Assembly: GCF_002910905.1 (NCBI RefSeq)
Contig: NZ_NEUE01000250.1
Coordinates: 1-64,000, forward strand
Direction of reading: 5' to 3'
Origin: Streptomyces sp. SM11
GTDB taxonomy: Bacteria; Actinomycetota; Actinomycetes; Streptomycetales; Streptomycetaceae
DNA length: 64,000 nt
The notes beneath the pieces are model-generated. The model was not told the DNA's origin, did no database searches, and saw nothing but the letters and a program-made list of their open reading frames with translations. Within the stretch, counting starts at the first letter, position 1. Every line of letters begins with the position of its first letter. The position numbers were made by a program, and so were the translations under genes. This document shows, piece after piece, positions 1-64,000 of the stretch.

Positions 1-2
1 CC

Positions 3-2759
3 CGCGCCGGGCAGGAGCGCGCCCAGGAGGCGGCCCGAGCCGCCGAGACGGAGGAGCGGGCGGCCCAGGACGCGCTCGGTGCCGTCCACACGCGGGCCCG
101 GGAGGAACTTCGGCGGTGGCAGGACCAGTACGGGCAGCTGCTGCCCGAAGGCACCGCCGAGCCGCTCGCGCAGGCACTCGATGCCGCCGCCGAACCGGAC
201 GGCCGGGAAGCCGGTATCCCCGTACTCACCGACCTGTTCACCGAGGCCACCGCCGCCGCCGTCCAGGGCCTGCGTGACCGGCTCGCCGCCTTGCGAGGCG
301 AGCGCGGCGCGCTGGAGGCCCGCCGGGCCGAGACCGAGGCGGAACGGACCCGGATCGCCGCCGAACACGATGACGCCCCGCCGACCGCCCGCGGCCGCAC
401 CGCCGACCGTGACAGCCTGGAAGGCGCTCTCCCGTTGTGGCGGCTGGTCGACTTCGCGGACGGCCTCGACGACACGGAACGCGCGGGAGTGGAGGCGGCC
501 CTGGAGGCCTCCGGCCTGCTCGACGCGCTCGTCACCTCCGACGAGCCCCCCACCAGTGGCGGCGACGGATACCTGCGTGTCACCGCCCCCGTCGACGGTC
601 CCAGCCTCGCCGACCTGCTGCGCCCCGAGACCGGTACGCCCATCTCGGCCGCCCGGATCACCGCCGTACTCAGGTCGGTCGCCGTCGCCGACACGGCGGG
701 CGCGGCGACCGCCGTCTGCCCCGACGGCCGTTACGCCGCCGGAATCCTCATCGGCTCCCACACCAAACGCCACGCCGAGTACATCGGCGCCACCGCCCGG
801 ACGCGCCGCCGCGCCGAACGCATCGCCGCCTGCGACACCGTCCTGTCCGAACTGGGCGTCCGGTTGGAGGAGGTGGCGCGATCCAGGTCCGGCTGTGAGC
901 AGAGCCTTCAGGAGTACGACACCGCTCGCGCCGCCCTGCCCCGTACCGCCGCCCTCGCCCCGTGCCTGCGCGCACTGGACCGCGCCGTCGCAGCCCTGCG
1001 CGCCACCCGCACAGCCTCCGATGCCGCCCAGTCCGTCTACGACGAGACGCAGGCCGCCTGCGCTGTCGCGGTACGTGCCCTGCATCGCGCCGAGTCCGAG
1101 CATGGCGTCACCGCCCAGGATGTCGACGACATCGAGTCCGCCACGCGCGCCTTCGAACGGGAGGCGGGCGAACTGGCCGCCCGGCGTCGAGAGCACCTCC
1201 GGCAGACCGAGTCCGCCACGGCCGCCGCCGACCGGCTCACGGTCGCCGCGGAGGACGAGGAGGCCGCCGCCGAGGCCGAACGCGCCGCCCGCCGCCGCCA
1301 CGCCGAGGAGTCCGCCGGACTCCAGGCGCTGCGCGAGGCCGTCGGCGCCGAGGCGCGGCAGGTCATGGCACGCGTCGAGGAGACCGAGGACAGCCTGGAG
1401 GCCGCCGCGCGGGAGACGGACGCCGCCCGCGGTGTCAAGGACGAGGCGATCGGCCGCCTGGCCGCCGCCGAGGCTCGCCGCACCGCCGCCGCCGAAGCGC
1501 TGCGGGTCGCCGTCACCGAGGAGAAGGACACCGCCCGCGGCCTGGCCCCGTACGCGGCCCGCGAACTCCTCGACATCCTGCGCTGCCCGTCCGGCCTGGC
1601 CTGGCCCGCGCAGGAGGCCGACTGGACGGGCGAGAGTCTGCCGCGGGCCGCCGTCGCCGTCCACGAGGCGATCCTGACCGCCACGCGTGAACTCGCGCCC
1701 ACCGAGTCCAGCGTCAAGCAGTCCGTCACCCGTCTCACCACGGCTCTGGAGGACCTGCACGCCCATCTCGCCGCCGCTGGACAGGACTACCAGCCTGCCT
1801 GGGACAGCTCCAGCGGTGTCATCACCGTCACCGTCGCTGACGAACAGGGCCCGTTGCCCATCGCCTCCTTCGCCGAGAAGATCGCCTCCCACCGCCGCGA
1901 CCAGGCCGAACTCCTCTCCGACTCCGAGCAACGCATCCTCGAGGACGCCCTTCTCACCCGCCTCGCCCAGCAGATCCACGACCGCACCGTCGACGCCCGA
2001 GACCTGATCCGCCGCATGAACACCGACATGCGCGAGCGCCGCATGTCCTCGGGCACCACGGTCGGCGTCAGCTGGTTGCTCGCCGACGGCCTCGACGACG
2101 AACAGCGTGCCGTCTGCGCCCTCCTGGACGCCGACGCCGCCCGCCTCGGCCCCGAGAAGCTGGCCCGCATGCGCACCCACTTCGCCGCGCAGATCAAGAA
2201 CGCCCGAGCCCGGCAGCGCGAGGCCCCCTACCGGCAGCTGCTCGCCGAGGTCCTGGACTACCGGAGCTGGCGCCAGTTCGCCTTCCAGCTGGTACGCCCC
2301 GGCGGCGCCGAGGAACGCCTCACCCGCGCCCGGCACAGCCGCCTCTCCGGCGGCGAGCAGTCCGTCTCCCTGCACCTGCCGTTGTTCGCCGCCGCCCACG
2401 CCATGCTCAACTCCGCGCACCCCGACGCCCCGCGTCTGCTCGCCCTCGACGAGGCGTTCGCCGGCGTCGACGACACGGGTCGCGGCGAACTCATGTCGCT
2501 GGCTGCCCAGTTCGACCTCGACCTGTTCATGACCGGGTACGACCTGTGGGCCGTGCACAGCGCGGTGCGTGCCGCCGCCCACTACGACCTCGCGCACTCC
2601 GCCGTCGACCACACCGTCTCCGCGCTCCTGCTCCTGTGGGACGGTGAACGCCTGCACGCCGACGACAGCGGCACCCTGAGCAGCATGCTCGGCTCACCAG
2701 GTACCCGCTCCGCAGCCCGGCAGGAACTAAAGGTCCAGGAGGCCCAGCTTGTCGACTGA
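3..2759 (+). CDS. jetC: Wadjet type II SMC-like ATPase JetC (TIGR02680 family), 5' end outside window
   Basis: The reading frame is open from base 3, so only the C-terminal ~918 residues are present and the N-terminal Walker A half lies outside the window. Most of the visible protein is Ala/Glu/Arg-rich coiled coil. Near the end come the ABC/SMC signature LSGGEQS, then the Walker B segment RLLALDEAFAGVDD and a D-loop. This arrangement and the TIGR02679-type gene directly downstream match the TIGR02680 family, the SMC-like motor of type II Wadjet systems. Wadjet complexes recognise and cleave closed circular plasmid DNA (family knowledge). The stop overlaps the jetD start by 11 bases, showing translational coupling. 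JetA and JetB are expected just left of the window. Confidence 0.85.
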   Translation, partial: RAGQERAQEAARAAETEERAAQDALGAVHTRAREELRRWQDQYGQLLPEGTAEPLAQALDAAAEPDGREAGIPVLTDLFTEATAAAVQGLRDRLAALRGERGALEARRAETEAERTRIAAEHDDAPPTARGRTADRDSLEGALPLWRLVDFADGLDDTERAGVEAALEASGLLDALVTSDEPPTSGGDGYLRVTAPVDGPSLADLLRPETGTPISAARITAVLRSVAVADTAGAATAVCPDGRYAAGILIGSHTKRHAEYIGATARTRRRAERIAACDTVLSELGVRLEEVARSRSGCEQSLQEYDTARAALPRTAALAPCLRALDRAVAALRATRTASDAAQSVYDETQAACAVAVRALHRAESEHGVTAQDVDDIESATRAFEREAGELAARRREHLRQTESATAAADRLTVAAEDEEAAAEAERAARRRHAEESAGLQALREAVGAEARQVMARVEETEDSLEAAARETDAARGVKDEAIGRLAAAEARRTAAAEALRVAVTEEKDTARGLAPYAARELLDILRCPSGLAWPAQEADWTGESLPRAAVAVHEAILTATRELAPTESSVKQSVTRLTTALEDLHAHLAAAGQDYQPAWDSSSGVITVTVADEQGPLPIASFAEKIASHRRDQAELLSDSEQRILEDALLTRLAQQIHDRTVDARDLIRRMNTDMRERRMSSGTTVGVSWLLADGLDDEQRAVCALLDADAARLGPEKLARMRTHFAAQIKNARARQREAPYRQLLAEVLDYRSWRQFAFQLVRPGGAEERLTRARHSRLSGGEQSVSLHLPLFAAAHAMLNSAHPDAPRLLALDEAFAGVDDTGRGELMSLAAQFDLDLFMTGYDLWAVHSAVRAAAHYDLAHSAVDHTVSALLLLWDGERLHADDSGTLSSMLGSPGTRSAARQELKVQEAQLVD

Positions 2760-4029
2760 CAGCCAGCCGTCCCCGCCGTCGTACACCGAGCTCCGCGAGG
2801 AAGGCTGGCGGCGCCTGCTCGCCGCCGCCCGCCGCCGTCTGGAGCGCAGCGGCGGCATCGTCCACGGCGACATCGGCCTCACTTCCCCCACCGAGGCCGA
2901 ACGTCGCATCGTCATCGGCGTCACCGGCCGGTACCGCCCCGAGACCGCCAGACGCCTCACCATCCCCCTGGCAGACCTCGACGCCTACCTGCACACACGC
3001 TACGGAACCGGCCTGCTCCAGACCCTGGGCCGCCTGCACGGTCCGCTGCGCGACCGCCCCGCCGAACGCGCCGACGAGGCGGCCGCCGGTGCCCGGGCCC
3101 TCGCGGCAGCCCAGGCCTCACCTCTCGCCGACCAGGGCTGGTACCCGGCCTGGCTGGAGCGGATCGCCGCCGACGGCACCCTCACCCGCCTCCTGCGGCG
3201 AGGCGACGCGGCACTGCTCCAGGCCGCCGTCCGGGTCCTGGGGAAACTCCCCGGAATACGGGGCGACGCGGGCCGAAGCCCCCTGCCCCTGCCGGTCCTC
3301 GCCGAGTGGGCCACCGGCGACACCAAGGCGCTGCTGCCGGGCGGCCCGCTCGAACAGCTCGTACTGCGCGCTCTCGCCCAACGCACCGCCGCGGGCGACG
3401 GGCAGCCGGTGGGGGCCGTCCCCCGAGACCGGGCCGGACGCCGCGCGCTGTGGGAGAGCGCCGGAGCCGTCGCCGACGACCTCGCCAGCCAGGTCCTCGT
3501 CCTCAACATCGGCGCCCGCGGAGACGACGTGGTGTGCGACTGGCTGCGTGACGCCGCCGGCTTCGGCATCCCCTTCCGCCTCACCCTCCACCAGCTGACG
3601 ACTGCCGCCGTCGTCCCCGCCGCCCGTGAGATCCACGTCTGCGAGAACCCGGCAGTGCTGCGCGTGGCCGCCGCCGAACTCGAAGACCGCGCCGCCGCCC
3701 TGGTCTGCACCGAAGGCATCCCGTCGGCCGCCTGCCACAAGCTGCTCGCCGCCGCCGCCCTGTCCGGCGCCCGTCTGCACTGGCGCGCCGACTTCGACTG
3801 GACCGGCCTGCGTATCACCGCCGCCGCCATGGAGCGCCATGGCGCCCGGCCCTGGCGCATGAGCACGGCCGACTACCGCAGTGCCCTGGCGGGAGGTGCC
3901 TCCACGCCGCTGACCGGACCACCCGCCGCCAGCCCCTGGGACCCCGCCCTCGCTTCCGCGATGAGCGAGTCGGGCCAGGCGGTCATGGAGGAACGACTGC
4001 TGCCCGAACTCCTCTCGGACCTCGGCTGA
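2749..4029 (+). CDS. jetD: Wadjet type II nuclease subunit JetD (TIGR02679, DUF2399)
   Basis: A 426-residue protein starting at TTG 2749, inside the end of jetC, with a good AGGAGG ribosome site at 2736-2741 eight bases upstream. The C-terminal third has the DUF2399 features ICENPAVL-like (HVCENPAVL), CTEGIPSAACHK and RADFDWTGLRI, the Toprim-like core with conserved Glu and DxD. The N-terminal part fits DUF3323. JetD is the topoisomerase VI-like DNA-cleaving subunit of Wadjet, working with the JetABC condensin-like complex (family knowledge). It is the last gene of the operon. The next gene is convergent, so the defence operon ends here. No frameshift is seen. Confidence 0.85.
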   Translation: MSTDSQPSPPSYTELREEGWRRLLAAARRRLERSGGIVHGDIGLTSPTEAERRIVIGVTGRYRPETARRLTIPLADLDAYLHTRYGTGLLQTLGRLHGPLRDRPAERADEAAAGARALAAAQASPLADQGWYPAWLERIAADGTLTRLLRRGDAALLQAAVRVLGKLPGIRGDAGRSPLPLPVLAEWATGDTKALLPGGPLEQLVLRALAQRTAAGDGQPVGAVPRDRAGRRALWESAGAVADDLASQVLVLNIGARGDDVVCDWLRDAAGFGIPFRLTLHQLTTAAVVPAAREIHVCENPAVLRVAAAELEDRAAALVCTEGIPSAACHKLLAAAALSGARLHWRADFDWTGLRITAAAMERHGARPWRMSTADYRSALAGGASTPLTGPPAASPWDPALASAMSESGQAVMEERLLPELLSDLG

Positions 4030-4131
4030 TGAGCTGGGTACCGGCGACATGCCGGCAGAGCCGGGTCCCGGACGTGACCGGCAGCGGTTGACGCTGTTGC
4101 GAGTCTCCTGGGCACCGGGGTGCGGCGTGAG

Positions 4132-4524
4132 TCAGATTCTGATCACGCGGATGCCGGGGCCGCACAGAATGAGGAGATCAGCAGGGTCCGAGGTGAGGAC
4201 GGTCACCGGGGAGGGCGAGGCGAGGACGGTGGCGGCCACGATGGCGTCGAGAGCGTACTTGTGGCCGTGCAGGCTTGCTGAGGCGAGGAGCTTGCTGGCG
4301 TGGTGGGCGCTGGCTTCCGTGGGCGGCACGATGTTCACGCGTGAGACGGCGTAGTCGAAGCGGGCCTGGTTGGTCTTGGGGTCGCGGGCTTCGACGAGTG
4401 TCACGGAGCTCGTGATGACGCGGATGTCCTCGGCTTCGGCCGCGGCGAGCCATTCGGTGAGCTCGGGCGTGCGTCGTACGAGCTTGGACAGGCCCTCGCA
4501 GTCCAGGACGAGCGTGCCGCTCAC
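4132..4524 (-). CDS. PIN-domain toxin (VapC-like)
   Basis: A 130-residue PIN-domain protein. The acidic residues expected for the metal-binding RNase site are visible: D8 in LVLDCEG, E45 in TLVEARD, D93 in YALDAIVAA and D113/D116 in LTSDPADL. VapC-type toxins cleave RNA, often tRNA or rRNA (family knowledge; the target here is unknown). It starts at GTG 4524, overlapping the antitoxin stop as GTGA, so the pair is translationally coupled with the antitoxin first. It lies convergent to jetD, next to a defence operon, which is a common setting for toxin-antitoxin modules. Confidence 0.85.
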   Translation of the reverse strand: MSGTLVLDCEGLSKLVRRTPELTEWLAAAEAEDIRVITSSVTLVEARDPKTNQARFDYAVSRVNIVPPTEASAHHASKLLASASLHGHKYALDAIVAATVLASPSPVTVLTSDPADLLILCGPGIRVIRI

Positions 4525-4808
4525 GCGGCGTCCGCCGAGCCGGCCGCGTCAGCGCGCAGGAGTGCCCGCTTGGCCTCGACCGCTGCCTGGTCGACCGGGC
4601 CGTGCTCGGCTTCCGCGTCTTCGATGAGTTCGCGCAGCCGGTCCCGTTCGAGTTGGCGCTGGATGAGGGCTTCGACGTAGGCGGACATGCCGCGCTTGCC
4701 GGTTCGTGCCTTGAGTGCCGTGATGGTGCCTTCGTGGAGGGAGACGGAGACTGGGCGGACGGGACCTTCGCCGGGAGCGGGAGCGGGGGTGGTGGCCATG
4801 GAAGCCAT
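4521..4808 (-). CDS. VapB-like antitoxin
   Basis: A 95-residue protein directly upstream of the PIN toxin. The N-terminal half (SVSLHEGTITALKARTG, then SAYVEALIQRQLERDRL) has the length and pattern of a ribbon-helix-helix DNA-binding fold. The acidic C-terminal tail fits a toxin-neutralising region. The start is ATG 4808, with an in-frame ATG at 4799 as alternative. No clear Shine-Dalgarno is seen before 4808, but an AT-rich inverted repeat ends three bases upstream, fitting autoregulation by an RHH protein. The much longer open frame running to 6299 on this strand is a shadow of the kinase-like gene. Confidence 0.75.
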   Translation of the reverse strand: MASMATTPAPAPGEGPVRPVSVSLHEGTITALKARTGKRGMSAYVEALIQRQLERDRLRELIEDAEAEHGPVDQAAVEAKRALLRADAAGSADAA

Positions 4809-4810
4809 TT

Positions 4811-4827
4811 TAACAAAACTCTTGTTA
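4811..4827. promoter_or_regulatory. Inverted repeat, likely operator of the toxin-antitoxin pair
   Basis: TAACAA-N5-TTGTTA, perfect 6-bp arms, ending two bases before the antitoxin ATG. It sits in an AT-rich patch in otherwise GC-rich DNA. Position and symmetry fit binding by the antitoxin. This is inference from sequence only. Confidence 0.55.
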
Positions 4828-5179
4828 TTGAGCGGGGTGATTCCGCGACGTTGCGGCCTGACCGGAAGTAGGAGGCGGATTCCCCCGCGGGGTACAGATC
4901 CTCTGCGATCACTAAGCGCGACGACGCGATCCGTGGGCTGACGCGCGAGGAACTGCTCGCGCTGCCCGCGGCCGTGGATGCGGTGATGGACTCTGTTCGG
5001 GGCTTCATGAACCGGTTGGCCGGACAGGGAATGGAATGCCGTGGTCGGCACTTCGAGTCGGAACTTCCACCGCGCGATGTTCTCCCGGCTGCTGTCGCAC
5101 ACCGAATACGACGTCCGGAAGGCCGGCGGGGTGCGACGGAGTGTGGGGTGGTGGCGAATCGTCGGGTCGGGGGCCCGGC
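4828..5179. other. Intergenic, possible excisionase/HTH remnant
   Basis: No complete gene is seen. On the plus strand about 4910-5010 reads IRGLTREELLALPAAVDAV, which resembles the first residues of actinobacterial excisionase-like HTH proteins. It has no good start and then loses similarity, so it may be a relic. The stretch separates the toxin-antitoxin promoter from the kinase-like gene. Confidence 0.3.
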
Positions 5180-5185
5180 TAGCGT
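5180..5185 (+). promoter_or_regulatory. Candidate -10 of a leaderless promoter
   Basis: TAGCGT followed by seven bases and ATG 5193. This spacing is typical of leaderless transcripts in Streptomyces. No convincing -35 is seen, so the case rests on the -10 and its spacing. Confidence 0.4.
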
Positions 5186-5192
5186 GGCGCGA

Positions 5193-6281
5193 ATGCGTGT
5201 GATGAATGGCGACGAAGGACAGAGCCGGGCAATGGATGGGCGTGACCGGGAGGGCGTTTCCGGCGAGGTGCCGGTGGCGGACGGAGCTGTGACCGGGGAC
5301 GGTCCAGCGGGCCGGGTTCCCGGGCGCGTGGTGGTGCTCGGGACGAGCGGGGCGGGAAAGTCCACTCTCGGCGCGCCCCTCGCAGCCCTGATCGGTGCCG
5401 CCCACAGCGGACTCGACCGGTTCCAGCACGGGCCCAACTGGACGCAGGCGACGCCCGAGGAGTTCCGGAAGAGGGCCCTGGCGGAGGCAGAGAGTCCGCG
5501 CTGGCTGTTCGACGGCAACTACATCGACCGCGTCGCCGCCGATCTGTGGCCGCGTGCCGACCTGATCGTCTGGCTCAACCCGCCGTTGCCGGTGATCCTG
5601 CGGCGGTTGTTCGTCCGCAGCCTGAAGCGGATCGTTCTGCGTACCGAGTTGTGGGGTGGAAATCGCGAGGGCTGGGGTGCGCTCTTCAGCCGTAACTCGG
5701 TCCTGCGGTGGGCCGTACGGTCCGACCGGCGACATGTCGAGGAACTGCCGGGCCGGCTCGCGGAGCTTGAAGCGCAGGGTGTCGAGGTCGTACGGCTGCG
5801 CTCCGGCGCCGATGCCCGCGCCTGGTCGCGCGCCATGGACGAGCGGGTGCGGGCCCGCGTGACGGAGGTTTTCACGCGGGCGGTGGCGCCTTCCGGGGAA
5901 CCCTGGAGGGTGCTCGACGCGGCGGACGTGCTGCCGAGGGATTGCTCGGACTGTCTCGCGGCCACTTTTCCCGACAGCCCTCAGATGAACCTGATCGAGC
6001 GGGGCAGGGCGGCGTCCGGGGCCGGGGCGGTGGCGCCGGTGTGGCGGGCCGCAGTGGACGGTCTCCTCGCGACAGGTGGTGGTGAAGCCGTGATCCGGGC
6101 CTTCACCCGTTGGGAGAGCGGCCCCTCGGAGACCGGCGACGGGGTGGAGCCCGGAGCGCCAACCGCCCGGCAGGCGGTCGCGGAGGAGGCCGCCCCGGCG
6201 GACGGGGCATCGCTGCGGCTCCGCTTTGTCTCCGGCGGAGGGCATGGCGTCCTGACGGTCGCGTACGCGAAGAGCGACTGA
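5193..6281 (+). CDS. P-loop nucleotide kinase-like protein with C-terminal extension
   Basis: From ATG 5193 the protein has 362 residues; the frame is open further back to 4974. Around residue 45 is the Walker A string LGTSGAGKSTL, followed by an FDGNY segment and the pattern of short adenylate-kinase-like NTPases annotated as FlaR/topology modulation proteins (about 180 residues). Substrate and role are unknown. The kinase part ends near residue 220. The remaining ~140 residues have a CSDC motif and an Ala/Gly-rich region not typical of the family, so this may be a fusion or read-through into former coding DNA. I chose 5193 because TAGCGT lies seven bases upstream; starts at 4974 or within 5193-5310 remain possible. 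Confidence 0.65.
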   Translation: MRVMNGDEGQSRAMDGRDREGVSGEVPVADGAVTGDGPAGRVPGRVVVLGTSGAGKSTLGAPLAALIGAAHSGLDRFQHGPNWTQATPEEFRKRALAEAESPRWLFDGNYIDRVAADLWPRADLIVWLNPPLPVILRRLFVRSLKRIVLRTELWGGNREGWGALFSRNSVLRWAVRSDRRHVEELPGRLAELEAQGVEVVRLRSGADARAWSRAMDERVRARVTEVFTRAVAPSGEPWRVLDAADVLPRDCSDCLAATFPDSPQMNLIERGRAASGAGAVAPVWRAAVDGLLATGGGEAVIRAFTRWESGPSETGDGVEPGAPTARQAVAEEAAPADGASLRLRFVSGGGHGVLTVAYAKSD

Positions 6282-6377
6282 CCGGCGGGGACCGGTCATC
6301 GACCGGGCATGTCCAGGTTCGGCTTCCGGTCACGGCCTGTAGGTGGTAGTTGTGCGGGCAGGGATGCCTTTCAACGC

Positions 6378-6566
6378 CATTTGCCCCGAGCGCAGCAAAT
6401 GCAATATGTCAAGACCGTCATCTCCGTGGTCAGCATGGGTTTCCTGCGCGGACTCTCGGCTGCCCACATGGAGACGATCCCAGCGATCAACGACTGGGTC
6501 GCGCATCCGATCGCCAAGGACCCTGTTCTGTCGGCCACGGGACTGAGGGTCATCCGTAACCGTCAC
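6378..6566 (+). pseudogene. Fragment resembling an IucA/IucC-family NIS siderophore synthetase
   Basis: About 63 residues in one frame. The segments YVKTVISVVSMGFLRGLS and PAINDWV resemble, from memory, the internal 'MGF-RGLS ... PAINDWV' stretch of DesD-like NIS synthetases. There is no start, no rest of the domain and no neighbouring siderophore gene, so this would be a relic. It is convergent with the broken response-regulator gene and overlaps its end. The family assignment is uncertain; that it is a coding remnant is better supported. Confidence 0.4.
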
Positions 6567-7289
6567 CAGTTGCGCGCCAACCGGCAGATGGCCGATCTCG
6601 CCGACCCGTCCGCCGCCTTGCACCTGGTCGGCGAACTCTCCAGGCCGTTGCCCCAGACCCAGGCGGCGATGCCGACTCTGTTGCGTACGTCCAGTTTGCG
6701 CTGGACGTTGGCGACATGCGTCTTGGCCGTACCCGCCGAGATGAAGAGCGCGGCCCCGATCTCCGCGTTGGTCATCCCCTTCGCGACCAGCCGGGCGATC
6801 TCTCTCCCGGTCCGTCAGCGCGTCCAGCGGCTTCGCGGCCCGGGGTCTGCCGGTGTCCCGGTGGCGCCGCAGCAGGCTGACCGTGAGGGAGGGGCTGATC
6901 AGGGTGTCGCCCGCCATCGCGGAGCGCACCGCCTCCACCAGCAGCGTCGGGCCCGAGCGCTTCAGCAGGAAGCCGCAGGCGCCGTCGCGCAGCGCGGTGT
7001 GGACGTATTCGTCGAGTCCGAAGGTCGTCACCACCACCACGCGCATCGGGCTCTCGGCGTCGGGCCCGGCGAGTCGCCGGGTGACCTCCAGGCCGTCCAT
7101 GCGCGGCATGCGGATGTCGGCGAGTACGACGTCCGGGCGCAGTTCCGCGGCGAGTTCGACGGCCCGCAGACCGTCGGAGGCCTCGCCGACCACTTCCATG
7201 TCGGGCTGGGAATCCAGGATGAGTCGGAATCCGATGCGTACGGATTCCTGGTCGTCGGCGAGGAGTATGCGAGTGGTCACGACCGGCAC
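6563..7289 (-). pseudogene. NarL/FixJ-family response regulator, frameshifted between receiver and HTH
   Basis: From GTG 7289 the receiver domain reads normally (acidic pocket ADDQ, phospho-acceptor D58 in VVLADIRMP, conserved Lys in GFLLKRSG) up to LDALTDRER. The frame then breaks near 6805. The LuxR-type HTH continues in another frame: [20 protein letters not shown] then [20 protein letters not shown]. Restoring LTDRER-E-IARL needs two extra bases (or loss of one). No histidine kinase lies beside it. As it stands the regulator has lost DNA binding, unless the break is a sequencing error. Confidence 0.85.
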
Positions 7290-7704
7290 CGTAGTTCGCG
7301 TTCGCCCTGTCCGGCCAGCGGAACGCTACGCGCTGGTTTCCGCGGTCTCCCCGGCCGGGCCATGGCTCTGGGCGCGCGGGCCGTCCGGCAGTTGGAGTCT
7401 ACGGTGGCACGCTCTCCGGAACAGCTGAGCACCGGCCGGATTCCGGCCATGTGACGCAGACGGAATCGGCTTCCGGGGCCGGTGGTTACGGGGCGGAAAA
7501 GGGCGCTGCGCCTTGAACTGCCGGTTCGTGACGGGCTGCTCTTCAACACAGCGCGGCGAGGCCGGTGATGGCCCTGCCGCAGGGCGCGTTCCGCCACGCG
7601 TTCCCCCGCCGCCCGACTCCCCGTCTCTCAACTCGCAGGCGTCCAACTCGCCGTCGCTCGACGCCCCGTCGCCCAGCGCCTCTCACGGCCCGAAGGATCA
7701 CCGG
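7290..7704. other. Intergenic, no gene seen
   Basis: About 415 bases between two divergent genes. Open frames here have no recognisable domain. A long frame runs in from 7513 into the thioesterase, but its first 64 residues are low-complexity Pro/Ser and look non-coding. Any promoter of the thioesterase must lie here; none stands out. Confidence 0.4.
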
Positions 7705-8505
7705 ATGAACGTCGGCGCCCACCGCATCGCACCGTCGGCGAACGTCAGCCCGGACGGCTGGCTGCGTCGCTACCCCGCGACGGCCGGCGTCCGCCGCAGG
7801 CTGCTGGTCCTGCCGCACGCGGGCGGATCGGCCGGCTTCTTCCACGCCTGGGGCACCGCGTTCGACAGCGGTACGGAGGTCCTCGTCGCGCGCTACCCCG
7901 GTCGCCACGACCGGCTGGGAGACCCCTGCATCACGACGATGGAGGAGCTGGCCGACCGGGTGTCCGAGGCGATCCTCCCTTTCCACGACGTGCCGTTGTC
8001 GCTCTTCGGGCACAGCATGGGAGCCTCGCTCGCCCACGAGGTGGCGCTGCGCCTCGGGCGTCGGCACGGAAAGCATCCGGCGGCCCTGCACGTATCGAGC
8101 CGCAGGCCGCCGCACCGGCTGACACCGCGCGCCCTGCACGAGCAGGGTGACGAAGCACTGATCGCGGAGATGCGACGGCTCGGCGGCACCGCCGAAGCGG
8201 TCCTCCGGGACCCGGACCTCCGGGAGATCGTCCTGCCCGCCATCCGCGCCGACTTCACGATCGTCGGGACCTACGGACCGCGCGCCGCCGATCCGGTCGG
8301 CTGCCCCGTGTACGCGTACATCGGGGACGAGGACCCGGGCGCCTCGGTGGAGGACATGTCGGCGTGGTCCGATGTCGCCTCCGGCGGCTTCCAGCTGGAC
8401 GTCCTGCCCGGAGGCCACTTCTACCTGGTCGACCAGCACGAGTCCCTGGTCCGGTCCGTCCTCGCCCGGCTGCACTCCGCCGACGACGGTTCGCGCCGTC
8501 CCTGA
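7705..8505 (+). CDS. Type II thioesterase (alpha/beta hydrolase)
   Basis: A 266-residue protein starting at ATG 7705 with GAAGGA upstream. The N-terminal RRLLVLPHAGGSAGFF, the nucleophile elbow FGHSMGA and the catalytic histidine in LPGGHFYL are the features of TEII/GrsT-like thioesterases. These release stalled or misprimed acyl groups from carrier proteins of non-ribosomal peptide or polyketide synthases (family knowledge). No synthetase gene is in the window, so it is either an orphan acting in trans or a remnant of a lost cluster; the decayed genes on its left support the latter. The frame and motifs are intact. Confidence 0.85.
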   Translation: MNVGAHRIAPSANVSPDGWLRRYPATAGVRRRLLVLPHAGGSAGFFHAWGTAFDSGTEVLVARYPGRHDRLGDPCITTMEELADRVSEAILPFHDVPLSLFGHSMGASLAHEVALRLGRRHGKHPAALHVSSRRPPHRLTPRALHEQGDEALIAEMRRLGGTAEAVLRDPDLREIVLPAIRADFTIVGTYGPRAADPVGCPVYAYIGDEDPGASVEDMSAWSDVASGGFQLDVLPGGHFYLVDQHESLVRSVLARLHSADDGSRRP

Positions 8506-8629
8506 CCGCACTCCGGCCGGGATCCGCATGATGCACGGGTGTGCGGAACTCCTATCCTGGGCGGGCGCGAACGGCTCCGGCCGGCGCGAACGACCGTAGG
8601 GGAAACGGCCATCGGGGGATCGGGGCGGC

Positions 8630-9310
8630 ATGGGCGAGGGCACGGGCAAGGACAGCGGGCGGTATTCGGCGATGGAGGGCATACGGCCGCTCGCGGCCGG
8701 TGACCCGGCTCGGATCGGGCCCTATCCGCTGCTCGGCCGGCTCGGTGCGGGCGGGATGGGCCGGGTGTATCTGGCCCGCTCGGCGGGCGGGCGCACGGTG
8801 GCCGTGAAGGTGGTGCACGAGGAGCACATCGCGAACGGGGAGTTCCGGGCCCGCTTCCGCCGGGAGATCGAGTCGGCCCGCCGGGTCGGCGGGCGCTACA
8901 CCGCCCCGGTGCTGGACGCCGACGCGGACGCCGCGCAGCCGTGGGTGGCCACCGGCTATGTGCCCGGCCCCTCACTCGAACAGGCCGTCCGGGAGCATGG
9001 TCCGCTGCCGGCCGATTCGGTGAACGCCCTGGCCGAAGGGTTGTTGAGAGCGCTGCGCGGTATCCATGCCGCCGGGATCGTCCACCGGGACCTGAAGCCG
9101 TCCAACGTACTGCTCACCGGGGCAGGGCCCGTGGGAGGGCGGGCCGGGGCTCCGGTGACGGACGCGGCGGGCTGGGAAGGAGCATGCCGGGCACGCTACG
9201 AGACGGCCCGGCGCCCCGGCCACCCCGTCCGCTGCCACCCCGGTGGTGGAGCTGGCTCCACCACGGAACTCCACCTCGCCGCGATGTGCCGTGCGAGCGG
9301 CGCCGGTTGA
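8630..9310 (+). pseudogene. Ser/Thr protein kinase, truncated after the catalytic loop
   Basis: From ATG 8630 the N-lobe is normal: glycine-rich loop LGRLGAGGMGRVYLA, VAVKVVHEE with the ATP-binding lysine, and the RREIESARRV helix. The catalytic loop IVHRDLKPSNVLLTG follows. The protein then loses all kinase features: no DFG, no activation segment, no APE, no C-lobe. It ends in about 55 unrelated residues at 9310, four bases before the GTG of the next frame. Actinobacterial PknB-like kinases need these parts for activity, so this is almost surely a 3'-deleted pseudogene. The deletion joins it to the ABC exporter genes. Confidence 0.85.
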
Positions 9311-9319
9311 GTGGACCCC

Positions 9320-10156
9320 ATGAATCCAGCATCGACCACCGACCAGGTACCGGCCGTCCGGCTCCGGTCCGTCACTCGCTCCTACGGCCGTGGCGGCAGC
9401 GACGGCAGCATGGTGAAAGCGCTCGACGATGTCAGCCTGACCGTCCGCCGCGGTACGTTCACCGCGGTCATGGGGCCCTCCGGCTCCGGCAAGTCGACGC
9501 TCCTGCACTGCCTCGCGGGCCTGGACCGGCCGACCGGCGGCCGGGTGCTGCTGGGCGACAGCGATCTGACCGGACTGAGCGAGGCCCGGCTGACCCGGCT
9601 GCGCCGGGAGCGGATCGGCTTCGTCTTCCAGGCGTTCAACCTGCTGCCCTCCCTGACGGCCGCGCAGAACGTGGCTCTGCCGCTGAGGCTCGCCGGACGG
9701 CGGCCGCGCAAGGCCGACGTGCTCGACGCGCTGGACCGGGTCGGCCTGCGCGAACGGGCCCGTCACCGGCCCGGCGAGCTGTCCGGCGGCCAGCAGCAGC
9801 GGGTGGCCGTCGCCCGCGCCCTGGTGACCAGGCCCGAGGTGCTCTTCGGCGACGAGCCGACCGGCGCCCTGGACTCCACCGCCGGGCGCGCGGTGCTCGG
9901 CCTTCTGCGCGACATGACCGACGACGGACGCACCGTGATCATGGTGACCCACGACCCGGTCGCCGCCTCCTTCGCCGACCGGGTCGTCTTCCTCGCCGAC
10001 GGCCGGATCCGGGACGAGCTGGACGCGCCCTCGGCGGAGCGGGTCGCGGCGCGCATGGCGGCGGGCTCCGGCCCGGCGGCCGGAGCGTCCCCGGCCTTCT
10101 CGAAGGGCCCGGCCCTCTCGGAGACCTCGGCCTCCTCGGGGGCGGTCCCGTGCTGA
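9320..10156 (+). CDS. ABC transporter ATP-binding protein (MacB/LolD type)
   Basis: A 278-residue ATPase from ATG 9320; GTG 9311, directly after the kinase-fragment stop, is an alternative. Walker [11 protein letters not shown]-loop [13 protein letters not shown], signature [15 protein letters not shown], Walker [13 protein letters not shown] and the H-loop MVTHDP are all intact and have the wording of the MacB/LolD/FtsE group. The Ala/Gly/Pro-rich C-terminal ~45 residues are poorly conserved. Its stop overlaps the permease start (TGATG), so the two form one exporter. The substrate is unknown; such pairs often export peptides or lipophilic drugs. Confidence 0.93.
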
Positions 10157-12669
10157 TGCTCGCTCTGCGCGGGGTGCGGACGCGCTGGGTCACCTTCGTC
10201 GGGTCGTTCGTCGCCCTGGCCCTGGGGGTGGGCCTGATCGCCGCCACCGGACTCGCCCTCGCCGCGACGTTCGACGCCCCGGAGCGTGGGCCCGAACGCT
10301 TCGCCGCCGCTCCCGTCGTCGTCAAGGCCGCCGGCCTCCTCCGGGTCGATACGCCGACCGGAACCCGGACCGGCCCCCTCGATCGCCCCGGCCCGGTCCC
10401 GCCGTCGCTCGTCGGTCAACTGGGCGTCCTCGGCCGCACGGTGGAGGACCGGATGTTCCCGGTGGACGTCCTGGCGCCCGGTAGCGGCGCCGGTAGCGGC
10501 GCCGACGCCGGCTCCGGGACCAGGGTCGGACACCCGTGGTCCGTCGCCGCCGGAGCCCCGTACCGTCTCACCACCGGCCGGGCCCCCGCCGCCCCCGGCG
10601 AAGTCGTCGTCACCACCGGGCCCGGCGGAACCGTGCTCCGTACCGGGGACCGCGTCCAGGTCCGCACCCCGGCCGGGAGCGCCACCCGGACCGTCGTCGG
10701 CACCGTGGCGGGCCGGGGCTTCGAGGAGGCCGTCTTCTTCACCGACGGCGAGGCCGCCCGGATCTCCCCGGGCATCGACGCCCTCGTGGTGCACGCCGAA
10801 GCCGCCGCCGTACGCAGGACGCTCGGGCCGGACAGCGGCATGGAAGTCCTCACCGGCCCCGACCGCCGCCGCGCCGACCCCGACCCCGACCGCGACTCCC
10901 GGGTCATGGTCTCCGTCAACGCGCTGCTCGGCACCGCCGCGGGCATCACCCTGTTCGTCTCCGCCGCCGTCGTTGCCTCGACGTTCTCCTTCGCCGTGGC
11001 CCAACGGCGGCGGGAGTTCGGCCTGTTGCGCACCGCCGGCGCGACCCCCGGCCAGATCCGCCGTACGGTGTGCGCCGAGGCGGTCCTCATCGGGGTCCTG
11101 GCCTCGGCGGCGGGCGCGTGGCTCGGAGCCCGGGGCGCCCCCCTGCTGGTCGGCCGGATGAAGGAGGCGGGCCTCGCACCGCCCTGGTTCGCCCTGGGGG
11201 CCCCGTCCTGGCCGCTGCACGCCGCGTTCTGGACCGGGGTGTGCGTCGCCACGGTGGGGGCGCTCGTCTCCTGCCACCGCGCCGGGCGGACCGCCCCGAC
11301 CGAGGCGCTGCGCGAGGCGGCCGTCGACAGCCGGGCCATGCCGGTGAGCCGCTGGTTGACCGCCGCCCTGGTCCTGCTCGCCGGACTGGGCCTGCCCGCC
11401 CTGGCGTTGGCCGTCGATCCCGGCGACCTGCTGGGCAGAAAGTCCTACGTCACCCGGCCCATGCTCCTCATCGCCGGCGTCGCCCTCCTTGCCCCCGTCC
11501 TGGTGCGCCCGGCCGGCCGGCTGCTGACCTGGCTGCCCACGCGGCTGCCCGGCGCCATCGGCGTACTCGTGAGGGAGAACACCGCCGCCGGGGTGCGCAG
11601 GACCGCCGCCGTCGCCGCGCCCGTCCTCATCACCGTCGCCCTCGCAGCCTCCCTGACGGGTACCGTCGCCACCCTGGAGGAGGCCAGGGCCACCGAGGCG
11701 CGCACCGCCACGACCGCCGACTTCGTGGCGACGTCGGGACAGGAGGGCTGGCCGCTGGCAGCCGCCTTCGTGGAGCGGGTGCGGGCCGTCGAGGGGGCTG
11801 TGGTCAGCGTCTCGCGGTCCACCGCCGTCACCGTCCTCGAAGAGGACACGGCCCTCGTCCCCTCCCCGGCCCGCGCGGTCGACCCCGCCCGGCTGGCCGC
11901 CGTGTCGGAGCTGCCCGTGACGGCGGGCCGGCTCACCGATCTCGACGACGGCGGGATCGTCGTCAACGAGGAGTGGCTGACCACGCGGGTCGGCGACCGG
12001 GTCACCGTCTGGCTGGGCGACGGGCGTGAGACCTCGCTGCGGATCGTCGCCGTCCTGGCCACCGGCACCGGCGACAACGGCGTCTACGTCACCCCGCGCA
12101 ACGCCGGGGGCGCGGACGTCGACCGGATCGATGTCAAGGTCGCCGAGGACGGTGACCGGAGGGCCGTCGCCGCCGTGCTGCGCACCGCCGCGGCCGACAC
12201 CGGTACGCAGGTGACGACCCGCGCCGCGTGGCCGGCCGCGAACAGCCCGGGGACGAACGATCACACCAGGACCGGACTCCGGATGATCCTCGGCATCGCA
12301 CTCCTCTGTACGGCGATCGCCCTGGCCAACACCTTGGTCATGGCAACCTCCGACCGGGTCCGCGACCTCGCCGTGCTCCGCCTCGCCGGGGCCACCGCCC
12401 CGCAGGTCCTGCGGCTCGTCGCGGCCGAGGCGGTGGCGGCGGTCGGGGTGGGCGCCGTGCTCGGGGGCGCGGTCGCGGCGGTGAACCTGCTGGTGGTGTG
12501 GGGTGCGCTGGTGCTGCTGGGCGTTCCGTCCGTCGTCGTGGTGGTGCCGTGGGCAACGCTCGGCCTCGTCGTCGCGGCCGCCGCGCTCCTGGCCGCCGTC
12601 TCCGCCCTCCTGCCGGCCTCGCTCGCTCTGCGCACCCGGCCGGTCGAACTCGCGGGCGCCCGTGAGTAG
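10156..12669 (+). CDS. FtsX/MacB-family ABC permease
   Basis: An 837-residue membrane protein starting at ATG 10156 within the stop of the ATPase gene; GTG 10150 is an alternative. The N-terminal helix (residues ~15-40) is followed by a ~200-residue extracytoplasmic domain. Two FtsX modules follow, each with the typical membrane segment and an RRREFGLLRTAGATPGQIRR- or RVRDLAVLRLAGATAPQ-like loop, and a second extracytoplasmic domain lies between them. This duplicated layout is the actinobacterial 'ABC transporter permease' with two FtsX domains. It pairs with the upstream ATPase. No regulator or kinase survives beside it. The annotated frame extends much further upstream, but that part overlaps the kinase remnant and the ATPase and is not coding. 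Confidence 0.92.
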   Translation: MLALRGVRTRWVTFVGSFVALALGVGLIAATGLALAATFDAPERGPERFAAAPVVVKAAGLLRVDTPTGTRTGPLDRPGPVPPSLVGQLGVLGRTVEDRMFPVDVLAPGSGAGSGADAGSGTRVGHPWSVAAGAPYRLTTGRAPAAPGEVVVTTGPGGTVLRTGDRVQVRTPAGSATRTVVGTVAGRGFEEAVFFTDGEAARISPGIDALVVHAEAAAVRRTLGPDSGMEVLTGPDRRRADPDPDRDSRVMVSVNALLGTAAGITLFVSAAVVASTFSFAVAQRRREFGLLRTAGATPGQIRRTVCAEAVLIGVLASAAGAWLGARGAPLLVGRMKEAGLAPPWFALGAPSWPLHAAFWTGVCVATVGALVSCHRAGRTAPTEALREAAVDSRAMPVSRWLTAALVLLAGLGLPALALAVDPGDLLGRKSYVTRPMLLIAGVALLAPVLVRPAGRLLTWLPTRLPGAIGVLVRENTAAGVRRTAAVAAPVLITVALAASLTGTVATLEEARATEARTATTADFVATSGQEGWPLAAAFVERVRAVEGAVVSVSRSTAVTVLEEDTALVPSPARAVDPARLAAVSELPVTAGRLTDLDDGGIVVNEEWLTTRVGDRVTVWLGDGRETSLRIVAVLATGTGDNGVYVTPRNAGGADVDRIDVKVAEDGDRRAVAAVLRTAAADTGTQVTTRAAWPAANSPGTNDHTRTGLRMILGIALLCTAIALANTLVMATSDRVRDLAVLRLAGATAPQVLRLVAAEAVAAVGVGAVLGGAVAAVNLLVVWGALVLLGVPSVVVVVPWATLGLVVAAAALLAAVSALLPASLALRTRPVELAGARE

Positions 12670-12781
12670 TCGCCGCAGGCCCCGCGCGGGCGCCCGGGAG
12701 CTGTCGTCGTCGGACAGGCGCCGGCGTCCGTGCGCAGCCGTCGTCGGCTCGGCAACGCTCGTGATCAACCCGTCCAGGGCA

Positions 12782-12787
12782 TAGGCT
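12782..12787 (+). promoter_or_regulatory. Candidate -10 of otsB leaderless promoter
   Basis: TAGGCT, six bases before ATG 12794. There is no good Shine-Dalgarno before this ATG. A leaderless mRNA is therefore likely; the -35 is weak. Confidence 0.45.
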
Positions 12788-12793
12788 CGCCCC

Positions 12794-13645
12794 ATGGGCA
12801 GTCACCCGGACAACCTGCCGAACCCGACCACCCCGGCCGGCCGCGAGGGGCTCGCAGCCGTCCTCGCCCGGCCCGACCGCGCGGTCGTCGCCCTCGACTT
12901 CGACGGCACACTCGCCGACATCGTCCCGGACCCGGAGCAGGCCCGCGCCCACCCCGGCACCGTGACCGCGCTCGCCGCGCTCGCGCCGAAGGTCGCCGCC
13001 ATCGCCGTGATCACCGGCCGCCCGGCGGGCGTCGCGGTGCGCTACGGAGGCTTCGCGGGCGTACCCGGTCTGGAGCATCTCGTCGTGCTCGGACACTACG
13101 GTGCCGAGCGCTGGGACGCCGTCACCGGCACCGTCCACGCCCCCGCCCCGCACCCCGGCGTCACCGCGGTGCGCGCCGAACTCCCCGGCGTACTGCACGA
13201 ATTCGGCTCCTGGCACGGCACGTGGATCGAGGAGAAGGGGCAGGCGGTCGCCGTGCACACGCGGCGTGCCGAGGATCCGCAGGCGTCCTTCGAGACGCTG
13301 CGCGGACCTCTCGGCGAGCTGGCCGCGCGGCACGGGCTGATCGTCGAACCGGGCCGCCTGGTCCTGGAGTTGCGCCCGCCCGGAATGGACAAGGGCGTCG
13401 CGCTCGCCACGTTCGTCGCGGAGCTGGACGCCGAGTCCGTCATCTACGCGGGCGACGACCTCGGGGACCTCGCCGCGTTCGCCGCGGTGGAGAAGCTGCG
13501 GACCGAGGGCCCGGACGGCATCCCGGGACTCCTGGTGTGCAGCGGCAGCGCCGAGGTGCCCGAACTGGCCGAGCGCGCCGACCTGTCGGTGCCGGGCCCG
13601 GCCGCGGTGGTGGACTTCCTGGCGGCCCTGGCCGAACGGCTGTAG
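12794..13645 (+). CDS. otsB: Trehalose-6-phosphate phosphatase OtsB
   Basis: A 283-residue HAD-superfamily phosphatase. Motif I is VALDFDGTLADI with catalytic D35 and D37, motif II lies in AVITGRPAG, and motif IV is YAGDDLGDLAAF near residue 220. Length and motifs match OtsB, which removes phosphate from trehalose 6-phosphate to give trehalose, the main osmolyte and spore sugar of Streptomyces. Its partner otsA lies at 16880-18283 on the opposite strand, separated by a small island of unrelated genes. The ATG start is supported by the TAGGCT -10 six bases upstream. Confidence 0.93.
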   Translation: MGSHPDNLPNPTTPAGREGLAAVLARPDRAVVALDFDGTLADIVPDPEQARAHPGTVTALAALAPKVAAIAVITGRPAGVAVRYGGFAGVPGLEHLVVLGHYGAERWDAVTGTVHAPAPHPGVTAVRAELPGVLHEFGSWHGTWIEEKGQAVAVHTRRAEDPQASFETLRGPLGELAARHGLIVEPGRLVLELRPPGMDKGVALATFVAELDAESVIYAGDDLGDLAAFAAVEKLRTEGPDGIPGLLVCSGSAEVPELAERADLSVPGPAAVVDFLAALAERL

Positions 13646-13666
13646 GCGGCGGGCCCCGGCCGGGTG

Positions 13667-14338
13667 TCAGGCCTTCGCGGTCACGAGCAGCGTGCCGAGA
13701 GCGGCCCGGTCCGGGTTCGGCAGCACCTCCGTGTGGACGGCTGCGAAGCCGTGCCGTTTGAGGATGTCCGCCCACTGCCCGGGCCCGTACTGCCAGCGCA
13801 GTACCGTCAGGTCGGTCTCGCGGCCCTCCAGCCACGTGCCGCCCATCCGCTGGGCCCCGTACTGCCCGGTCACCGGCTCGCGGTGCGAGAAGCCGAAGAC
13901 GCCGCCCGACATGAGACGCGCGGCGACGCGCGGGAACAGTTCCTCGGGATCGGTGAACCAGACTGCCCCCCATGTCGAGTAGATGGCCTCGTACTCCCGC
14001 GGATCGTCGTCCAGGAAGGCGCACGCGTCGGCGTGGACGAATGTCAGGTGCGCTTCGTCGGCCCAGAAGGCGCGGGCTCGGTCGACCTGTACGGCCGAGA
14101 AGTCGACTGCGGTCACCTCGACCCCGGCGCGGGCGAGGAACGCGGCGTTCTCACCTTCCGCCGGCCCCAGGTCCAGTGCGCTCGCCGGGCTGCCCAGGAG
14201 TTCGGCACCCGGCCCTTCGTCGTCAAGGCCGGTCCAGTTGAACCGGTCGGCCGCAGGGCGGGGCTGGGGGCCTTCGCATCGGTGTGGCTTGTACGTGTCC
14301 CAGTATTCGGCGGGGGTGTTGGGGGCGGCGCTGAGCAT
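13667..14338 (-). CDS. Class I SAM-dependent methyltransferase
   Basis: From ATG 14338 (GGAG seven bases upstream) the protein has 223 residues. The SAM-binding motif I is ALDLGPAEGENAAFLA, followed by VTAVDFSAVQVDRAR and the acidic DACAFLDDDP. The GxGxG-like loop is LGPAEGE, a variant seen in actinobacterial small-molecule methyltransferases. The substrate is unknown. The gene is convergent with otsB (21 bases between the stops). It starts the block inserted between otsB and otsA. The frame extends upstream to 14443, but the extra 35 residues lack coding character. Confidence 0.85.
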   Translation of the reverse strand: MLSAAPNTPAEYWDTYKPHRCEGPQPRPAADRFNWTGLDDEGPGAELLGSPASALDLGPAEGENAAFLARAGVEVTAVDFSAVQVDRARAFWADEAHLTFVHADACAFLDDDPREYEAIYSTWGAVWFTDPEELFPRVAARLMSGGVFGFSHREPVTGQYGAQRMGGTWLEGRETDLTVLRWQYGPGQWADILKRHGFAAVHTEVLPNPDRAALGTLLVTAKA

Positions 14339-14449
14339 CGTTTCTCCGGAGTGGCGCGGTGATGGTTCCTGGCGGGGCCGCCAAGCTACTCGCATCGTCC
14401 CTGTGTTGTGAGCGAATGACGTGACTCGCTCGGAAGTGGGCAAAAGGGT

Positions 14450-14477
14450 GCCCGAGGGCGCACGATGCGCCCCGGGC
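14450..14477 (-). terminator. Hairpin downstream of the 153-aa gene
   Basis: Twelve paired bases (gcccg + gggcgca against tgcgccc + cgggc) with one bulged A and a CGA loop. It lies 18 bases beyond the stop of the 153-residue gene. There is no T-run, as is usual for Streptomyces terminators. Confidence 0.5.
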
Positions 14478-14494
14478 GATGGTCGGCTACCGGA

Positions 14495-14956
14495 TCAGTG
14501 GCAGTTCGAGCCGGGCGAACACGGCCCGCACTTGGCGTAGTCGGCCTCCCACAGCTTCCAGTCCACCTCGAACCCGTTGTCCGCGATGATCTGGGCGGTG
14601 CGCTCCACGGAGCCGTCGTACTTGAACGCGATCTCCGGGATGTGCTCCAGGAACCGGCCGTCGAAGTGCTCGGCGCAGAACTCCCGGTAGTTGCGGGTGT
14701 CCAGGATGAAGACGTGCACGGCGATGTCGACGATGCGGCCGCAGCACATCTCCAGGCTCTGGCCCCACTTCTCCATCGCAGTGACCAGGTACGACACGGC
14801 CGCGTGGAACAGCCGGGTCGCCATCACCTCGTCGAAGGGGTTGTCCCGCATGAGCAGGGCGATCTCGCGGTCCCACACCTCCGGCTTGACGTAGGCGCGG
14901 GGGTCACGGAACTCGGAGGCCTCGGCGGCCTCCGGCTCGATGGCCAACAGGGTCAT
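14495..14956 (-). CDS. Conserved hypothetical protein with C-terminal Cys/His tail
   Basis: A 153-residue soluble protein starting at ATG 14956 (AGGAGCACCACC upstream). I recognise it only as a kind of conserved Streptomyces protein, without a known function. Visible features are an N-terminal RDPRAYVKPEVWDREIALLM stretch, a mostly helical middle with aromatic residues, and a tail CGPCSPGSNCH that could bind a metal or form disulfides. There are two further cysteines in MCCGR. No signal peptide or membrane segment is seen. It sits between the methyltransferase and gene remnants and appears intact, with its own hairpin downstream. Confidence 0.75.
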   Translation of the reverse strand: MTLLAIEPEAAEASEFRDPRAYVKPEVWDREIALLMRDNPFDEVMATRLFHAAVSYLVTAMEKWGQSLEMCCGRIVDIAVHVFILDTRNYREFCAEHFDGRFLEHIPEIAFKYDGSVERTAQIIADNGFEVDWKLWEADYAKCGPCSPGSNCH

Positions 14957-15092
14957 GGTGGTGCTCCTCTCGATCGGTGTTTCGAGTGGTGCAGGGTGGG
15001 GCGGGCCGGACGAGGTGGAGTCGGGGGCGACTCCACCGAGCCCGCCCGTTCGCCGAGCACCTGCCCTATGGACAGGCCGGCGAGTCCGGGTG

Positions 15093-15245
15093 TCATACCT
15101 GGGGCGGCCACTGGCGCACCGCAGCCGCGTAGCGGAACAGCGAGTCAGTGGACTTGGCCAGCAGCCGCATGTTCGCTGCTGGGTCGGTGACCGGGTCGAG
15201 GGCTACCGCGCGGGCGTGGCGAACGGTGTTTATGGCGATGACCTG
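15093..15245 (-). pseudogene. 3' fragment of an unidentified gene
   Basis: About 50 residues ending at the stop at 15093: AINTVRHARAVALDP then PAANMRLLAKSTDSLFRYAA. The codon bias and amphipathic helix pattern look coding, but no start codon or upstream domain exists. At about 15245 it abuts, head to head, the TPR fragment on the other strand. Weak call, based on composition only. Confidence 0.3.
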
Positions 15246-15873
15246 GGCCCGAAGTTCGGGGCGGTCGCTTTGAGGCTGTCCGAGCGGTGCGTGCAGGAGG
15301 CGAAGACGATCGACGACCCGAGGGCGGTGTCTTACTACCAGGCCACGCTGGCCGACGCGGCAGCCCTCGATGGGGCCCGCCGTATGGCAGGGCGGGCACT
15401 TGCCGCCTCGCAGGCCGCGATCGAGCGGAACCCCGGGCAGCCGCCCGGTGAGTCGTGGGCGTCGCACTTCAGTGCGGAACCCCGGGCAGCCGCCCGGTGA
15501 GTCGTGGGCGTCGCACTTCAGTATCGGCCGGTGGGCCCATCATTCGGGGATGATCCTCTCCCGGCTCGGCGACCTGGACAGCGCTGCCGAGCACCTGGAG
15601 CAGGCGCTCGACATCCACGGCCTGGACCGGCGGAGGAGCCGGGCGATCGTCCTCGCGGACCTCGGGAAGGTGCGCTTGCGGCAGGGGGACCTCGACGCGG
15701 CCCTGTCCACGTGGACGGAGTTCCTGGACTGCGCGGACGGCGTCCGGTCGGTGAAGATCGGCGAGGCCGCCGAGGACATGAGCACCCGACTGGACCGCTA
15801 CCGCAGCGTGGCCGCGGCCGAGGCCGACGCCCTCGTCCAGCGCGCCGAGCACCTGCTGACACCCCCGACCTGA
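15234..15873 (+). pseudogene. TPR protein remnant, 5'-truncated and broken by a 49-bp tandem duplication
   Basis: Two frames together give the C-terminal part of a TPR-type protein, as found in XRE-like regulators of Streptomyces. First comes FGAVALRLSERCVQEA to ALAASQAAIERNPGQPPG in one frame. Then comes ESWASHFSIGRWAHHSG to HLEQALDIHGL and DLGKVRLRQGDLDAALSTW in the next. The frame changes exactly across a 49-bp exact tandem duplication (15425-15473 and 15474-15522). Removing one copy restores a continuous frame. The N-terminal part (probably HTH) is absent, so the gene was already truncated or has been truncated since. Confidence 0.8.
15425..15522. repeat. Perfect 49-bp tandem duplication
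   Basis: Bases 15425-15473 are repeated at 15474-15522 without mismatch. The unit begins gcggaaccccgggcagccgc. As 49 is not divisible by three, it shifts the frame of the TPR gene. The absence of divergence between copies points to a recent event or an assembly artefact. Confidence 0.95.
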
Positions 15874-16297
15874 CCTGCGTCGGCTGCCTCTCCCTGTGAC
15901 CCCGTGTGGACCTCGGCCCGCGAAAGTCAGCCACGACGCCGGGGCGGCCGGACGGGCGTCCGCCACGTGTGCCACCTGCACCACGGACGGCATCAGCCAC
16001 GCCTCCTTGATTGCTTCCTCCTCGGCCACGGACGGCCCGCACTGGGCCGGGTAGAGGGTGAGGAACCCCGAGACCGGAGGCGGCCCATGCGGCGGTGCGC
16101 CTTCACCTATTAAGACGGAGCGACCCCGGCAGGCCTCTGGCCTGCGCGAACGATCGAAAGATCACCTATCAGCGGGTTGTTCTACCCAGAAACGAATAGA
16201 TCGGATAGGCCGCTACCCGGTTCTGGATGGGAAATCGTCAGGACTGCATGGGTGTATGCGTTCATGTCTGTCTTCTATTCACTCGTGGGGGTAATCT
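15874..16297. other. Intergenic region before the RepL-like gene
   Basis: No complete gene is seen. On the minus strand 16020 leftwards reads AEEEAIKEAWLMPSVVQVAHV, with some coding character but no domain, and it runs into the antisense of the TPR remnant. From about 16120 to 16290 the DNA is clearly less GC-rich than its neighbours, as expected for a promoter or for imported DNA. Confidence 0.35.
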
Positions 16298-16825
16298 GTG
16301 CGTGCGGCCCGGAAAGTAACCCGGACTGAGACCGTGAACCGGAAGACGGGCGAGGTCAACGACCACACCGTCCGCTCGTCGGTCTCAGTCACAGCTGGTC
16401 TCTGGTTCAGGGGAGGAGGGTTCACCACGATGGGATACGCGGCACACTTGGCACTCGCCGACGCGGACCTCAGTGCGGCGGCCTTCAAGCTGTTCCACAA
16501 GATGTGCGGCATCCAGAACCGCAAGGACCACGGCCTGGTCATCGTCGAGAATCAGACCAAGTTCGCCGAGCAGGTCGGCATGTCCCAGTCCTCGGTCTCG
16601 CGCGGTCTCAAGCAGTTGGTGGAGGAAGGTTTCATCTACGCCGACGGCCGGAACTGGCGTCTGCGTGCCGACTTCGTGTTCAACGGCAACGGGGCCGCAC
16701 AGGGCCAGGCCATCCGGAGCGTCCCGGATGACGCACCCGACCCGTACGCCGGGAAGAAGCAGTCCGCCGACCTCACCGTCCTCCCCGGCGGTGCTCAAGG
16801 GAGCGACCCCGACGGCGAGTCGTAG
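16298..16825 (+). CDS. Winged-helix protein, RepL-like
   Basis: A 175-residue protein starting at GTG 16298 behind GGGGG. Residues ~50-130 form a winged helix: LSAAAFKLFHKMCGIQNRKD, then VENQTKFAEQVGMSQSSVSR (recognition helix), then EGFIYADGRNWRLR (wing). The early NRKTGEVND phrase and the overall plan resemble RepL-type plasmid replication proteins and their chromosomal relatives. It may be a transcription factor or a replication-initiator relic of a mobile element; I cannot decide. It is the last gene of the island between otsB and otsA. Lower upstream GC supports foreign origin. Confidence 0.65.
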   Translation: MRAARKVTRTETVNRKTGEVNDHTVRSSVSVTAGLWFRGGGFTTMGYAAHLALADADLSAAAFKLFHKMCGIQNRKDHGLVIVENQTKFAEQVGMSQSSVSRGLKQLVEEGFIYADGRNWRLRADFVFNGNGAAQGQAIRSVPDDAPDPYAGKKQSADLTVLPGGAQGSDPDGES

Positions 16826-16879
16826 CCGCCGAGGTTCCCACGGGCAGGGCGCCCGCGCGAAGCCCCGGCGCGTACGGCC

Positions 16880-18283
16880 TCACCCCTGCCGCAGCGCCTC
16901 CAACTGGTCCAGGAACCACTGCTGCGGCGGCAGTGCGGTCGCCGCCTCGGCCAGCCGCTTCGTGCGGCCGGACCGCTCGTCCCCGCTCATCGTCAGCGCC
17001 TCGTGCAGGGCCTCCGCCGTGCCCGTCACGTCGTACGGGTTCACCACGATCGCGTCCTCGCCCAGCTCCTCGTACGCCCCCGCCTCCCGCGACAGCACCA
17101 GCGCGCAGCCATGGTCGGAGACGACCGGGACCTCCTTGGCGACCAGGTTCATCCCGTCGCGGATCGGGTTGACCAGGGCCACGTCCGCCAGTCGGTACGC
17201 GGCCAGCGAGCGCGCGAAGTCGTCCTTGACGTGGAGGACGACCGGCGTCCAACCCTCGGTGCCGTATGCCCCGTTGATTTCCGTGGCCAGGGTCTGCACC
17301 GCCGCCGTGTAGTCCCGGTAGACGGCGAGGTCCTGCCGGGAGGGGTAGGCGAAGGCGATGTGGACGACGCGCTCACGCCACTCGGGGTGGGTGTCCAGCA
17401 GGGCCCGGTACGCGTGCAGGCCGCGCACGATGTTCTTGGACAGTTCGGTGCGGTCCACCCGGACGATGGTCTTCCGGCCCTCGCCGACCTGCTCCCGCAG
17501 TGCCGCCATCCGCTCCGTCACGTCCGGCTCCTGGGAGCGCCGGCGCAGGAAGTCCGCGTCGGCCCCGAGGCCGTGCACCCCGATCCTGGTCCGGCCGGTG
17601 CCGCCGAGGATCTCCGTACAGCAGCCGATGAACGCGTCCGCCCAGCGGCGGGTCAGGAACGCGGCCCGGTCCGCGCCGAGGATGCCGCGCAGCAACTGTT
17701 CGGCGATGTCGTCGGGGAGCAGCCGGAAGTAGTCGACGGGCGCCCACGGGGTGTGCGAGAAGTGGCCGATCCTGAGGTCCGGGCGCAGCTCGCGGAGCAT
17801 GCCGGGGACCAGGGCCAGGTGGTAGTCCTGGACGAGGACGGAGGCTTCCGGGCCCGCCTCCTCGGCGAGCGCCCGGGCGAAGGCCCGGTTGTACGTCTCG
17901 TAGGAGGCCCACTGGCGGCGGAACTCCGCGTCGAAGACCGGCTCCACGGGGGTCTGGTAGAGCAGGTGGTGGACGAACCACAGCACCGAGTTCGCGATGC
18001 CGTTGTACGCGTCGGCGTGGATCCCGGCGGCGATGTCGAGCATCCGTACGCCCGCCTCGCCGACCCCGCGCCGCACCGCCTCGCGGTCGCCGTCGCCCAG
18101 GGCCGCGCAGACCCACAGCTTGTCGTCGACGGCGCTCAGTCCGGAGACGAGACCGCCCCCTCCGCGCTTGGCGTCGAGCGTCCCGTCCTCGCCGAGCGTG
18201 TACGAGACGGGGCCGCGGTTGGACGCGACGAGGACCTGGGCGGTGGAGGCGGCGGCTGCGGGTTCGGCGTGCTCGGAGACCAT
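16880..18283 (-). CDS. otsA: Trehalose-6-phosphate synthase OtsA
   Basis: A 467-residue GT20 glycosyltransferase from ATG 18283. Visible motifs are VASNRGPVSY, the RGGGGLVSGL glycine loop, the VQDYHLALVP donor/acceptor motif, GHFSHTPWAP, VDRTELSKNI and the C-terminal LVNPIRDGMNLVAKE. OtsA joins UDP- or GDP-glucose to glucose 6-phosphate to give trehalose 6-phosphate, the substrate of OtsB at 12794-13645. The frame runs on upstream to 19003, but that is antisense to gpgS. It is followed on the same strand side by the RepL-like gene, convergent. Confidence 0.95.
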   Translation of the reverse strand: MVSEHAEPAAAASTAQVLVASNRGPVSYTLGEDGTLDAKRGGGGLVSGLSAVDDKLWVCAALGDGDREAVRRGVGEAGVRMLDIAAGIHADAYNGIANSVLWFVHHLLYQTPVEPVFDAEFRRQWASYETYNRAFARALAEEAGPEASVLVQDYHLALVPGMLRELRPDLRIGHFSHTPWAPVDYFRLLPDDIAEQLLRGILGADRAAFLTRRWADAFIGCCTEILGGTGRTRIGVHGLGADADFLRRRSQEPDVTERMAALREQVGEGRKTIVRVDRTELSKNIVRGLHAYRALLDTHPEWRERVVHIAFAYPSRQDLAVYRDYTAAVQTLATEINGAYGTEGWTPVVLHVKDDFARSLAAYRLADVALVNPIRDGMNLVAKEVPVVSDHGCALVLSREAGAYEELGEDAIVVNPYDVTGTAEALHEALTMSGDERSGRTKRLAEAATALPPQQWFLDQLEALRQG

Positions 18284-18346
18284 GTAGCGGAACCTAGCCC
18301 GTTGGGGAAGCCGCCAAACGCCTCCCGGGCCGCCGTGCTCCCCGCG

Positions 18347-18412
18347 CTCTGCCGCTCTCGCGCCGCGTGGCCTTCCGCGCTCCGCCGCTCTTATGCGGCG
18401 TGGCGTTCCGCG
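18347..18412. repeat. Imperfect 33-bp tandem duplication at the gpgS 3' end
   Basis: 18347-18379 and 18380-18412 are 33-base copies with about seven mismatches (shared core ctcttatgcggcgtgg-like). The second copy contains the last codons and stop of gpgS. The first is a diverged duplicate lying just after the gene. Confidence 0.6.
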
Positions 18413-19368
18413 TACTCCGCGATCTCCCGCATCGGCGGCCGTTCCTCGGTGTCCACCGCATGGGTGCGGGGCACGAAGCCGTCCTCGCCGCGCTCGAACT
18501 GGGTCAGTGCGGGCCGCACCAGATGGCCCCGGGAGAGCCGCAGCTGCGCCGTGCGGTAGATCGCCGCCGCCATCCGGCCCAGCGCCTGCCCGTCCTGGTG
18601 GCGGTGTTTGCGCACGCCGACGTCGACCTGGCCCAGCGCGTCCAGGCCCACCGTGTGCAGCGCGTCGACCAGCAGGCCCAGTTCCACTCCGTAACCGACC
18701 GGGAACGGCAGCCGCTCCAGCAGGGACCGCCGTACCGCGTACTCGCCGCCCAGCGGCTGCACGAACCCGGCCAGCTGCGGCCAGTGCAGATTGAGCAGCG
18801 GGCGCGCCACCAGTTCGGTGACCCGGCCGCCCTGACCCGCGGTGTCGCCGAGCGGGCGGTCGTACATCGCCTTGACGAACTGGACGGCCGGGTCGGTGAG
18901 CAGCGGCCCGACCGTGCCCGAGACGAAGTCCGCGGAGAAGTCCTTCAGGTCGGCGTCGACGAAGCAGACGATCTCGCCGCTGGTCACCAGGAGCGACCGC
19001 CACAGCACCTCGCCCTTGCCGGGCAGGGCCGGGATCCGGGGCAGGATCGCGTCCCGGTGGACCACTCGGGCGCCCGCCGCCCGTGCCACGGCGGCGGTGG
19101 CGTCGGTGGAGCCGGAGTCGATCACCACGAGTTCGTCGACGAGCCGGACCTTCTCCATCAGTTCGCGGCGGATCGTCGCCACGATGGCCCCGACCGTGGC
19201 CTCCTCGTTCAGTGCGGGCAGCACCACGCTCACGGACGTGACGCGCGGATCGGCGTCCCGGGCGTCGGTGAGCCGGTTCAGCGGGCGGTCGCCGGACGAC
19301 CAGGAACGCCTGGTCAGCCAGCGTTCCACCTCTTCGAGCACGGTCGGCACTCCCTGTGTGTGATCCAT
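18391..19368 (-). CDS. gpgS: Glucosyl-3-phosphoglycerate synthase-like glycosyltransferase (GpgS, GT81)
   Basis: A 325-residue GT-A glycosyltransferase from ATG 19368. Motifs: VVLPALNEEATVG (nucleotide binding), DSGSTDATAAVA, the DxD metal site FVDADLKDF, FVKAMYDRPL and GFVQPLGGEYAVRRSLL. These match GpgS, which transfers glucose from a nucleotide sugar to 3-phosphoglycerate. Its product leads to glucosylglycerate and, in mycobacteria, to methylglucose lipopolysaccharide (family knowledge). The neighbouring otsA makes another compatible solute precursor; the 107-base gap could contain an otsA promoter. No dedicated phosphatase (GpgP) is seen nearby. Confidence 0.9.
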   Translation of the reverse strand: MDHTQGVPTVLEEVERWLTRRSWSSGDRPLNRLTDARDADPRVTSVSVVLPALNEEATVGAIVATIRRELMEKVRLVDELVVIDSGSTDATAAVARAAGARVVHRDAILPRIPALPGKGEVLWRSLLVTSGEIVCFVDADLKDFSADFVSGTVGPLLTDPAVQFVKAMYDRPLGDTAGQGGRVTELVARPLLNLHWPQLAGFVQPLGGEYAVRRSLLERLPFPVGYGVELGLLVDALHTVGLDALGQVDVGVRKHRHQDGQALGRMAAAIYRTAQLRLSRGHLVRPALTQFERGEDGFVPRTHAVDTEERPPMREIAEYAERHAA

Positions 19369-19469
19369 CTCGCGGTTCGGACGGCTATCTCAACGGTCCG
19401 GTGCTTCGGTTACAGTCTTGAACAACGCGTATGGCCGTCGCATGTCGGGGTCGGATCGCACATAAACGC

Positions 19470-19486
19470 CTGGATCGAAGATCCAG
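19470..19486 (+). other. Small hairpin ahead of the riboswitch
   Basis: CTGGATC-GAA-GATCCAG, perfect 7-bp arms, eleven bases before the riboswitch. It may be a 5'-UTR stem or an operator. Confidence 0.35.
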
Positions 19487-19497
19487 CGCCATAAGAG

Positions 19498-19621
19498 CTC
19501 ATCCAGAGGGACTGAGGGAACGGCCCGTTGAAGTCCCGGCAACCCTCCTGCCGACCGCGAGGTCACGGTGGGGAAGGTGCCAATTCCGTCTTGTGGCGAA
19601 ATGCGTCGCAAGGAAGATGAG
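19498..19621 (+). promoter_or_regulatory. SAM-I (S-box) riboswitch upstream of thrC
   Basis: The P1 arms are CTCATC at the 5' end and GATGAG at the 3' end. Between them are the hallmark S-box strings: AGAGGGACTGAGGGA (kink-turn and P2), GGCCCGTTGAAGTCCCGGCAACC, GGTGCCAATTCCG and a final GGCGAAA-type stretch before the P1 closure. This is the SAM-I class and should respond to S-adenosylmethionine. The 3' arm of P1 (GATGAG) runs directly into GAGGAG/AAAGGG ahead of ATG 19642, and no T-run terminator follows. Control is therefore probably translational. Threonine synthase competes with methionine synthesis for O-phosphohomoserine, so SAM control is biologically sensible. Confidence 0.92.
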
Positions 19622-19641
19622 GAGAAAGGGCCTCCGCCATC

Positions 19642-20946
19642 ATGGCTGTTCAGACCGTTGCAGGTAACACCGCTTCTTCTTCCGCCCAGGCCGTGGATCT
19701 CGGTCCCGCCGCGGCGCTTTCCTGCCGCGAGTGCGGCGAGCGTTTCGAGCTCGGCCCCCTTTTCGCCTGTGCGTCCTGTTTCGGGCCGCTGGAAGTGGCC
19801 TACGACCTGCCCACCGGTTCCCCGGAGGAACTGCGGAAGCGCATCGAGGCAGGCCCGGACAGCATCTGGCGGTACGCCCCGCTGCTGCCGGTGCCCGCCG
19901 ACGTCGCGGAGAAGCCCAACATCAACCCCGGCTTCACCAAGCTGGTCAAGGCCGACAACCTGGCCCGTGAGCTGGGCGTCACCGGCGGCCTGTACGTGAA
20001 GGACGACTCCGGCAACCCGACGCACTCCTTCAAGGACCGCGTCGTCGCGATCGCCGTCGAGGCCGCCCGCGCCTTCGGCTTCACCACCCTCTCCTGCTCC
20101 TCCACGGGCAATCTGGCCGGCGCCGTCGGCGCCGCCGCCGCCCGCGCCGGACTGCGCTCCTGCGTGTTCATCCCGCACGACCTGGAGCAGGGCAAGGTCG
20201 TCATGGCCGCGGTGTACGGCGGTGAGCTGGTCGGTATCGAGGGCAACTACGACGACGTCAACCGCTTCTGCTCCGAGCTCATCGGCGACCCGCTCGGCGA
20301 GGGCTGGGGCTTCGTCAACGTCAACCTCCGCCCGTACTACGGCGAGGGCTCCAAGACGCTGGCGTACGAGATCTGCGAGCAGCTCGGCTGGCGGCTGCCC
20401 GACCAGATCGTCATCCCCATCGCGTCCGGCTCCCAGCTCACGAAGATCGACAAGGGCTTCCAGGAGCTGGTCAAGCTCGGTCTCGTCGAGGACAGGCCGT
20501 ACAAGATCTTCGGCGCCCAGGCCGAGGGCTGCTCCCCGGTCTCCGCCGCCTTCAAGGCGGGCCACGACGTGGTGCGGCCCCAGAAGCCGAACACCATCGC
20601 CAAGTCGCTGGCCATCGGCAACCCGGCGGACGGCCCGTACGTCCTGGACATCGCCCGCCGCACCGGCGGCGCGGTGGAGGACGTCACCGACGAGCAGGTC
20701 GTCGACGCGATCAAGCTGCTGGCGCGCACCGAGGGCATCTTCGGCGAGACGGCGGGCGGTGTGACGCTCGGCGTGACGCAGAAGCTGATCGAGGCCGGCG
20801 TCATCGACCCGACGCTCACCACCGTCGTCCTGAACACCGGAGACGGGCTCAAGACGCTGGACGCGGTCTCCGCGACCTCGCAGGCCACGGCGACCATCAA
20901 GCCGAGCCTGGACGCGTTCCGCGCCGCGGGCCTCGCCTCCGCCTGA
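19642..20946 (+). CDS. thrC: Threonine synthase
   Basis: A 434-residue PLP enzyme that converts O-phosphohomoserine to threonine. The N-terminus has a zinc-ribbon-like set of cysteines (C28, C31, C43, C46: LSCRECGE ... ACASCFG). The PLP lysine is K131 in PTHSFKDRVV, the substrate/cofactor loop is SCSSTGNLAGAV, and GETAGGVTLGV lies near the end. ATG 19642 is preceded by AAAGGG at a workable distance. The SAM-I riboswitch occupies its 5' UTR. The next gene, encoding a sulfur carrier, lies 33 bases downstream on the same strand and is probably co-transcribed. Confidence 0.96.
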   Translation: MAVQTVAGNTASSSAQAVDLGPAAALSCRECGERFELGPLFACASCFGPLEVAYDLPTGSPEELRKRIEAGPDSIWRYAPLLPVPADVAEKPNINPGFTKLVKADNLARELGVTGGLYVKDDSGNPTHSFKDRVVAIAVEAARAFGFTTLSCSSTGNLAGAVGAAAARAGLRSCVFIPHDLEQGKVVMAAVYGGELVGIEGNYDDVNRFCSELIGDPLGEGWGFVNVNLRPYYGEGSKTLAYEICEQLGWRLPDQIVIPIASGSQLTKIDKGFQELVKLGLVEDRPYKIFGAQAEGCSPVSAAFKAGHDVVRPQKPNTIAKSLAIGNPADGPYVLDIARRTGGAVEDVTDEQVVDAIKLLARTEGIFGETAGGVTLGVTQKLIEAGVIDPTLTTVVLNTGDGLKTLDAVSATSQATATIKPSLDAFRAAGLASA

Positions 20947-20979
20947 TCCACCGAGACCGAAGCAAGAAGGGCATCCACC

Positions 20980-21258
20980 ATGAGCGTCAAGGTCCGTATC
21001 CCCACCATCCTCCGCACGTACACGGGCGGCCAGGCCGAGGTCCCGGCGGAGGGCGCGAAGCTCTCCGAGGTCATCGAGTCCCTGGAGAAGAACCACCCGG
21101 GCATCGCGGCCCGTGTCCTGGACGACCAGGGCAAGCTGCGCCGCTTCGTGAACGTGTACGTCAACGACGACGACGTGCGCTTCGAGGGCGGCCTGGAAGC
21201 GGTCACGCCGGACGGTGCGGGCGTCTCGATCATCCCCGCGGTCGCCGGCGGCTGCTGA
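20980..21258 (+). CDS. MoaD/ThiS-family sulfur carrier (CysO-like)
   Basis: A 92-residue ubiquitin-fold protein with AAGAAGGG-like ribosome site before ATG 20980. It has the pattern VKVRIPTILRTYTGGQ, a central NVYVNDDDVRF strand, and an IIPAVAGGC end. The GG near the C-terminus is the thiocarboxylate site in this family; here one Cys follows the GG, so processing is needed, as for CysO, which is trimmed by the Mec+ peptidase in mycobacteria (family knowledge). CysO proteins donate sulfur for cysteine synthesis by CysM. Its place after riboswitch-controlled thrC links it to sulfur amino-acid metabolism. Confidence 0.88.
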   Translation: MSVKVRIPTILRTYTGGQAEVPAEGAKLSEVIESLEKNHPGIAARVLDDQGKLRRFVNVYVNDDDVRFEGGLEAVTPDGAGVSIIPAVAGGC

Positions 21259-21311
21259 ACCGCCCCGGGCCGCCCCGCGGCGGCCCCCACCGCGCCTCTG
21301 TGTGACCCCGG

Positions 21312-21344
21312 TTGCCCCCTCCGCCTGAGAAGCGGAGGGGGCAA
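21312..21344 (+). terminator. Terminator after thrC-sulfur carrier operon
   Basis: A perfect 13-bp stem, TTGCCCCCTCCGC against GCGGAGGGGGCAA, with the 7-base loop CTGAGAA, 54 bases after the stop. TTCTG follows. Confidence 0.9.
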
Positions 21345-21702
21345 TTCTGCATGGTTGAGCACGGTACAGTTGGGGAAGCCCCATCCGCTGCCCGAGCCGC
21401 CCGCATATGAGTTTGCGCCCGGCCCCGATAAGAAGCAGCCAAAGTGAGTGAACCTCTTGCGGCATAAGTGCCCTTTGCCTGGCCCGACTTGCCCGTAAAT
21501 CTCAGCAAACCCGCACATTCGCGAGTTGTTCAGTGCCCAGAATTCTCGTCCGATTGACCTGTTGCAGAGGGCAGTTGGACGGATACATTCGGCCGCGGTC
21601 GACGCGCTGCGGCGCCGCGCACCCTCTCCTGTCGGGGGTGAGTTCCGACCCGGGGCCGCGAAGTGCGGTCCCGTGCAAGGGCCAGTAATAGGGGAGTTAG
21701 GC
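21345..21702. other. Intergenic region and cold-shock gene 5' UTR
   Basis: No gene is seen. Bases 21562-21567 (TTGCAG) and 21584-21589 (TACATT), 16 bases apart, make a plausible vegetative promoter. It would give a 5' UTR of about 105 bases, as is common for cold-shock genes. Confidence 0.45.
21562..21589 (+). promoter_or_regulatory. Candidate promoter of the cold-shock gene
   Basis: -35 TTGCAG, 16-base spacer, -10 TACATT. It is the best match in the region, about 115 bases before ATG 21703. Confidence 0.5.
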
Positions 21703-21909
21703 ATGGCTCAGGGCACCGTCAAGTGGTTCAACGCGGAGAAGGGGTACGGCTTCATCGCGGTCGACGGTGGTGCGGATGTTTTCGTCCACTACAGCGCGAT
21801 CCAGATGGACGGGTACCGCACCCTCGAAGAGGGTCAGCGAGTTGAATTCGAGATCTCGCAGGGCCAGAAGGGGCCCCAGGCCGACATGGTCAAGCTCGCC
21901 GTCGGCTGA
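21703..21909 (+). CDS. Cold-shock protein (CspA family)
   Basis: A 68-residue single cold-shock domain. RNP1 is KGYGFIAV and RNP2 is VFVHYSAI, with the usual [14 protein letters not shown] start. ATG 21703 follows GGGGAG. CspA-family proteins bind single-stranded RNA and act as RNA chaperones; Streptomyces carries several paralogues. A very strong hairpin terminator follows directly, so the gene is monocistronic. Confidence 0.95.
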
Positions 21910-21939
21910 GCTCGGCGCGGTCGTCCGACGACACTACTC

Positions 21940-21989
21940 ACGCACGCAGGGCCCGGCCCCCGGATCAGGGGACCGGGTCCTCCGTGCGT
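21940..21989 (+). terminator. Long hairpin terminator after the cold-shock gene
   Basis: ACGCACG...CGTGCGT close an extended stem in which AGGgCCCGGcCCCC pairs with GGGaCCGGGtCCT, with few mismatches, over 50 bases. It starts 30 bases after the stop. Confidence 0.85.
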
Positions 21990-22039
21990 CCCGGCGACCC
22001 GGCCGGGGGCGCGCCGCTGTCCATATCCGACCGGTGACG

Positions 22040-22066
22040 CTTGCACTCGCAGGGGTCGAGTGCTAA
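22040..22066. promoter_or_regulatory. CIRCE element 1 (HrcA site)
   Basis: CTTGCACTC-N9-GAGTGCTAA, two mismatches from the CIRCE consensus in the left arm. TTGCAC (22041-22046) and TAATCA (22064-22069) are 17 bases apart and could be the groEL -35 and -10. HrcA bound here would then block RNA polymerase. Confidence 0.9.
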
Positions 22067-22075
22067 TCATTGGCG

Positions 22076-23855
<1,780 letters not shown>

Positions 23856-23916
23856 TCCGCCGCGGAGCCCCGGGACCTCTCGGGTGCCTCCGGCTGATCG
23901 AAGTTCTGCGTACGTC

Positions 23917-23959
23917 CCACAGGGGCGGTAACTCCTTCGCGGGGGTGCCGCCCCTGTGG
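23917..23959 (+). terminator. Terminator after groEL
   Basis: A perfect 12-bp stem, CCACAGGGGCGG with CCGCCCCTGTGG, 61 bases after the groEL stop. Confidence 0.85.
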
Positions 23960-23967
23960 CGTTCTCC

Positions 23968-24350
23968 GGCACAATCCGGGAGAGCCTTGCGCGGGGCGCG
24001 GGGCGCGCCCACGTGGACGGCGTGCCCCGGCCGAAGAGGACCGCGCGCACCAGGATCCTCTTCGCCGACCACGACGGCCGGACCGACCCCGAAACCATCA
24101 CCGCGGCCCAGGTGTTCGACGGCGGACGGTGGTACGCCCACTCCTCGACGGTCGTCGGCTACGGCATGATCCCGCTGCTGCTGGGCGCGGGAACCGCGGC
24201 CTGGGGTCGCTACCGGCTGCGTCGGCGGTAGTCACGGGGCGGTTGCGCGTGGTCGGCGTGGCCGAATGGCTACTTGCCGTGCCCTTCTTCGTACGGCAGC
24301 ACGTGTCGGTGCGGTGGCGCCGAAGACGGTGGCGCGCCCTCGGCTCCTGA
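23968..24350 (+). pseudogene. Membrane-protein remnant (possibly DUF3592-like)
   Basis: Two frames with clear third-position GC bias. The first, ending at 24231, has RTARTRILFADHDGRTDPE then a hydrophobic YGMIPLLLGAGTAAWGRY. The second, ending at 24350, has VGVAEWLLAVPFFVRQHVS followed by an Arg-rich tail. Joined by a frameshift near 24232, they would form the C-terminus of a small membrane protein. No proper start is seen, and part overlaps the terminator arm. The family suggestion is weak. Confidence 0.35.
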
Positions 24351-24655
24351 GGTAGGGCGGACGCGAGGCCGCCCGGAGCCCCGTTCCGGCTGGTTTCCCG
24401 GTTCTTCCGACGGCCGCTGCCTCTCTTGGCAGCTCACCGCGCGGTCCGGCGACCCCATGCGGTCATTGGTCCAGTCCACTGCCCCTCTGCGCCCCGGCGG
24501 TGTGCGACTGCACAGGGTGACCGGCAGGTGCCCCGGTCTCCGGCGGCGAGACCCCGGAGCGGCCGGCCCCGGACCTCCCTGCTCGCGCTATCCAGCCAAC
24601 TTCGCTCGGTAAGTCGGAATCAGGCGTACCGGTTCGGCAGCGGGACATGATGGCT
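24351..24655. other. Intergenic region upstream of the lasso cluster
   Basis: No gene with recognisable features. Short open frames on both strands have no domain or ribosome site. The promoter of the lasso operon should be here or in the next 100 bases. Confidence 0.4.
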
Positions 24656-24680
24656 CTGGTGTTCACGTGGTGAACACCAG
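24656..24680. promoter_or_regulatory. Perfect 11-bp inverted repeat before the lasso precursor
   Basis: CTGGTGTTCAC-GTG-GTGAACACCAG, perfect arms, 84 bases before the precursor ATG. A second, weaker repeat, TTATGC (24699-24704) and GCATAA (24718-24723), lies between. The long symmetry suggests an operator for an unlinked dimeric regulator; the cluster itself has no regulator gene. Confidence 0.6.
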
Positions 24681-24763
24681 TCGCATGAGTAACGTCAGTT
24701 ATGCAGAGACCATGTGGGCATAACGGTCGTCAATGGTCGTCAACCTACAGAAGGGAAGGTGTC

Positions 24764-24886
24764 ATGAAGCTGCAGAAGAAGGCTTATGTGAAGCCGTCGC
24801 TGTTCAAGCAGGGCGACTTCTCGAAGAAGACCGCCGGCTACTTCGTCGGCTCGTACAAGGAGTACTGGACCCGGCGCATCATCTGA
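24764..24886 (+). CDS. Lasso peptide precursor (class II, KEYW-type)
   Basis: A 40-residue precursor, ATG 24764 with AAGGGAAGG upstream. The predicted leader is residues 1-24 and contains the YxxPxL...G recognition motif (YVKPSLFKQG) bound by RRE proteins, plus the conserved Thr at position -2 (KKTA). The predicted core is residues 25-40, GYFVGSYKEYWTRRII. Gly1 would be linked to the side chain of Glu9, giving a nine-residue ring and a seven-residue tail YWTRRII. There are no cysteines, so it is class II. From memory the core is nearly the same as keywimysin-type peptides. All four biosynthetic genes follow in order. Confidence 0.95.
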   Translation: MKLQKKAYVKPSLFKQGDFSKKTAGYFVGSYKEYWTRRII

Positions 24887-24936
24887 TCCGCCGGCCAGTT
24901 TCCTGTGCACCGTGTGAGAACTTCCGAAAGGTGAAG

Positions 24937-26862
24937 ATGCCCGGCCAGCTGCGTGACTACTTCGTCGTCCTGCCGGACAGCGTGGCGGGAGCGGCGGTGG
25001 CCGGGCGGCTTCCCGCACCGGGAGCGACCGGGCCGGCTCCGCGGGCGGGCGACGCCCTGACCGTCGCCCACCCTTCGGGCCGGCCCTGGGTCGTCGCCCG
25101 CCCACTGTTCCGCAGGGTCAGCCACCTCGCCCGGGGCGCGGACGCCCTCGTCCTCATCGGCCCGGACCGCGTCCCCGACGCCGTGCTCGCCGGGCTCCTG
25201 GAGGGCGCCCGGGACCGGGCCGGGCTGGAACGCCGCCTCGCCCGGCTGCCCGGCCTGTACCATGTCGTCGCCCGGCTCTCCGGGGAGACCTGGATCCGGG
25301 GCACCGCCACCGGACTGCGCCGGATCTACCACGCCCGCCACCCGGAGGCCGGAACCCTCGCGTCCGACCGCCCCGCGGCCCTGGCCCGCCTGACCGACGC
25401 ACCCCTGGACGACGGCGCGCTGGCACTACGGCTGCTGGACTTCGTGCCGCACCCCCTGAGCCGCCGCGTCGTGTGGCGGGGCGTGTACGAGACCGGCGCC
25501 GGGTACGGCCTGGCCCTGCCCGTCGCAGCACCGGGCACGGCCGCCGTCCCCGGCCCCACGGAGCACCGCTGGTGGGAGCCGCCGCCCGGCGAACTCTCCC
25601 TGGCGCGGGGGGCCCGAAGACTCGGTGATGCCGTCGCCGCCTCCGTACGGGCCCATGTCGGCGGCGTGGACCGGATCAGCTGCGAGCTCTCCGGCGGCAT
25701 GGACTCCACGGCCCTCGCCTTCGCCGCCCGGGAGACCGGCCCGGCGGCGCTGTCCCTGCTGACAGTGGCCGCCCGGGACCGCTACAGCGAGGACGAGACC
25801 TGGGCGCGGAGGGCGGTCGAGGCGGCGAACCGGAGCACACCAGGAGCCACCGCCCCGGACCACCACGTGATCCCCGCCGCCGACGCCCCCTACTTCTACG
25901 CCGACCTCGTTGCCACCTCCGCCGAGTTGAACGACGAACCGCTCCCCGTCGCCCCCGGCCGCGCCCGTGCGCATCTGCTCCTGAGCCGGGCCCACGCCAC
26001 CGGCTCCCGCTACCACCTCACCGGCTACGGCGGCGACGAACTCTTCCTCGGTCTGCCCCACGCCTACCAGGACCTCTTCCACGGCAACCCCCGCACCGCC
26101 TGGAACCACCTCAGCGGCCTGCGCCACCAGCTCGGCTGGCCTCTCCTGCCCACGGTGAAGGCCCTGCTGGACCGCTCCACGTTCCCCCGCTGGATCGCGG
26201 GCGCGGTCAGCACCGAACCCCGGCCCGTCGCCCGGACCCCGCTGCTCTCCTGGGGCGTACGGCAGTCCCTGCGGCCCTGGTTCACCGAGCACGGATGCGC
26301 CCTGATCACCGAGGAGTTCCGGGCCGCCGCCGAGCACGCCGAGCCGATCGACCCGTGGCGCGGGCGGCATGTGGACATCGACGCCGTACGGATGGGGGCC
26401 CGGCACTTCCAGGCGATGGAGGACATCGGCATGACGATCGGGCTGCCGGTCGCCGCGCCGTTCTACGACGACCGGATCCTGGAGGCGACCCTCGCCGTAC
26501 GCCTGCCGGAGCGGGTCAGCCCCTGGCGCTACAAACCGCTGCTCGCCGAGGCGATGCGCGGGGTGGTGCCGGACGCGCTGCTGGCCCGGACGACGAAGGA
26601 CCACATGTCCTCCGACGAACACCAGGGACTCAGCGAACACGCCACGGAACTGGCCGGGTTGTGGACGGACTCCCGCCTCGCCGAGCGTGGCCTGGTCGAC
26701 TCCCGCAGCCTGCTCCGGCTCGCCGCCGAGCCCTTCTCCCCGGTCCTGGCCGAGCACTCCATCTCCCCGACCGTGGCCGGGGAGACCTGGCTCCGCACGG
26801 CTGAGGACGCCTGGCCGGCATCACCCCACCGCACTTCCACGACCAGCGAGGCAACCCTGTGA
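24937..26862 (+). CDS. Lasso peptide macrolactam synthetase (asparagine synthetase homologue, C protein)
   Basis: A 641-residue protein starting at ATG 24937 (GAAAGG upstream; GTG 24931 is possible). The C-terminal synthetase domain has the pyrophosphatase P-loop SGGMDSTALAF near residues 252-262, then YHLTGYGGDELFLGLP, and KPLLAEAMRG with the conserved basic TTKDHMSSDEH. The N-terminal glutaminase-like domain lacks the Cys2 nucleophile of true AsnB, as in lasso cyclases. It would adenylate Glu9 of the core and close the ring with the Gly1 amine. It lies 50 bases after the precursor and overlaps the RRE gene by four bases. Confidence 0.95.
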   Translation: MPGQLRDYFVVLPDSVAGAAVAGRLPAPGATGPAPRAGDALTVAHPSGRPWVVARPLFRRVSHLARGADALVLIGPDRVPDAVLAGLLEGARDRAGLERRLARLPGLYHVVARLSGETWIRGTATGLRRIYHARHPEAGTLASDRPAALARLTDAPLDDGALALRLLDFVPHPLSRRVVWRGVYETGAGYGLALPVAAPGTAAVPGPTEHRWWEPPPGELSLARGARRLGDAVAASVRAHVGGVDRISCELSGGMDSTALAFAARETGPAALSLLTVAARDRYSEDETWARRAVEAANRSTPGATAPDHHVIPAADAPYFYADLVATSAELNDEPLPVAPGRARAHLLLSRAHATGSRYHLTGYGGDELFLGLPHAYQDLFHGNPRTAWNHLSGLRHQLGWPLLPTVKALLDRSTFPRWIAGAVSTEPRPVARTPLLSWGVRQSLRPWFTEHGCALITEEFRAAAEHAEPIDPWRGRHVDIDAVRMGARHFQAMEDIGMTIGLPVAAPFYDDRILEATLAVRLPERVSPWRYKPLLAEAMRGVVPDALLARTTKDHMSSDEHQGLSEHATELAGLWTDSRLAERGLVDSRSLLRLAAEPFSPVLAEHSISPTVAGETWLRTAEDAWPASPHRTSTTSEATL

Positions 26863-27110
26863 AGCTCAGAAAAGGCATCGCCGTCACGAGCACCGAGTAC
26901 GGCGGCGTCCTCCTCGACGAGAAGGACGGCAGCTACTGGCAGTTGAACGACACCAGCGTCATCGTCGTCGACACCCTCGCCGCGGGACACACCCCCGACA
27001 TCGCCGTGGAGCGGATCCTCGCCGCGTTCGACGTCGAGCGCGCCGAGGCGGAGTCGGACGTCGCGGAGCTGACCCGGCAGCTCGTCGAGGCGAAGATACT
27101 GCGCCCATGA
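26859..27110 (+). CDS. Lasso RRE protein (PqqD-like, B1)
   Basis: An 83-residue PqqD-fold protein. GTG 26859 overlaps the cyclase stop (GTGA). It shows the RRE/PqqD pattern: VLLDEKDGSYWQLNDTSVIV, then a helix VVDTLAAGHTPDIAVERILA, ending in DVAELTRQLVEAKIL. In split lasso systems this protein binds the YxxP leader motif and delivers the precursor to the B2 peptidase and cyclase (family knowledge). Its stop overlaps the B2 start as ATGA. Confidence 0.95.
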   Translation: MKLRKGIAVTSTEYGGVLLDEKDGSYWQLNDTSVIVVDTLAAGHTPDIAVERILAAFDVERAEAESDVAELTRQLVEAKILRP

Positions 27111-27583
27111 CCACCGAGATGACGATGCCGCGCCGGAGCGCGGGAGCGGGCGGCCCGCGGCTGCGTACGGCCATCGCCGCCGCGTTCGTCCTGGCCCGTC
27201 TCAAGCCCGGCCGGCTGCGCCGGGTGCTGGCCAGGTGCGCCCGGGGCGCGCGCCCGGCATCGTACGCGGAGACGCTGGAGGTGTTCGAAGCGGTCGTCGC
27301 CACCAGCCGCCGCTGCGCGGGCCGTTACGGCTGCCTCCCCCGCTCGGTCGCCGTCGCCCTGGCCTGCCGGATGTCCGGCGTCTGGCCCGACTGGTGCGCG
27401 GGGGTGCGGGCGGCTCCGCCGTTCTCGCCGCATGCTTGGGTACAGGCGGGGGGCCGTACGGTCGGGGAGCAGGCGGAACCGGCGGATCTGCGTCCCTTGG
27501 TGGTGGTGACCGTACGCGAGGGGGTTCCGGGTGAGCGCGGTGGCAGGGACGACGACGGGGACGGGGGCGGGCAGGCCGCCTGA
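27107..27583 (+). CDS. Lasso leader peptidase (transglutaminase-like, B2)
   Basis: A 158-residue protein from ATG 27107, overlapping the B1 stop. The catalytic Cys76 lies in GRYGCLPRSVAVALACR and His109 in FSPHAWVQAGG, the Cys-His core of the B2 transglutaminase-like fold. It removes the leader at the TA|G junction, working with B1. The C-terminus runs about 50 bases into the ABC gene, and the last ~20 residues (Asp/Gly-rich) are probably not important. An N-terminal helical stretch is normal for the family. Confidence 0.93.
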   Translation: MTTEMTMPRRSAGAGGPRLRTAIAAAFVLARLKPGRLRRVLARCARGARPASYAETLEVFEAVVATSRRCAGRYGCLPRSVAVALACRMSGVWPDWCAGVRAAPPFSPHAWVQAGGRTVGEQAEPADLRPLVVVTVREGVPGERGGRDDDGDGGGQAA

Positions 27584-29384
27584 GGGCGAGGAGACGCCGG
27601 CGACGGGGCCCGCGGGGGAGCCGACGCCCTCCGCCAAGAGCAGCGGGACGGGCCCCTCCCCCCTCCGGCTCCTCCTCTCCCGGGTCCGCCCGCACCGGGG
27701 CGTACTCGTCCGTGCGGGCCTCCTCTCCCTCACCGGGTCCGCGGCCGGCCTCGCGATGCCGCTGATGGCGAAGCACGCGGTCGACGCGTTCGCGGCGGAC
27801 CGCTCGCCCGCCGGTCCGCTCGTCGTGCTGACCGCGCTCGTGCTGGCCGGAGCCTGTCTCTCCGCGTACGGGCGCTATCTCATGTCCCGTACGGGAGAAG
27901 GCGTCGTGCTCCGCGCACGCGACCAACTGGTGGGCCGCATCATGAGGTTGAAGGTCCCGGCGGTGGACCGCCTCACCCCGGGCGACCTCCAGTCACGCGT
28001 CACCAGCGACACGACGCTCCTGCGAACGGTCCTCTCCAGCGGCCTGGTCGAGTCGTTCAACAGCGTGCTGATGCTGCTGGGAACGATCGGCTTCATGGCG
28101 TACATGGACCTGACGCTGCTCGGCGTGACACTGGTGGTGATCGTCGGCATCGGAGCCGTGACGTCCCTGCTGATGCCGCGCATCCAGCGGGCCCAGCTCC
28201 GCGCCCAGGAGTCCGTGGGCGCGATGGGCGCGGCCCTGGACCGGGTGCTCCAGGCGTTCCGTACGGTCAAGGCGAGCGGGGCGGAGGAGCGGGAGACGGC
28301 GGCCGTCGCGGCGGCGGCCCGGCACGCGCACGACCGGGGGGTCTCGGTGGCGCGGTGGTCGTCGGTCTCCGACGTCACGATGATGATGTCGATCCAGCTG
28401 GCGTTCCTGGCGGTGCTGGGCGTGGGCGGCGCGCGGGTCGCCTCCGGCTCGCTGGAGATCTCGTCGCTGATCGCGTTCCTGCTCTACCTCTTCTACCTGA
28501 TGGGCCCGATCGGCGGCCTGGTGGAGGGCTGGACGGGCCTGCAGAGCGGGCTCGCGGCGGTGCGCAGGATCGACGAGGTGGAGTCGCTGCCGGGTGAACC
28601 GGCGGGTGCCTACGAGGACGTACCGCGCGATGTGGCTTCGACTCCGCTGGGCGTCACCTTCCAGGACGTGACGTTCGGGTACGGGGACGAGCGCGCCCCG
28701 GCCCACAAAGGGGTGACGTTCGACGTCCCGACCGGCGGACTCGTCGCGCTGGTGGGCCCGTCCGGGGCGGGCAAGTCGACGGTGTTCAGCCTGCTGGAAC
28801 GGTTCTACGACCATGACTCCGGCACCATCACCGTGGACGGCCGGGACATCCGCGACTGGCCGCTGGCCGAGCTGCGCGCCTCGCTCGCGTACGTGGAACA
28901 GGACGCCCCGGTCCTGGCCGGGACGCTCCGCGAGAACCTCCTCTTCGCCGCCCCGGACGCCGAGGACGAGGCGCTGGCGGCCGCGGTGGCCCGTACCCGC
29001 CTGGACACCCTGGTCGACCGGCTGCCGGACGGTCTGGACACGGCGGTCGGTCACCGCGGCGTCACCCTCTCCGGCGGCGAACGCCAGCGCATCGCCATCG
29101 CCCGGGCCCTGCTGCGCAGCCCCCGGCTGCTTCTCCTCGACGAGGTGACCTCGCAACTGGACGCGGTCAACGAGCAGGCGCTGCGCGACGTGATCCTCGA
29201 ACTCGCCGAGCGGACGACGGTGCTGGTCATCGCGCACCGCCTGTCCACCGTCCGGCACGCGGACCGCATCGTGGTCCTGGAGGACGGCCGGGTCCGCACG
29301 GCGGGCACGCACGAGGAGCTGATAGCCGGGGACGACCTGTACCGGGAGTTGGCGACGACGCAATTGGCGGCGGACGCGCGGTGA
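27531..29384 (+). CDS. Lasso peptide ABC exporter (D protein)
   Basis: A 617-residue half transporter with fused membrane and ATPase domains, GTG 27531 overlapping the B2 gene. Residues ~60-340 hold six membrane segments. The ATPase follows: Walker A GPSGAGKST near residue 408, Q-loop AYVEQDAPVLAG, signature LSGGERQRIAIARAL, Walker B LLLLDEVTSQLD and H-loop VIAHRLSTVRH. In lasso clusters this protein exports the mature peptide and gives self-immunity (family knowledge). It is the last gene of the cluster; the next gene is convergent after 16 bases. Confidence 0.93.
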   Translation: MSAVAGTTTGTGAGRPPEGEETPATGPAGEPTPSAKSSGTGPSPLRLLLSRVRPHRGVLVRAGLLSLTGSAAGLAMPLMAKHAVDAFAADRSPAGPLVVLTALVLAGACLSAYGRYLMSRTGEGVVLRARDQLVGRIMRLKVPAVDRLTPGDLQSRVTSDTTLLRTVLSSGLVESFNSVLMLLGTIGFMAYMDLTLLGVTLVVIVGIGAVTSLLMPRIQRAQLRAQESVGAMGAALDRVLQAFRTVKASGAEERETAAVAAAARHAHDRGVSVARWSSVSDVTMMMSIQLAFLAVLGVGGARVASGSLEISSLIAFLLYLFYLMGPIGGLVEGWTGLQSGLAAVRRIDEVESLPGEPAGAYEDVPRDVASTPLGVTFQDVTFGYGDERAPAHKGVTFDVPTGGLVALVGPSGAGKSTVFSLLERFYDHDSGTITVDGRDIRDWPLAELRASLAYVEQDAPVLAGTLRENLLFAAPDAEDEALAAAVARTRLDTLVDRLPDGLDTAVGHRGVTLSGGERQRIAIARALLRSPRLLLLDEVTSQLDAVNEQALRDVILELAERTTVLVIAHRLSTVRHADRIVVLEDGRVRTAGTHEELIAGDDLYRELATTQLAADAR

Positions 29385-29400
29385 GGGACGGGGCGGAGAC

Positions 29401-29988
29401 TCAGCGGGCGTAGTCCTTGAGCTCCTCGGTGTCCAGGGTGATGTCGACGGGTCCGGGGAGGGTGACGGCTTCGCCGTAGTCGTACGAGTGCTGCTGCCGG
29501 TAGCGGCCCTTGTCGGGCTCACTGTGGACGACGAGGGTGCCCGATTCGCGGTCGATCAAGAGGTACACCGGGATGCCCGCTGCCGCGTAGCCGTGAGGCT
29601 TTTCGTTACGGTCGCGACGGTCGGTGTCGTGGTCGTAGGAAGTCACTTCCACGGTCATCAGAACACCCTCGGCGGGCGCCCACTCCCCTTGCCCGGCGAA
29701 GTGCCGACGAGGGGCGAGGGTGCCGTCCGGGCGGGCGCGGCCCTGCCGGTATGCCTCCACCATCAGCCCTTGTTCGGGGTGCAGGTCGAGTTCGGGCCGA
29801 TGCTGCATGCACTGACGCAGCAGCCACATGAAGATGGTTCCGTGGTCCCCGTCCGGCACGGGCTTGACCTCCAGCTTTCCGTTGATGAGCTCAAGCGTCA
29901 CGGTCTCGGGGGACGTACGGGCGAGCTGCTCGAACTCCTCGACGGACATCTGGGCGTGCGGTGCGTGATCGGCGGTGCTGGGGGTCAT
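29401..29988 (-). CDS. Uma2-family (DUF820) nuclease-fold protein
   Basis: A 195-residue protein from ATG 29988 with GGAGG nine bases upstream. It shows the Uma2 pattern: N-terminal SVEEFEQLARTSPE, ELINGKLEVKPVPDGDHGTI, a central MTVEVTSYDHDTDRRDR core with the PD-(D/E)xK-like Glu, and the lysine-containing KPHGYAAAGIPVYLLIDRE. Uma2 proteins are abundant in Streptomyces; the nuclease role is predicted from fold only. It is convergent with the lasso exporter and not part of that cluster. Confidence 0.88.
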   Translation of the reverse strand: MTPSTADHAPHAQMSVEEFEQLARTSPETVTLELINGKLEVKPVPDGDHGTIFMWLLRQCMQHRPELDLHPEQGLMVEAYRQGRARPDGTLAPRRHFAGQGEWAPAEGVLMTVEVTSYDHDTDRRDRNEKPHGYAAAGIPVYLLIDRESGTLVVHSEPDKGRYRQQHSYDYGEAVTLPGPVDITLDTEELKDYAR

Positions 29989-30044
29989 GGCGTCGCCTCC
30001 TCCCCTCCATCGTGCCCCGTCGGATCTGCGGGCGAGCCGCATGG

Positions 30045-30931
30045 TCATCGGTATGTCCTCTCGGATCGCGGAACGAGACCCGCCCGGACCGCGTTCATCC
30101 GGTCCCGTACGCCAGGCGGCTGCACGGCCCCCGGCGGCCCCACCGGCGGTTCGGGGGACGGCCCCCGGCACGGTCGGCAGAGGCCCCCGAGGAGGGCTTC
30201 CGGGGTGCCGGGCACTCCGCACTCGCCGCACTCCAGGGTGCGCAGGACGGTCCGGGGCCCCGGCAGGACCCGCTCGGGCGGCAGCTTGTCGCGCAGGCGC
30301 CGTTCGACGAGGCGGGCGGCGCAGTGGACGGGCGACGGCAGCCCACCGGTGAGCGCGTGCAGCAGCTCCGCCTCCGTGGCACCCCGCGCGAACCACTCGC
30401 TGACCTGCGGTTCCAGATGTACGCAGTCGGCGGCGGACAGTGTCAGCATGGGGGCCTTGCGCCCCAGGGCGGCCAGCAGAATGAACGCCCGGGAGCGGGT
30501 GGGTCGTCGGGGCTCGTCCGGCGGGGCGTCACCCCGGGTGTAGGCGTTCCACCAGTCGTCCTCGCGTGCGGTGCGGGAGAAGAAGGTCCGGGTCACCCAG
30601 AGCATGACCTTGTCCGTGATCACGCACTCGCTGCCGCGCCGCAGGTGCCCCGTTCCTGAAGTCGGTTGAGGGTGGTGCGCAGGGCGCACTGACCGTACGG
30701 CAGGTGCTTGGCCAGGGTCTTCACGGATACGTCGGAGCCGTCGGGCAGCCGGTCGATGTAGGCGGCGACGGCGGCGTCGCGGGGGAGAAGGTGGGCGAAG
30801 CCCCGTTCGGTGCGGGGGCGTTCGCCGGGGGCGGAGCGCTTGCCGTAGCCGGGCTTGGCCCTGGGGTGGGGGGTCGCGGACGGGGTCTCGCGCGGGGCGC
30901 GGGGGGCATCACTAAGCTGGCTGTCAGCCAT
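30045..30931 (-). pseudogene. HTH-domain protein with a single-base frameshift
   Basis: From ATG 30931 the first half reads RDAAVAAYIDRLPDGSDVSV then LPYGQCALRTTLNRLQERG, a winged-helix-like domain. The frame breaks near 30650. The rest continues one frame over: HLRRGSECVITDKVMLWVT to the Cys/Arg-rich LECGECGVPGTPEALLGG and the stop at 30045. One extra G in the GG of CGGGGCACCTG joins the halves. Streptomyces has intact homologues of this plan (HTH domain plus zinc-finger-like end). Either a recent frameshift or a homopolymer sequencing error. Confidence 0.8.
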
Positions 30932-31191
30932 GGGGATCGCTTTCTGGTTTCGATCTTCGGTGGCTAGACCCCTGTCGGTGTTGGAGCACCGGTGGGGGTC
31001 GTCCTTTTGCCTGGTCGTGGTCTTCCCGCACGCTAGAGCCTGGCGACCGTGCGTCGCAACTCGATCACGAATTGTCAACTTCGCAGCCAGGGTGGGTGGG
31101 TGGGAAAGCTGACCCATCTACCCCATCCTTGTTAAGAGCGCTCGGATCTCGCGGCTTGAGCTTCGGGAGGCCGAAGCGGAACGGGGGCGGT

Positions 31192-31995
31192 ATGAACGAC
31201 CCGGAGGACGCGGGTGCGAGTGCGGGTGCGGAGCTGACGGCCCGGTTCACCGCGGAGGTCGACTGGACGAAGGTGGTCGACCCCGCCATCCCCAAGCCGG
31301 AGGGGCAGTGCGGGCCGGACCTGCTGGAGTGGCTCTGGTCCCCCGATCTGCGAACGGCCCATGACGCCCACGCCACCCTTCACTTCGTGTGCTGTGGCGA
31401 CGGCGGTTCGGTGCGGCCCGCGGCGCCCGAGGTGCTTCCGTTCCTCGTCGAGGCCGTCCGGGACCCGGCCGTGAAGGTGCGTCCGCAGATCCTGGAGACG
31501 CTCGCCGTTCTCGCCCGCGCCGGGAACGAAGCCCGCGCCGCGGCACCCGGGCCGGGGCCCGGCGGATGGTGGCGCACCGCCCCCGCCGCCTGGCCCGCCG
31601 CCTGGGAGCGGGCGGTCGACGCGCTGCTTCCGCTCCTCGCCGACGACGTGGAAGGCGACGAGGACGTCCGGGCCGGAGTGGCCGCCGTACTCGCACGGGC
31701 CACCCACAGGGCGGACGATCTCGTCGACCGCTTCCTGGCCCGGTTCGAGGACGAGCCCGACCTGTCGGCGGCGGAGCAACTCGTGCTGGCCGTGGGCGAG
31801 CTGGCCCCTCATGCGGTGGAGCGGCGCGAGGGCGCCGTCTCGTGGTTGCGGCAGCGGACGACCGACGCCGGGAAGGGCGAGGAGCCCGACATGGACGACG
31901 ACATCGAGGCGTGGCTCGCCTGGATGGAACAGCACGGGCACGATGTCCGGCCGGCTGCGATCGTCGCGCTGCGCCGCGCCCTTCAACTGCTGTGA
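31192..31995 (+). CDS. HEAT-repeat-like hypothetical protein
   Basis: A 267-residue soluble protein from ATG 31192 (GGGGGCGG upstream). It is almost all alpha-helical, with repeated two-helix units, for example RPAAPEVLPFLVEAVRD then VRPQILETLAVLARAGNEA, and later DVRAGVAAVLARATHRADD. This is the HEAT/armadillo pattern of protein-binding scaffolds. No catalytic motif is seen. The ECF sigma gene begins 73 bases downstream on the same strand. I infer a conserved Streptomyces protein of unknown role. Confidence 0.8.
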   Translation: MNDPEDAGASAGAELTARFTAEVDWTKVVDPAIPKPEGQCGPDLLEWLWSPDLRTAHDAHATLHFVCCGDGGSVRPAAPEVLPFLVEAVRDPAVKVRPQILETLAVLARAGNEARAAAPGPGPGGWWRTAPAAWPAAWERAVDALLPLLADDVEGDEDVRAGVAAVLARATHRADDLVDRFLARFEDEPDLSAAEQLVLAVGELAPHAVERREGAVSWLRQRTTDAGKGEEPDMDDDIEAWLAWMEQHGHDVRPAAIVALRRALQLL

Positions 31996-32068
31996 CGCTG
32001 TGATGACCGTCACCCCCGATTCCTTCTGGGTAGTGTCGACCGGATGCCCGTCGGCGGGCGTATACCCG

Positions 32069-32854
32069 GTGAAGCGAAAGATCCGGGAGCAACTTTTGAC
32101 CGTCGAGGAGTTCGAAGAGTTCTACGCCCGGGCGGTCGCGCGTCTCACAGGCCAGTTGTACGTGATGACCGGCGACCTCCAGGAGGCGCAGGACGTCGTG
32201 CAGGAAGCGTTCGTCAAGGCGTGGATCCGGCGTGGGCGGCTGGAGCGTGACGGGCAGCCCGAGGCGTGGATCCGTACGGTCGCGTGGCGTCTGGCGGTGA
32301 GCCGGTGGCGTTTTCGGCGTCGGTCGGCGGACGCCTGGGGCCGGGGGAGTGGCGCGGCGGAGCACGTCGCGCCGCCGGACCCGGACCACGTGGTGCTCGT
32401 CGGCGCGCTTCGGGAACTGCCCGCCCAGCAGCGGCGGACCTTGACCCTGCACTACCTGTGCGACCTCACGGTCGAGCAGATCGCCGGGGAGACCGGGCTT
32501 TCCAGCAGCACGATCAAGACGCATCTGGTCCGTGGACGGGCGGCGCTCGCCCACCGTCTGCGGGACCCCCGCATCGCTGCCGGGGGGTGCGGAGACCATG
32601 GGGACCCAGGGGGCGGTGGGCCGGTCCACCGCCCCGGGCGGAGTGCCCACGAGGACGAGCACGAGCCATACCGCGAGCACGACGCGGTCGTCGCCGACGT
32701 CCACGCCGTCGGCGACGACCGATGGGGCCACGTCGATGCCCTGACACCAACTTCGTTCTTTCCCCTTCCCTGCCCCCGTCCGTGCCCCGGCGGCTTCACC
32801 GGGCGGTCCCGTACGCCTCGTCGCATCCGTGAGGCACGCCCGAAAGGTGCCTGA
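32069..32854 (+). CDS. ECF (SigE-like) RNA polymerase sigma factor
   Basis: From GTG 32069: region 2 is EEFYARAVARLTGQLYVMTG then LQEAQDVVQEAFVKAWIR, followed by the PEAWIRTVAWRLAVSRWR segment. Region 4 is ALRELPAQQRRTLTLHYLCD, then IAGETGLSSSTIKTHLVRGR. Both are intact. After region 4 (about residue 170) come about 90 residues rich in His, Gly, Asp and Pro with no sigma feature, so the true stop may have been lost. An alternative start is ATG 32003. No anti-sigma gene is adjacent. TAGTGT at 32031-32036 could be a -10. Confidence 0.85.
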   Translation: MKRKIREQLLTVEEFEEFYARAVARLTGQLYVMTGDLQEAQDVVQEAFVKAWIRRGRLERDGQPEAWIRTVAWRLAVSRWRFRRRSADAWGRGSGAAEHVAPPDPDHVVLVGALRELPAQQRRTLTLHYLCDLTVEQIAGETGLSSSTIKTHLVRGRAALAHRLRDPRIAAGGCGDHGDPGGGGPVHRPGRSAHEDEHEPYREHDAVVADVHAVGDDRWGHVDALTPTSFFPLPCPRPCPGGFTGRSRTPRRIREARPKGA

Positions 32855-32919
32855 GTCTGTCCACGCTTTCCCCCGGGCTGCGGCCTGCCTCCGTCCGCCC
32901 CGCACCGCCCGAGCCCCGG

Positions 32920-34098
32920 GTGCCCGTCCCGCCCGAGCCCCGGGCGGGGTGGTTCCGCCGGGTGGCCGATCGCCTGACATCCGCCGACCGGGGCGTGTTG
33001 TGGCTCTATCTGCTGACCCGGATATCCCTGTGGACCACGGCTCACTTCGCCCGCCGGATGTTCCCGGCCCGCCCCGGCACACGGGAGGCGGCGCCCGTCC
33101 TCGCGCCCTTCCAGCAGTGGGACGCGAACCACTACCTCCACATAGCGCGCGACGGCTACTTCCCCGCCGGCGCGGGGCCGTGGACCATCGGCTGGGACAA
33201 CCGGGAGGCGTTCTTCCCGGGCTACCCCCTCCTTCTCCGCGCCGTGCACACGGTCGTGCCCGACTGGACGGCGGCCGGGCTGCTGATCTCGTTCGTCGCG
33301 GGGGCGGTGGCCGTACTGGCCCTGGCCCGTATCGCGCGGGCGTATCTGCCGGAGGACGCGGCGGGCCGCCGTACGGCCGCTCTCTTCCTGCTCTCGCCCT
33401 GCGCGGTGTTCCTGGCCGTCGGGTACACGGAGGCGCTGTTCCTCGCGTTCGCCCTGCCCGCCTGGATCGCGGCGATGAGGCACCGGTGGGCGCTTGCCGC
33501 CGGACTGACCGCGCTGGCGACGACGGTGCGGGTCAGCGGCCTGTTCCTGGCCGCCGCGATCGCGCTGGCCTTCGTGCTGTCCGCCCGGACCCGGCGGGAC
33601 TGGCGGGCGGCGGGCTGGCTGCTGCTTCCGGCGCTGCCGCCGGCCGCGTACAGCTGGTATCTGCACACGCACACCGGCGACTGGATGGCCTGGAAGCACG
33701 CGCAGGAACGCGGTTGGTGCCGCACCTTCCACGCTCCCTGGGAGGCGTGGGCGAACACCTGGCACGGGGCGTTCGACCGTACGCAGTCGACGGGGTACGC
33801 GTTCATGTTCCAGGCGGAGTTGGCGGCGATGCTGGTGGGCCTGGCGCTGGTCGCCGTCCTTCTGCGCCGCCGCCGCTGGCCGGAGGCGGTGTACGTGGCC
33901 CTCAGCCTGTGGGCCCTGGGGACCTCGTACTGGTACACGTCCATCCCGCGCGCGACGCTGCTGTGGTGGCCGCTGTGGATCGGCCTGGCGGCGCTGAGCC
34001 TGCGTCATGCGCGGTTCAGCACGGCGTACTTGTGCGTGGCCGCACCGGTGACGACGATCGTCGCGCTGACGTTTCTGACGGGGAGGTGGGCGGGGTGA
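32920..34098 (+). CDS. Integral membrane mannosyltransferase (PIG-V-like)
   Basis: A 392-residue protein from GTG 32920 with about nine membrane segments. The extracytoplasmic loop QQWDANHYLHIARDGYF holds the Asp-rich signature of the PIG-V/GT-C group, followed by AFFPGYPLLLRAV. Later segments include YTEALFLAFALPAWIAAM and TTVRVSGLFLAAAIALAF. Such proteins use lipid-linked sugars on the outer face of the membrane; in actinobacteria they contribute to lipoglycan or protein mannosylation (family knowledge, substrate here unknown). The frame extends a little upstream without a good start. Confidence 0.88.
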   Translation: MPVPPEPRAGWFRRVADRLTSADRGVLWLYLLTRISLWTTAHFARRMFPARPGTREAAPVLAPFQQWDANHYLHIARDGYFPAGAGPWTIGWDNREAFFPGYPLLLRAVHTVVPDWTAAGLLISFVAGAVAVLALARIARAYLPEDAAGRRTAALFLLSPCAVFLAVGYTEALFLAFALPAWIAAMRHRWALAAGLTALATTVRVSGLFLAAAIALAFVLSARTRRDWRAAGWLLLPALPPAAYSWYLHTHTGDWMAWKHAQERGWCRTFHAPWEAWANTWHGAFDRTQSTGYAFMFQAELAAMLVGLALVAVLLRRRRWPEAVYVALSLWALGTSYWYTSIPRATLLWWPLWIGLAALSLRHARFSTAYLCVAAPVTTIVALTFLTGRWAG

Positions 34099-34139
34099 GG
34101 GGACGCACGTCGGCGGGCGGGGCGGCCTTCATCGCCCCT

Positions 34140-35917
34140 CTACTCTCCACCGCCAGTGCCTCGCACGTCGTCCCGGGCTCGCTGTCGCTCCACGAGGCGT
34201 TCCAGCGACCACCGGGTCCATGGATGCCCGGCCCCCAGCACGCGTGTCCGGGCATTCGCCACCAGCTCTGCCTGTTCCACCGCCTCCTCGAACAGCCCGA
34301 GCTCCCCGAGAACGCGACTCTGCAGGGAGCGGGCGGCGAGAGTCTTCGGATGGTCGATTCCGTAGGTGCGCTCGGAGCCCGCGACCACGGTGCGGACCAG
34401 AGGCAGAGCCCGGCTTCGATGGCCCGCGGCGACCAGGGCGAAGCCGTAGTTCAGTTCGGCGTCCAAGGTGATGGGATGCCCGGGACCGACCTCCCTGTGG
34501 CAGTCCGACACCAACTCGGCTCCGGTGGCCGGATCCATCTCCGGACCGGCAACGAACTCCAGCAGGTACGTCCGCGCGATGAGCGTCGATGGATGAGTCG
34601 CACCGAGTGCGGCGGACCGGCCCTCGACCGCACGGCGCACCAATGCCACCGCCTCGTCCTTCTGATCGAGAACCCAGGCGAGCACCGGGGACAACCCAGC
34701 ACAGCTCTCCAGCGTTTCGACGGCACTCGCACCGAACACAGCTGTGCAATCAGTAAGGGCGAGGCGATGGGCCGCCTCCGCCTCCTCGTAACGCCCGAGC
34801 CGGTAGAGGGACCGCCCCACACGCTGGCGGATGGCGATCACCGCAGGGTGGTTCGCCTCAAGGCTCCGCGTCCCGCGTGTCGCCGCGTCCTGCGCCACCG
34901 ACAGGGCAGACGCGTAATCTCCGGCTCGATGGAGTGCGATCGCCAACCGGACGTGCACTCCAGCACGCGCGCCATGGTTGCCCGCCCGACCTCGGCCCAC
35001 TGAGTCGCTCGCCGTAGCAACGCCAGGGTGTGCGGTACGTACGGAGCGAGAGGTGGATCTTCGCGGGCCCATGGACGCGACACGTCCGGCATGACTGCCA
35101 TGAGCAGTTCCGCGGCAGTGCTCACCAAAGCGTCGCGCTGACCGGACGGGGTGCCCCGGGCGATGCTTTCCAGCAGTACCCCGTGGGTCCGCAGACAGCG
35201 AGGCGGACCGGGAACCAGCCGTGTGAGGGAGTGGTCGAGCAGGCCGCGGAGTGCCAACTCCACGCGGGCCCGGGGCAGCACTGTATCGATGCCCGGGCCG
35301 GTCAGCAGGTGGAGAGGCAGCGGGTCGTGGGACCAGCAGCTGAGCAACTGGACCAAGGTCGTGGCTTCCGGTAACCCTTGGGCGTGCAGTGCGTTCAGCG
35401 ACAGTTCCCAGGTGGTGCTGGCGAGATGACGCGAAGGGTTGCCGCCGCCGTACGCAGCCCCTTGATCCAGAAGTTCGATGGGATCCACCCCGTTGCCCCG
35501 GTCGAGGGCAAGCCCGTACTCCGCCATGCTCCATGGACTGATCACCTGGTGTGCCAGATAGCCACCTGCGAGGGTGAGCGCCAGTGGCAGACGGCCCAGC
35601 CGGTCCGCGATGTCAGCCGCTTCCTCCGCGGTGCCCCTCTCCGGCGCCAGGTCGCACAGCACCTGCGCCGCGTCCTCCCGCGGCAATACACCGACGTGGT
35701 GAAGTGTTGCACCGGGCCACCAATGGGAGGCGACCTGCCGGGTGGTGACCAGAGTGATGCCGCGCGGACTCGTGCGCAGCCAGTTGCCTTCGCGCAGGAT
35801 GGCCGGGTCGTCGGCGTTAAGGGGCCGAGGTATCGTGCGCGCCCAGGGTCGGCTCAACGTCATCGAGCTCTTGCGATACGGCAATCGCCTCCCAACGAGA
35901 TGCTGGTCGCCCATCAA
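34140..35917 (-). pseudogene. NB-ARC/TPR (STAND-type) protein, 5'-truncated and frameshifted
   Basis: The first part (35917 to about 34960) holds the C-terminal half of an NB-ARC ATPase: RGITLVTTRQVASHWWPG, then RLGRLPLALTLAGGYLA (the GLPL motif) and a winged-helix-like region to RRATQWAEVGRATMARVLE. The frame then breaks, and the TPR array continues in another frame: HVRLAIALHRAGDYASALSV, GRYEEAEAAHRLALTD and GELGLFEEAVEQAELVANAR, to the stop at 34140. The P-loop end of the NB-ARC domain is missing upstream of 35900. STAND proteins act as ATP-driven sensors and some defend against phage; this copy cannot do so. Confidence 0.85.
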
Positions 35918-36138
35918 CTCCCGACTGCGGAGCAGCAGGGCGAGTTCAGCCTCGCCACCTCTGGGCGAAACGCCTGAGTTCGTAGTGAATGACTGAACGT
36001 GAACAGCTGCTCAGAGTGTCCTGATTCTTGTTGCAGTTCAACGACCTACTGCCCTTCAGCCAGAGGTGGAGCCGCTTCTGCAGCCCTGGTTCGAGCGATC
36101 GCGTGAAGCGCCGCCGGGGTGCTCCACTCCGGAAGGGC

Positions 36139-36336
36139 TCAGCGGACGTCGCTGACGAAAGCCGACCACGCCGAGGCTCCGAAGACGAGGGCCGGGCCCT
36201 CCGGCTGCTTGGAGTCGCGCACGGGGACGACGCCCGGAAAGCCGTCGGACACCTCGATGCACTGTCCGCCGTCTGAGTTGCTGTACGAGGACTTCCGCCA
36301 TGTCGCGGAATTCAGGTCGGCTCGGCGGGATGGCAT
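36139..36336 (-). CDS. DUF397-domain protein
   Basis: A 65-residue protein with the DUF397 signature: ATWRKSSYSNSDGGQCIEVS, then VPVRDSKQPEGPALVF and the ASAWSAFV end. ATG 36336 lies inside the end of the upstream DUF5753 gene. In Streptomyces DUF397 genes (BldB/WhiJ-like partners) are normally paired with XRE-DUF5753 regulators, and the two behave like an antitoxin-like or developmental pair. Here the regulator partner is truncated, so this copy may be orphaned. Confidence 0.9.
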   Translation of the reverse strand: MPSRRADLNSATWRKSSYSNSDGGQCIEVSDGFPGVVPVRDSKQPEGPALVFGASAWSAFVSDVR

Positions 36337-36602
36337 GTTCGGATCTCCTTGACCAGCTGCTGGATGAACTCGGTTGTCTGCTCCGGAGAGAGCGCCTTGT
36401 CTCGCTGTACATCGTAGGACAAGCGCAGCTCCTCGACGCGTCCTGATTCCTCAACCAGTTCACCGGACTTGCTGCCCTCCAGATAGGCCACGGCCTTGCC
36501 GTTGGCCAGCCACAGGACCGTCAGCGAACCGCCCATCAGATCATGCAGCCCTGCCGAGAAGGGCAGCAATTGAAGCGTCACGTTCGGCCGCTTCTGCTCC
36601 CC
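36312..36602 (-). pseudogene. XRE/DUF5753 (Scr1-type) regulator, C-terminal fragment only
   Basis: The last ~95 residues of a DUF5753 protein: [39 protein letters not shown], and LSPEQTTEFIQQLVKEI to the stop. The N-terminal HTH and the first two thirds of DUF5753 are absent. The similarity stops at about 36602, where an unrelated fragment begins on the plus strand. It overlaps the start of the DUF397 gene, the usual arrangement, so this is the stump of a normal pair. Confidence 0.85.
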
Positions 36603-36770
36603 GGGATCGTCGACTTCTTCGAGGAAGGCGCCGCCGCGGGCAAGGGGGGCCTGGAGCTCATCGGCAACGACGTCGCCGCGTTCTGCGACGACCTGGTCAA
36701 GGACTCACGAACCTATGCGGACGTCTACCAGGAGTCCATCGGCAGGGAACCCGGTACCGCCGAGAAGTGA
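36603..36770 (+). pseudogene. C-terminal fragment of an unidentified gene
   Basis: About 55 residues with coding composition: [37 protein letters not shown] and [18 protein letters not shown] to the stop at 36770. No start, no ribosome site and no recognisable domain. Its 5' end abuts the truncated DUF5753 gene head to head, so both lost their 5' parts in one deletion or replacement. Confidence 0.5.
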
Positions 36771-36925
36771 CCCACTCGTCGCCCCGTGCCGGTGGGCGTA
36801 GCCCGCACGCGCGGTTCGTACGCCTTGGCGCGGCGCGGCACGGCCATTCCCCAGGACGACACGGCTGACCTGTGGTCCTGTTCCTCAGGAGTCGGATGCC
36901 GGGGTCCGCCGGCCGGCGGAGCCTG

Positions 36926-37096
36926 TCACGGCCGGTAGATCATTTCGATCAGGCCCCCGGCGATCAGCGCCCACGCCCCGACGCCCAGCAGCCACCACGA
37001 GTCGCTGACCGCCCCGGCTGCGAGGAGCAGCACGGCGGCCAGGAGCAAGGAGTACTCGGTGTGCCGCAGGCCCCGGGCGAAATCCGGACCCTTCAC
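36926..37096 (-). CDS. Small membrane protein, hypothetical
   Basis: About 56 residues from GTG 37096, with two hydrophobic segments: YSLLLAAVLLLAAGAVS and WLLGVGAWALIAGGLIEMIY. No family is recognised. The frame is open to 37225, but the upstream part has no hydrophobic or coding character. The gene lies upstream of and divergent from the potassium transporter pair. The start is uncertain. Confidence 0.5.
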   Translation of the reverse strand: MKGPDFARGLRHTEYSLLLAAVLLLAAGAVSDSWWLLGVGAWALIAGGLIEMIYRP

Positions 37097-37288
37097 CCGA
37101 TCGGTCGCAGGGTCGGCACGGGCAGGTGAGTGATGCGGACACGGAAGCTGCTCAGGGGGCCCATGGCGTAAGCCTAGGCACGACTGAGGGCGGACGGCAG
37201 GGCCTACTGTCGAAAACGGCGTCAAGGTTGTCTATCGTCTTCCAGTGCGAACAATCGTGGTGTCCGTCCGCAATGCGGAGGGCTTGGT

Positions 37289-38632
37289 GTGGTGAGGCAG
37301 CGGTGGCCGCGCCTCCGGCATCCGGCGCAGGCGGTCGTGGTCGGCTTCGCCGCCGCGATCGTGGCCGGGACCGGTCTGCTGATGCTGCCGGTGGCCAAGG
37401 CCGGGCCGGGCGGCGCCGGTGTGCTGGAGGCGTTGTTCACCTCCACCTCCGCGGTGTGTGTGACCGGTCTGATCGTGGTGGACACACCCGAGTACTGGAC
37501 CGGGTTCGGGCAGGCGGTGATCCTGGGGCTCATCCAGGTGGGCGGCTTCGGCATCATGACCTTCGCCTCCCTGCTGGTTCTCCTGGTCTCCCACCGCTTC
37601 GGTCTGAAAGCCCGCATGACGGCCGCCGCGGAGACCAAGACCCTGGGGCTGGGCGACGTTCGCTCGGTCGTGACCGGTGTGGTCAAGGTCAGCCTGCTGC
37701 TGGAGGCGATCACCGCGCTGGTCCTGACCCTGCGGTTCGCCACCGCCTACGACGAGTCCTGGCCCCGGGCTCTCTGGCTGGGCGTCTTCCACGCCGTCTC
37801 CGCGTTCAACAACGCCGGATTCGCCCTGTACTCCGACAGCCTGATGGGCTTCGTCACCGACCCCTGGATCTGCCTGCCCATCGCGCTGGCGGTCATCGCC
37901 GGTGGGCTGGGCTTCCCCGTCCTGTTCGAGCTGCGCCGCCGGTTCCGCAAGCCACGCGGCTGGTCCCTGCACACCAAGATCGTGCTGTGGGCCACCGTAG
38001 TCTTCCTGGTCGGCGGCAGCGCCTTCATCACCGCGCTCGAATGGTCCAACCCCGCCACCCTGGGCCCCCTGGACGCCCCCGGCAAACTGCTGGCCGGGTT
38101 CTTCCAGGGCGTCATGCCGCGCACCGCCGGGTTCAACAGCCTAGACACCTCCCAGATGAACCCCGCGAGCTGGCTGGGCACCGACGTGCTGATGTTCATC
38201 GGCGGAGCCAGCGCCGGCACCGCCGGCGGTATCAAGGTCACCACCTTCGCCGTGCTGTTCTTCGTCATATACGCCGAGATCCGCGGCGAAGGGGCGGTCA
38301 ACATCTTCCACCGCCGTCTGCACGGCGACCTCCAGCGGCAGGCCCTGACCGTGGTGCTGCTGTCCGTGGCCGCCGTCGCCGTCACCACCGTGGCCTTCAT
38401 GGTCTTCTCCGACCACAACCTCGACCAGTCACTGTTCGAGGTCACCTCCGCCTTCGCCACCGTCGGCCTGTCCACGGGCATCACCGCCGACCTCCCCGTC
38501 GGGTTGCAGCTGCTGCTGATCGCCTTGATGTTCATCGGCCGGCTCGGCCCCATCACCGTCGCCTCCGCACTCGCCCTGCGCACCCGTGTCCGCCTGTTCG
38601 ACCTTCCCGAGGAGCGACCCGTCATTGGCTAG
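37289..38632 (+). CDS. TrkH/KtrB-family potassium uptake membrane subunit
   Basis: A 447-residue membrane protein from GTG 37289. Four pore repeats can be seen, each with a selectivity-filter region: SAVCVTGL, SAFNNAGFAL, RTAGFNS and ATVGLSTGI. It has the conserved GGxxxGTAGGIKV-like loop (GGASAGTAGGIKVTTF) before the last repeat. Length and motifs match KtrB-type, Na-dependent K+ uptake systems. The following TrkA/KtrA gene overlaps by eight bases, so they form an operon with the regulatory ring. Confidence 0.93.
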   Translation: MVRQRWPRLRHPAQAVVVGFAAAIVAGTGLLMLPVAKAGPGGAGVLEALFTSTSAVCVTGLIVVDTPEYWTGFGQAVILGLIQVGGFGIMTFASLLVLLVSHRFGLKARMTAAAETKTLGLGDVRSVVTGVVKVSLLLEAITALVLTLRFATAYDESWPRALWLGVFHAVSAFNNAGFALYSDSLMGFVTDPWICLPIALAVIAGGLGFPVLFELRRRFRKPRGWSLHTKIVLWATVVFLVGGSAFITALEWSNPATLGPLDAPGKLLAGFFQGVMPRTAGFNSLDTSQMNPASWLGTDVLMFIGGASAGTAGGIKVTTFAVLFFVIYAEIRGEGAVNIFHRRLHGDLQRQALTVVLLSVAAVAVTTVAFMVFSDHNLDQSLFEVTSAFATVGLSTGITADLPVGLQLLLIALMFIGRLGPITVASALALRTRVRLFDLPEERPVIG

Positions 38633-39317
38633 GAAGACCACCCCCAAGAAGCGCCGTACGGGGGGACCTCAGGGCTCCGTCGTCGTCATCGGACTGGGCC
38701 GCTTCGGCCGCGCCCTGGCCCTGGAACTCGTCGACGAGGACACCGAAGTGCTCGGCATCGACGAGAACGCCGAAGTGGTGCAAGCCGTCTCGGGCTCCCT
38801 CACCCACGCCGTGCGGGCCGACTCCACCAAGGAGGACGCACTGCGCCAGCTGGGCGTCCACGAGTTCGACCGTGCCGTCGTCGCCATCGGCAGCGATCTC
38901 GAAGCCAGCATCCTCACCGCCTCGCTGCTGATCTCCTTCGGCATCGAGGACGTCTGGGCCAAAGCCATCAGCAAGGCCCACGGCCGCATCCTCACCCAGC
39001 TCGGTGTCCACCACGTCGTCTACCCCGAGCACGACATGGGCCAGCGCGTCGCCCACCTCGTGCGGGGCCGCATGCTCGACTACATCGAGTTCGAGGACGA
39101 CTTCGCCATGGTCAAGACCAACCCGCCCGCCGACATCATCGGCCTCCCCCTGTCCAACAGCGCCGTCCGCTCCCGCTACGGCATCACGGTCGTCGCCATC
39201 AAGCGCCCCGGGGAAGGCTTCACCTACGCCACCCCCGAAACGGTCGTCGAGGCGGACGACACCATCATCGTCGCCGGACGCACCCGGGCAACCGAACGCT
39301 TCAGCGAACTCCAGTAA
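38625..39317 (+). CDS. TrkA/KtrA-family potassium uptake regulatory subunit (RCK)
   Basis: A 230-residue cytoplasmic protein. The best start is TTG 38625, inside the end of the KtrB-like gene, with GAGGAG about ten bases upstream; the frame is open to 38586. The N-terminal RCK domain has the Rossmann loop VVVIGLGRFGRALALEL and the acidic VLGIDENAEVVQ. The C-terminal TrkA_C part includes LIGLPLSNSAVRSR-like strands (IGLPLSNSAV) and DTIIVAGRT. It binds nucleotides and gates the membrane subunit (family knowledge). Confidence 0.92.
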   Translation: MARKTTPKKRRTGGPQGSVVVIGLGRFGRALALELVDEDTEVLGIDENAEVVQAVSGSLTHAVRADSTKEDALRQLGVHEFDRAVVAIGSDLEASILTASLLISFGIEDVWAKAISKAHGRILTQLGVHHVVYPEHDMGQRVAHLVRGRMLDYIEFEDDFAMVKTNPPADIIGLPLSNSAVRSRYGITVVAIKRPGEGFTYATPETVVEADDTIIVAGRTRATERFSELQ

Positions 39318-39798
39318 GACCTTCCAGCTCAATCCCCGCAGGCGGCGGGAGCGGGCCGGCGGAAAGCCCGGCCCGGAACGACTCCAGCTGGTAGCCCACC
39401 AGTCGGCGGGGCGCGGCGGCGGCATCCGCCCCCGCCGCGTTCACCACGCTGCGATTGGCCGGCAGCACCAGCACCACGTCGGGCACGTCGAGGTCCGGAC
39501 GCAGCGCTCTCGCCCCTTGTGCCCGCCGCACCAGCAGGGCCAGCCCCTTCTCCGCCCGGTCGCGCTCCCCGGCGAAAGCCGTTTCGTCCGGGAAACGGGA
39601 GAGGAACGCGTGGGTGAAGCCCCGGTCGGCGGCCTGCATCGCGCACACCTTGCGGAACACCGCGTGGAAGCCGCGCCAGGGGTCCGGGTCCTCCAGCGCC
39701 TCGTCCGGCGCGCCCGCGCACTCGGTGAGCTGCTCGGCGAACGCCTCGCGGGCGGCCCGCAGGATGCGCTCCCTGTTCTCCCGGGCATCCGTCCGCAG
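39301..39798 (-). pseudogene. TetR-family regulator lacking its HTH
   Basis: The frame begins LRTDARENRERILRAAREAF and goes straight on to AEQLTECAGAPDEALEDPDP, then FTHAFLSRFPDE, and ends at 39301. In TetR proteins of this type about 35 residues carrying helices 2-3 and the recognition helix (from G-xx-V-xxIA to LYRHFP-xxEAL) lie between EAFAE and the next EAFAEQL-like phrase. They are missing here and the frame is kept, as expected from recombination between short repeats. No start codon lies near residue 1. The protein could not bind DNA. Confidence 0.8.
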
Positions 39799-39811
39799 GC
39801 CGACGGGGCCC

Positions 39812-40066
39812 GAGGCACTCTGCGAGGGTCGGGTCCCGGTCCCGGTGCCGGCACGCAAGCCGGGCGAGGTGCTCGTACGGGTGCATGCGGCGAGCGTCAA
39901 CGGTGGCGGCCGGGCAAGCGCCCTCACCGGCGGCTACTCCGCGGTGTTCCTCGCCACCGCCGTCACCCTGGTGGCCGCGGCGGTCGTCGCCGCGACCATG
40001 CTCCGCGGTACTCGCCCCGCCGGCACCCCGCAACAGCTCGCCGAGGTGCCGGCCCACGTCGGTTGA
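39812..40066 (+). pseudogene. Chimeric relic: quinone-oxidoreductase start fused to MFS (DHA2) end
   Basis: One open frame joins two unrelated gene pieces. First, CEGRVPVPVPARKPGEV then LVRVHAASVN is the N-terminal part of a zinc-type alcohol dehydrogenase/quinone oxidoreductase. From about 39902, RASALTGGYSAVFLATAV then AAAVVAATMLRG is the last membrane helix of a DHA2-type drug exporter, with its stop at 40066. There is no valid start codon. The 5' end abuts the TetR relic head to head. Confidence 0.7.
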
Positions 40067-40767
40067 TCGCCGCTGGTGCCGCTGGTGCTGCCGCCCTGGC
40101 CGGGGCGTTCCGGGGCGGATCCGCCCCGCTCACCCTGCCGTTGCCGGGTCTGTCCCGTCCGGCGCCGTGACGATCTGGACCCGCGTCCCCATTCGTTCGC
40201 GGCCACGACCAGGCACACGGCCACCAGGACCACGTTCTTGACGACGTACTGCCCCTCCATCGTCGGGGCGGGCGAGTGGGGTTGCCACATCGCGTCGGGG
40301 AGGAGGAAGAGGGTCGAGAACACGCCGCCCATGTGGAGGAAGAACGCGACGAGGGCGGGGCGCAACAGACGGCGGCCGGCGAGCAGACCGATGCCGATGG
40401 CCGTCTCCAGTGCCGCGAGGGAGAGCAGCAGGGCCGTCTCCGGTACGAGGCCCAGGGTCATCCTCGTCGCCGCGTCGACGGCCAGTTGCTCCGCGGGGCT
40501 GGCCGAGGGGAACAGCTTCAGGACGCCGAAGCCGAGGAAGACGATGCCGACCGTCACCCTCAGCAGGGCGAGGGCGTGGGAGTCGACCAGCGCGGCCGTT
40601 CGGCTCAGGATTCGGGGACCGGCCGGGGCTGTCGGGTCCGTCCGGCCGGTCGGGTTGGTCGGGCCGGTCGTGGGCTGGTGACCACGGCCGAACTCGGGCC
40701 TGCGGGCCAGGGGTTCGGGTTCGCTGCCGGGCGGGGTCAGGCGCGGCTCTACGGTGTGGCTGCTCAT
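39934..40767 (-). CDS. DoxX-like membrane protein with run-on C-terminus
   Basis: A 277-residue frame from ATG 40767 (GGGAG upstream). After a Pro/Thr-rich N-terminus (1-60), residues 65-190 hold four membrane segments in DoxX order: LLRVTVGIVFLGFGVLKLF, LLSLAALETAIGIGLLAG, ALVAFFLHMGGVFSTLFL and VVKNVVLVAVCLVVAA. The part after residue ~205 is Arg/Ser/Thr-rich and is the antisense of the chimeric relic, so the original stop seems to have been lost by a rearrangement near 40130. DoxX proteins are linked to redox and quinone metabolism, but the role here is unknown. Confidence 0.8.
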   Translation of the reverse strand: MSSHTVEPRLTPPGSEPEPLARRPEFGRGHQPTTGPTNPTGRTDPTAPAGPRILSRTAALVDSHALALLRVTVGIVFLGFGVLKLFPSASPAEQLAVDAATRMTLGLVPETALLLSLAALETAIGIGLLAGRRLLRPALVAFFLHMGGVFSTLFLLPDAMWQPHSPAPTMEGQYVVKNVVLVAVCLVVAANEWGRGSRSSRRRTGQTRQRQGERGGSAPERPGQGGSTSGTSGDQPTWAGTSASCCGVPAGRVPRSMVAATTAAATRVTAVARNTAE

Positions 40768-41822
40768 GTGCGATCTCCCGCTGTGTCTGTGGGGGTGGGG
40801 AAAACGTGCATGGGTGGCCCGCGCGGCTCGGCGGGTACCTGGGGCATTGCGGGGCGGTGCGCAGGTGGGGGCCGGCGGGTGAGGTGGCGGGGGAAGTGGC
40901 GGGCGAGTACCGGAAGGCTGCCGGGGTCCGTGGCCGGTGCCGTGGTGTCGACGTTCTTCAGCTGCTGCTCATGGGCTCGAACGAGGCGGGTTTCGCACGA
41001 GGCGGGGCCGGTACGTGATCGACGTGGCCGGCCGCCTCTCGATGCCTGGTCTAGACCATACGGATGAGGGTCGGGAGGTCGTCAAGGGGCGTGTCCCGCG
41101 GCACCGGCCAGAAGGGGCGCATTCGCGCCATGTTGCTTCAGGGGTGGAAGAGGGCGCCCATGCAGTCGCCGTCCAGGGGGCGGGGGCCCTCCGTGGAGGG
41201 CCGGCGGAGGGCCGGTAGAGGGCCGCGCACCCGGTTCACCGGGCCGGACGGACTTCCGTCCGCCTCTCTGCTGAGCAGCCCTGTTTCCGTCGGCGCCGCG
41301 TCCGCCGCGCCCCGAAGCGCGTGCGCGGCTCTGACCCCCATGGTCTCTTCCGGCCATTCCGGCGTCCTGGTGCCCGCCGGGCCCGTTACTCGCCGGTCCG
41401 CCGTGCATCGCCGGCCGTTCATCCGGCCGAAAGCAGCCCGGGCCATTCCGGGAGGCATCGGGCACCGCCCGCCTGCGCGGCCGGGCACACGCCACGGGGC
41501 CCGGAGCGTGTGCCCCGGGCCCGGCAGGCCCTGTGGAACGGAGGAGCCTGGCGGGGCCTGCCGCCGGCTGCAGGGAAGCGCTCCCTGGTCATCCTGGCCG
41601 CACTGTTCGTACGCCACCGACACCGCCACCGCCTCCACCGCCTCCACCGCCGGTGGCGGCGGTGGAGGCGGTGTGCGTCGCGCTGAGCCTGCGCCGCCCG
41701 TGGTTCAGGACGATGCGTCTGCGGGGATCCTGCACGACCCCGAGGGAGGGGGCGAGAGAGTGCGCAGCGCCCGTCCGGCGCCGAGGCCGGGCACACGTCG
41801 GGGCCTCCGGGCCGCCCGCCCC
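40768..41822. other. Long intergenic region, no gene supported
   Basis: Just over 1 kb. Several open frames exist on both strands, but none has a domain, a good ribosome site or steady codon bias. The GGT/ACC-rich hairpin at 41636-41673 is the only clear structure. I cannot exclude a decayed gene. Confidence 0.45.
41636..41673. terminator. 16-bp perfect hairpin downstream of the beta-glucosidase gene
   Basis: CACCGCCTCCACCGCC, loop GGTGGC, GGCGGTGGAGGCGGTG. It lies 150 bases beyond the stop of the beta-glucosidase gene. There is no T-run, but the stem is extremely stable and is the likely end of the uptake operon. Confidence 0.6.
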
Positions 41823-43250
41823 TCACCCCCGTTCCAGCCCACCCCGCCCGATGACCCCCGCGTACCACCGCGCGCTGTCCTTCGCCGTGCGGCGCTGCGA
41901 CGCGAAGTCGACGTGGACGATGCCGAACCGCTTGCTGTACCCGTACGCCCACTCGAAGTTGTCCAGCAGCGACCACAGGAAGTACCCGCATACGTCCGCC
42001 CCGTCCTCGATCGCCCGGTGCACGGCGCTCAGGTGGGCGTCCAGGTACGCCACCCGCTCCGGGTCGTGGACCTCGCCCTCCGGGTCGGCGTAGTCGTCGT
42101 ACGCGGCCCCGTTCTCCGTCACCAGCAGGGGCAGGGAGGGCAGTTCGTCGCGCAGGCGGGTCAGCAGTTCGTACAGGCCGTCGGCGTCCACCGGCCAGTC
42201 CATCGCCGTGCGCGGGCCCTCTGCCGGGGTGAACGCCACATGCTGCTCCGCGCCCGCCCACGGGGAGGGGGACTCCGACCTGCCCGCCGAAACCACGCTG
42301 GGGGAGTAGTAGTTGATGCCCAGCGAGTCGATCGGGGTCGACGTGACCTCCAGGTCGCCGTCCCGCACGAACGACCAGTCCGTCACCGCCGCCGTGTCCT
42401 CCACCAGGTCCTGCGGCAGCCGGCTGTGGAAGACCGGGTCCAGGAAGATCCGGTTCGCCACCGCGTCGATCCGGCGCACCGCGTCCCGGTCGGCCGGGGT
42501 GTCGTTCAGAGGACGCAGGGCGTGGAGGTTCAGCGTCAACGAGATCTCGGCCGTCTCCGGCAGGCGGTCGCGCAGGACCCGGGCGCCGGCGCCGTGTGCG
42601 AGGTTCAGGTGGTGGGCGGCGCGCAGGGCCGCGAGGTCGCTGGTCCGGCCGGGGGCGTGGACCCCGTTCCCGTATCCGAGGAACGCCGCGCACCAGGGCT
42701 CGTTGAGCGTCGTCCAGGTCTCCACCCGGTCGCCCAGCGCCCCCGCGACCAGGCCCGCGTACTCCGCGAACCGGTGCGCGGTGTCCCGCTCGGGCCAGCC
42801 GCCCGCGTCCTCCAGCTCCTGCGGCAGGTCCCAGTGGTAGAGCGTGGCGACCGGTCTGATCCCGGCCGTCTGCAGCTCGTCGACCAGGCGGCGGTAGAAG
42901 TCCAGGCCGCGCTCCACGGCCGGGCCCCGGCCGGTCGGCTGGACCCGGGGCCAGGAGACGGAGAACCGGTAGTCCGTGACGCCCAGTTCCTTCATCAGGC
43001 GTACGTCGTCCGGCATCCGGTGCAGATGGTCGGCGGCGATGTCACCGGTGTCGCCGTTGCGCACCTTGCCGGGCGTCCGGCTGAAGGTGTCCCAGATGGA
43101 CGGCGTACGGCCGTCCTCGGTCGCCCCGCCCTCGATCTGATAGGCGGCGGTGGCCGTGCCCCAGCGGAACGCGGTGGGGAAGCGGAGTCCCACCACGGTG
43201 TCGGGGCGGGACTCCGCGGAGGTCGCCGGACGGGCATCGACAGCGGTCAT
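41823..43250 (-). CDS. GH1 beta-glucosidase
   Basis: A 475-residue intracellular GH1 enzyme from ATG 43250; no signal peptide. The acid/base glutamate is in [12 protein letters not shown] and the nucleophile in [32 protein letters not shown] and the C-terminal [20 protein letters not shown] are also characteristic. It would hydrolyse imported beta-linked disaccharides (laminaribiose or cellobiose) to glucose. It is the last gene of the operon, 75 bases after the second permease. In the known ceb operons of Streptomyces the same order (binding protein, two permeases, BglC) is found. Confidence 0.94.
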
Positions 43251-43325
43251 GGGACGGACACTCCAGAGCGAGGGGAGGAGGGGAGGAGGGGACGAGCAGA
43301 GGAAGCGGGAGGGAAGGGCGCTGCG

Positions 43326-44249
43326 TCAGCCCTTGACCGCGCCCTGCATGATGCCGCCGACGATCTGCCGGCCCAGCAGGCCGAAGACCAGCAGCACCGG
43401 CAGTGTGCCGAGCAGTGTGCCGGCCATGATCACCGACTGGTCGTTGACGTAACCGCCGCCGAGCTGACGCAGCGCGACCTGCACGGTCGGCTCCTGCGAG
43501 GACAGCGCGATGATCGGCCAGAAGAAGTCGTTCCACGCCGTCATGAACGTGAGCATCCCGAGCACCGCCATCCCCGGCCGCGCGATCGGGATCACGATCG
43601 ACCAGAAGATCCGGGCCGTCGACGCCCCGTCCACCCGGGCCGCCTCGATCAGCTCGTCCGGCAGCGACTGCACCAGGTACTGGCGCATGAAGAAGACGCC
43701 GAAGGCGGATACCAGGCCCGGCAGGATCACGGCCTGGAGCTGGTTCACCCACTGGAGTTCGGCGATCAGCATGAACAGCGGGATCACGCCGAGCTGCGGC
43801 GGGATCATCATCGTCCCGATCGTCAGCGTCAGCAGCGCGCCCCGGCCCCGGAACTTCAGCTTGGCGAAGGCGAATCCGGCCAGCGTGCAGCACAGGACCG
43901 TGCCGAGGGTGATGGACCCCGACACGATCAGCGAGTTCAGCAGCGCCTTGCCGATGTCCGCCTCTTCGAGGACCGCGTCGAAGTTCTTGATCAGGTTGGG
44001 GCCCGGCAGCAGGCTCGGCGGCACCTGGGCCAGGTCGGCGTTGGACCGGCTGGCCGCGACGATCGTCCAGTAGAACGGGAACGCCGAGATCAGCAGGGCG
44101 AGGCCGAGGATGAGATAGGAGAGCCAGCCGCCCTTCATCGTCCGGCCCGCCCCACCGCCCCCCTTGCGGAAGCGGGGACGCTTTCCGGGCGGGTCCTGCG
44201 GCGGGCGGCCCTTCCCGGGCGCGGTCGGCGGTGCGGCGAGCGCGGTCAT
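43326..44249 (-). CDS. Sugar ABC permease, MalG/CebG-like
   Basis: A 307-residue permease. ATG 44249 overlaps the stop of the first permease (ATGA). After a basic Pro/Gly-rich N-terminus, six membrane segments follow. The EAA loop is EAARVDGASTARIFWSIVIP, where the ATPase docks. No ATPase gene is in the operon; Streptomyces CUT1 transporters normally share the MsiK ATPase encoded elsewhere (family knowledge). It pairs with the upstream permease and binding protein for beta-glucoside uptake. Confidence 0.92.
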   Translation of the reverse strand: MTALAAPPTAPGKGRPPQDPPGKRPRFRKGGGGAGRTMKGGWLSYLILGLALLISAFPFYWTIVAASRSNADLAQVPPSLLPGPNLIKNFDAVLEEADIGKALLNSLIVSGSITLGTVLCCTLAGFAFAKLKFRGRGALLTLTIGTMMIPPQLGVIPLFMLIAELQWVNQLQAVILPGLVSAFGVFFMRQYLVQSLPDELIEAARVDGASTARIFWSIVIPIARPGMAVLGMLTFMTAWNDFFWPIIALSSQEPTVQVALRQLGGGYVNDQSVIMAGTLLGTLPVLLVFGLLGRQIVGGIMQGAVKG

Positions 44250-45223
44250 CGGCTGGCCTCCTTGCGTGCACGGTGGCGTACGAGCAGGGCGTTGGCCCCG
44301 ACGAGCACCACGATCAGGACGAACATCACCCAGGCGATGGCCGCGGCCCGGCCCAGGTGGAAGAAGCCCCAGCCCTGCTCGTACATGTACAGGCCGAGGG
44401 TCTGGTACTGGTGCGAGATGCCGCCGGAGATCGACCCCTCGAACAGCAGCGGCTCACCGAAGAGCTGCGTCGCGCCGATCGTCGAGATGATCACCGTGAA
44501 GACGATCGTGGGGCGGAGTCCGGGCAGTGTCACGTGGATGAACTGGCGCCAGCGCGATGCCCCGTCCATCTCCGCCGCCTCGTACAGCTCGTGCGGGATC
44601 GACTGCATCCCCGCCAGGTAGATCAGCGCGTTGTACCCGGTCCACCGCCAGATCACGATGCTGGAGACCGCGATCTGCGAGGCGACCGTCCCCGTCTGCC
44701 AGTCCACCGGGTCGAAGCCGACGAGCCCGATCACGTAGTTGATCAGACCGAAGTCCCGGCCGAAGAGCTGTGCGAAGACGAGCGTGGCCGCGGCGACGGA
44801 CGTCGCGTACGGGAGCAGGATCGCGGTCCTGATGAACGTCCGCCCGCGCAGCTTGTAGTTGAGCAGGTGGGCGAGGCCCAGTGCCATCGCCAGCTGCGGG
44901 ACCGTCGACAGCACGCCGATGGTGAACGTGTTGCGCAGTGAGATCCAGAAGTACTCGTCGGTGAACAGCGCCGTGTAGTTGGCGATGCCCCGCCACTCCA
45001 TCTCGCCGCTCGTCTGGAGCTCGACCCGGTAGAGCGAGACGAACGCCGTGTAGAGGAGCGGGAAGAGTCCGAAGGCCAGGAAGAGCGTGAAGAAGGGGGC
45101 GATGTAGGCGTACGGGGAGGCCTTGCGCCAGGTGCGCCGGAGGGCGGCGGCCCGGCCGTCGTCGGGGCCGGGCCCGGTTCCGGACGGGCGTGGCCCGGCC
45201 TTCGCGGTGGCGGTGAGGGACAC
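44246..45223 (-). CDS. Sugar ABC permease, MalF/CebF-like
   Basis: A 325-residue permease. I chose GTG 45223 (GTG-TCC-CTC-ACC, with a GAAGGG ribosome site upstream) because the sequence before it is low-complexity, although the frame is open to 45292. Six membrane segments begin with ASPYAYIAPFFTLFLAFGLF. The EAA loop is YEAAEMDGASRWRQFIHVTL. It forms the membrane channel with the next gene product. About 100 bases of purine-rich tract (pyrimidine-rich in the mRNA) separate it from the binding-protein gene, an unusual gap for such an operon. Confidence 0.92.
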   Translation of the reverse strand: MSLTATAKAGPRPSGTGPGPDDGRAAALRRTWRKASPYAYIAPFFTLFLAFGLFPLLYTAFVSLYRVELQTSGEMEWRGIANYTALFTDEYFWISLRNTFTIGVLSTVPQLAMALGLAHLLNYKLRGRTFIRTAILLPYATSVAAATLVFAQLFGRDFGLINYVIGLVGFDPVDWQTGTVASQIAVSSIVIWRWTGYNALIYLAGMQSIPHELYEAAEMDGASRWRQFIHVTLPGLRPTIVFTVIISTIGATQLFGEPLLFEGSISGGISHQYQTLGLYMYEQGWGFFHLGRAAAIAWVMFVLIVVLVGANALLVRHRARKEASR

Positions 45224-45319
45224 GGTGCGGCCCTTCGGGATCGGGAGCGGACTGGTGGGGGAGCCAAGGGCACGGGGCCGGGGCCGGTCCATCCCCCGTG
45301 CGCGGGCGGACCGGCCCCC

Positions 45320-45414
45320 GGGAGGGAGGAGAAGGGAGGAGAAGGGAGGAGGAAGGAGGAGGAAGGAGGAGGAAGGAGGAGGAGGAAGGAGAAAGGAGGG
45401 AGGGAAGGAGTCGG
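45320..45414. repeat. Purine-rich AGGAGG/GGAAGGAGG tract
   Basis: About 95 bases of almost pure A/G on the plus strand, made of 9-12 base units such as ggaggaggaa and gggaggagaa. It lies between the binding-protein stop and the first permease start. The operon is read from the minus strand, so its mRNA here is a run of CCUCCUU-like units, the same string as the anti-Shine-Dalgarno end of 16S rRNA. Confidence 0.95.
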
Positions 45415-45431
45415 GACAGCGGCGAGCGGCG

Positions 45432-46736
45432 TCAGCCGATCACGTTGGCCACGCCCTTCTTCGCCGTCTCCCACGCCTTGTCCGACGCCTTCCCCTTGCG
45501 CTCGACCTCGCTCAGCGCGTTCGTGATCTGCTGCATCACGTTCTGGTCGTGCACACCCAGCACCTGGACCGGGGACTCCTTGGCCGCGTCGCCGAAGATC
45601 TGGCCGATCGGGGCGCCCGAGAAGTACTCGTCCTCGGCGTCCGCGATCGTCTCGATGGCACCGGTCGAGGACGGGAAGTTGCCCTGCTTCTGGAAGACCT
45701 TCGCCTGCTGCTCGGGGGCGGTCAGCCACTCGATGAGTGCGTACGCCTCCTTCTTGTGCTTGGCCGCACGCGGGATGGAGAGGTACGAGCCGCCCCAGTT
45801 GCCCGCGCCGCCGGGCAGCTTGGCGATGTCCCACTTGCCCTGGCCGGCGTCGCCGGCCTGGCCCTTGACGTAGCCGAGCATCCAGGCCGGGCACGGGATC
45901 GTCGCGAACGAACCGGCCGCGAACGCCTGGTTCCACTGCGGGGACCACTGGTCGAGCTTGGCGCTCAGGCCCGCCTCGGCCGCCTCCACGGAGGTGTCCC
46001 AGGCCTCCTTGACCGCCGGGTTGCTGTCGTAGATCAGCTCGCCGGAGGCGTCGTAGTACCGCTCCTTCTCCTGGCCGATCATGATCCCGTAGAGCGAGCC
46101 GACGCTGTCCAGCCAGGCGCTCTTGGCGGGGGCCTTCTTCTTGTACTGCTTGCCCAGCTCCAGGTAGCCGTCCCACGTGGCCCACTTCTTCGCGAGCTCC
46201 TCGCGGTCCGTGGGCAGGCCGGCCTGCTTGAAGAGGTCGGTGCGATAGCACATGGCCTCGGGGCCGACGTCCGTGCCGAGGCCGAGGATCTTGCCGTCCT
46301 TCGTGGTCGCCGCCGACCACTTGGCCTCGGCGAACTCGTCCTTGAGCTTGTCGGCCCCGAACTCCTTCAGGTCCTGGAACTTGTCGGACTGCTGCTGGGT
46401 GACCGACGCGATGCGGCCCACCTCGACCCCTTGCACGTCCGCGAGACCGCCGCCGCCCGCGAGGCGGGTCTGGAGTGACTTCCAGTAGTCCGCCTCGTCC
46501 TGGGTGTCGCTCTGCTTGATCGTCACGTTCGGGTTGAGCTTCTGGTACTCCTCGTACAGGCCGGCCTCCTTGAAGCCGAAGGACCCGAAGAGGTCGACGG
46601 TGAGCGTGACCTTTCCGCCCGCGCTGTCGGAGGAGTCCGACGAGTCGCTGGATCCACAGGCGGCGAGGAGGGCCCCGGCGAGGACGACCGCGCCGAGGCG
46701 GGCGGTGGCTCTCTTGGCGGCTCGGGCGATGGGCAT
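45432..46736 (-). CDS. Sugar ABC solute-binding lipoprotein, CebE-like
   Basis: A 434-residue lipoprotein from ATG 46736. The signal peptide ends in the lipobox GALLAACGSS (Cys27). A Ser/Asp-rich linker precedes a periplasmic-binding-protein domain: SFGFKEAGLYEEYQKLNPN, KFQDLKEFGADKLKDEFAE and FATIPCPAWMLGYVKG. It fits the SBP_bac_1/CUT1 group for di- and oligosaccharides. It is the first gene of the operon with two permeases and a GH1 enzyme. Two perfect or near-perfect LacI-type palindromes lie in the region shared with the divergent glucanase gene. Confidence 0.93.
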   Translation of the reverse strand: MPIARAAKRATARLGAVVLAGALLAACGSSDSSDSSDSAGGKVTLTVDLFGSFGFKEAGLYEEYQKLNPNVTIKQSDTQDEADYWKSLQTRLAGGGGLADVQGVEVGRIASVTQQQSDKFQDLKEFGADKLKDEFAEAKWSAATTKDGKILGLGTDVGPEAMCYRTDLFKQAGLPTDREELAKKWATWDGYLELGKQYKKKAPAKSAWLDSVGSLYGIMIGQEKERYYDASGELIYDSNPAVKEAWDTSVEAAEAGLSAKLDQWSPQWNQAFAAGSFATIPCPAWMLGYVKGQAGDAGQGKWDIAKLPGGAGNWGGSYLSIPRAAKHKKEAYALIEWLTAPEQQAKVFQKQGNFPSSTGAIETIADAEDEYFSGAPIGQIFGDAAKESPVQVLGVHDQNVMQQITNALSEVERKGKASDKAWETAKKGVANVIG

Positions 46737-46774
46737 GGGAAGCCTCCCTTGGCTTCGGGGTGAACCGAGCGCCT

Positions 46775-46788
46775 TGAGAGCGCTCTCA
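46775..46788. promoter_or_regulatory. LacI-type operator of the uptake operon
   Basis: TGAGAGCGCTCTCA, a perfect 14-bp palindrome with the central AGCGCT of CebR-type sites (TGGGAGCGCTCCCA). It lies between the binding-protein promoter and its ATG. Confidence 0.88.
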
Positions 46789-46801
46789 GACCTGCGTCTG
46801 G

Positions 46802-46830
46802 AGCGTCCCCCACCGCCCTCGCCCCGTCAA
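46802..46830 (-). promoter_or_regulatory. Promoter of the binding-protein operon
   Basis: On the minus strand: -35 TTGACG, 17-base spacer, -10 GACGCT. The start would lie about 10 bases upstream of the operator, so repressor binding would block elongation or promoter clearance. Confidence 0.6.
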
Positions 46831-46897
46831 GACTCGAACGCATAACAGCTTGGAGTTGCGCCCGTCGGACGCCCAACTGCCGTTCGTGTGCGTTCTC

Positions 46898-46926
46898 TTG
46901 ACACTTACGTTTCAGGAGTTTTACGT
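46898..46926 (+). promoter_or_regulatory. Promoter of the endo-glucanase gene
   Basis: -35 TTGACA (46898-46903), 17-base spacer, -10 TTACGT (46921-46926). A near-consensus promoter, followed by an operator directly at the expected transcription start. Confidence 0.75.
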
Positions 46927-46937
46927 TCCTTGGCACC

Positions 46938-46951
46938 TGAGAGCGCTCTCG
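46938..46951. promoter_or_regulatory. LacI-type operator of the endo-glucanase gene
   Basis: TGAGAGCGCTCTCG, one base from the palindrome at 46775. It overlaps the expected start point of the glucanase mRNA. Confidence 0.85.
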
Positions 46952-46988
46952 AACGCGCTTCTCGCCCCCCATGATCGAGGTGCTGCTC

Positions 46989-49772
46989 GTGCGAACCTCC
47001 CTCCCCAGATTCGCCTCCAGACCCGCCGCGGCGACGCTCCTCGCCATCGCCGTGGCCGCTGTCGGCCTGGGACCCGCCGCTTCCCCCGCTGCCGCCGCCA
47101 CCATCCCCGCCGGCTCCGGCAGCTATACCGACACCCGCCCCGCCGGTACCTCGGGCCCGACCACCAACACCGGCGCGCCCGTCACCCCGAAGGTCACCGC
47201 CGCCGCGCGGAACAAGCCGGTCCCGACCAACGACTGGTGGTCCTCGCTCGCCTTCCAGCGCTACGGCGACAACCCGTACAGCACCCCCATGTACGGCCAC
47301 CCCCTCACCTACCAGGCGACCTCCGGCGGACTGGAGGTCGGCTACCCGACCACGCCCGCGGTCGTCGGGGACGGCCGGCAGTACGAGTACGCCCACAAGG
47401 CCGACCTGACCGTCGGCCTCAGCGGACTGAACTCACCCGACACCAAGGCCGACGCCTGGTCCGACTGGACGGTGACGCCCTACTGGGCCGACGGCTCCCG
47501 TACCTTCCGGGCCACCATCGGCCACGGCATGCCCTTCGTGTACGCCAAGGGCTCCGGCGGCGACGCCCGCGTCACCACCGCCTCCGCGCCGGCGGTCTTC
47601 TCGGACGACGGCAACGTCCTCGGCATCACCGTCGCCGGGCACCACTACGCCCTCTTCGCGCCGACCGGCAGCGACTGGAACGTCTCCGGCTCCACGATCA
47701 CCGCGGGCCTGGGCTCCAAGGACTACTTCTCGCTCGCCGTGCTGCCCTCCACGGACGCGCTCGCGACCTACCGGAAGTACGCCTTCAGCTTCGTCACCGG
47801 CTCCCGGGTGGCCTGGCAGTCCACCGGCGGCGACGTGCGGGCGACCTACAGCCTGACGACCGAGGCCGAGGAGGGCACCGAGCGCGGCACGCTCCAGGCC
47901 CTCTACCGCCACCAGTGGCTGCACACCACCGACGCGCTGACCCCGTACACGTACGTATCGCCGCGCGGCACGATGAAGGTACGCGAGTCCGCCTCCTTCA
48001 CCACCAGCCAGAAGAACAACGGCGTCGTGCCCGCGCTGCCCGCCTCCAGCGGCGTCGACAAGGCCCGGCTGACCGGCTATCTCAACGAGGTCGCGAACGC
48101 CGCCGACCCGTTCTCGGGGGCCTCGGACACCTACTGGACCGGCAAGGCGCTCGGCCGCCTCGCCCAGCTCGTGCCCGTCGCCGACCAGATCGGCGAGACC
48201 GCCACCCGCGACAAGCTCCTCGGCCTGATGAAGGGCCGGCTCCAGGAGTGGTTCACGGCGGGCGGGGCCGGTGAGTTCAGCTACGACAAGGACTGGAAGA
48301 CCCTCACCGGCTACCCGGCCTCGTACGGCAGCGACACCGAGCTGAACGACCACCACTTCCACTACAGCTACTACGTCTACGCGGCGGCGATCATCGCCCA
48401 GTACGACCGGGCCTGGGCCGCCGACTCCGCCTGGGGCTCGATGGTCGAGCACCTGGTGCGCGACGCGGCCAACCCCAGCCGCACCGACTCCGCCTACCCC
48501 TTCCTGCGCGGCTTCGACGTGTACGCGGGCCACAGCTGGGCCTCCGGCCACCAGGGCTTCGCGGCGGGCAACAACCAGGAGTCCTCCTCCGAGTCCATCA
48601 ACCTCAGCGCGGGACTCGTCCTCTGGGGTGCGGCCACCGGCGACACCTCCCTCCGCGACCTCGGCAGCTTCCTGCTGACGACCGAGTCGGAGGCGATCAC
48701 CCAGTACTGGTTCGACGCCGACCAGCAGGTCTTCCCCGACTCCTTCGGCCACGACACGGTCGGCATGGTCTGGGGCAGCGGCGGCGCGTACTCGACCTGG
48801 TGGACCGCCAACCCGGAGGAGATCCACGGCATCAACGTCCTTCCGGTGACCGGTGGTTCACTCCACCTGGCCCGCGAGAAGGCCGCCGTCAAGCGGAACA
48901 TCGCCGAGATGGAGCGTGAGAACGGCGGGCCCGCCCAGGAGTGGCGCGACCTGCTCTGGGAGTTCGAGGCGCTGTCCGATCCGGCGGCGGCGAAGGCCAA
49001 GTGGGACGGCGCTAACGGGAACTACGTGCCGGAGCAGGGTGAGTCCAAGGCCCACACCTACCACTGGATCAACACCCTCGACACGCTCGGCGCGCCCGAC
49101 ATGACGGTCAGTGGCGACCTGCCCACCTCCGCCGTCTTCACCAAGAACGGCACCCGCACCTACACCGCCCACAACCACGGGTCCAGCGCCCGCACGGTCA
49201 CCTTCTCCGACGGCAAGACCCTCTCCGTACCGGCCCGTTCGACGGCCACCGGCACGGGAGCCGGCGGCGGAGACCCGGACCCGGACCCGCCCACCGGTAA
49301 CACCTTCCGTCTCAAGTCCGGCGGCGTCCTCACCACCGACACCACCGGCCCGGCGGGCACGGACACCATCGCCTCGGCCGACGGCGTCAACCGGGACGGC
49401 ACCCCGTACCGCCCGACCGTCTACGAGGTGAAGCAGGTCAACGGCAAGGTCGCCGCCGGGGCCGCCACCGCGTTCCGCCTCCGGGTGGACGCGGGCACCG
49501 AGGTCGGACTCGCTCCGCAGGTCCGGGTCAGCTACGACCTCACCGGCGACGGCACGTTCGACCAGGCCGAGACCTTCCGCTACTTCGCGACCGACCCGGT
49601 CGCGGGCTGGGAGGAGTACACGCACGCGGTCGGCGCGCGGACGACCACCGGGAGCCTGGGCGAACTCAGGAACGGCACGGTCCGCCTGGAGATCTGGAAC
49701 GCGCTCGGCAACGGCACGTCCCAGGTGCAGACCGGCACGGACGCGGCGGTCCTGAAGATCCCGTACGAGTGA
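46989..49772 (+). CDS. Secreted GH81 endo-beta-1,3-glucanase with C-terminal module
   Basis: From GTG 46989 (GAGG nine bases upstream; ATG 46971 possible) 927 residues. Signal peptide VRTSLPRFASRPAAATLLAI... ends at AAAA near residue 37. The GH81 domain covers about 45-720: VPTNDWWSSLAFQR, LNDHHFHYSYYVYAAAI, GHSWASGHQGFAAGNNQESS with the catalytic Glu, and a late NPEEIHGINVLPVTG. After a DPDPDPP linker, a beta-sandwich of ~150 residues (VLTTDTTGPAGTDTIASADG ... LEIWNALG) is probably a glucan-binding module such as CBM56. It would cut laminarin or fungal beta-1,3-glucan. It is divergent from the uptake operon and shares its operators. Confidence 0.93.
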   Translation: MRTSLPRFASRPAAATLLAIAVAAVGLGPAASPAAAATIPAGSGSYTDTRPAGTSGPTTNTGAPVTPKVTAAARNKPVPTNDWWSSLAFQRYGDNPYSTPMYGHPLTYQATSGGLEVGYPTTPAVVGDGRQYEYAHKADLTVGLSGLNSPDTKADAWSDWTVTPYWADGSRTFRATIGHGMPFVYAKGSGGDARVTTASAPAVFSDDGNVLGITVAGHHYALFAPTGSDWNVSGSTITAGLGSKDYFSLAVLPSTDALATYRKYAFSFVTGSRVAWQSTGGDVRATYSLTTEAEEGTERGTLQALYRHQWLHTTDALTPYTYVSPRGTMKVRESASFTTSQKNNGVVPALPASSGVDKARLTGYLNEVANAADPFSGASDTYWTGKALGRLAQLVPVADQIGETATRDKLLGLMKGRLQEWFTAGGAGEFSYDKDWKTLTGYPASYGSDTELNDHHFHYSYYVYAAAIIAQYDRAWAADSAWGSMVEHLVRDAANPSRTDSAYPFLRGFDVYAGHSWASGHQGFAAGNNQESSSESINLSAGLVLWGAATGDTSLRDLGSFLLTTESEAITQYWFDADQQVFPDSFGHDTVGMVWGSGGAYSTWWTANPEEIHGINVLPVTGGSLHLAREKAAVKRNIAEMERENGGPAQEWRDLLWEFEALSDPAAAKAKWDGANGNYVPEQGESKAHTYHWINTLDTLGAPDMTVSGDLPTSAVFTKNGTRTYTAHNHGSSARTVTFSDGKTLSVPARSTATGTGAGGGDPDPDPPTGNTFRLKSGGVLTTDTTGPAGTDTIASADGVNRDGTPYRPTVYEVKQVNGKVAAGAATAFRLRVDAGTEVGLAPQVRVSYDLTGDGTFDQAETFRYFATDPVAGWEEYTHAVGARTTTGSLGELRNGTVRLEIWNALGNGTSQVQTGTDAAVLKIPYE

Positions 49773-49874
49773 CCCGCACCGGTCGATGACCGGAACGGGT
49801 GACGCATGACGCGGCGGGTCTCCGGCTCCTCGGGGCGGAGGCCCGCCGTACTCACGCGTTGCCGGGGCCGGGTG

Positions 49875-50918
49875 TCACGCCGAGGCCCGCCGCACCAGCG
49901 TGGTCGGGGTGATCACCGATTCGGGGACGTCGCCGCTGCCCGTACGGTCCCGGTCCAGCGCGCGCAGCAGCAGGCGGGCCATCAGCCGCCCCTGCCCCTC
50001 GATCTCCTGGCTGACGGTGGTCAGCGGCGGATCGGTCTGCTCGGCCACCGACTCCATGTCGTCGAACCCCACCAGCGCCACCTGCTCCGGCACGGGAATC
50101 CCGCGCTCGCGCAGCACCCGCAGCGCACCCGACGCCATCAGGTCGTTCGCCACGAACACGGCGTCCAGGCCGGGCCGCCGGTCCAGCAGCTCCGCCATCG
50201 CCCGCGCCCCGCTCTCCACGGTGAACGCGCCCTGGGCGACGAGGGCGGGGTCCACGTCCAGCAGGACGTCCCGGTAGCCGTCCAGACGGTCCATCGCCGA
50301 CGTCTGGTCGGGCGGCCCGCCGATGTGTGCGATCCGCTCCCGCCCGAGGTCCTTCAGATACCGCACGGCCAGCCGCGCCCCGCCCCGGTTGTCCGCGTCC
50401 ACATACGGAACGGCCTGGTCGCCCGGGTCGGCGGTCCAGCTGGGCCGCCCTCCGTACACCGCGGGGATCCCCGCCCGGCGGGTGATCGCGGGCACCGGGT
50501 CGTCGGTGTGCAGCGAGAACGCCAGCGCCCCGTCCACGTGTCCGCCGGACAGATACCGCGCGATCCGGTCGAAGTCGCCGGGACCCTCCACCAGGAGCAG
50601 GACGAGCTGGGTGTCGTGGGCGGTCAGCTCCTTGCTGATGCCCCGGATCTGCTGGGAGAAGAAGGGGTCCGAGAAGAACCGCGTCTCCGGCTCCGCGATG
50701 ACGACGGCCACTGCCCCGGTCCGCCGGGTGACCAGCGTCCGCGCGGCGTGGTTCGGGATGTAGCCCAGCTCCTCGACGGCCTGGAGCACCTTGTCCACCA
50801 GCGGTTTGCGGACTCCGTCGCCCCCGTTGACGACCCGCGAGGCGGTGGCCCGGGAGACGCCCGCACGCGCCGCGACGGCTTCCAGGGTGGGCCGGGACCC
50901 GGGGGGCTGCTCGGGCAA
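49875..50918 (-). CDS. LacI-family repressor of the glucan locus
   Basis: A 347-residue repressor. The start is TTG 50918, with GAGGAG 12 bases upstream. The HTH is LEAVAARAGVSRATASRVVN with the hinge-helix NHAARTLV. The sugar-binding domain includes YVDADNRGGARLAVRYLK and VALVGFDDMESVAEQTDPPL. It resembles CebR but differs in its recognition helix, and the palindromes in the locus differ from the CebR box at positions 3 and 12. One palindrome lies upstream of its own gene, fitting autoregulation. Confidence 0.9.
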   Translation of the reverse strand: MPEQPPGSRPTLEAVAARAGVSRATASRVVNGGDGVRKPLVDKVLQAVEELGYIPNHAARTLVTRRTGAVAVVIAEPETRFFSDPFFSQQIRGISKELTAHDTQLVLLLVEGPGDFDRIARYLSGGHVDGALAFSLHTDDPVPAITRRAGIPAVYGGRPSWTADPGDQAVPYVDADNRGGARLAVRYLKDLGRERIAHIGGPPDQTSAMDRLDGYRDVLLDVDPALVAQGAFTVESGARAMAELLDRRPGLDAVFVANDLMASGALRVLRERGIPVPEQVALVGFDDMESVAEQTDPPLTTVSQEIEGQGRLMARLLLRALDRDRTGSGDVPESVITPTTLVRRASA

Positions 50919-51055
50919 GGCGGTCGCTCCTCGTCGACAGGGGCGGCGAAACGCGGGCTGGTGCGTGGGGGTGCGCAGGGGTGCGCGTCGCGCTGTGTGC
51001 GTGCTCGGTGTCGCCGCCGGATCGTCTACAGCCTAGCGCCGGGCGCCGACAGGGC

Positions 51056-51069
51056 TGAGAGCGCTTCCA
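51056..51069. promoter_or_regulatory. LacI-type operator upstream of the repressor gene
   Basis: TGAGAGCGCTTCCA, the third palindrome of the set, 138 bases before the repressor TTG. Less symmetric than the other two. Confidence 0.65.
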
Positions 51070-51190
51070 GGGAGCGGTGGGGCCGGTGGTGGCGATGGAG
51101 CGGTTGCCGGAACTGCGCCTCTTCCGGGCCAACTGCGCGTTGGACACGCTGGGTATGCATGTCCATCACTCAGAGTGGAAGGTGTGCGGC

Positions 51191-51433
51191 ATGGAAGCGA
51201 TGGAGCGGCGCAGGGCGGCGGCGGACCGCGTACGGGCGGCGGAGCACGCCGTGGAGCAGCTGAAGGAAGGGCTTGCGGAGTTCGGAGTGAAGCTGCCGTC
51301 CCTGCGGATCGATCCGGTCTCGTGTGCGGGTGACGAACCGACGCCCCTGGTCGACCTGGGCCGCTGCAACATCGACACCGCGTTGCGGCTGTGCGAGATG
51401 CTGGCGGAGAAGGAGAGCGGTCATGACGGGTGA
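51191..51433 (+). CDS. Small conserved hypothetical protein
   Basis: Eighty residues from ATG 51191 (GGAAGG upstream). Mostly helical: RRRAAADRVRAAEHAVEQLK, then GVKLPSLRIDPVSCAGD and a final helix IDTALRLCEMLAEKE. No known domain. Similar small proteins are common in Streptomyces, usually in pairs with the next gene, which overlaps its end (ATG 51423). Start alternatives are 51077 and 51200. Confidence 0.65.
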   Translation: MEAMERRRAAADRVRAAEHAVEQLKEGLAEFGVKLPSLRIDPVSCAGDEPTPLVDLGRCNIDTALRLCEMLAEKESGHDG

Positions 51434-51659
51434 GGTATGTGAGCCGGGTACGCCCGAGCCGGGCGCGTTCGCGGTGGACGCGCGGGACGGGCGGGTCGGC
51501 CGGGTGACGGGCTGGTCCGGACCGAACGTGCGGCTGAGGCCGCCCGGCGGCGGGCCGGAGTGGGGCTGTCCGCCGGAGTCGGTGCGGCCGGCGTCACCGG
51601 GCGTGGTGCTGCGGGCCCGGGTGACGGAGATCAACAGGGAGGGGCAGCTGCCGCGCTGA
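51423..51659 (+). CDS. Small conserved hypothetical protein
   Basis: Seventy-eight residues from ATG 51423, inside the end of the preceding gene, so translationally coupled. It reads like a small beta-rich domain: GAFAVDARDGRVGRVTGW, then VRLRPPGGGPEWGCPPESV and a charged VLRARVTEINREGQLPR. No family named. The partner of the upstream 80-residue protein in other Streptomyces, from memory. Confidence 0.65.
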   Translation: MTGEVCEPGTPEPGAFAVDARDGRVGRVTGWSGPNVRLRPPGGGPEWGCPPESVRPASPGVVLRARVTEINREGQLPR

Positions 51660-51699
51660 GGCCGGGAGGGGTGCGGTCGGCACTCGTTACGCTGCTCCG

Positions 51700-52350
51700 A
51701 TGGCCGGTGATGAGGGAATGCGGGCGGGAGCGCGGGCGGCGCGCCGTCTGGCGGAGCTGGGTGTGTGCGAGCTGGGGCCGGGCCTGGGCGATGCGGAGTT
51801 CGACCGGATCGAGGCGGAGTACGGCATCGTGTTCGCCGACGACCACCGGGGCTTCCTGGCGGCCGCGCTGCCGGTGGACCGGGCGGCACCGCCGGACGAG
51901 GACGAGGCCCCGCGGAATCCGTGGAACGACTGGCGGGACGGCGACCCGGCCCTGATCCGGCAGCGGCTGGAGGGGCCGGTGGACGGGCTGCTGTTCTCGG
52001 TGGAGCACGGCTGGTGGCTTCCCGGTGGCGGGTGGGGGCCGCGCCCGGCGGACCCGGTGGAGGCCGTCGCGGCGGCGCGGGCCGCACTCGCCTCCGTACC
52101 GAAGCTGATCCCGCTCTACTCGCACCGGTACCTGCCGGGGCCGGGTGTGGCGGCGTACGGCGGTCCGGTGCTGTCGGTGGCCGGCGCGGACACCATCCAC
52201 TACGGGCGGAACCTGGCGGAGTGGGTGGAGCTGGAGTTCGTGGACCCGGACCCGGACCCGGAGGATGCGGGAGGCGCGGGGGAGGCGGTCGGGTGGCTGG
52301 AGCCGTCCACCGGTGACCGGGTGCCGTTCTGGTCGGACCTGGTGGTCTAA
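51700..52350 (+). CDS. SMI1/KNR4-like hypothetical protein
   Basis: A 216-residue protein from ATG 51700. TACGCT six bases upstream suggests a leaderless transcript. Features: DAEFDRIEAEYGIVFADDHR (the ' xxIExxxGxxLPxxyr ' phrase of SMI1/KNR4 domains), WNDWRDGDPALIRQRLEGP, GLLFSVEHGWWLPGGGWG and IPLYSHRYLPGPG. SMI1/KNR4 proteins are often immunity proteins, but there is no toxin beside it. The role is unknown. Confidence 0.75.
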   Translation: MAGDEGMRAGARAARRLAELGVCELGPGLGDAEFDRIEAEYGIVFADDHRGFLAAALPVDRAAPPDEDEAPRNPWNDWRDGDPALIRQRLEGPVDGLLFSVEHGWWLPGGGWGPRPADPVEAVAAARAALASVPKLIPLYSHRYLPGPGVAAYGGPVLSVAGADTIHYGRNLAEWVELEFVDPDPDPEDAGGAGEAVGWLEPSTGDRVPFWSDLVV

Positions 52351-52430
52351 CGGGCGTGCTCACGCGTGAGGCGGCGGGCCCTGCCCCTCCTCGGGGCCGG
52401 ACCCGCCGCCGTTCGGGGGCGTACGCGGGG

Positions 52431-52784
52431 TCACATGATGCGGAACGGCAGGTAGTGCGCGGACAGTTGCTCGTGGTAGCCCGGGTCGTCGGCCTGCCGG
52501 TGGCGGTCGAACTCCGGGGAGTCCCTGACCTGTTCCTTGGTGAGGTCGACGTAGATCTTCCGGTCCGCGGCGTCGATGCGCTTCACCGTGCCCGCGGGCA
52601 GCAGGACGTCCTTGCCGAAGATCCAGACTCCGGTGTCGACGAGCAGATAGGCCGAGCCCACCTCGTCGGAGTGCTTGTCGACCTTTCCGATACTGCCGTC
52701 GGTCGCCTCGACCGAATAGCCGATCAGATCTGCGCCTGCGGTGTGGCCGCTCGACGGCTGATAGCCCCACAGGGAGTCGCTCAT
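52431..52784 (-). CDS. PRC-barrel domain protein
   Basis: A 117-residue protein from ATG 52784 (GAAAGGAGCC upstream). The PRC-barrel covers residues 15-80: GADLIGYSVEATDGSIGKVD, then GSAYLLVDTGVWIFGKDVLL and VKRIDAADRKIYVDLTKEQV. The C-terminus is DDPGYHEQLSAHYLPFRIM. Such proteins are common stress-associated genes in Streptomyces; a sigma-B-type setting is usual, but nothing here proves it. It is upstream of, and read in the same direction as, nothing else; the next gene to the right on this strand encodes a small membrane protein. Confidence 0.85.
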   Translation of the reverse strand: MSDSLWGYQPSSGHTAGADLIGYSVEATDGSIGKVDKHSDEVGSAYLLVDTGVWIFGKDVLLPAGTVKRIDAADRKIYVDLTKEQVRDSPEFDRHRQADDPGYHEQLSAHYLPFRIM

Positions 52785-52954
52785 TGTGGCTCCTTTCACG
52801 AAAGTCGCCCAGGTCATTCTTGCGGCGGTTCATCGATGCGTTGTTGATGGGCCCGCTGAACGATATTTCCGCTGAACTTCGTGTGCCCGGGGAGAGGCGG
52901 ACCATACCTCGCCCCCGTTGTCGTCGGTCAGGAGCGACTGCTGCTCAGAAGTGG

Positions 52955-53125
52955 CTACCAGCGATACCACCGGCCCCGTCGGCCACCGTTCGCGGCGGGG
53001 CGGACGAGAAAGCCTATGAGCCAGAGCGCCAGGACGATCACGGCTATCCACCAGAGAGACTTGACCGCGAAACCGACGCCGAAGAGAACCAGGGCGAGCA
53101 GAAGAACGAGAAGCAGGGGAACCAT
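52955..53125 (-). CDS. Small hydrophobic membrane protein
   Basis: Fifty-six residues from ATG 53125 with GGAGG eleven bases upstream. Two membrane helices: VPLLLVLLLALVLFGVGFA and LWWIAVIVLALWLIGFL, then a basic tail ending RRGRWYRW. It matches the pattern of small stress-related hydrophobic proteins of actinobacteria. Located just upstream of the PRC-barrel gene on the same strand, 170 bases apart. Confidence 0.75.
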   Translation of the reverse strand: MVPLLLVLLLALVLFGVGFAVKSLWWIAVIVLALWLIGFLVRPAANGGRRGRWYRW

Positions 53126-53352
53126 GATAATCAACCTCCGGAAATTCAGGTTCCCGCTGACGCATTGCCTACACGCGGAGGACGTCGGCAAATTTCTCTC
53201 CGTGCGGCAGGGGATCATTCGTGACCGGTGCCCGCCGCGCGTTCTTCCTGTGCGGGTCCCCCCCCGTTCGTGGGACGCTGGGAGGAGCGGCGGACAGCCG
53301 TGAAACCCCCGATCTAGCCTTCTCGGCAAGGCCACGGAAGAAGGGACCCGCG

Positions 53353-53967
53353 ATGACCGCAGCGTTCGTCGAGAACGGCCAGGCTTCGGATGGGCGCGCG
53401 TGGGACTACCTCCTGCAGACATGGCGTGAACTGGACGTGCCCGAGGGGTGGCGCGCCGAGATCGACGAGGGGCAGATCGTCTTGGTACCACCGCCGCACG
53501 CGCACCACAACGGCATCGCCGAGGCGGTGCAGAGCCGCCTCTACAGGGGCCTTCCCGAAGGGCTGGGGATCTATCAGACCCTCGGCGTCCATGTGGCCCC
53601 GCTCGGCAAGCTGTACGTCCCCGATCTTGTGGTCATGCCGAAGGAATTGATCACCGGCGCCGATCCGGAGACCAGTGATCCGATGGACGCCTCGGAGGCC
53701 TTGCTCGTCGTCGAGATCACGTCGCGGGGGAACGCGCGGGAGGACCGCACCAAGAAGTACCGCGCGTATGCCCGCGCGGGCGTCCCGATGTACCTGCTGA
53801 TCGACCGGTTCGACACCCGGGGGCCGATGGTCACGCTGTTCACGGAGCCGAACGAGGACGGCACGTACAAGCACACGGACGCGGTACCGTTCGGCAAGCC
53901 GCTGGCCGTACCGTCCCCGTTCGACGTACAGCTGACGACGGGGGAGTTCCCGGGGCCTGCCGCCTGA
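53353..53967 (+). CDS. Uma2-family (DUF820) nuclease-fold protein
   Basis: A 204-residue protein from ATG 53353. It has RELDVPEGWRAEIDEGQIVL, VPDLVVMPKELI, the core LLVVEITSRGNAREDRTKKY with the PD-(D/E)xK-like Glu and Lys, and RAYARAGVPMYLLIDRFD. This is the second Uma2 protein in the window (the first at 29401-29988), and the two are clearly diverged. Function is predicted only from fold. The start has GAAGGGACCC upstream. Confidence 0.88.
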   Translation: MTAAFVENGQASDGRAWDYLLQTWRELDVPEGWRAEIDEGQIVLVPPPHAHHNGIAEAVQSRLYRGLPEGLGIYQTLGVHVAPLGKLYVPDLVVMPKELITGADPETSDPMDASEALLVVEITSRGNAREDRTKKYRAYARAGVPMYLLIDRFDTRGPMVTLFTEPNEDGTYKHTDAVPFGKPLAVPSPFDVQLTTGEFPGPAA

Positions 53968-53991
53968 AGGACGTCCGCCGGCGGGCGGGTC

Positions 53992-54235
53992 ACCACCTTG
54001 ATGTTGAAGGTGTGGGACCCCACGCCGCCCGCGATCCCCATGAAGAGGAACGCGAAGTGTTGCTGGCCGCGCGCGGTGGTGATGCCGCCGATGCCGAGCT
54101 GGGAGGACGCCGGCCAGCCGAGGTCCGTAAGCAGCCGGCCGGTGGTGCGCTTGGCCTCGGCGTCGTCGCCGGAGAGGAAGACCGTGCCCGGCTCGGTGAG
54201 TTCGCCCGGGGCGGTCATCGTGGTCGAGTCCACGG
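53992..54235 (-). pseudogene. C-terminal fragment of an F420-dependent NADP oxidoreductase-like gene
   Basis: About 80 residues: ELTEPGTVFLSGDDAEAKRT, LLTDLGWPASSQLGIGGITT and QHFAFLFMGIAGGVGSHTFN up to IKVV, the end of NADPH:F420 reductase-type (coenzyme F420-binding) proteins. The N-terminal Rossmann half is missing. The frame runs on after IKVV into the downstream Uma2 antisense, so the natural stop is also lost. It abuts the truncated MFS gene head to head at about 54235. Confidence 0.75.
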
Positions 54236-55184
54236 TCTCACACTGACCCTGTTCATCGCGGTGCCGCTCTCCCTGGCGCTGGCCTGGCGCGCATCCCTGT
54301 ACGTCACCGTCCTGCTGGCCCTCATCGCCCTCATCGGCACCGCCACCCTGGTCCGCGACCAGGCCGGCCGCGCCGCGGCCCGGTTCGACGCGCTCGGGGC
54401 GCTGCTGAGCACGTTCGGGGTCGCTGCCCTCGTCCACGGCTTCAGCCAGTCCGTGGAGATAGGCTGGGGAACTCCCCTCACGTCCCTCACCCTCACCCTC
54501 GGCATCGTCCTGCTTGCGGCCTTCGCCCGGCGGCAGTCGAGGGCGACAAGCCTGCTCCTGCCGCCCGACGCGGCCAGGAACCGCGACGGTTTCGGCGCGT
54601 TGCTCACCTTGTTCCTGACCGGGCTCGCCCTGGCGGCCGTGGCGCCGTTCCTCGGTGGATTCCTCAGCTCCGTCGGCCCGCTGCCGTCCCTTGCCGCCTT
54701 CCTGTTGATGACGGGTTCGTTCCTCATCGGCTCCTTGGCCGTCTCCGCCCGGCTGCTGCCCCGCATCGGGCCCAGGGCTCTGCTGGTGCCGGGTCTCCTG
54801 GTCGCGGCGGTCGGGGTGCTGCTCATCCTGCTGGCCGAGGACTCCGTCTCCGGCGCCTTCCCCAACATGATCTGTCTCAGCCTCGGCCTGGGCATGGCCG
54901 GCACGGTGCTCTACTCGACCGTCGCGGACGGCAGCGCCGCGCCGGGCCCCGGAGGGCGGTCCGGCCTCGTCGTGGTGAACCAGCACGTGGGCAGTGAGCT
55001 CGGAATCGCACTGCTCTACGGGGCGACGGCGGCGTCCCACCTGGCCGGCGACCACCCCGTACTCGTCTACGGGGCGGCCGGGGCCCTGGCGGTCGCGGCG
55101 CTGCTGGGCGGGCTGCTGATCAAGGGCCCGGCGAGGAGTGGCACCCCCGCCGAGCCCTGGGCGGCCCCGACCCTGCCGGGCTAG
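54236..55184 (+). pseudogene. MFS (DHA2) exporter, N-terminal part missing
   Basis: About 315 residues of a 14-helix DHA2 transporter, beginning within a loop/helix (LTLFIAVPLSLALAWRASLY) and running to the stop at 55184. Later helices are seen: LLALIALIGTATLV, GLALAAVAPFLGGFLSSVG, LPGLLVAAVGVLLILL-like, SGLVVVNQHVGSELGIALLY and AGALAVAALLGGLLI. The first ~170 residues with the drug/proton motifs are gone. No start codon or ribosome site at the break. Probably inactive. Confidence 0.8.
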
Positions 55185-55188
55185 GAGG

Positions 55189-56760
55189 TCAGACCCCCGC
55201 AGGCGTCTTCGCCGGGGAGCCCGGGTCCGTGCCGGGGCCTTCGGGGCCGCCCGTCGATGCCGCGTCCGGTGCCGGGTGCGGGCCGCCGGTGGCGGCGACG
55301 GTGGACGGGGCCGGTTCCTGGGAGACGTTGAACTCGGCCAGCAGGTCCTTGCCGAAGCCGAAGAAGTACGTCGCGACGAACCCGGCGACGTAGCCGACGA
55401 GCAGACCGCCCGCGTAGACCGCGATCGTCGAGCCCAGGCCGTGGTTGCCGTCCAGGAGGGGGAACAGGGCCCAGCCGGACGGGCCGATGGCCGTCGAACC
55501 GACCGTGTCGCCGAGCTGGTTGAACAGGCCGACGAAGCCGCCGCCGAACGCGCCGCCGACGCACGCCGTGATGAACGGGCGGCCGAGCGGGAGCGACACT
55601 CCGTAGATCAGGGGTTCGCCGACGCCCAGCAGGCCCGCCGGGAGGGCGGACTTGATGGTGCGGCGGATCGACTCGTTGCGGGGGAGGCGGAAGTAGACGG
55701 CCATGGCCGCGCCCACCTGGCCCGCACCGGCCATCGCCAGGATCGGGAGCAGGACCGTGTAGCCCTGCTGCTCGATGAGCGTGGTGTGGATCGGGATCAG
55801 CGCCTGGTGCAGGCCCAGCATCACCAGGGGGAGGAACAGGCCGCCCAGGACGAAGCCCGCGCCCGCGCCGCCGTTGGACAGCAGCCAGTCGGCGAACGTA
55901 CCGATCGCGGATGACACCTCACCGGCCACGTACATCAGTCCGAAGATCGTCACCAGGCCGGAGACCAGCACCGTCAGGGTCGGGGTGACCAGGACGTCCA
56001 GCGCCTCCGGAACCCACCGGCGGCACCACTTCTCCACGTACACCGCGAGGACCGCCGCGCACAGCGCACCGAGCACACCGCCCTGGCCGGGGGAGAGGGG
56101 CTGGCCGAAGGCGTCGATGTTCGCGACGCCCGGGAAGACGATGATCGCCGCCACCGCACCGCCCAGGATCGGTGTACCGCCGAACTCCTTCGCCGTGTTG
56201 TATCCCACGAACACCGCGATCAGCGCCATGAAACCGGACGCCATCGCCGCCAGCGCGGGCGTCACGGCGGGCAGCCACTCCAGGTTCACCAGCAGGCCGT
56301 TGAGGCCCGCGATGATTCCGCAGCCGATGAGCGCCGGGATCAGCGGTACGAAGATGTTGGCGATCTTGCGTAGGAAGAGCTTGAACGGGGTGGCGTTCTT
56401 CGCCTTCTGCCGCGCCTTGATCGCCGCGCCCTGCGTCGCCAGCTCCTCGGAGGAGAGGGCGGTGGCGTTCCCCGGGGCCGGGGCCGGTGCGGCCTCGCGG
56501 GCCTCCTCGACCAGCTGCTCGAACTCCGGCGTGACCCGGGCGACCGTGCCCGGACCCAGCACGATCTGGTACGTGTCGTCCTCGACGACGCCCATCACGG
56601 CGGGCAGGGCCTTCAACGCCTCGTCGTCGACGAGGGACCGGTCGTGCAGCCCGAGGCGGAGCCGGGTCATGCAGTGGGCGATGGAGGCGACGTTCGCCCC
56701 GCCGCCGACGAGCGGCAGGATCGCGGCGGCGGTGGCGCGGTTCTTGTCTTCAGTGGCCAT
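55189..56760 (-). CDS. murP: PTS EIIBC component, MurP-like (MurNAc transporter)
   Basis: A 523-residue PTS permease from ATG 56760. The EIIB domain has the phospho-Cys30 in VASIAHCMTRLRLGL. After a Pro/Ala linker the EIIC domain spans about ten membrane segments, with LIPALIGCGIIAGLNGLLV, FVGYNTAKEFGGTPI, LHQALIPIHTTLIEQ and the GVGEPLIYGVSLPLG substrate motif. The next genes on this strand order, murQ and an RpiR regulator, point to N-acetylmuramic acid. EIIA is expected elsewhere (Crr). A low-complexity tail of 40 residues follows. Confidence 0.9.
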   Translation of the reverse strand: MATEDKNRATAAAILPLVGGGANVASIAHCMTRLRLGLHDRSLVDDEALKALPAVMGVVEDDTYQIVLGPGTVARVTPEFEQLVEEAREAAPAPAPGNATALSSEELATQGAAIKARQKAKNATPFKLFLRKIANIFVPLIPALIGCGIIAGLNGLLVNLEWLPAVTPALAAMASGFMALIAVFVGYNTAKEFGGTPILGGAVAAIIVFPGVANIDAFGQPLSPGQGGVLGALCAAVLAVYVEKWCRRWVPEALDVLVTPTLTVLVSGLVTIFGLMYVAGEVSSAIGTFADWLLSNGGAGAGFVLGGLFLPLVMLGLHQALIPIHTTLIEQQGYTVLLPILAMAGAGQVGAAMAVYFRLPRNESIRRTIKSALPAGLLGVGEPLIYGVSLPLGRPFITACVGGAFGGGFVGLFNQLGDTVGSTAIGPSGWALFPLLDGNHGLGSTIAVYAGGLLVGYVAGFVATYFFGFGKDLLAEFNVSQEPAPSTVAATGGPHPAPDAASTGGPEGPGTDPGSPAKTPAGV

Positions 56761-56809
56761 GGTGCTCGGTGCCTTGCTGTGCGGGGGGTGGGGTGGGCGC
56801 CCGGGTGGG

Positions 56810-57811
56810 TCAGGTGGTGCGGACCGCTGCGAGGGCGGAGCGGAGGTGCCCGTCGGACTCGGTCAGGAGCCGGGTGGCGGTGGCACCGTCGACTCCGCCG
56901 AGGATGGCGAGGATCGCGTTCTTGACCTCGCCGTCGGTGGCGGCGAGCGCGGCCTCGATCTCGGCGTCGGACGCGCCGGTGGCCAGGGAGACGATGTGCC
57001 GGGAGCGGGCGCGCAGCTTCTCGTTGGAAGCGCGGACGTCGACCATGAGATTCCCGTACGTCTTGCCGAGCCGGACCATCGTGATCGTCGAGATCATGTT
57101 GAGGACCAGCTTCTGCGCCGTGCCCGCCTTCAGCCGGGTCGAGCCGGTGAGCAGCTCGGGGCCGGTGACGATCTCCAGGCCGTGTTCCGCCGCTGCGGCG
57201 AGCGCCGAGTCCCCGTTGCAGGAGAGCCCGATGGTCAGGGCGCCCTGCGCGCGGGCGTGCTCGACCGCGCCGATCGCGTACGGCGTGCGGCCGGAGGCGG
57301 AGATGCCGACCACCGTGTCGTCGGCGCCCAGCTTCAGCGCGTCCAGGTCGGCGGCGGCCAGTTCCTTGCTGTCCTCCGCGCCCTCGACGGCCGTGACCAT
57401 GGCGGAGGGGCCGCCCGCGATCAGGCCGATGACCTCGGACGGGTCGGTGTTGAAGGTGGGCGGGCACTCACTGGCGTCCAGCACCCCGAGGCGGCCCGCG
57501 GTGCCCGCGCCCGCGTAGATCAGCCGGCCGCCGCGGGCCATGCGCTCGGCGGTGGCGTCGATGGCCGCGGCGATCTGCGGCAGCCGCTCGGCGACGGCGG
57601 CCGGGACGGTGGTGTCCTCGCCGTTCATGATCCGGGCGATCTCCTGGGTGGCCAGCCGGTCGATCTCGGCCAGCTCGGGGCGGAAGGCCTCGGTGGTGAG
57701 GGTGGCCAGCTGGGCGCGGAGTTCGCCGTAGGTCTGGGAGGAGCCGGGGGCGCCGGTGGAGCCGGTGGAGTCGGTAGTGCTGTCGGTGTTCGCGTCGGTG
57801 GTGGAGGTCAT
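56810..57811 (-). CDS. murQ: N-acetylmuramic acid 6-phosphate etherase
   Basis: A 333-residue SIS-domain enzyme. I chose ATG 57811 because the frame further up has no coding character. Residues 95-290 hold GGRLIYAGAGTAGRLGVLDA, SECPPTFNTDPSEVIGLIAG, GISASGRTPYAIGAVEHARA and KPRA-like GTAQKLVLNMISTITM. MurQ cleaves the lactyl ether of MurNAc-6-phosphate, giving GlcNAc-6-phosphate and lactate. It stands between murP and the RpiR regulator in one direction, a peptidoglycan-recycling operon. Confidence 0.95.
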   Translation of the reverse strand: MTSTTDANTDSTTDSTGSTGAPGSSQTYGELRAQLATLTTEAFRPELAEIDRLATQEIARIMNGEDTTVPAAVAERLPQIAAAIDATAERMARGGRLIYAGAGTAGRLGVLDASECPPTFNTDPSEVIGLIAGGPSAMVTAVEGAEDSKELAAADLDALKLGADDTVVGISASGRTPYAIGAVEHARAQGALTIGLSCNGDSALAAAAEHGLEIVTGPELLTGSTRLKAGTAQKLVLNMISTITMVRLGKTYGNLMVDVRASNEKLRARSRHIVSLATGASDAEIEAALAATDGEVKNAILAILGGVDGATATRLLTESDGHLRSALAAVRTT

Positions 57812-57876
57812 GGGGTGCGGCTCTGCTTTCTCGGTCTCGTACGCGTACGGGTGGTGCACGGCCCGCTACGGGGCGG

Positions 57877-58794
57877 TCAGCGGGTGCGGGGGTCGTGGCG
57901 GTGGGCGAGCGCCTCGTAGGAGGCGGCCAGGGCGGGTGCGGCGGTCTCGTACGTCCGCTGCGCGACGCCTATGAACAGGCAGTCCACGACGAGCAGCTGG
58001 CTCGTGCGGCTCGACATGGCGGCGGGGCGCAGCTCGCTCTCGCGCGCGGTGGACGTGGTCAGCACATGGTCCGCGTACTGCGATACGGGCCCGTCGGGCC
58101 GTCCGGTGATCGCGATCGTCGTCGCCCCGCGGTCGAAGGCGACCCGCAGTGGCTCGATGACGTCGCCGGTGGAGCCGGAGTGCGTGATCGCGATCGCCAC
58201 GTCGCCGCTGCGCAGCTGCACGGCGTTGGTCACCGCGAGGTGCGGGTCCATGTGGGCGTGGGCGATGAGGCCGATGCGAAGCAGCTTCTGCGCGAGGTCC
58301 TGGCCGACGAGGGAGGACGCCCCGACGCCGTAGACGTCGATGCGGCGGGCGGTCGAGGCGGCGGCGACGGCGGCCCCCAGCTGTACGGTGTCGAGCCCGG
58401 CTGCGGTGTCGGCGAGGGTCTGCTGCTCGTCGTGGGCGAGCTTGGCGACCACGTCGGCGATCGGGTCGTCCACCGCGATGTCGGCGGTGACGGCGGGGGC
58501 CCGGCCGGACTCCTGGTGCGCGGCGAGGCCGGCCAGTGCGAGGCGCAGGTCCCGGTAGCCCGGGTAGCCGAGGAGGCGCGAGGTGCGGACGACGGTGGCT
58601 TCACTGGTGCCGGTGAGCTCGGCGAGACCGGTGACGGTGAGGGCGGCGCAGCCGGCCGGGTCGCTCGCCACGGCTTCGGCGACCAGCTGCATCGAACGGG
58701 TCATGGAGGGGGCGAGGGTCCGGACCTTGGCGGCGAGGGCCGCGGGAGCCGGCGGGGATTCGCCGCTGAAAACTTCCTTCACGTCTCGGGTCAC
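57877..58794 (-). CDS. RpiR-family regulator of MurNAc use (MurR-like)
   Basis: A 305-residue regulator from GTG 58794. The RpiR HTH is VTGLAELTGTSEATVVRTSR, LLGYPGYRDLRLALAGL. The SIS sugar-phosphate domain has DVYGVGASSLVGQDLAQKL and IAITHSGSTGDVIEPLRVA. It would sense MurNAc-6-P or a related ester. It is the first gene of the run murR-murQ-murP. A palindrome directly upstream (58798-58812) is the probable binding site, overlapping the likely start of the mRNA. Confidence 0.92.
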   Translation of the reverse strand: MTRDVKEVFSGESPPAPAALAAKVRTLAPSMTRSMQLVAEAVASDPAGCAALTVTGLAELTGTSEATVVRTSRLLGYPGYRDLRLALAGLAAHQESGRAPAVTADIAVDDPIADVVAKLAHDEQQTLADTAAGLDTVQLGAAVAAASTARRIDVYGVGASSLVGQDLAQKLLRIGLIAHAHMDPHLAVTNAVQLRSGDVAIAITHSGSTGDVIEPLRVAFDRGATTIAITGRPDGPVSQYADHVLTTSTARESELRPAAMSSRTSQLLVVDCLFIGVAQRTYETAAPALAASYEALAHRHDPRTR

Positions 58795-58797
58795 ATC

Positions 58798-58812
58798 TGA
58801 AAGATATTTTCA
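58798..58812. promoter_or_regulatory. Candidate MurR/RpiR operator
   Basis: TGAAAGATATTTTCA: TGAAA arms around a five-base centre, three bases before the regulator GTG. AT-rich and symmetric in GC-rich DNA. It matches the usual TGAAA/TTTCA pattern of RpiR sites. Confidence 0.7.
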
Positions 58813-58898
58813 ACCAGGGTGTCCGTCAACCCCCCTTTGGTCCCTGCCTCTGGCGGCCTCCGAGAGATCGCCCCCTCGTACGGGCGCACAATGGGGGC

Positions 58899-59267
58899 AT
58901 GGAGTTGAACACCCTGGAGCAGTCCCTGCACACCGCCCGCGCGCTCGTGATGGCCGATCTGGCGGCGGGCGATGTCGCCGAGGCGGACGTCGTCTCGCTG
59001 GTCGAGGACGCGGTGACCCACCGGCGGTGGTGGGTGGAGCAGTGGCCCGAGGGCGCGGAGTTCGTGGCCGGACTGGTCGCCCAGGACGTGCAGGACGCGC
59101 TGCTGGAGCGGTACGGGCGGTGGCCGCTGTGCCCCGTCTGCACCGAGGAGGAGCCACACGCGCTGGACGTGGAGCCGGAGCTCGGTCCCGACCCGCACTG
59201 GGTGTGCACCAAAGCGGCCGTGGCGGTGGCGCCGGTGGGGGCGCTGGGCGGGGCGCTGCGGCGGTGA
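58899..59267 (+). CDS. Conserved hypothetical protein
   Basis: A 122-residue protein from ATG 58899, which is six bases after CACAAT (possible -10, leaderless). N-terminal helices LEQSLHTARALVMADLAAG and VSLVEDAVTHRRWWVEQWPE, then LCPVCTEEEPHALDVEPE with a CPVC pair, and a final WVCTKAAVAVAPVGA. It resembles small zinc-ribbon-like conserved Streptomyces proteins. Its stop overlaps the DUF4031 gene start (GTGA), so the two are coupled. Confidence 0.8.
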   Translation: MELNTLEQSLHTARALVMADLAAGDVAEADVVSLVEDAVTHRRWWVEQWPEGAEFVAGLVAQDVQDALLERYGRWPLCPVCTEEEPHALDVEPELGPDPHWVCTKAAVAVAPVGALGGALRR

Positions 59268-59539
59268 CGGTCTATATCGACCCGCCCACCTGGCCCGGAC
59301 ACGGCCGCCTCTGGTCGCACCTGGTCAGCGACGTGTCGTTCGAGGAGCTGCACGCCTTCGCCGCCGCGATCGGCTGCCCGCCGCGCGCCTTCGAGCGCGA
59401 TCACTACGACGTGCCGGAGGCGCACTACGCGGACGCCGTACGGGCCGGAGCGCGGGAGATCGGCTCGAAGGAGCTGGTCCGGCGCCTCACGGCCGCGGGG
59501 CTCCGGAGGCCGAAGGGCCGGCCGGCGCCGGGGCGTTGA
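59264..59539 (+). CDS. DUF4031 domain protein
   Basis: A 91-residue protein from GTG 59264. It shows the full DUF4031 pattern: VTVYIDPPTWPGHGRLWSHL, VSDVSFEELHAFAAAIGCP, RAFERDHYDVPEAHYADAV and a basic tail. The function of the family is not known. Coupled with the preceding gene by a four-base overlap. Confidence 0.88.
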   Translation: MTVYIDPPTWPGHGRLWSHLVSDVSFEELHAFAAAIGCPPRAFERDHYDVPEAHYADAVRAGAREIGSKELVRRLTAAGLRRPKGRPAPGR

Positions 59540-59720
59540 CGGGGCGGTGGGGTGGATGCGGATCGGGGCCGGGACACGGAACAGCCCGGCCGACCGCTCT
59601 CGCCGGTCCTCGACGCCGTGTTCCTCGACGCCGTGTACGGGCCGGCCGCCCCGGCGGCCGAGCGCTGAGGCGGCTTGTGCCCTGTGTCCTGAGTCCTGAG
59701 GTTGCGGCCCGGACAGAGAG

Positions 59721-61052
59721 TTACGCGGGGGAGGGGCCCTGCGTCCCCGCCGCGCGGCCGGCCGTCCCGGCCCGCTCGGCGACGGGCACCCGCCCCTGCG
59801 GGCCGGTGTCCGCCGCACGCCCCGTTCCGGCCCCCGTGCTCTTCGCGATCAGCCGCGAGCGCGACCCGCCGCCCCCGCCGCCGCGCTGGAGGTGCAGCGC
59901 CACCCCCACCGCCGCCAGGGCCAGGGCCGTCATGGCCGCGCCCGCCCAGGCCGTGGACGCGAAGCCGAAGTCCAGGTCGATCACCGTGCCGCCGAGCCAC
60001 GGGCCGCTCGTGTTGCCCAGGTTGAACGCCGCCGTCGTGGTGGCTCCGGCCAGCGTCGGGGCGGCCCCGGCCACGTTGAACATCCGGGCGTTCAGAGCGG
60101 GGGCCGTGAAGAAGGCGGACAGACCCAGCAGGAACGCCAGCGCGACGACCGCGATCTGGCTGGACGCGAACAGGGCCAGTGCTACCAGGAACACCGTCGA
60201 CGCCGTGATGCCGCTCAGCAGCACCCCGAAGAGGTGGGCGTCCGCGACCCGGCCGCCGATCACCGTACCGATGAGCGCGCCCGCCCCGAACAGGCCGAGG
60301 ATCCACGGCACCCAGCCCGAGTCGAGGCCCGCCACGTCCGTGAGCAGCGGCGCCAGGTAGCTGAACGAGCAGAACACCCCGCCCGCCGCGAGCGCGGTGA
60401 TCACGATGGCCAGCCAGACCTGCCGGTCCCGGTAGATCGCCAGCTCCCGCTTCAGCTCGGGCTTCCTCTCGGGCAGCGGGATGTGCGGGATGCGTGTGGC
60501 GACGCCGACCAGGGCCACCGCGGAGGCCGCGCCGACCGCCCAGAAAGCCGAACGCCAGCCGAGGTGCTCGCCGAGGAAGGCCCCCAGCGGCACGCCCAGC
60601 ACGTTCGCGACGGACAGGCCGCCGATCATCACGGCCATCGCCCGTGCCCGCGCGTTCACCGGGACCATCGCGATGGCCACGGCCGCGCCGACCGCCCAGA
60701 AGCCCGCACAGGCGAATGCGCTCACCACCCGGGAGACGAAGAGGATCTCGTACGTCGGGGCCAGCGCACCGGCGATCTGGCCGAGGCCGAACACCGAGAT
60801 CAGCACGATCAGCGTGGTGCGGCGCGGCAGTCGGAGCGTGGCGACGGCCAGCAGCGGAGCGCCGACCACCATGCCGATCGCGAACGCGGATATGAGGAGG
60901 CCGGCCTGCGGGATCGACACGTTCATGTCGTCGGCGATCGGCGGGAGCAGGCCCGACAGCATGAACTCGCTGGTGCCGAGTGCGAAGACCGAGAGGCCGA
61001 GAATGTATACGGCCAGCGGCATGGGAGCGCGGCGGGAGGGAGAGTCGGGCAT
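59721..61052 (-). CDS. MFS drug exporter (DHA1, Cmx/CmlR-like)
   Basis: A 443-residue transporter from ATG 61052 (GGGAGGAG upstream). Twelve membrane helices. Motifs: GTSEFMLSGLLPPIADDMNV in helix 1, VVGAPLLAVATLRLPRR (motif A), SRVVSAFACAGFWAVGAAVA and VNARARAMAVMIGGLSVANV (motif C-like). This is the chloramphenicol-exporter-like DHA1 group; the substrate is unknown. A 45-residue low-complexity tail follows the last helix. Upstream lies a pair of direct repeats. Confidence 0.9.
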   Translation of the reverse strand: MPDSPSRRAPMPLAVYILGLSVFALGTSEFMLSGLLPPIADDMNVSIPQAGLLISAFAIGMVVGAPLLAVATLRLPRRTTLIVLISVFGLGQIAGALAPTYEILFVSRVVSAFACAGFWAVGAAVAIAMVPVNARARAMAVMIGGLSVANVLGVPLGAFLGEHLGWRSAFWAVGAASAVALVGVATRIPHIPLPERKPELKRELAIYRDRQVWLAIVITALAAGGVFCSFSYLAPLLTDVAGLDSGWVPWILGLFGAGALIGTVIGGRVADAHLFGVLLSGITASTVFLVALALFASSQIAVVALAFLLGLSAFFTAPALNARMFNVAGAAPTLAGATTTAAFNLGNTSGPWLGGTVIDLDFGFASTAWAGAAMTALALAAVGVALHLQRGGGGGGSRSRLIAKSTGAGTGRAADTGPQGRVPVAERAGTAGRAAGTQGPSPA

Positions 61053-61095
61053 GACTCCTCCCAACGCCGGGGAACGCCTCGGCATTCCCCGCCGC

Positions 61096-61166
61096 CGGGG
61101 AGGAACACGCCCGTTACGACGCCTTCGCATGGACCGGCGGCGGGGAGGAGCACGCCCGTTACGACG
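61096..61166. repeat. Two 26-bp direct repeats
   Basis: cggggaggaacacgcccgtt and on to acgacg (61096-61121) and again, with one mismatch, at 61141-61166, 45 bases apart. They lie between the MFS start and the beta-propeller lipoprotein stop. Confidence 0.9.
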
Positions 61167-61172
61167 TCCCCG

Positions 61173-62408
61173 TCACACGGGAAGGGCGTGCAGCTTCTTG
61201 CCGTGCAGGGCGAAGACGCGCTTGCCGTCGGTGGCGATCAGCCATGCGTGGTAGTCGCCGGACTTGTCGTTGAACGTCCAGCGCAGGGCGCCGGTCTTGG
61301 CGTCGAAGGCGTGGACGCCGCCCTTCTTGTCGAGGTCGGTGGCTCCGTAGAGGGTGCCGCCCACCGTGACGAACTGCCGCGGCACCTGCGCGCCCGCGTC
61401 CTTGAGGGCCGTTGACTGCCAGACCTTCTTGCCGGTCGCCGGGTCGATCGCCCACAGCGACCGGCCGCTGTCCGCGATGTAGAGCACGTCCCCCAGGAGG
61501 GTCGGCTCCCGGAAGGAGGTGAACCGCTCGGTCTCCACGGACCACTTCTCGGACCCGTCGGACAGCGCGAACGCCTGGAGCCGCTGCCCCTGCGGGACGA
61601 TCACCAGGTCCTGGTGGACGGCGAAGGGGCCGTAGCTCGTCTTCGTCGTCTTGTGCGTCCACACCTGCCGGCCGGTGGCGGTGTCGCGGACCGTGAGGTT
61701 CTTCTTGAAGTCGGTGTAGACGAGGTAACGGCCCTGCACGACGGCGTGCACACCGTTCTGCTGGGTGCCGAGGTCGCGCTGTTCCTTCCAGACGACCTTG
61801 CCCGTGCTGCTGTTCAGCGCGGCGATCACGTTGGTGCGGGACGAGTGGTCGGCCTCCAGGATCTCGGCGATGACGTACACCTGCTCCGCGTCCACCGCGA
61901 TCGGCCGTGGCTGCCGGTACTCCTTGCCCAGGTGGCTGCGCCAGGCCTCCTTGCCGGACCCCGGTACGTAGCCGATGACGTTGCCGTCGTACTTGCCGCT
62001 GGCCAGATACAGGGTGCCGTCGCCCAGCAGCAACGGCGCACCGGGCACCGCGCCGCCCGGCAGCGACCACCGCTCCTTGCCGGTCGCGCCGTCGAGGGCG
62101 GCCAGCGGATCGCCGCTCGCGATCACCACGCCGTCCGCGGCCAGCAGCTCGTCGTTGTCCCCGTAGGTCTGCGCCGACGTCGTCCTCGTCCACAGCGGCT
62201 CGGGGGCCCGGCCGTCCTCGGGCGCCTTGCCGTCCTCGGGAGAAGCGCTGCGCGGCGGCGGTGTGCTGCTTTCGCCGCCGGTCGCGAGCTCGTCCTCGCA
62301 GCCGGTCAGCCCGGCCCCGAGCGCCGCCATGGTGAGACCGCCCCCGGCCAGACGCAGTATTCGCCGCCGGGAAGATCTGCCGACCGTCGTGCCGTATCCC
62401 TTGGACAT
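61173..62408 (-). CDS. PQQ-like beta-propeller lipoprotein
   Basis: A 411-residue protein from ATG 62408. The N-terminus has a twin-arginine-like SSRRRILRLAGGG and the lipobox GAGLTGCEDE, then a Ser/Pro-rich linker. The rest is a seven- or eight-bladed PQQ-type propeller with tryptophan-docking repeats such as DGATGKERWSLPGGAV, SSTGKVVWKEQRDLGTQ, DTATGRQVWTHKTTK, DPATGKKVWQSTALKD and DAKTGALRWTFND. No catalytic residue set is seen. It is probably an extracytoplasmic scaffold related to the periplasmic domains of Streptomyces Ser/Thr kinases. Confidence 0.9.
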   Translation of the reverse strand: MSKGYGTTVGRSSRRRILRLAGGGLTMAALGAGLTGCEDELATGGESSTPPPRSASPEDGKAPEDGRAPEPLWTRTTSAQTYGDNDELLAADGVVIASGDPLAALDGATGKERWSLPGGAVPGAPLLLGDGTLYLASGKYDGNVIGYVPGSGKEAWRSHLGKEYRQPRPIAVDAEQVYVIAEILEADHSSRTNVIAALNSSTGKVVWKEQRDLGTQQNGVHAVVQGRYLVYTDFKKNLTVRDTATGRQVWTHKTTKTSYGPFAVHQDLVIVPQGQRLQAFALSDGSEKWSVETERFTSFREPTLLGDVLYIADSGRSLWAIDPATGKKVWQSTALKDAGAQVPRQFVTVGGTLYGATDLDKKGGVHAFDAKTGALRWTFNDKSGDYHAWLIATDGKRVFALHGKKLHALPV

Positions 62409-62611
62409 TTCGCCTTACCCTCGTGGAGTCGTATGAGCGGAAAGATGAACGGGCTGCCCTTGCGGAGCATGTGCATCTGCGATGCGAGACGTTAGCCGCC
62501 GCTGGGCGTCCCCGGTCCGGCCAGGATTCGACCGGGACGACACCGTGAACGAACCGGAACATTTACCGGGTCGGCCGGGCCTGAGGTCAGCCGGAGCCGA
62601 CCGGACAGTCG

Positions 62612-62636
62612 GCTGGAGCTGGAGCTGGAGCTGGAG
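62612..62636. repeat. Hexanucleotide repeat
   Basis: Four units of GGAGCT/CTGGAG in a row in a non-coding stretch of about 250 bases (62409-62661). No gene or other structure is seen in that stretch. Confidence 0.8.
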
Positions 62637-62661
62637 CCGGAACCAGAACGGAGCCGGACAG

Positions 62662-63369
62662 TCAGCCGGAGCCGGGCCCGGACGACGTCAGCAGCTCCAG
62701 CTCCGTCGTCAGGTTGTGCCGGGCACGCGTCTCCCACTCCGCCGCACCGTACGGGGTCCGGAACAGCCGGGGCAGGTCCAGGAGTTGCCGCAGTACCGCC
62801 GCCCGGCCCTCCCGGAACGCCTCGTCCGGGACGAAGCCGTACTCCTCCCGGACCTGGGCCGCGTACGCCCCGTACTCCTGCGGGCCGCCCGCCAGGATCG
62901 CGAGGTCGGCGTCGCACAGCACCTCGCCGTTGCGGTCGCCGTCCGCCGGATCGTGCGTGACGGTGAGGCGGACCAGCCGGGCGACCTCCGCCACCGTCGT
63001 CTGCGGCACCCCCGCCTCGGGCAGCGCGCGTTCGGCGAGGGCGGCGCTGCGCTCCTCGTTCTCCGTCCGGTCGGGCCGGTACACCGCGTCGTGGAACCAG
63101 GCGGCGAGGCGAACCGCGTGCACGTCGTCGGCGTGGCTGGCCAGCCTGTCGATGCCGTCCAGGACGGTGACCAGGTGGGCGGTCGTGTGATACCGGCGCT
63201 GCGGCTCGGCCCAGCGGGCGAGGAGATTCGCGGCGTACGGCAGTGGATCGGGTCCTGGACCGCCGGCGCGGGCGGCGACGAGCGTGGCCCGCCAGCGGTC
63301 GTGGAGGGCGGCGTCGAGAGGAGCGGCGTCTCGGGAAGCGGCTTCGTGCGGGCGGGGGCTGTCCGTCAT
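62662..63369 (-). CDS. HD-domain phosphohydrolase-like protein
   Basis: A 235-residue protein from ATG 63369. Metal-binding HD pattern: YHTTAHLVTVLDGID, LAAWFHDAVYRPDRTENEER (His-Asp), VTHDPADGDRNGEVLCDADL. This family is often misnamed as an NMDA-receptor subunit-like protein in databases. Substrate unknown. Divergent from pxpA, with about 90 bases between the starts. Confidence 0.88.
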   Translation of the reverse strand: MTDSPRPHEAASRDAAPLDAALHDRWRATLVAARAGGPGPDPLPYAANLLARWAEPQRRYHTTAHLVTVLDGIDRLASHADDVHAVRLAAWFHDAVYRPDRTENEERSAALAERALPEAGVPQTTVAEVARLVRLTVTHDPADGDRNGEVLCDADLAILAGGPQEYGAYAAQVREEYGFVPDEAFREGRAAVLRQLLDLPRLFRTPYGAAEWETRARHNLTTELELLTSSGPGSG

Positions 63370-63422
63370 GGGACGACTCTAGGATGTGGGAGCGGCGCCC
63401 ATCCGCCCCCCCGGACCGCCCC

Positions 63423-63451
63423 TTGTCGCCCCGCTGAACTGCCATTACCGT
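63423..63451 (+). promoter_or_regulatory. Promoter of pxpA, probably leaderless
   Basis: -35 TTGTCG (63423-63428), 17 bases, -10 TACCGT (63446-63451), then six bases to GTG 63458. No Shine-Dalgarno. Confidence 0.7.
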
Positions 63452-63457
63452 GCGCCC

Positions 63458-64000
63458 GTGATGATGGATCTCAACGCGGACCTCGGCGAGGGCTTCGGCA
63501 ACTGGACCCTGACCGACGACGACGCGCTCCTCGCCTGTGTCACCAGCGCCAACGTGGCCTGCGGCTTCCACGCGGGCGACGCCTCCGTGATGCGGCGGGT
63601 CTGTGACGCGGCGGCGGCCGGCGGGGTACGGATCGGGGCGCAGGTCTCCTACCGGGACCTGGCCGGGTTCGGGCGCCGGTCGATGGACGTGCCGCCCGCC
63701 GAGCTGACCGCCGAGATCGCCTACCAGATAGGCGCGCTGCGGGTCTTCGCGGAGGCCGCCGGGTCCACCGTCTCGTACGTCAAGCCGCACGGCGCGCTCT
63801 ACAACCGGGCCGTCTGGGACGACGGCCAGGCCGCCGCCGTCGTCGCGGGCGTACTGCTCGCGGGCGGCCGCCCGGCCGTGCTCGGGCTGCCCGGGTCCCG
63901 GCTGCTCGCCCACGCGGCCGCCGCCGGACTGCCCGCCGTTCAGGAGGCCTTCGCCGACCGCGCGTACACCCCGCGGGGCACCCTCGTCCCGCGCGGCGAA
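63458..64000 (+). CDS. pxpA: 5-oxoprolinase subunit PxpA (LamB/YcsF family), 3' end outside window
   Basis: The reading frame starts at GTG 63458 (or ATG 63461/63464) and is open to the end of the window, giving 181 residues. It starts MDLNADLGEGFGNW, the family signature, followed by TSANVACGFHAGDASVMRR, YRDLAGFGRRSMDVP and YVKPHGALYNRAV. PxpA, with PxpB and PxpC, cleaves 5-oxoproline using ATP. PxpBC genes are expected just right of the window. It was not in the list of closed frames because no stop is in the window. The leaderless start is supported by the promoter spacing. Confidence 0.93.
   Translation, partial: MMMDLNADLGEGFGNWTLTDDDALLACVTSANVACGFHAGDASVMRRVCDAAAAGGVRIGAQVSYRDLAGFGRRSMDVPPAELTAEIAYQIGALRVFAEAAGSTVSYVKPHGALYNRAVWDDGQAAAVVAGVLLAGGRPAVLGLPGSRLLAHAAAAGLPAVQEAFADRAYTPRGTLVPRGE

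Follow-up and report, generated by a model that had tools for sequence, protein, structure and literature searches.

A C-rich pyrimidine tract followed by a hairpin in the binding-protein/permease linker of a Streptomyces sugar operon: a candidate Rho attenuator and 3′-end protector

The binding protein is the subunit of an ABC transporter that is typically required in excess, and to our knowledge the way in which GC-rich bacteria obtain much binding protein and little permease from one operon is poorly understood. In Streptomyces sp. SM11, a long tract made up of pyrimidines only stands in the mRNA of a sugar ABC operon, between the gene of the binding protein and that of the first permease, and raises the question of whether such a tract takes part in setting this ratio or is a harmless repeat. 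We examined the tract, the hairpin that follows it and the corresponding linkers of related genomes, starting from a 64-kb stretch of contig NZ_NEUE01000250.1, positions 1 to 64,000, which is referred to as the window.

Layout of the operon and of its first linker

The operon is read from the minus strand in the order binding protein (E), two permeases (F and G) and a GH1 beta-glucosidase, as shown in Table 1. Upstream of it lie a divergent gene with a GH81 domain and then a gene for a LacI-family regulator. The solved structure nearest to the binding protein by sequence was 8bfy, which is named a putative secreted cellobiose-binding protein. Two TGAGAGCGCTCTC inverted repeats were noticed by eye in the interval that separates the binding-protein gene from the divergent GH81 gene (46775-46788 and 46938-46950), and these are probably operators of the LacI-family regulator. 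Elsewhere in the window, a 49-base unit forms a perfect tandem duplication at 15425-15522.

Table 1. Features of the sugar operon and its linkers in the window.
Feature	Position	Strand	Evidence
Substrate-binding protein gene (E)	45432..46736	-	SBP_bac_8/SBP_bac_1 Pfam; open reading frame; solved-structure search
Pure pyrimidine tract, 91 nt	45320..45410	-	C 56 / T 35, no G; 10-base repeat
GC hairpin	45280..45318	-	Fold; sequence; clade pattern; pair count; genome pattern search
Likely ribosome-binding site GAAGGG of permease F	45231..45236	-	19/20 clade linkers; accessibility
Permease gene F, likely start GTG 45223	44246..45223	-	BPD_transp_1 Pfam; GTG in 19/20 clade linkers
Permease gene G	43326..44249	-	BPD_transp_1 Pfam
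Shorter pyrimidine tract (23 nt) between G and the beta-glucosidase gene	43270..43292	-	Run scan of the 64-kb window
GH1 beta-glucosidase gene	41823..43250	-	Pfam; TIGR03356 above cut-off

The longest reading frame of permease F opens at ATG 45292, which sits at the junction of the hairpin loop and its 3′ arm. Alignment of the permeases leads to a GTG preceded by GAAGGG in 19 of the 20 linkers of the close clade (distinct linkers with a permease identity of at least 96%, the window's own included), the exception being that of S. anulatus NRRL B-2873 (L051), where the permease match begins at residue 27, the usual GTG is gone and the N-terminal end is missing. The start of permease F is most likely GTG 45223 rather than the ATG inside the hairpin, and with that start the untranslated linker between E and F is 208 nt long. 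The support that a gene finder lends to 45223 is circular and was left uncounted, since F from 45223 was part of its training set.

In the mRNA sense (minus strand, 45410-45320), 91 pyrimidines follow one another uninterrupted (56 C and 35 T), a length which is unproven to the base because the assembly is a draft of 311 contigs. The tract sets in 21 nt 3′ of the binding-protein stop (TGA, 45434-45432) and ends about 97 nt upstream of the permease start, with the hairpin in between. Its place between the binding-protein and permease genes was thus as the original prediction had it, apart from the end given as 45414, which lies four bases too far. The tract repeats with a period of 10 bases, as slippage-prone simple repeats do. 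Its identity at lag 10 is 78%, and 2000 composition shuffles gave no more than 76% at any lag from 3 to 30. CCTCC occurs in 14 overlapping copies where 4.8 are expected, and none of 5000 composition shuffles had 14, which is usual for a repeat; CCTCCTT occurs in four copies against 0.7 expected from such shuffles. The 16S rRNA of the same genome ends in GGATCACCTCCTTTCT, and its exact last 10 bases, CCTCCTTTCT, are present once in the tract and also in 5.7% of composition shuffles. A C/U tract that repeats every 10 bases brings copies of CCUCC with it, and the anti-Shine-Dalgarno look of the tract is mostly a by-product.

A single base (45319) separates the tract from the hairpin, GGGGCCGGTCC / GGACCGGCCCC, whose outer stem of 11 pairs joins the arms 45318-45308 and 45290-45280. 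An intrinsic terminator with a U-tract was considered and rejected, as the hairpin is followed by GGCCCCGUGCCC, which holds no U run. The hairpin was detected in all 24 linkers examined, 20 of which form the clade, with a pattern written for this very hairpin; by eye, it was not evident in some more distant linkers, such as L009. Across the stem, 95.8% of the cells were paired, against 17-61% when the partner arm was slid. Compensatory change was seen in one pair, and 299 of 500 shuffles scored as high; covariation is not demonstrated because the stem is nearly invariant. The exact stem pattern was found at a single further genomic site, 85 bases 3′ of a 349-aa reading frame, which speaks against a genome repeat family. 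The 213-nt segment as a whole has no unusual fold stability (z 0.90, with 168 of 200 shuffles folding at least as well). A stable, conserved hairpin after the binding-protein gene, devoid of a U-tract, is one mark of a differential-decay element of the malE type, and such a hairpin is present here.

Run length, C-richness and recurrence in related operons

The tract is far beyond chance. Runs of at least 20 nt arose 0.5-1.5 times per Mb, and runs of 30 never, in Markov models built on the window (orders 1, 3 and 5; 2 Mb each). The genome itself (40 stretches, 621,961 bases) contained 29 runs of at least 14 and none of at least 20, and the close relative G347 (16 stretches, 320,000 bases) contained 18 and two, respectively, the longest being 23. 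Only two purine/pyrimidine runs of at least 20 are present in the whole window, namely the two tracts of Table 1; both belong to the sugar operon and both are pyrimidine on its mRNA. On either strand of the 64 kb, the 78-nt segment with the highest C/G ratio is the tract itself (47 C and no G). The next separate segment has a ratio of 3.6, and the 23-nt tract lies within the third-highest separate one. Expressed as (C-G)/78, the tract reaches 0.60, compared with a top value of 0.50 among 123,826 segments sampled from the 40 stretches of its own genome and with maxima of 0.08-0.21 in the binding-protein coding parts of 24 loci.

Three sources supplied the orthologues. One genus sample gave matches, some of them paralogues, in 114 of its 121 genomes at E 1e-60; another, searched at E 1e-165, gave matches in 71 of 392; and from a named collection the best 80 of 516 were used. 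The collections hold one genome per species. The 20 clade linkers come from these samples, the best 80 of 516 among them, and their runs were counted with the adjoining 30 bases on either side included. The longest runs were 91 (window), 27, 23, 20, 19, 18, 17, 16, 16, 16, 14, 14, 12, 11, 10, 10, 9, 9, 8 and 8; a run of at least 14 is present in 12 of the 20 linkers, the window counted, and none of the 19 relatives (8-27) carries one as long as that of the window. Among these linkers, the two nearest by permease (99%) have runs of 9 (S. anulatus JCM 4721, L003) and 10 (G347), and two at 98% have runs of 19 (S. anulatus NRRL B-2873) and 18 (Streptomyces sp. rh34, L034). By binding-protein identity to the window, the latter two stand at 97% and the former two at 95%. 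The draft of McG3 (98%) breaks within the linker, and its binding-protein side reads beyond the hairpin with no tract on the way. By eye, the linker of rh34 holds a short pyrimidine-rich version between flanks similar to those of the window, which looks like a seed for the window's tract; slippage would be the cause of the expansion.

Several linkers were unusual in other ways. The E-F linker of G347 (L113) is 301 nt long, with the hairpin-containing unit seemingly in tandem copies, and that of S. parvus JCM 4069 (L046) shows a tandem repeat of the segment around the binding-protein stop, both judged by eye. In six loci of the best 80 of 516 (L033, L038, L050, L074, L094 and L097), a contig end falls inside or just beyond the linker, and the linker may be hard to sequence or assemble.

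Each linker was scored by the largest (C-G)/78 across its 78-nt segments, measured up to the first matched residue where the permease match starts late and with the linker end of L051 set by hand at 130 nt. All 20 clade linkers scored at least 0.32, with a median of 0.38. Background same-strand gaps of 100-450 nt in two sampled genomes numbered 163, of which seven reached the clade minimum and one the clade median; these gaps may hide missed genes, because the gene finder that delimited them, trained on six genes of the window, called only 71-75% of the sampled DNA coding. In more distant orthologues, 51 of 63 linkers reached 0.32, the set being limited to distinct linkers of 60-600 nt with an identity of 77-92%. 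The linker counts overstate independence, since their rows are related sequences. A strong excess of C over G thus persists in the relatives despite the turnover of the linker sequence, and the tract is an extreme, expanded version of an untranslated linker whose C-rich, G-poor character is conserved. The expectation in the original prediction of a conserved tract in related operons therefore failed for the long tract and held for the C-rich linker, which carries a stretch with a strong excess of C over G in 20 of 20 cases.

In addition, we counted runs of at least 16 nt in 74 orthologue loci (577,299 bases, window excluded). A total of 38 were obtained, 37 of which are pyrimidine on the mRNA strand, the sole purine run being located upstream of the binding-protein gene. 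Two gaps harbor 28 of the 38, all pyrimidine: the E-F gap has 10, and the one that precedes the beta-glucosidase gene has 18 (15 from the count plus three assigned on inspection); the other mRNA-strand pyrimidine runs lie in coding parts or past the beta-glucosidase gene. The gap before the beta-glucosidase gene contains a run of at least 14 in 14 of 20 clade genomes, a set in which L033 and L038 take the place of L006 and L118 of the E-F set, against three of 232 background gaps (40-450 nt). The tracts of the relatives in this gap reach up to 40 nt (S. filamentosus, L098). Since the sequences of the recurring tracts differ, they look like the result of repeated, independent growth.

The longest run in the 232 background gaps, 19 nt, was found in the permease/beta-glucosidase gap of a paralogous operon, on a contig that had been chosen on purpose. 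The paralogous gap (L169, 17527-17599 of G000 contig 199) is C-rich and pyrimidine-rich, with an operator-like GGGAGCGCTTCC box immediately upstream of the start, and the corresponding gaps of the relatives resemble it. Close homologues of the paralogous permease were present in 13 of 61 genomes; in all 13, C exceeds G in the gap and, by eye, a box of the GGGAGCG type, which we take to be the CebR box, stands directly before the start.

Candidate roles of the tract and the hairpin

The reading that we prefer, with a probability of about 0.4, is that the slippage-expanded C-rich linker is a Rho loading site which forms, together with a hairpin protecting the 3′ end, a two-part module inside the operon. 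Ribosomes would leave at the binding-protein stop, and Rho would load on the naked pyrimidine RNA and stop some transcripts ahead of the permease genes or inside them; exonucleases would then trim the RNA back to the hairpin, which would shield the binding-protein message. With a Rho loading site and a protecting hairpin, fewer transcripts would therefore reach the permease genes, so that binding protein would be plentiful, and permease and beta-glucosidase would be made in smaller amounts. With its 91 nt, the tract would make the Rho step stronger in this genome than in its relatives. Among the mechanisms that could set the high binding-protein/low permease ratio put forward in the original prediction, this Rho/3′-end role is the best supported; the anatomy was observed, and from it we infer that Rho acts, that the ends are trimmed and that expression is skewed.

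RNA 3′ of a stop codon is free of ribosomes, and Rho binds C-rich, G-poor RNA that is unstructured over 70-80 nt. The tract fits this description, with 47 C and no G in a 78-nt segment and, in its first 78 bases, six C having 11-13 bases between neighbours, the regular spacing having been assessed with a re-implementation of the published wording of RhoTermPredict and not with the program. The linker runs untranslated from the stop at 45432 to the likely start at 45223, the tract is unpaired in the predicted fold, and a hairpin that could act as a pause site (45280-45318) follows within 150 nt downstream. The loop of its outer stem exceeds the 4-8 nt of RhoTermPredict, and the predicted inner pairs leave a loop of 4 nt. 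The genome encodes a Rho of 676 aa (TIGR00767, 657.8 bits against a cut-off of 509.45). A second match to the RNA-binding domain of Rho was obtained in a 150-aa open frame of G000 contig 305 (4156-4353, L155).

RhoTermPredict, as outlined, requires a stretch of this kind with cytosines at regular intervals and, downstream of it, a pause site, for which a hairpin can serve (PMC6407284). An untranslated (UC)n repeat is reported to terminate transcription efficiently with Rho (Guerin et al. 1998, as described in PMC5021804). Like the tract, that artificial terminator is a long simple pyrimidine repeat, untranslated and free of G; it was man-made and assayed both in vivo and in vitro, whereas the tract is natural, of the CCUCCU type and a candidate. 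Structured 3′ ends without a U-tract in S. griseus and S. clavuligerus have been discussed as possible trimmed products of Rho termination or as U-less terminators (PMC8914203, PMC8269248).

Other observations stand against the Rho reading. The long tract is not common to the relatives, with runs of 9 and 10 in the pair at 99% permease identity and none in McG3. In E. coli, the C/G ratio is reported to have no strong correlation with termination, the strongest cases having a C/G below 2 (PMC6407284). In the account given of E. coli operons with differential decay, malEFG included, no significant Rho termination was reported at the hairpins, cases of substantial Rho termination having been removed from the set beforehand (PMC5927463). 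The insert of mycobacterial Rho, as described, could alter the recognition of rut sites (PMC4499133).

A neutral repeat beside a working hairpin is nearly as likely, because the tract is unshared, because of the E. coli results on C/G and on decay, and because of the z of 0.90. Here the hairpin alone would be functional, as a 3′ protector of the malE-malF type or a weak U-less terminator, and the tract would be a tolerated neutral expansion of a microsatellite. The hairpin is present in 20 of 20 clade linkers while their runs range from 8 to 91, the two relatives nearest by permease and McG3 do without a long run, and the tract has the 10-base period of a repeat. The other copy of the stem, past the 349-aa frame, lies where a 3′-end hairpin is expected. 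The strand bias (37 of 38 runs pyrimidine on the mRNA strand) would also follow, because the purine orientation, with its repeats of GGAGG, would put spurious ribosome-binding sites on the message. Less easily accommodated are the strong excess of C over G that relatives keep after the turnover of the linker sequence and the crowding of 28 of the 38 long runs into two operon gaps, when only three of 232 background gaps hold a run of at least 14.

It is unlikely, if conceivable, that the strand-locked polypyrimidine linkers of this operon family are length-tunable rheostats of Rho, in which slippage in two gaps, that between E and F and that ahead of the beta-glucosidase gene, would resize the Rho loading site and make the stoichiometry of the transporter evolvable.

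A block at the level of DNA, where the purine template strand would fold into a G-quadruplex or a triplex and slow RNA polymerase, appears improbable. The plus strand of the tract has one (G3N1-7)3G3 match and six GGG runs, and the arms of its mirror symmetry span 25 bases against a shuffle mean of 13.6 and maximum of 26; however, the relatives retain the C-richness without a run of such length, and mirror symmetry would be expected for a repeat of this sort. We give slightly less credence to a platform for another pyrimidine-binding protein, such as ribosomal protein S1 or an RNase complex, that would affect translation or decay. The pyrimidine RNA is unstructured in the predicted fold, and in many relatives pyrimidine stretches of the second gap were seen by eye shortly 5′ of the ribosome-binding site of the beta-glucosidase gene, yet the E-F tract is some 97 nt away from the permease start with the hairpin intervening, and no fixed motif is shared among the tracts of the relatives.

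The proposal of the original prediction that the tract works as many anti-Shine-Dalgarno copies, its CCUCCUU units masking the ribosome-binding sites of downstream genes in cis, is the least credible: despite its 14 CCTCC and a single perfect match to the final 10 bases of 16S rRNA, the pairing probability between the permease site and the tract is 0.05-0.06 in the predicted fold, removal of the tract in silico leaves the accessibility of that site nearly unchanged, and this accessibility (0.20) falls inside the range of 18 relatives (0.13-0.39). On the folding prediction, masking of the permease site is rejected as the main function, and the tract is not predicted to act as a sequestrator. 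As for the beta-glucosidase gene, its GGAG site is predicted to be mostly paired in 13 of 19 genomes, the window included, and open (0.71-0.75) in the other six. Masking there is not claimed, because the prediction is mixed and background sites are often closed as well (61 sites; lower quartile 0.06 unpaired, median 0.25).

Comparison with known systems and implications

Beside the artificial (UC)n terminator, the closest parallel to the linker is the E. coli malE-malF gap, which has the same gene order (binding protein, then permeases) and a stable hairpin after the binding-protein gene, and by whose hairpin the malE message is described as stabilised (PMC5927463). In the treatment of malE-malF given there, the hairpin acts together with RNase cleavage and without significant Rho termination, whereas in the window a C-rich stretch comes first and is followed by a single GC hairpin. 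The U-less (I-shaped) hairpins at Streptomyces 3′ ends likewise have a GC-rich stem with no U-tract at the 3′ end of a gene; the hairpin of the window, a putative 3′-end structure, differs in lying inside an operon. The 10-base units in unequal copies and the lineage-specific length are shared with bacterial microsatellites, but the tract is intergenic, so its length changes switch no reading frame. Among the papers listed by the literature searches, several of which were broad and gave mostly unrelated work, none described the E-F linker, which is no proof of absence.

Rho sites in Streptomyces are hard to recognise from sequence. The linker of this operon is probably an attenuator of the Rho type or a harmless repeat beside a 3′ protector. 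If the tract is inert, it would still document recurrent, strand-locked growth of repeats in the gaps of one operon family. A natural tract of 91 nt free of G, together with relatives that lack the tract and keep the same hairpin, offers a ready-made test of how C-richness relates to Rho-dependent read-through.
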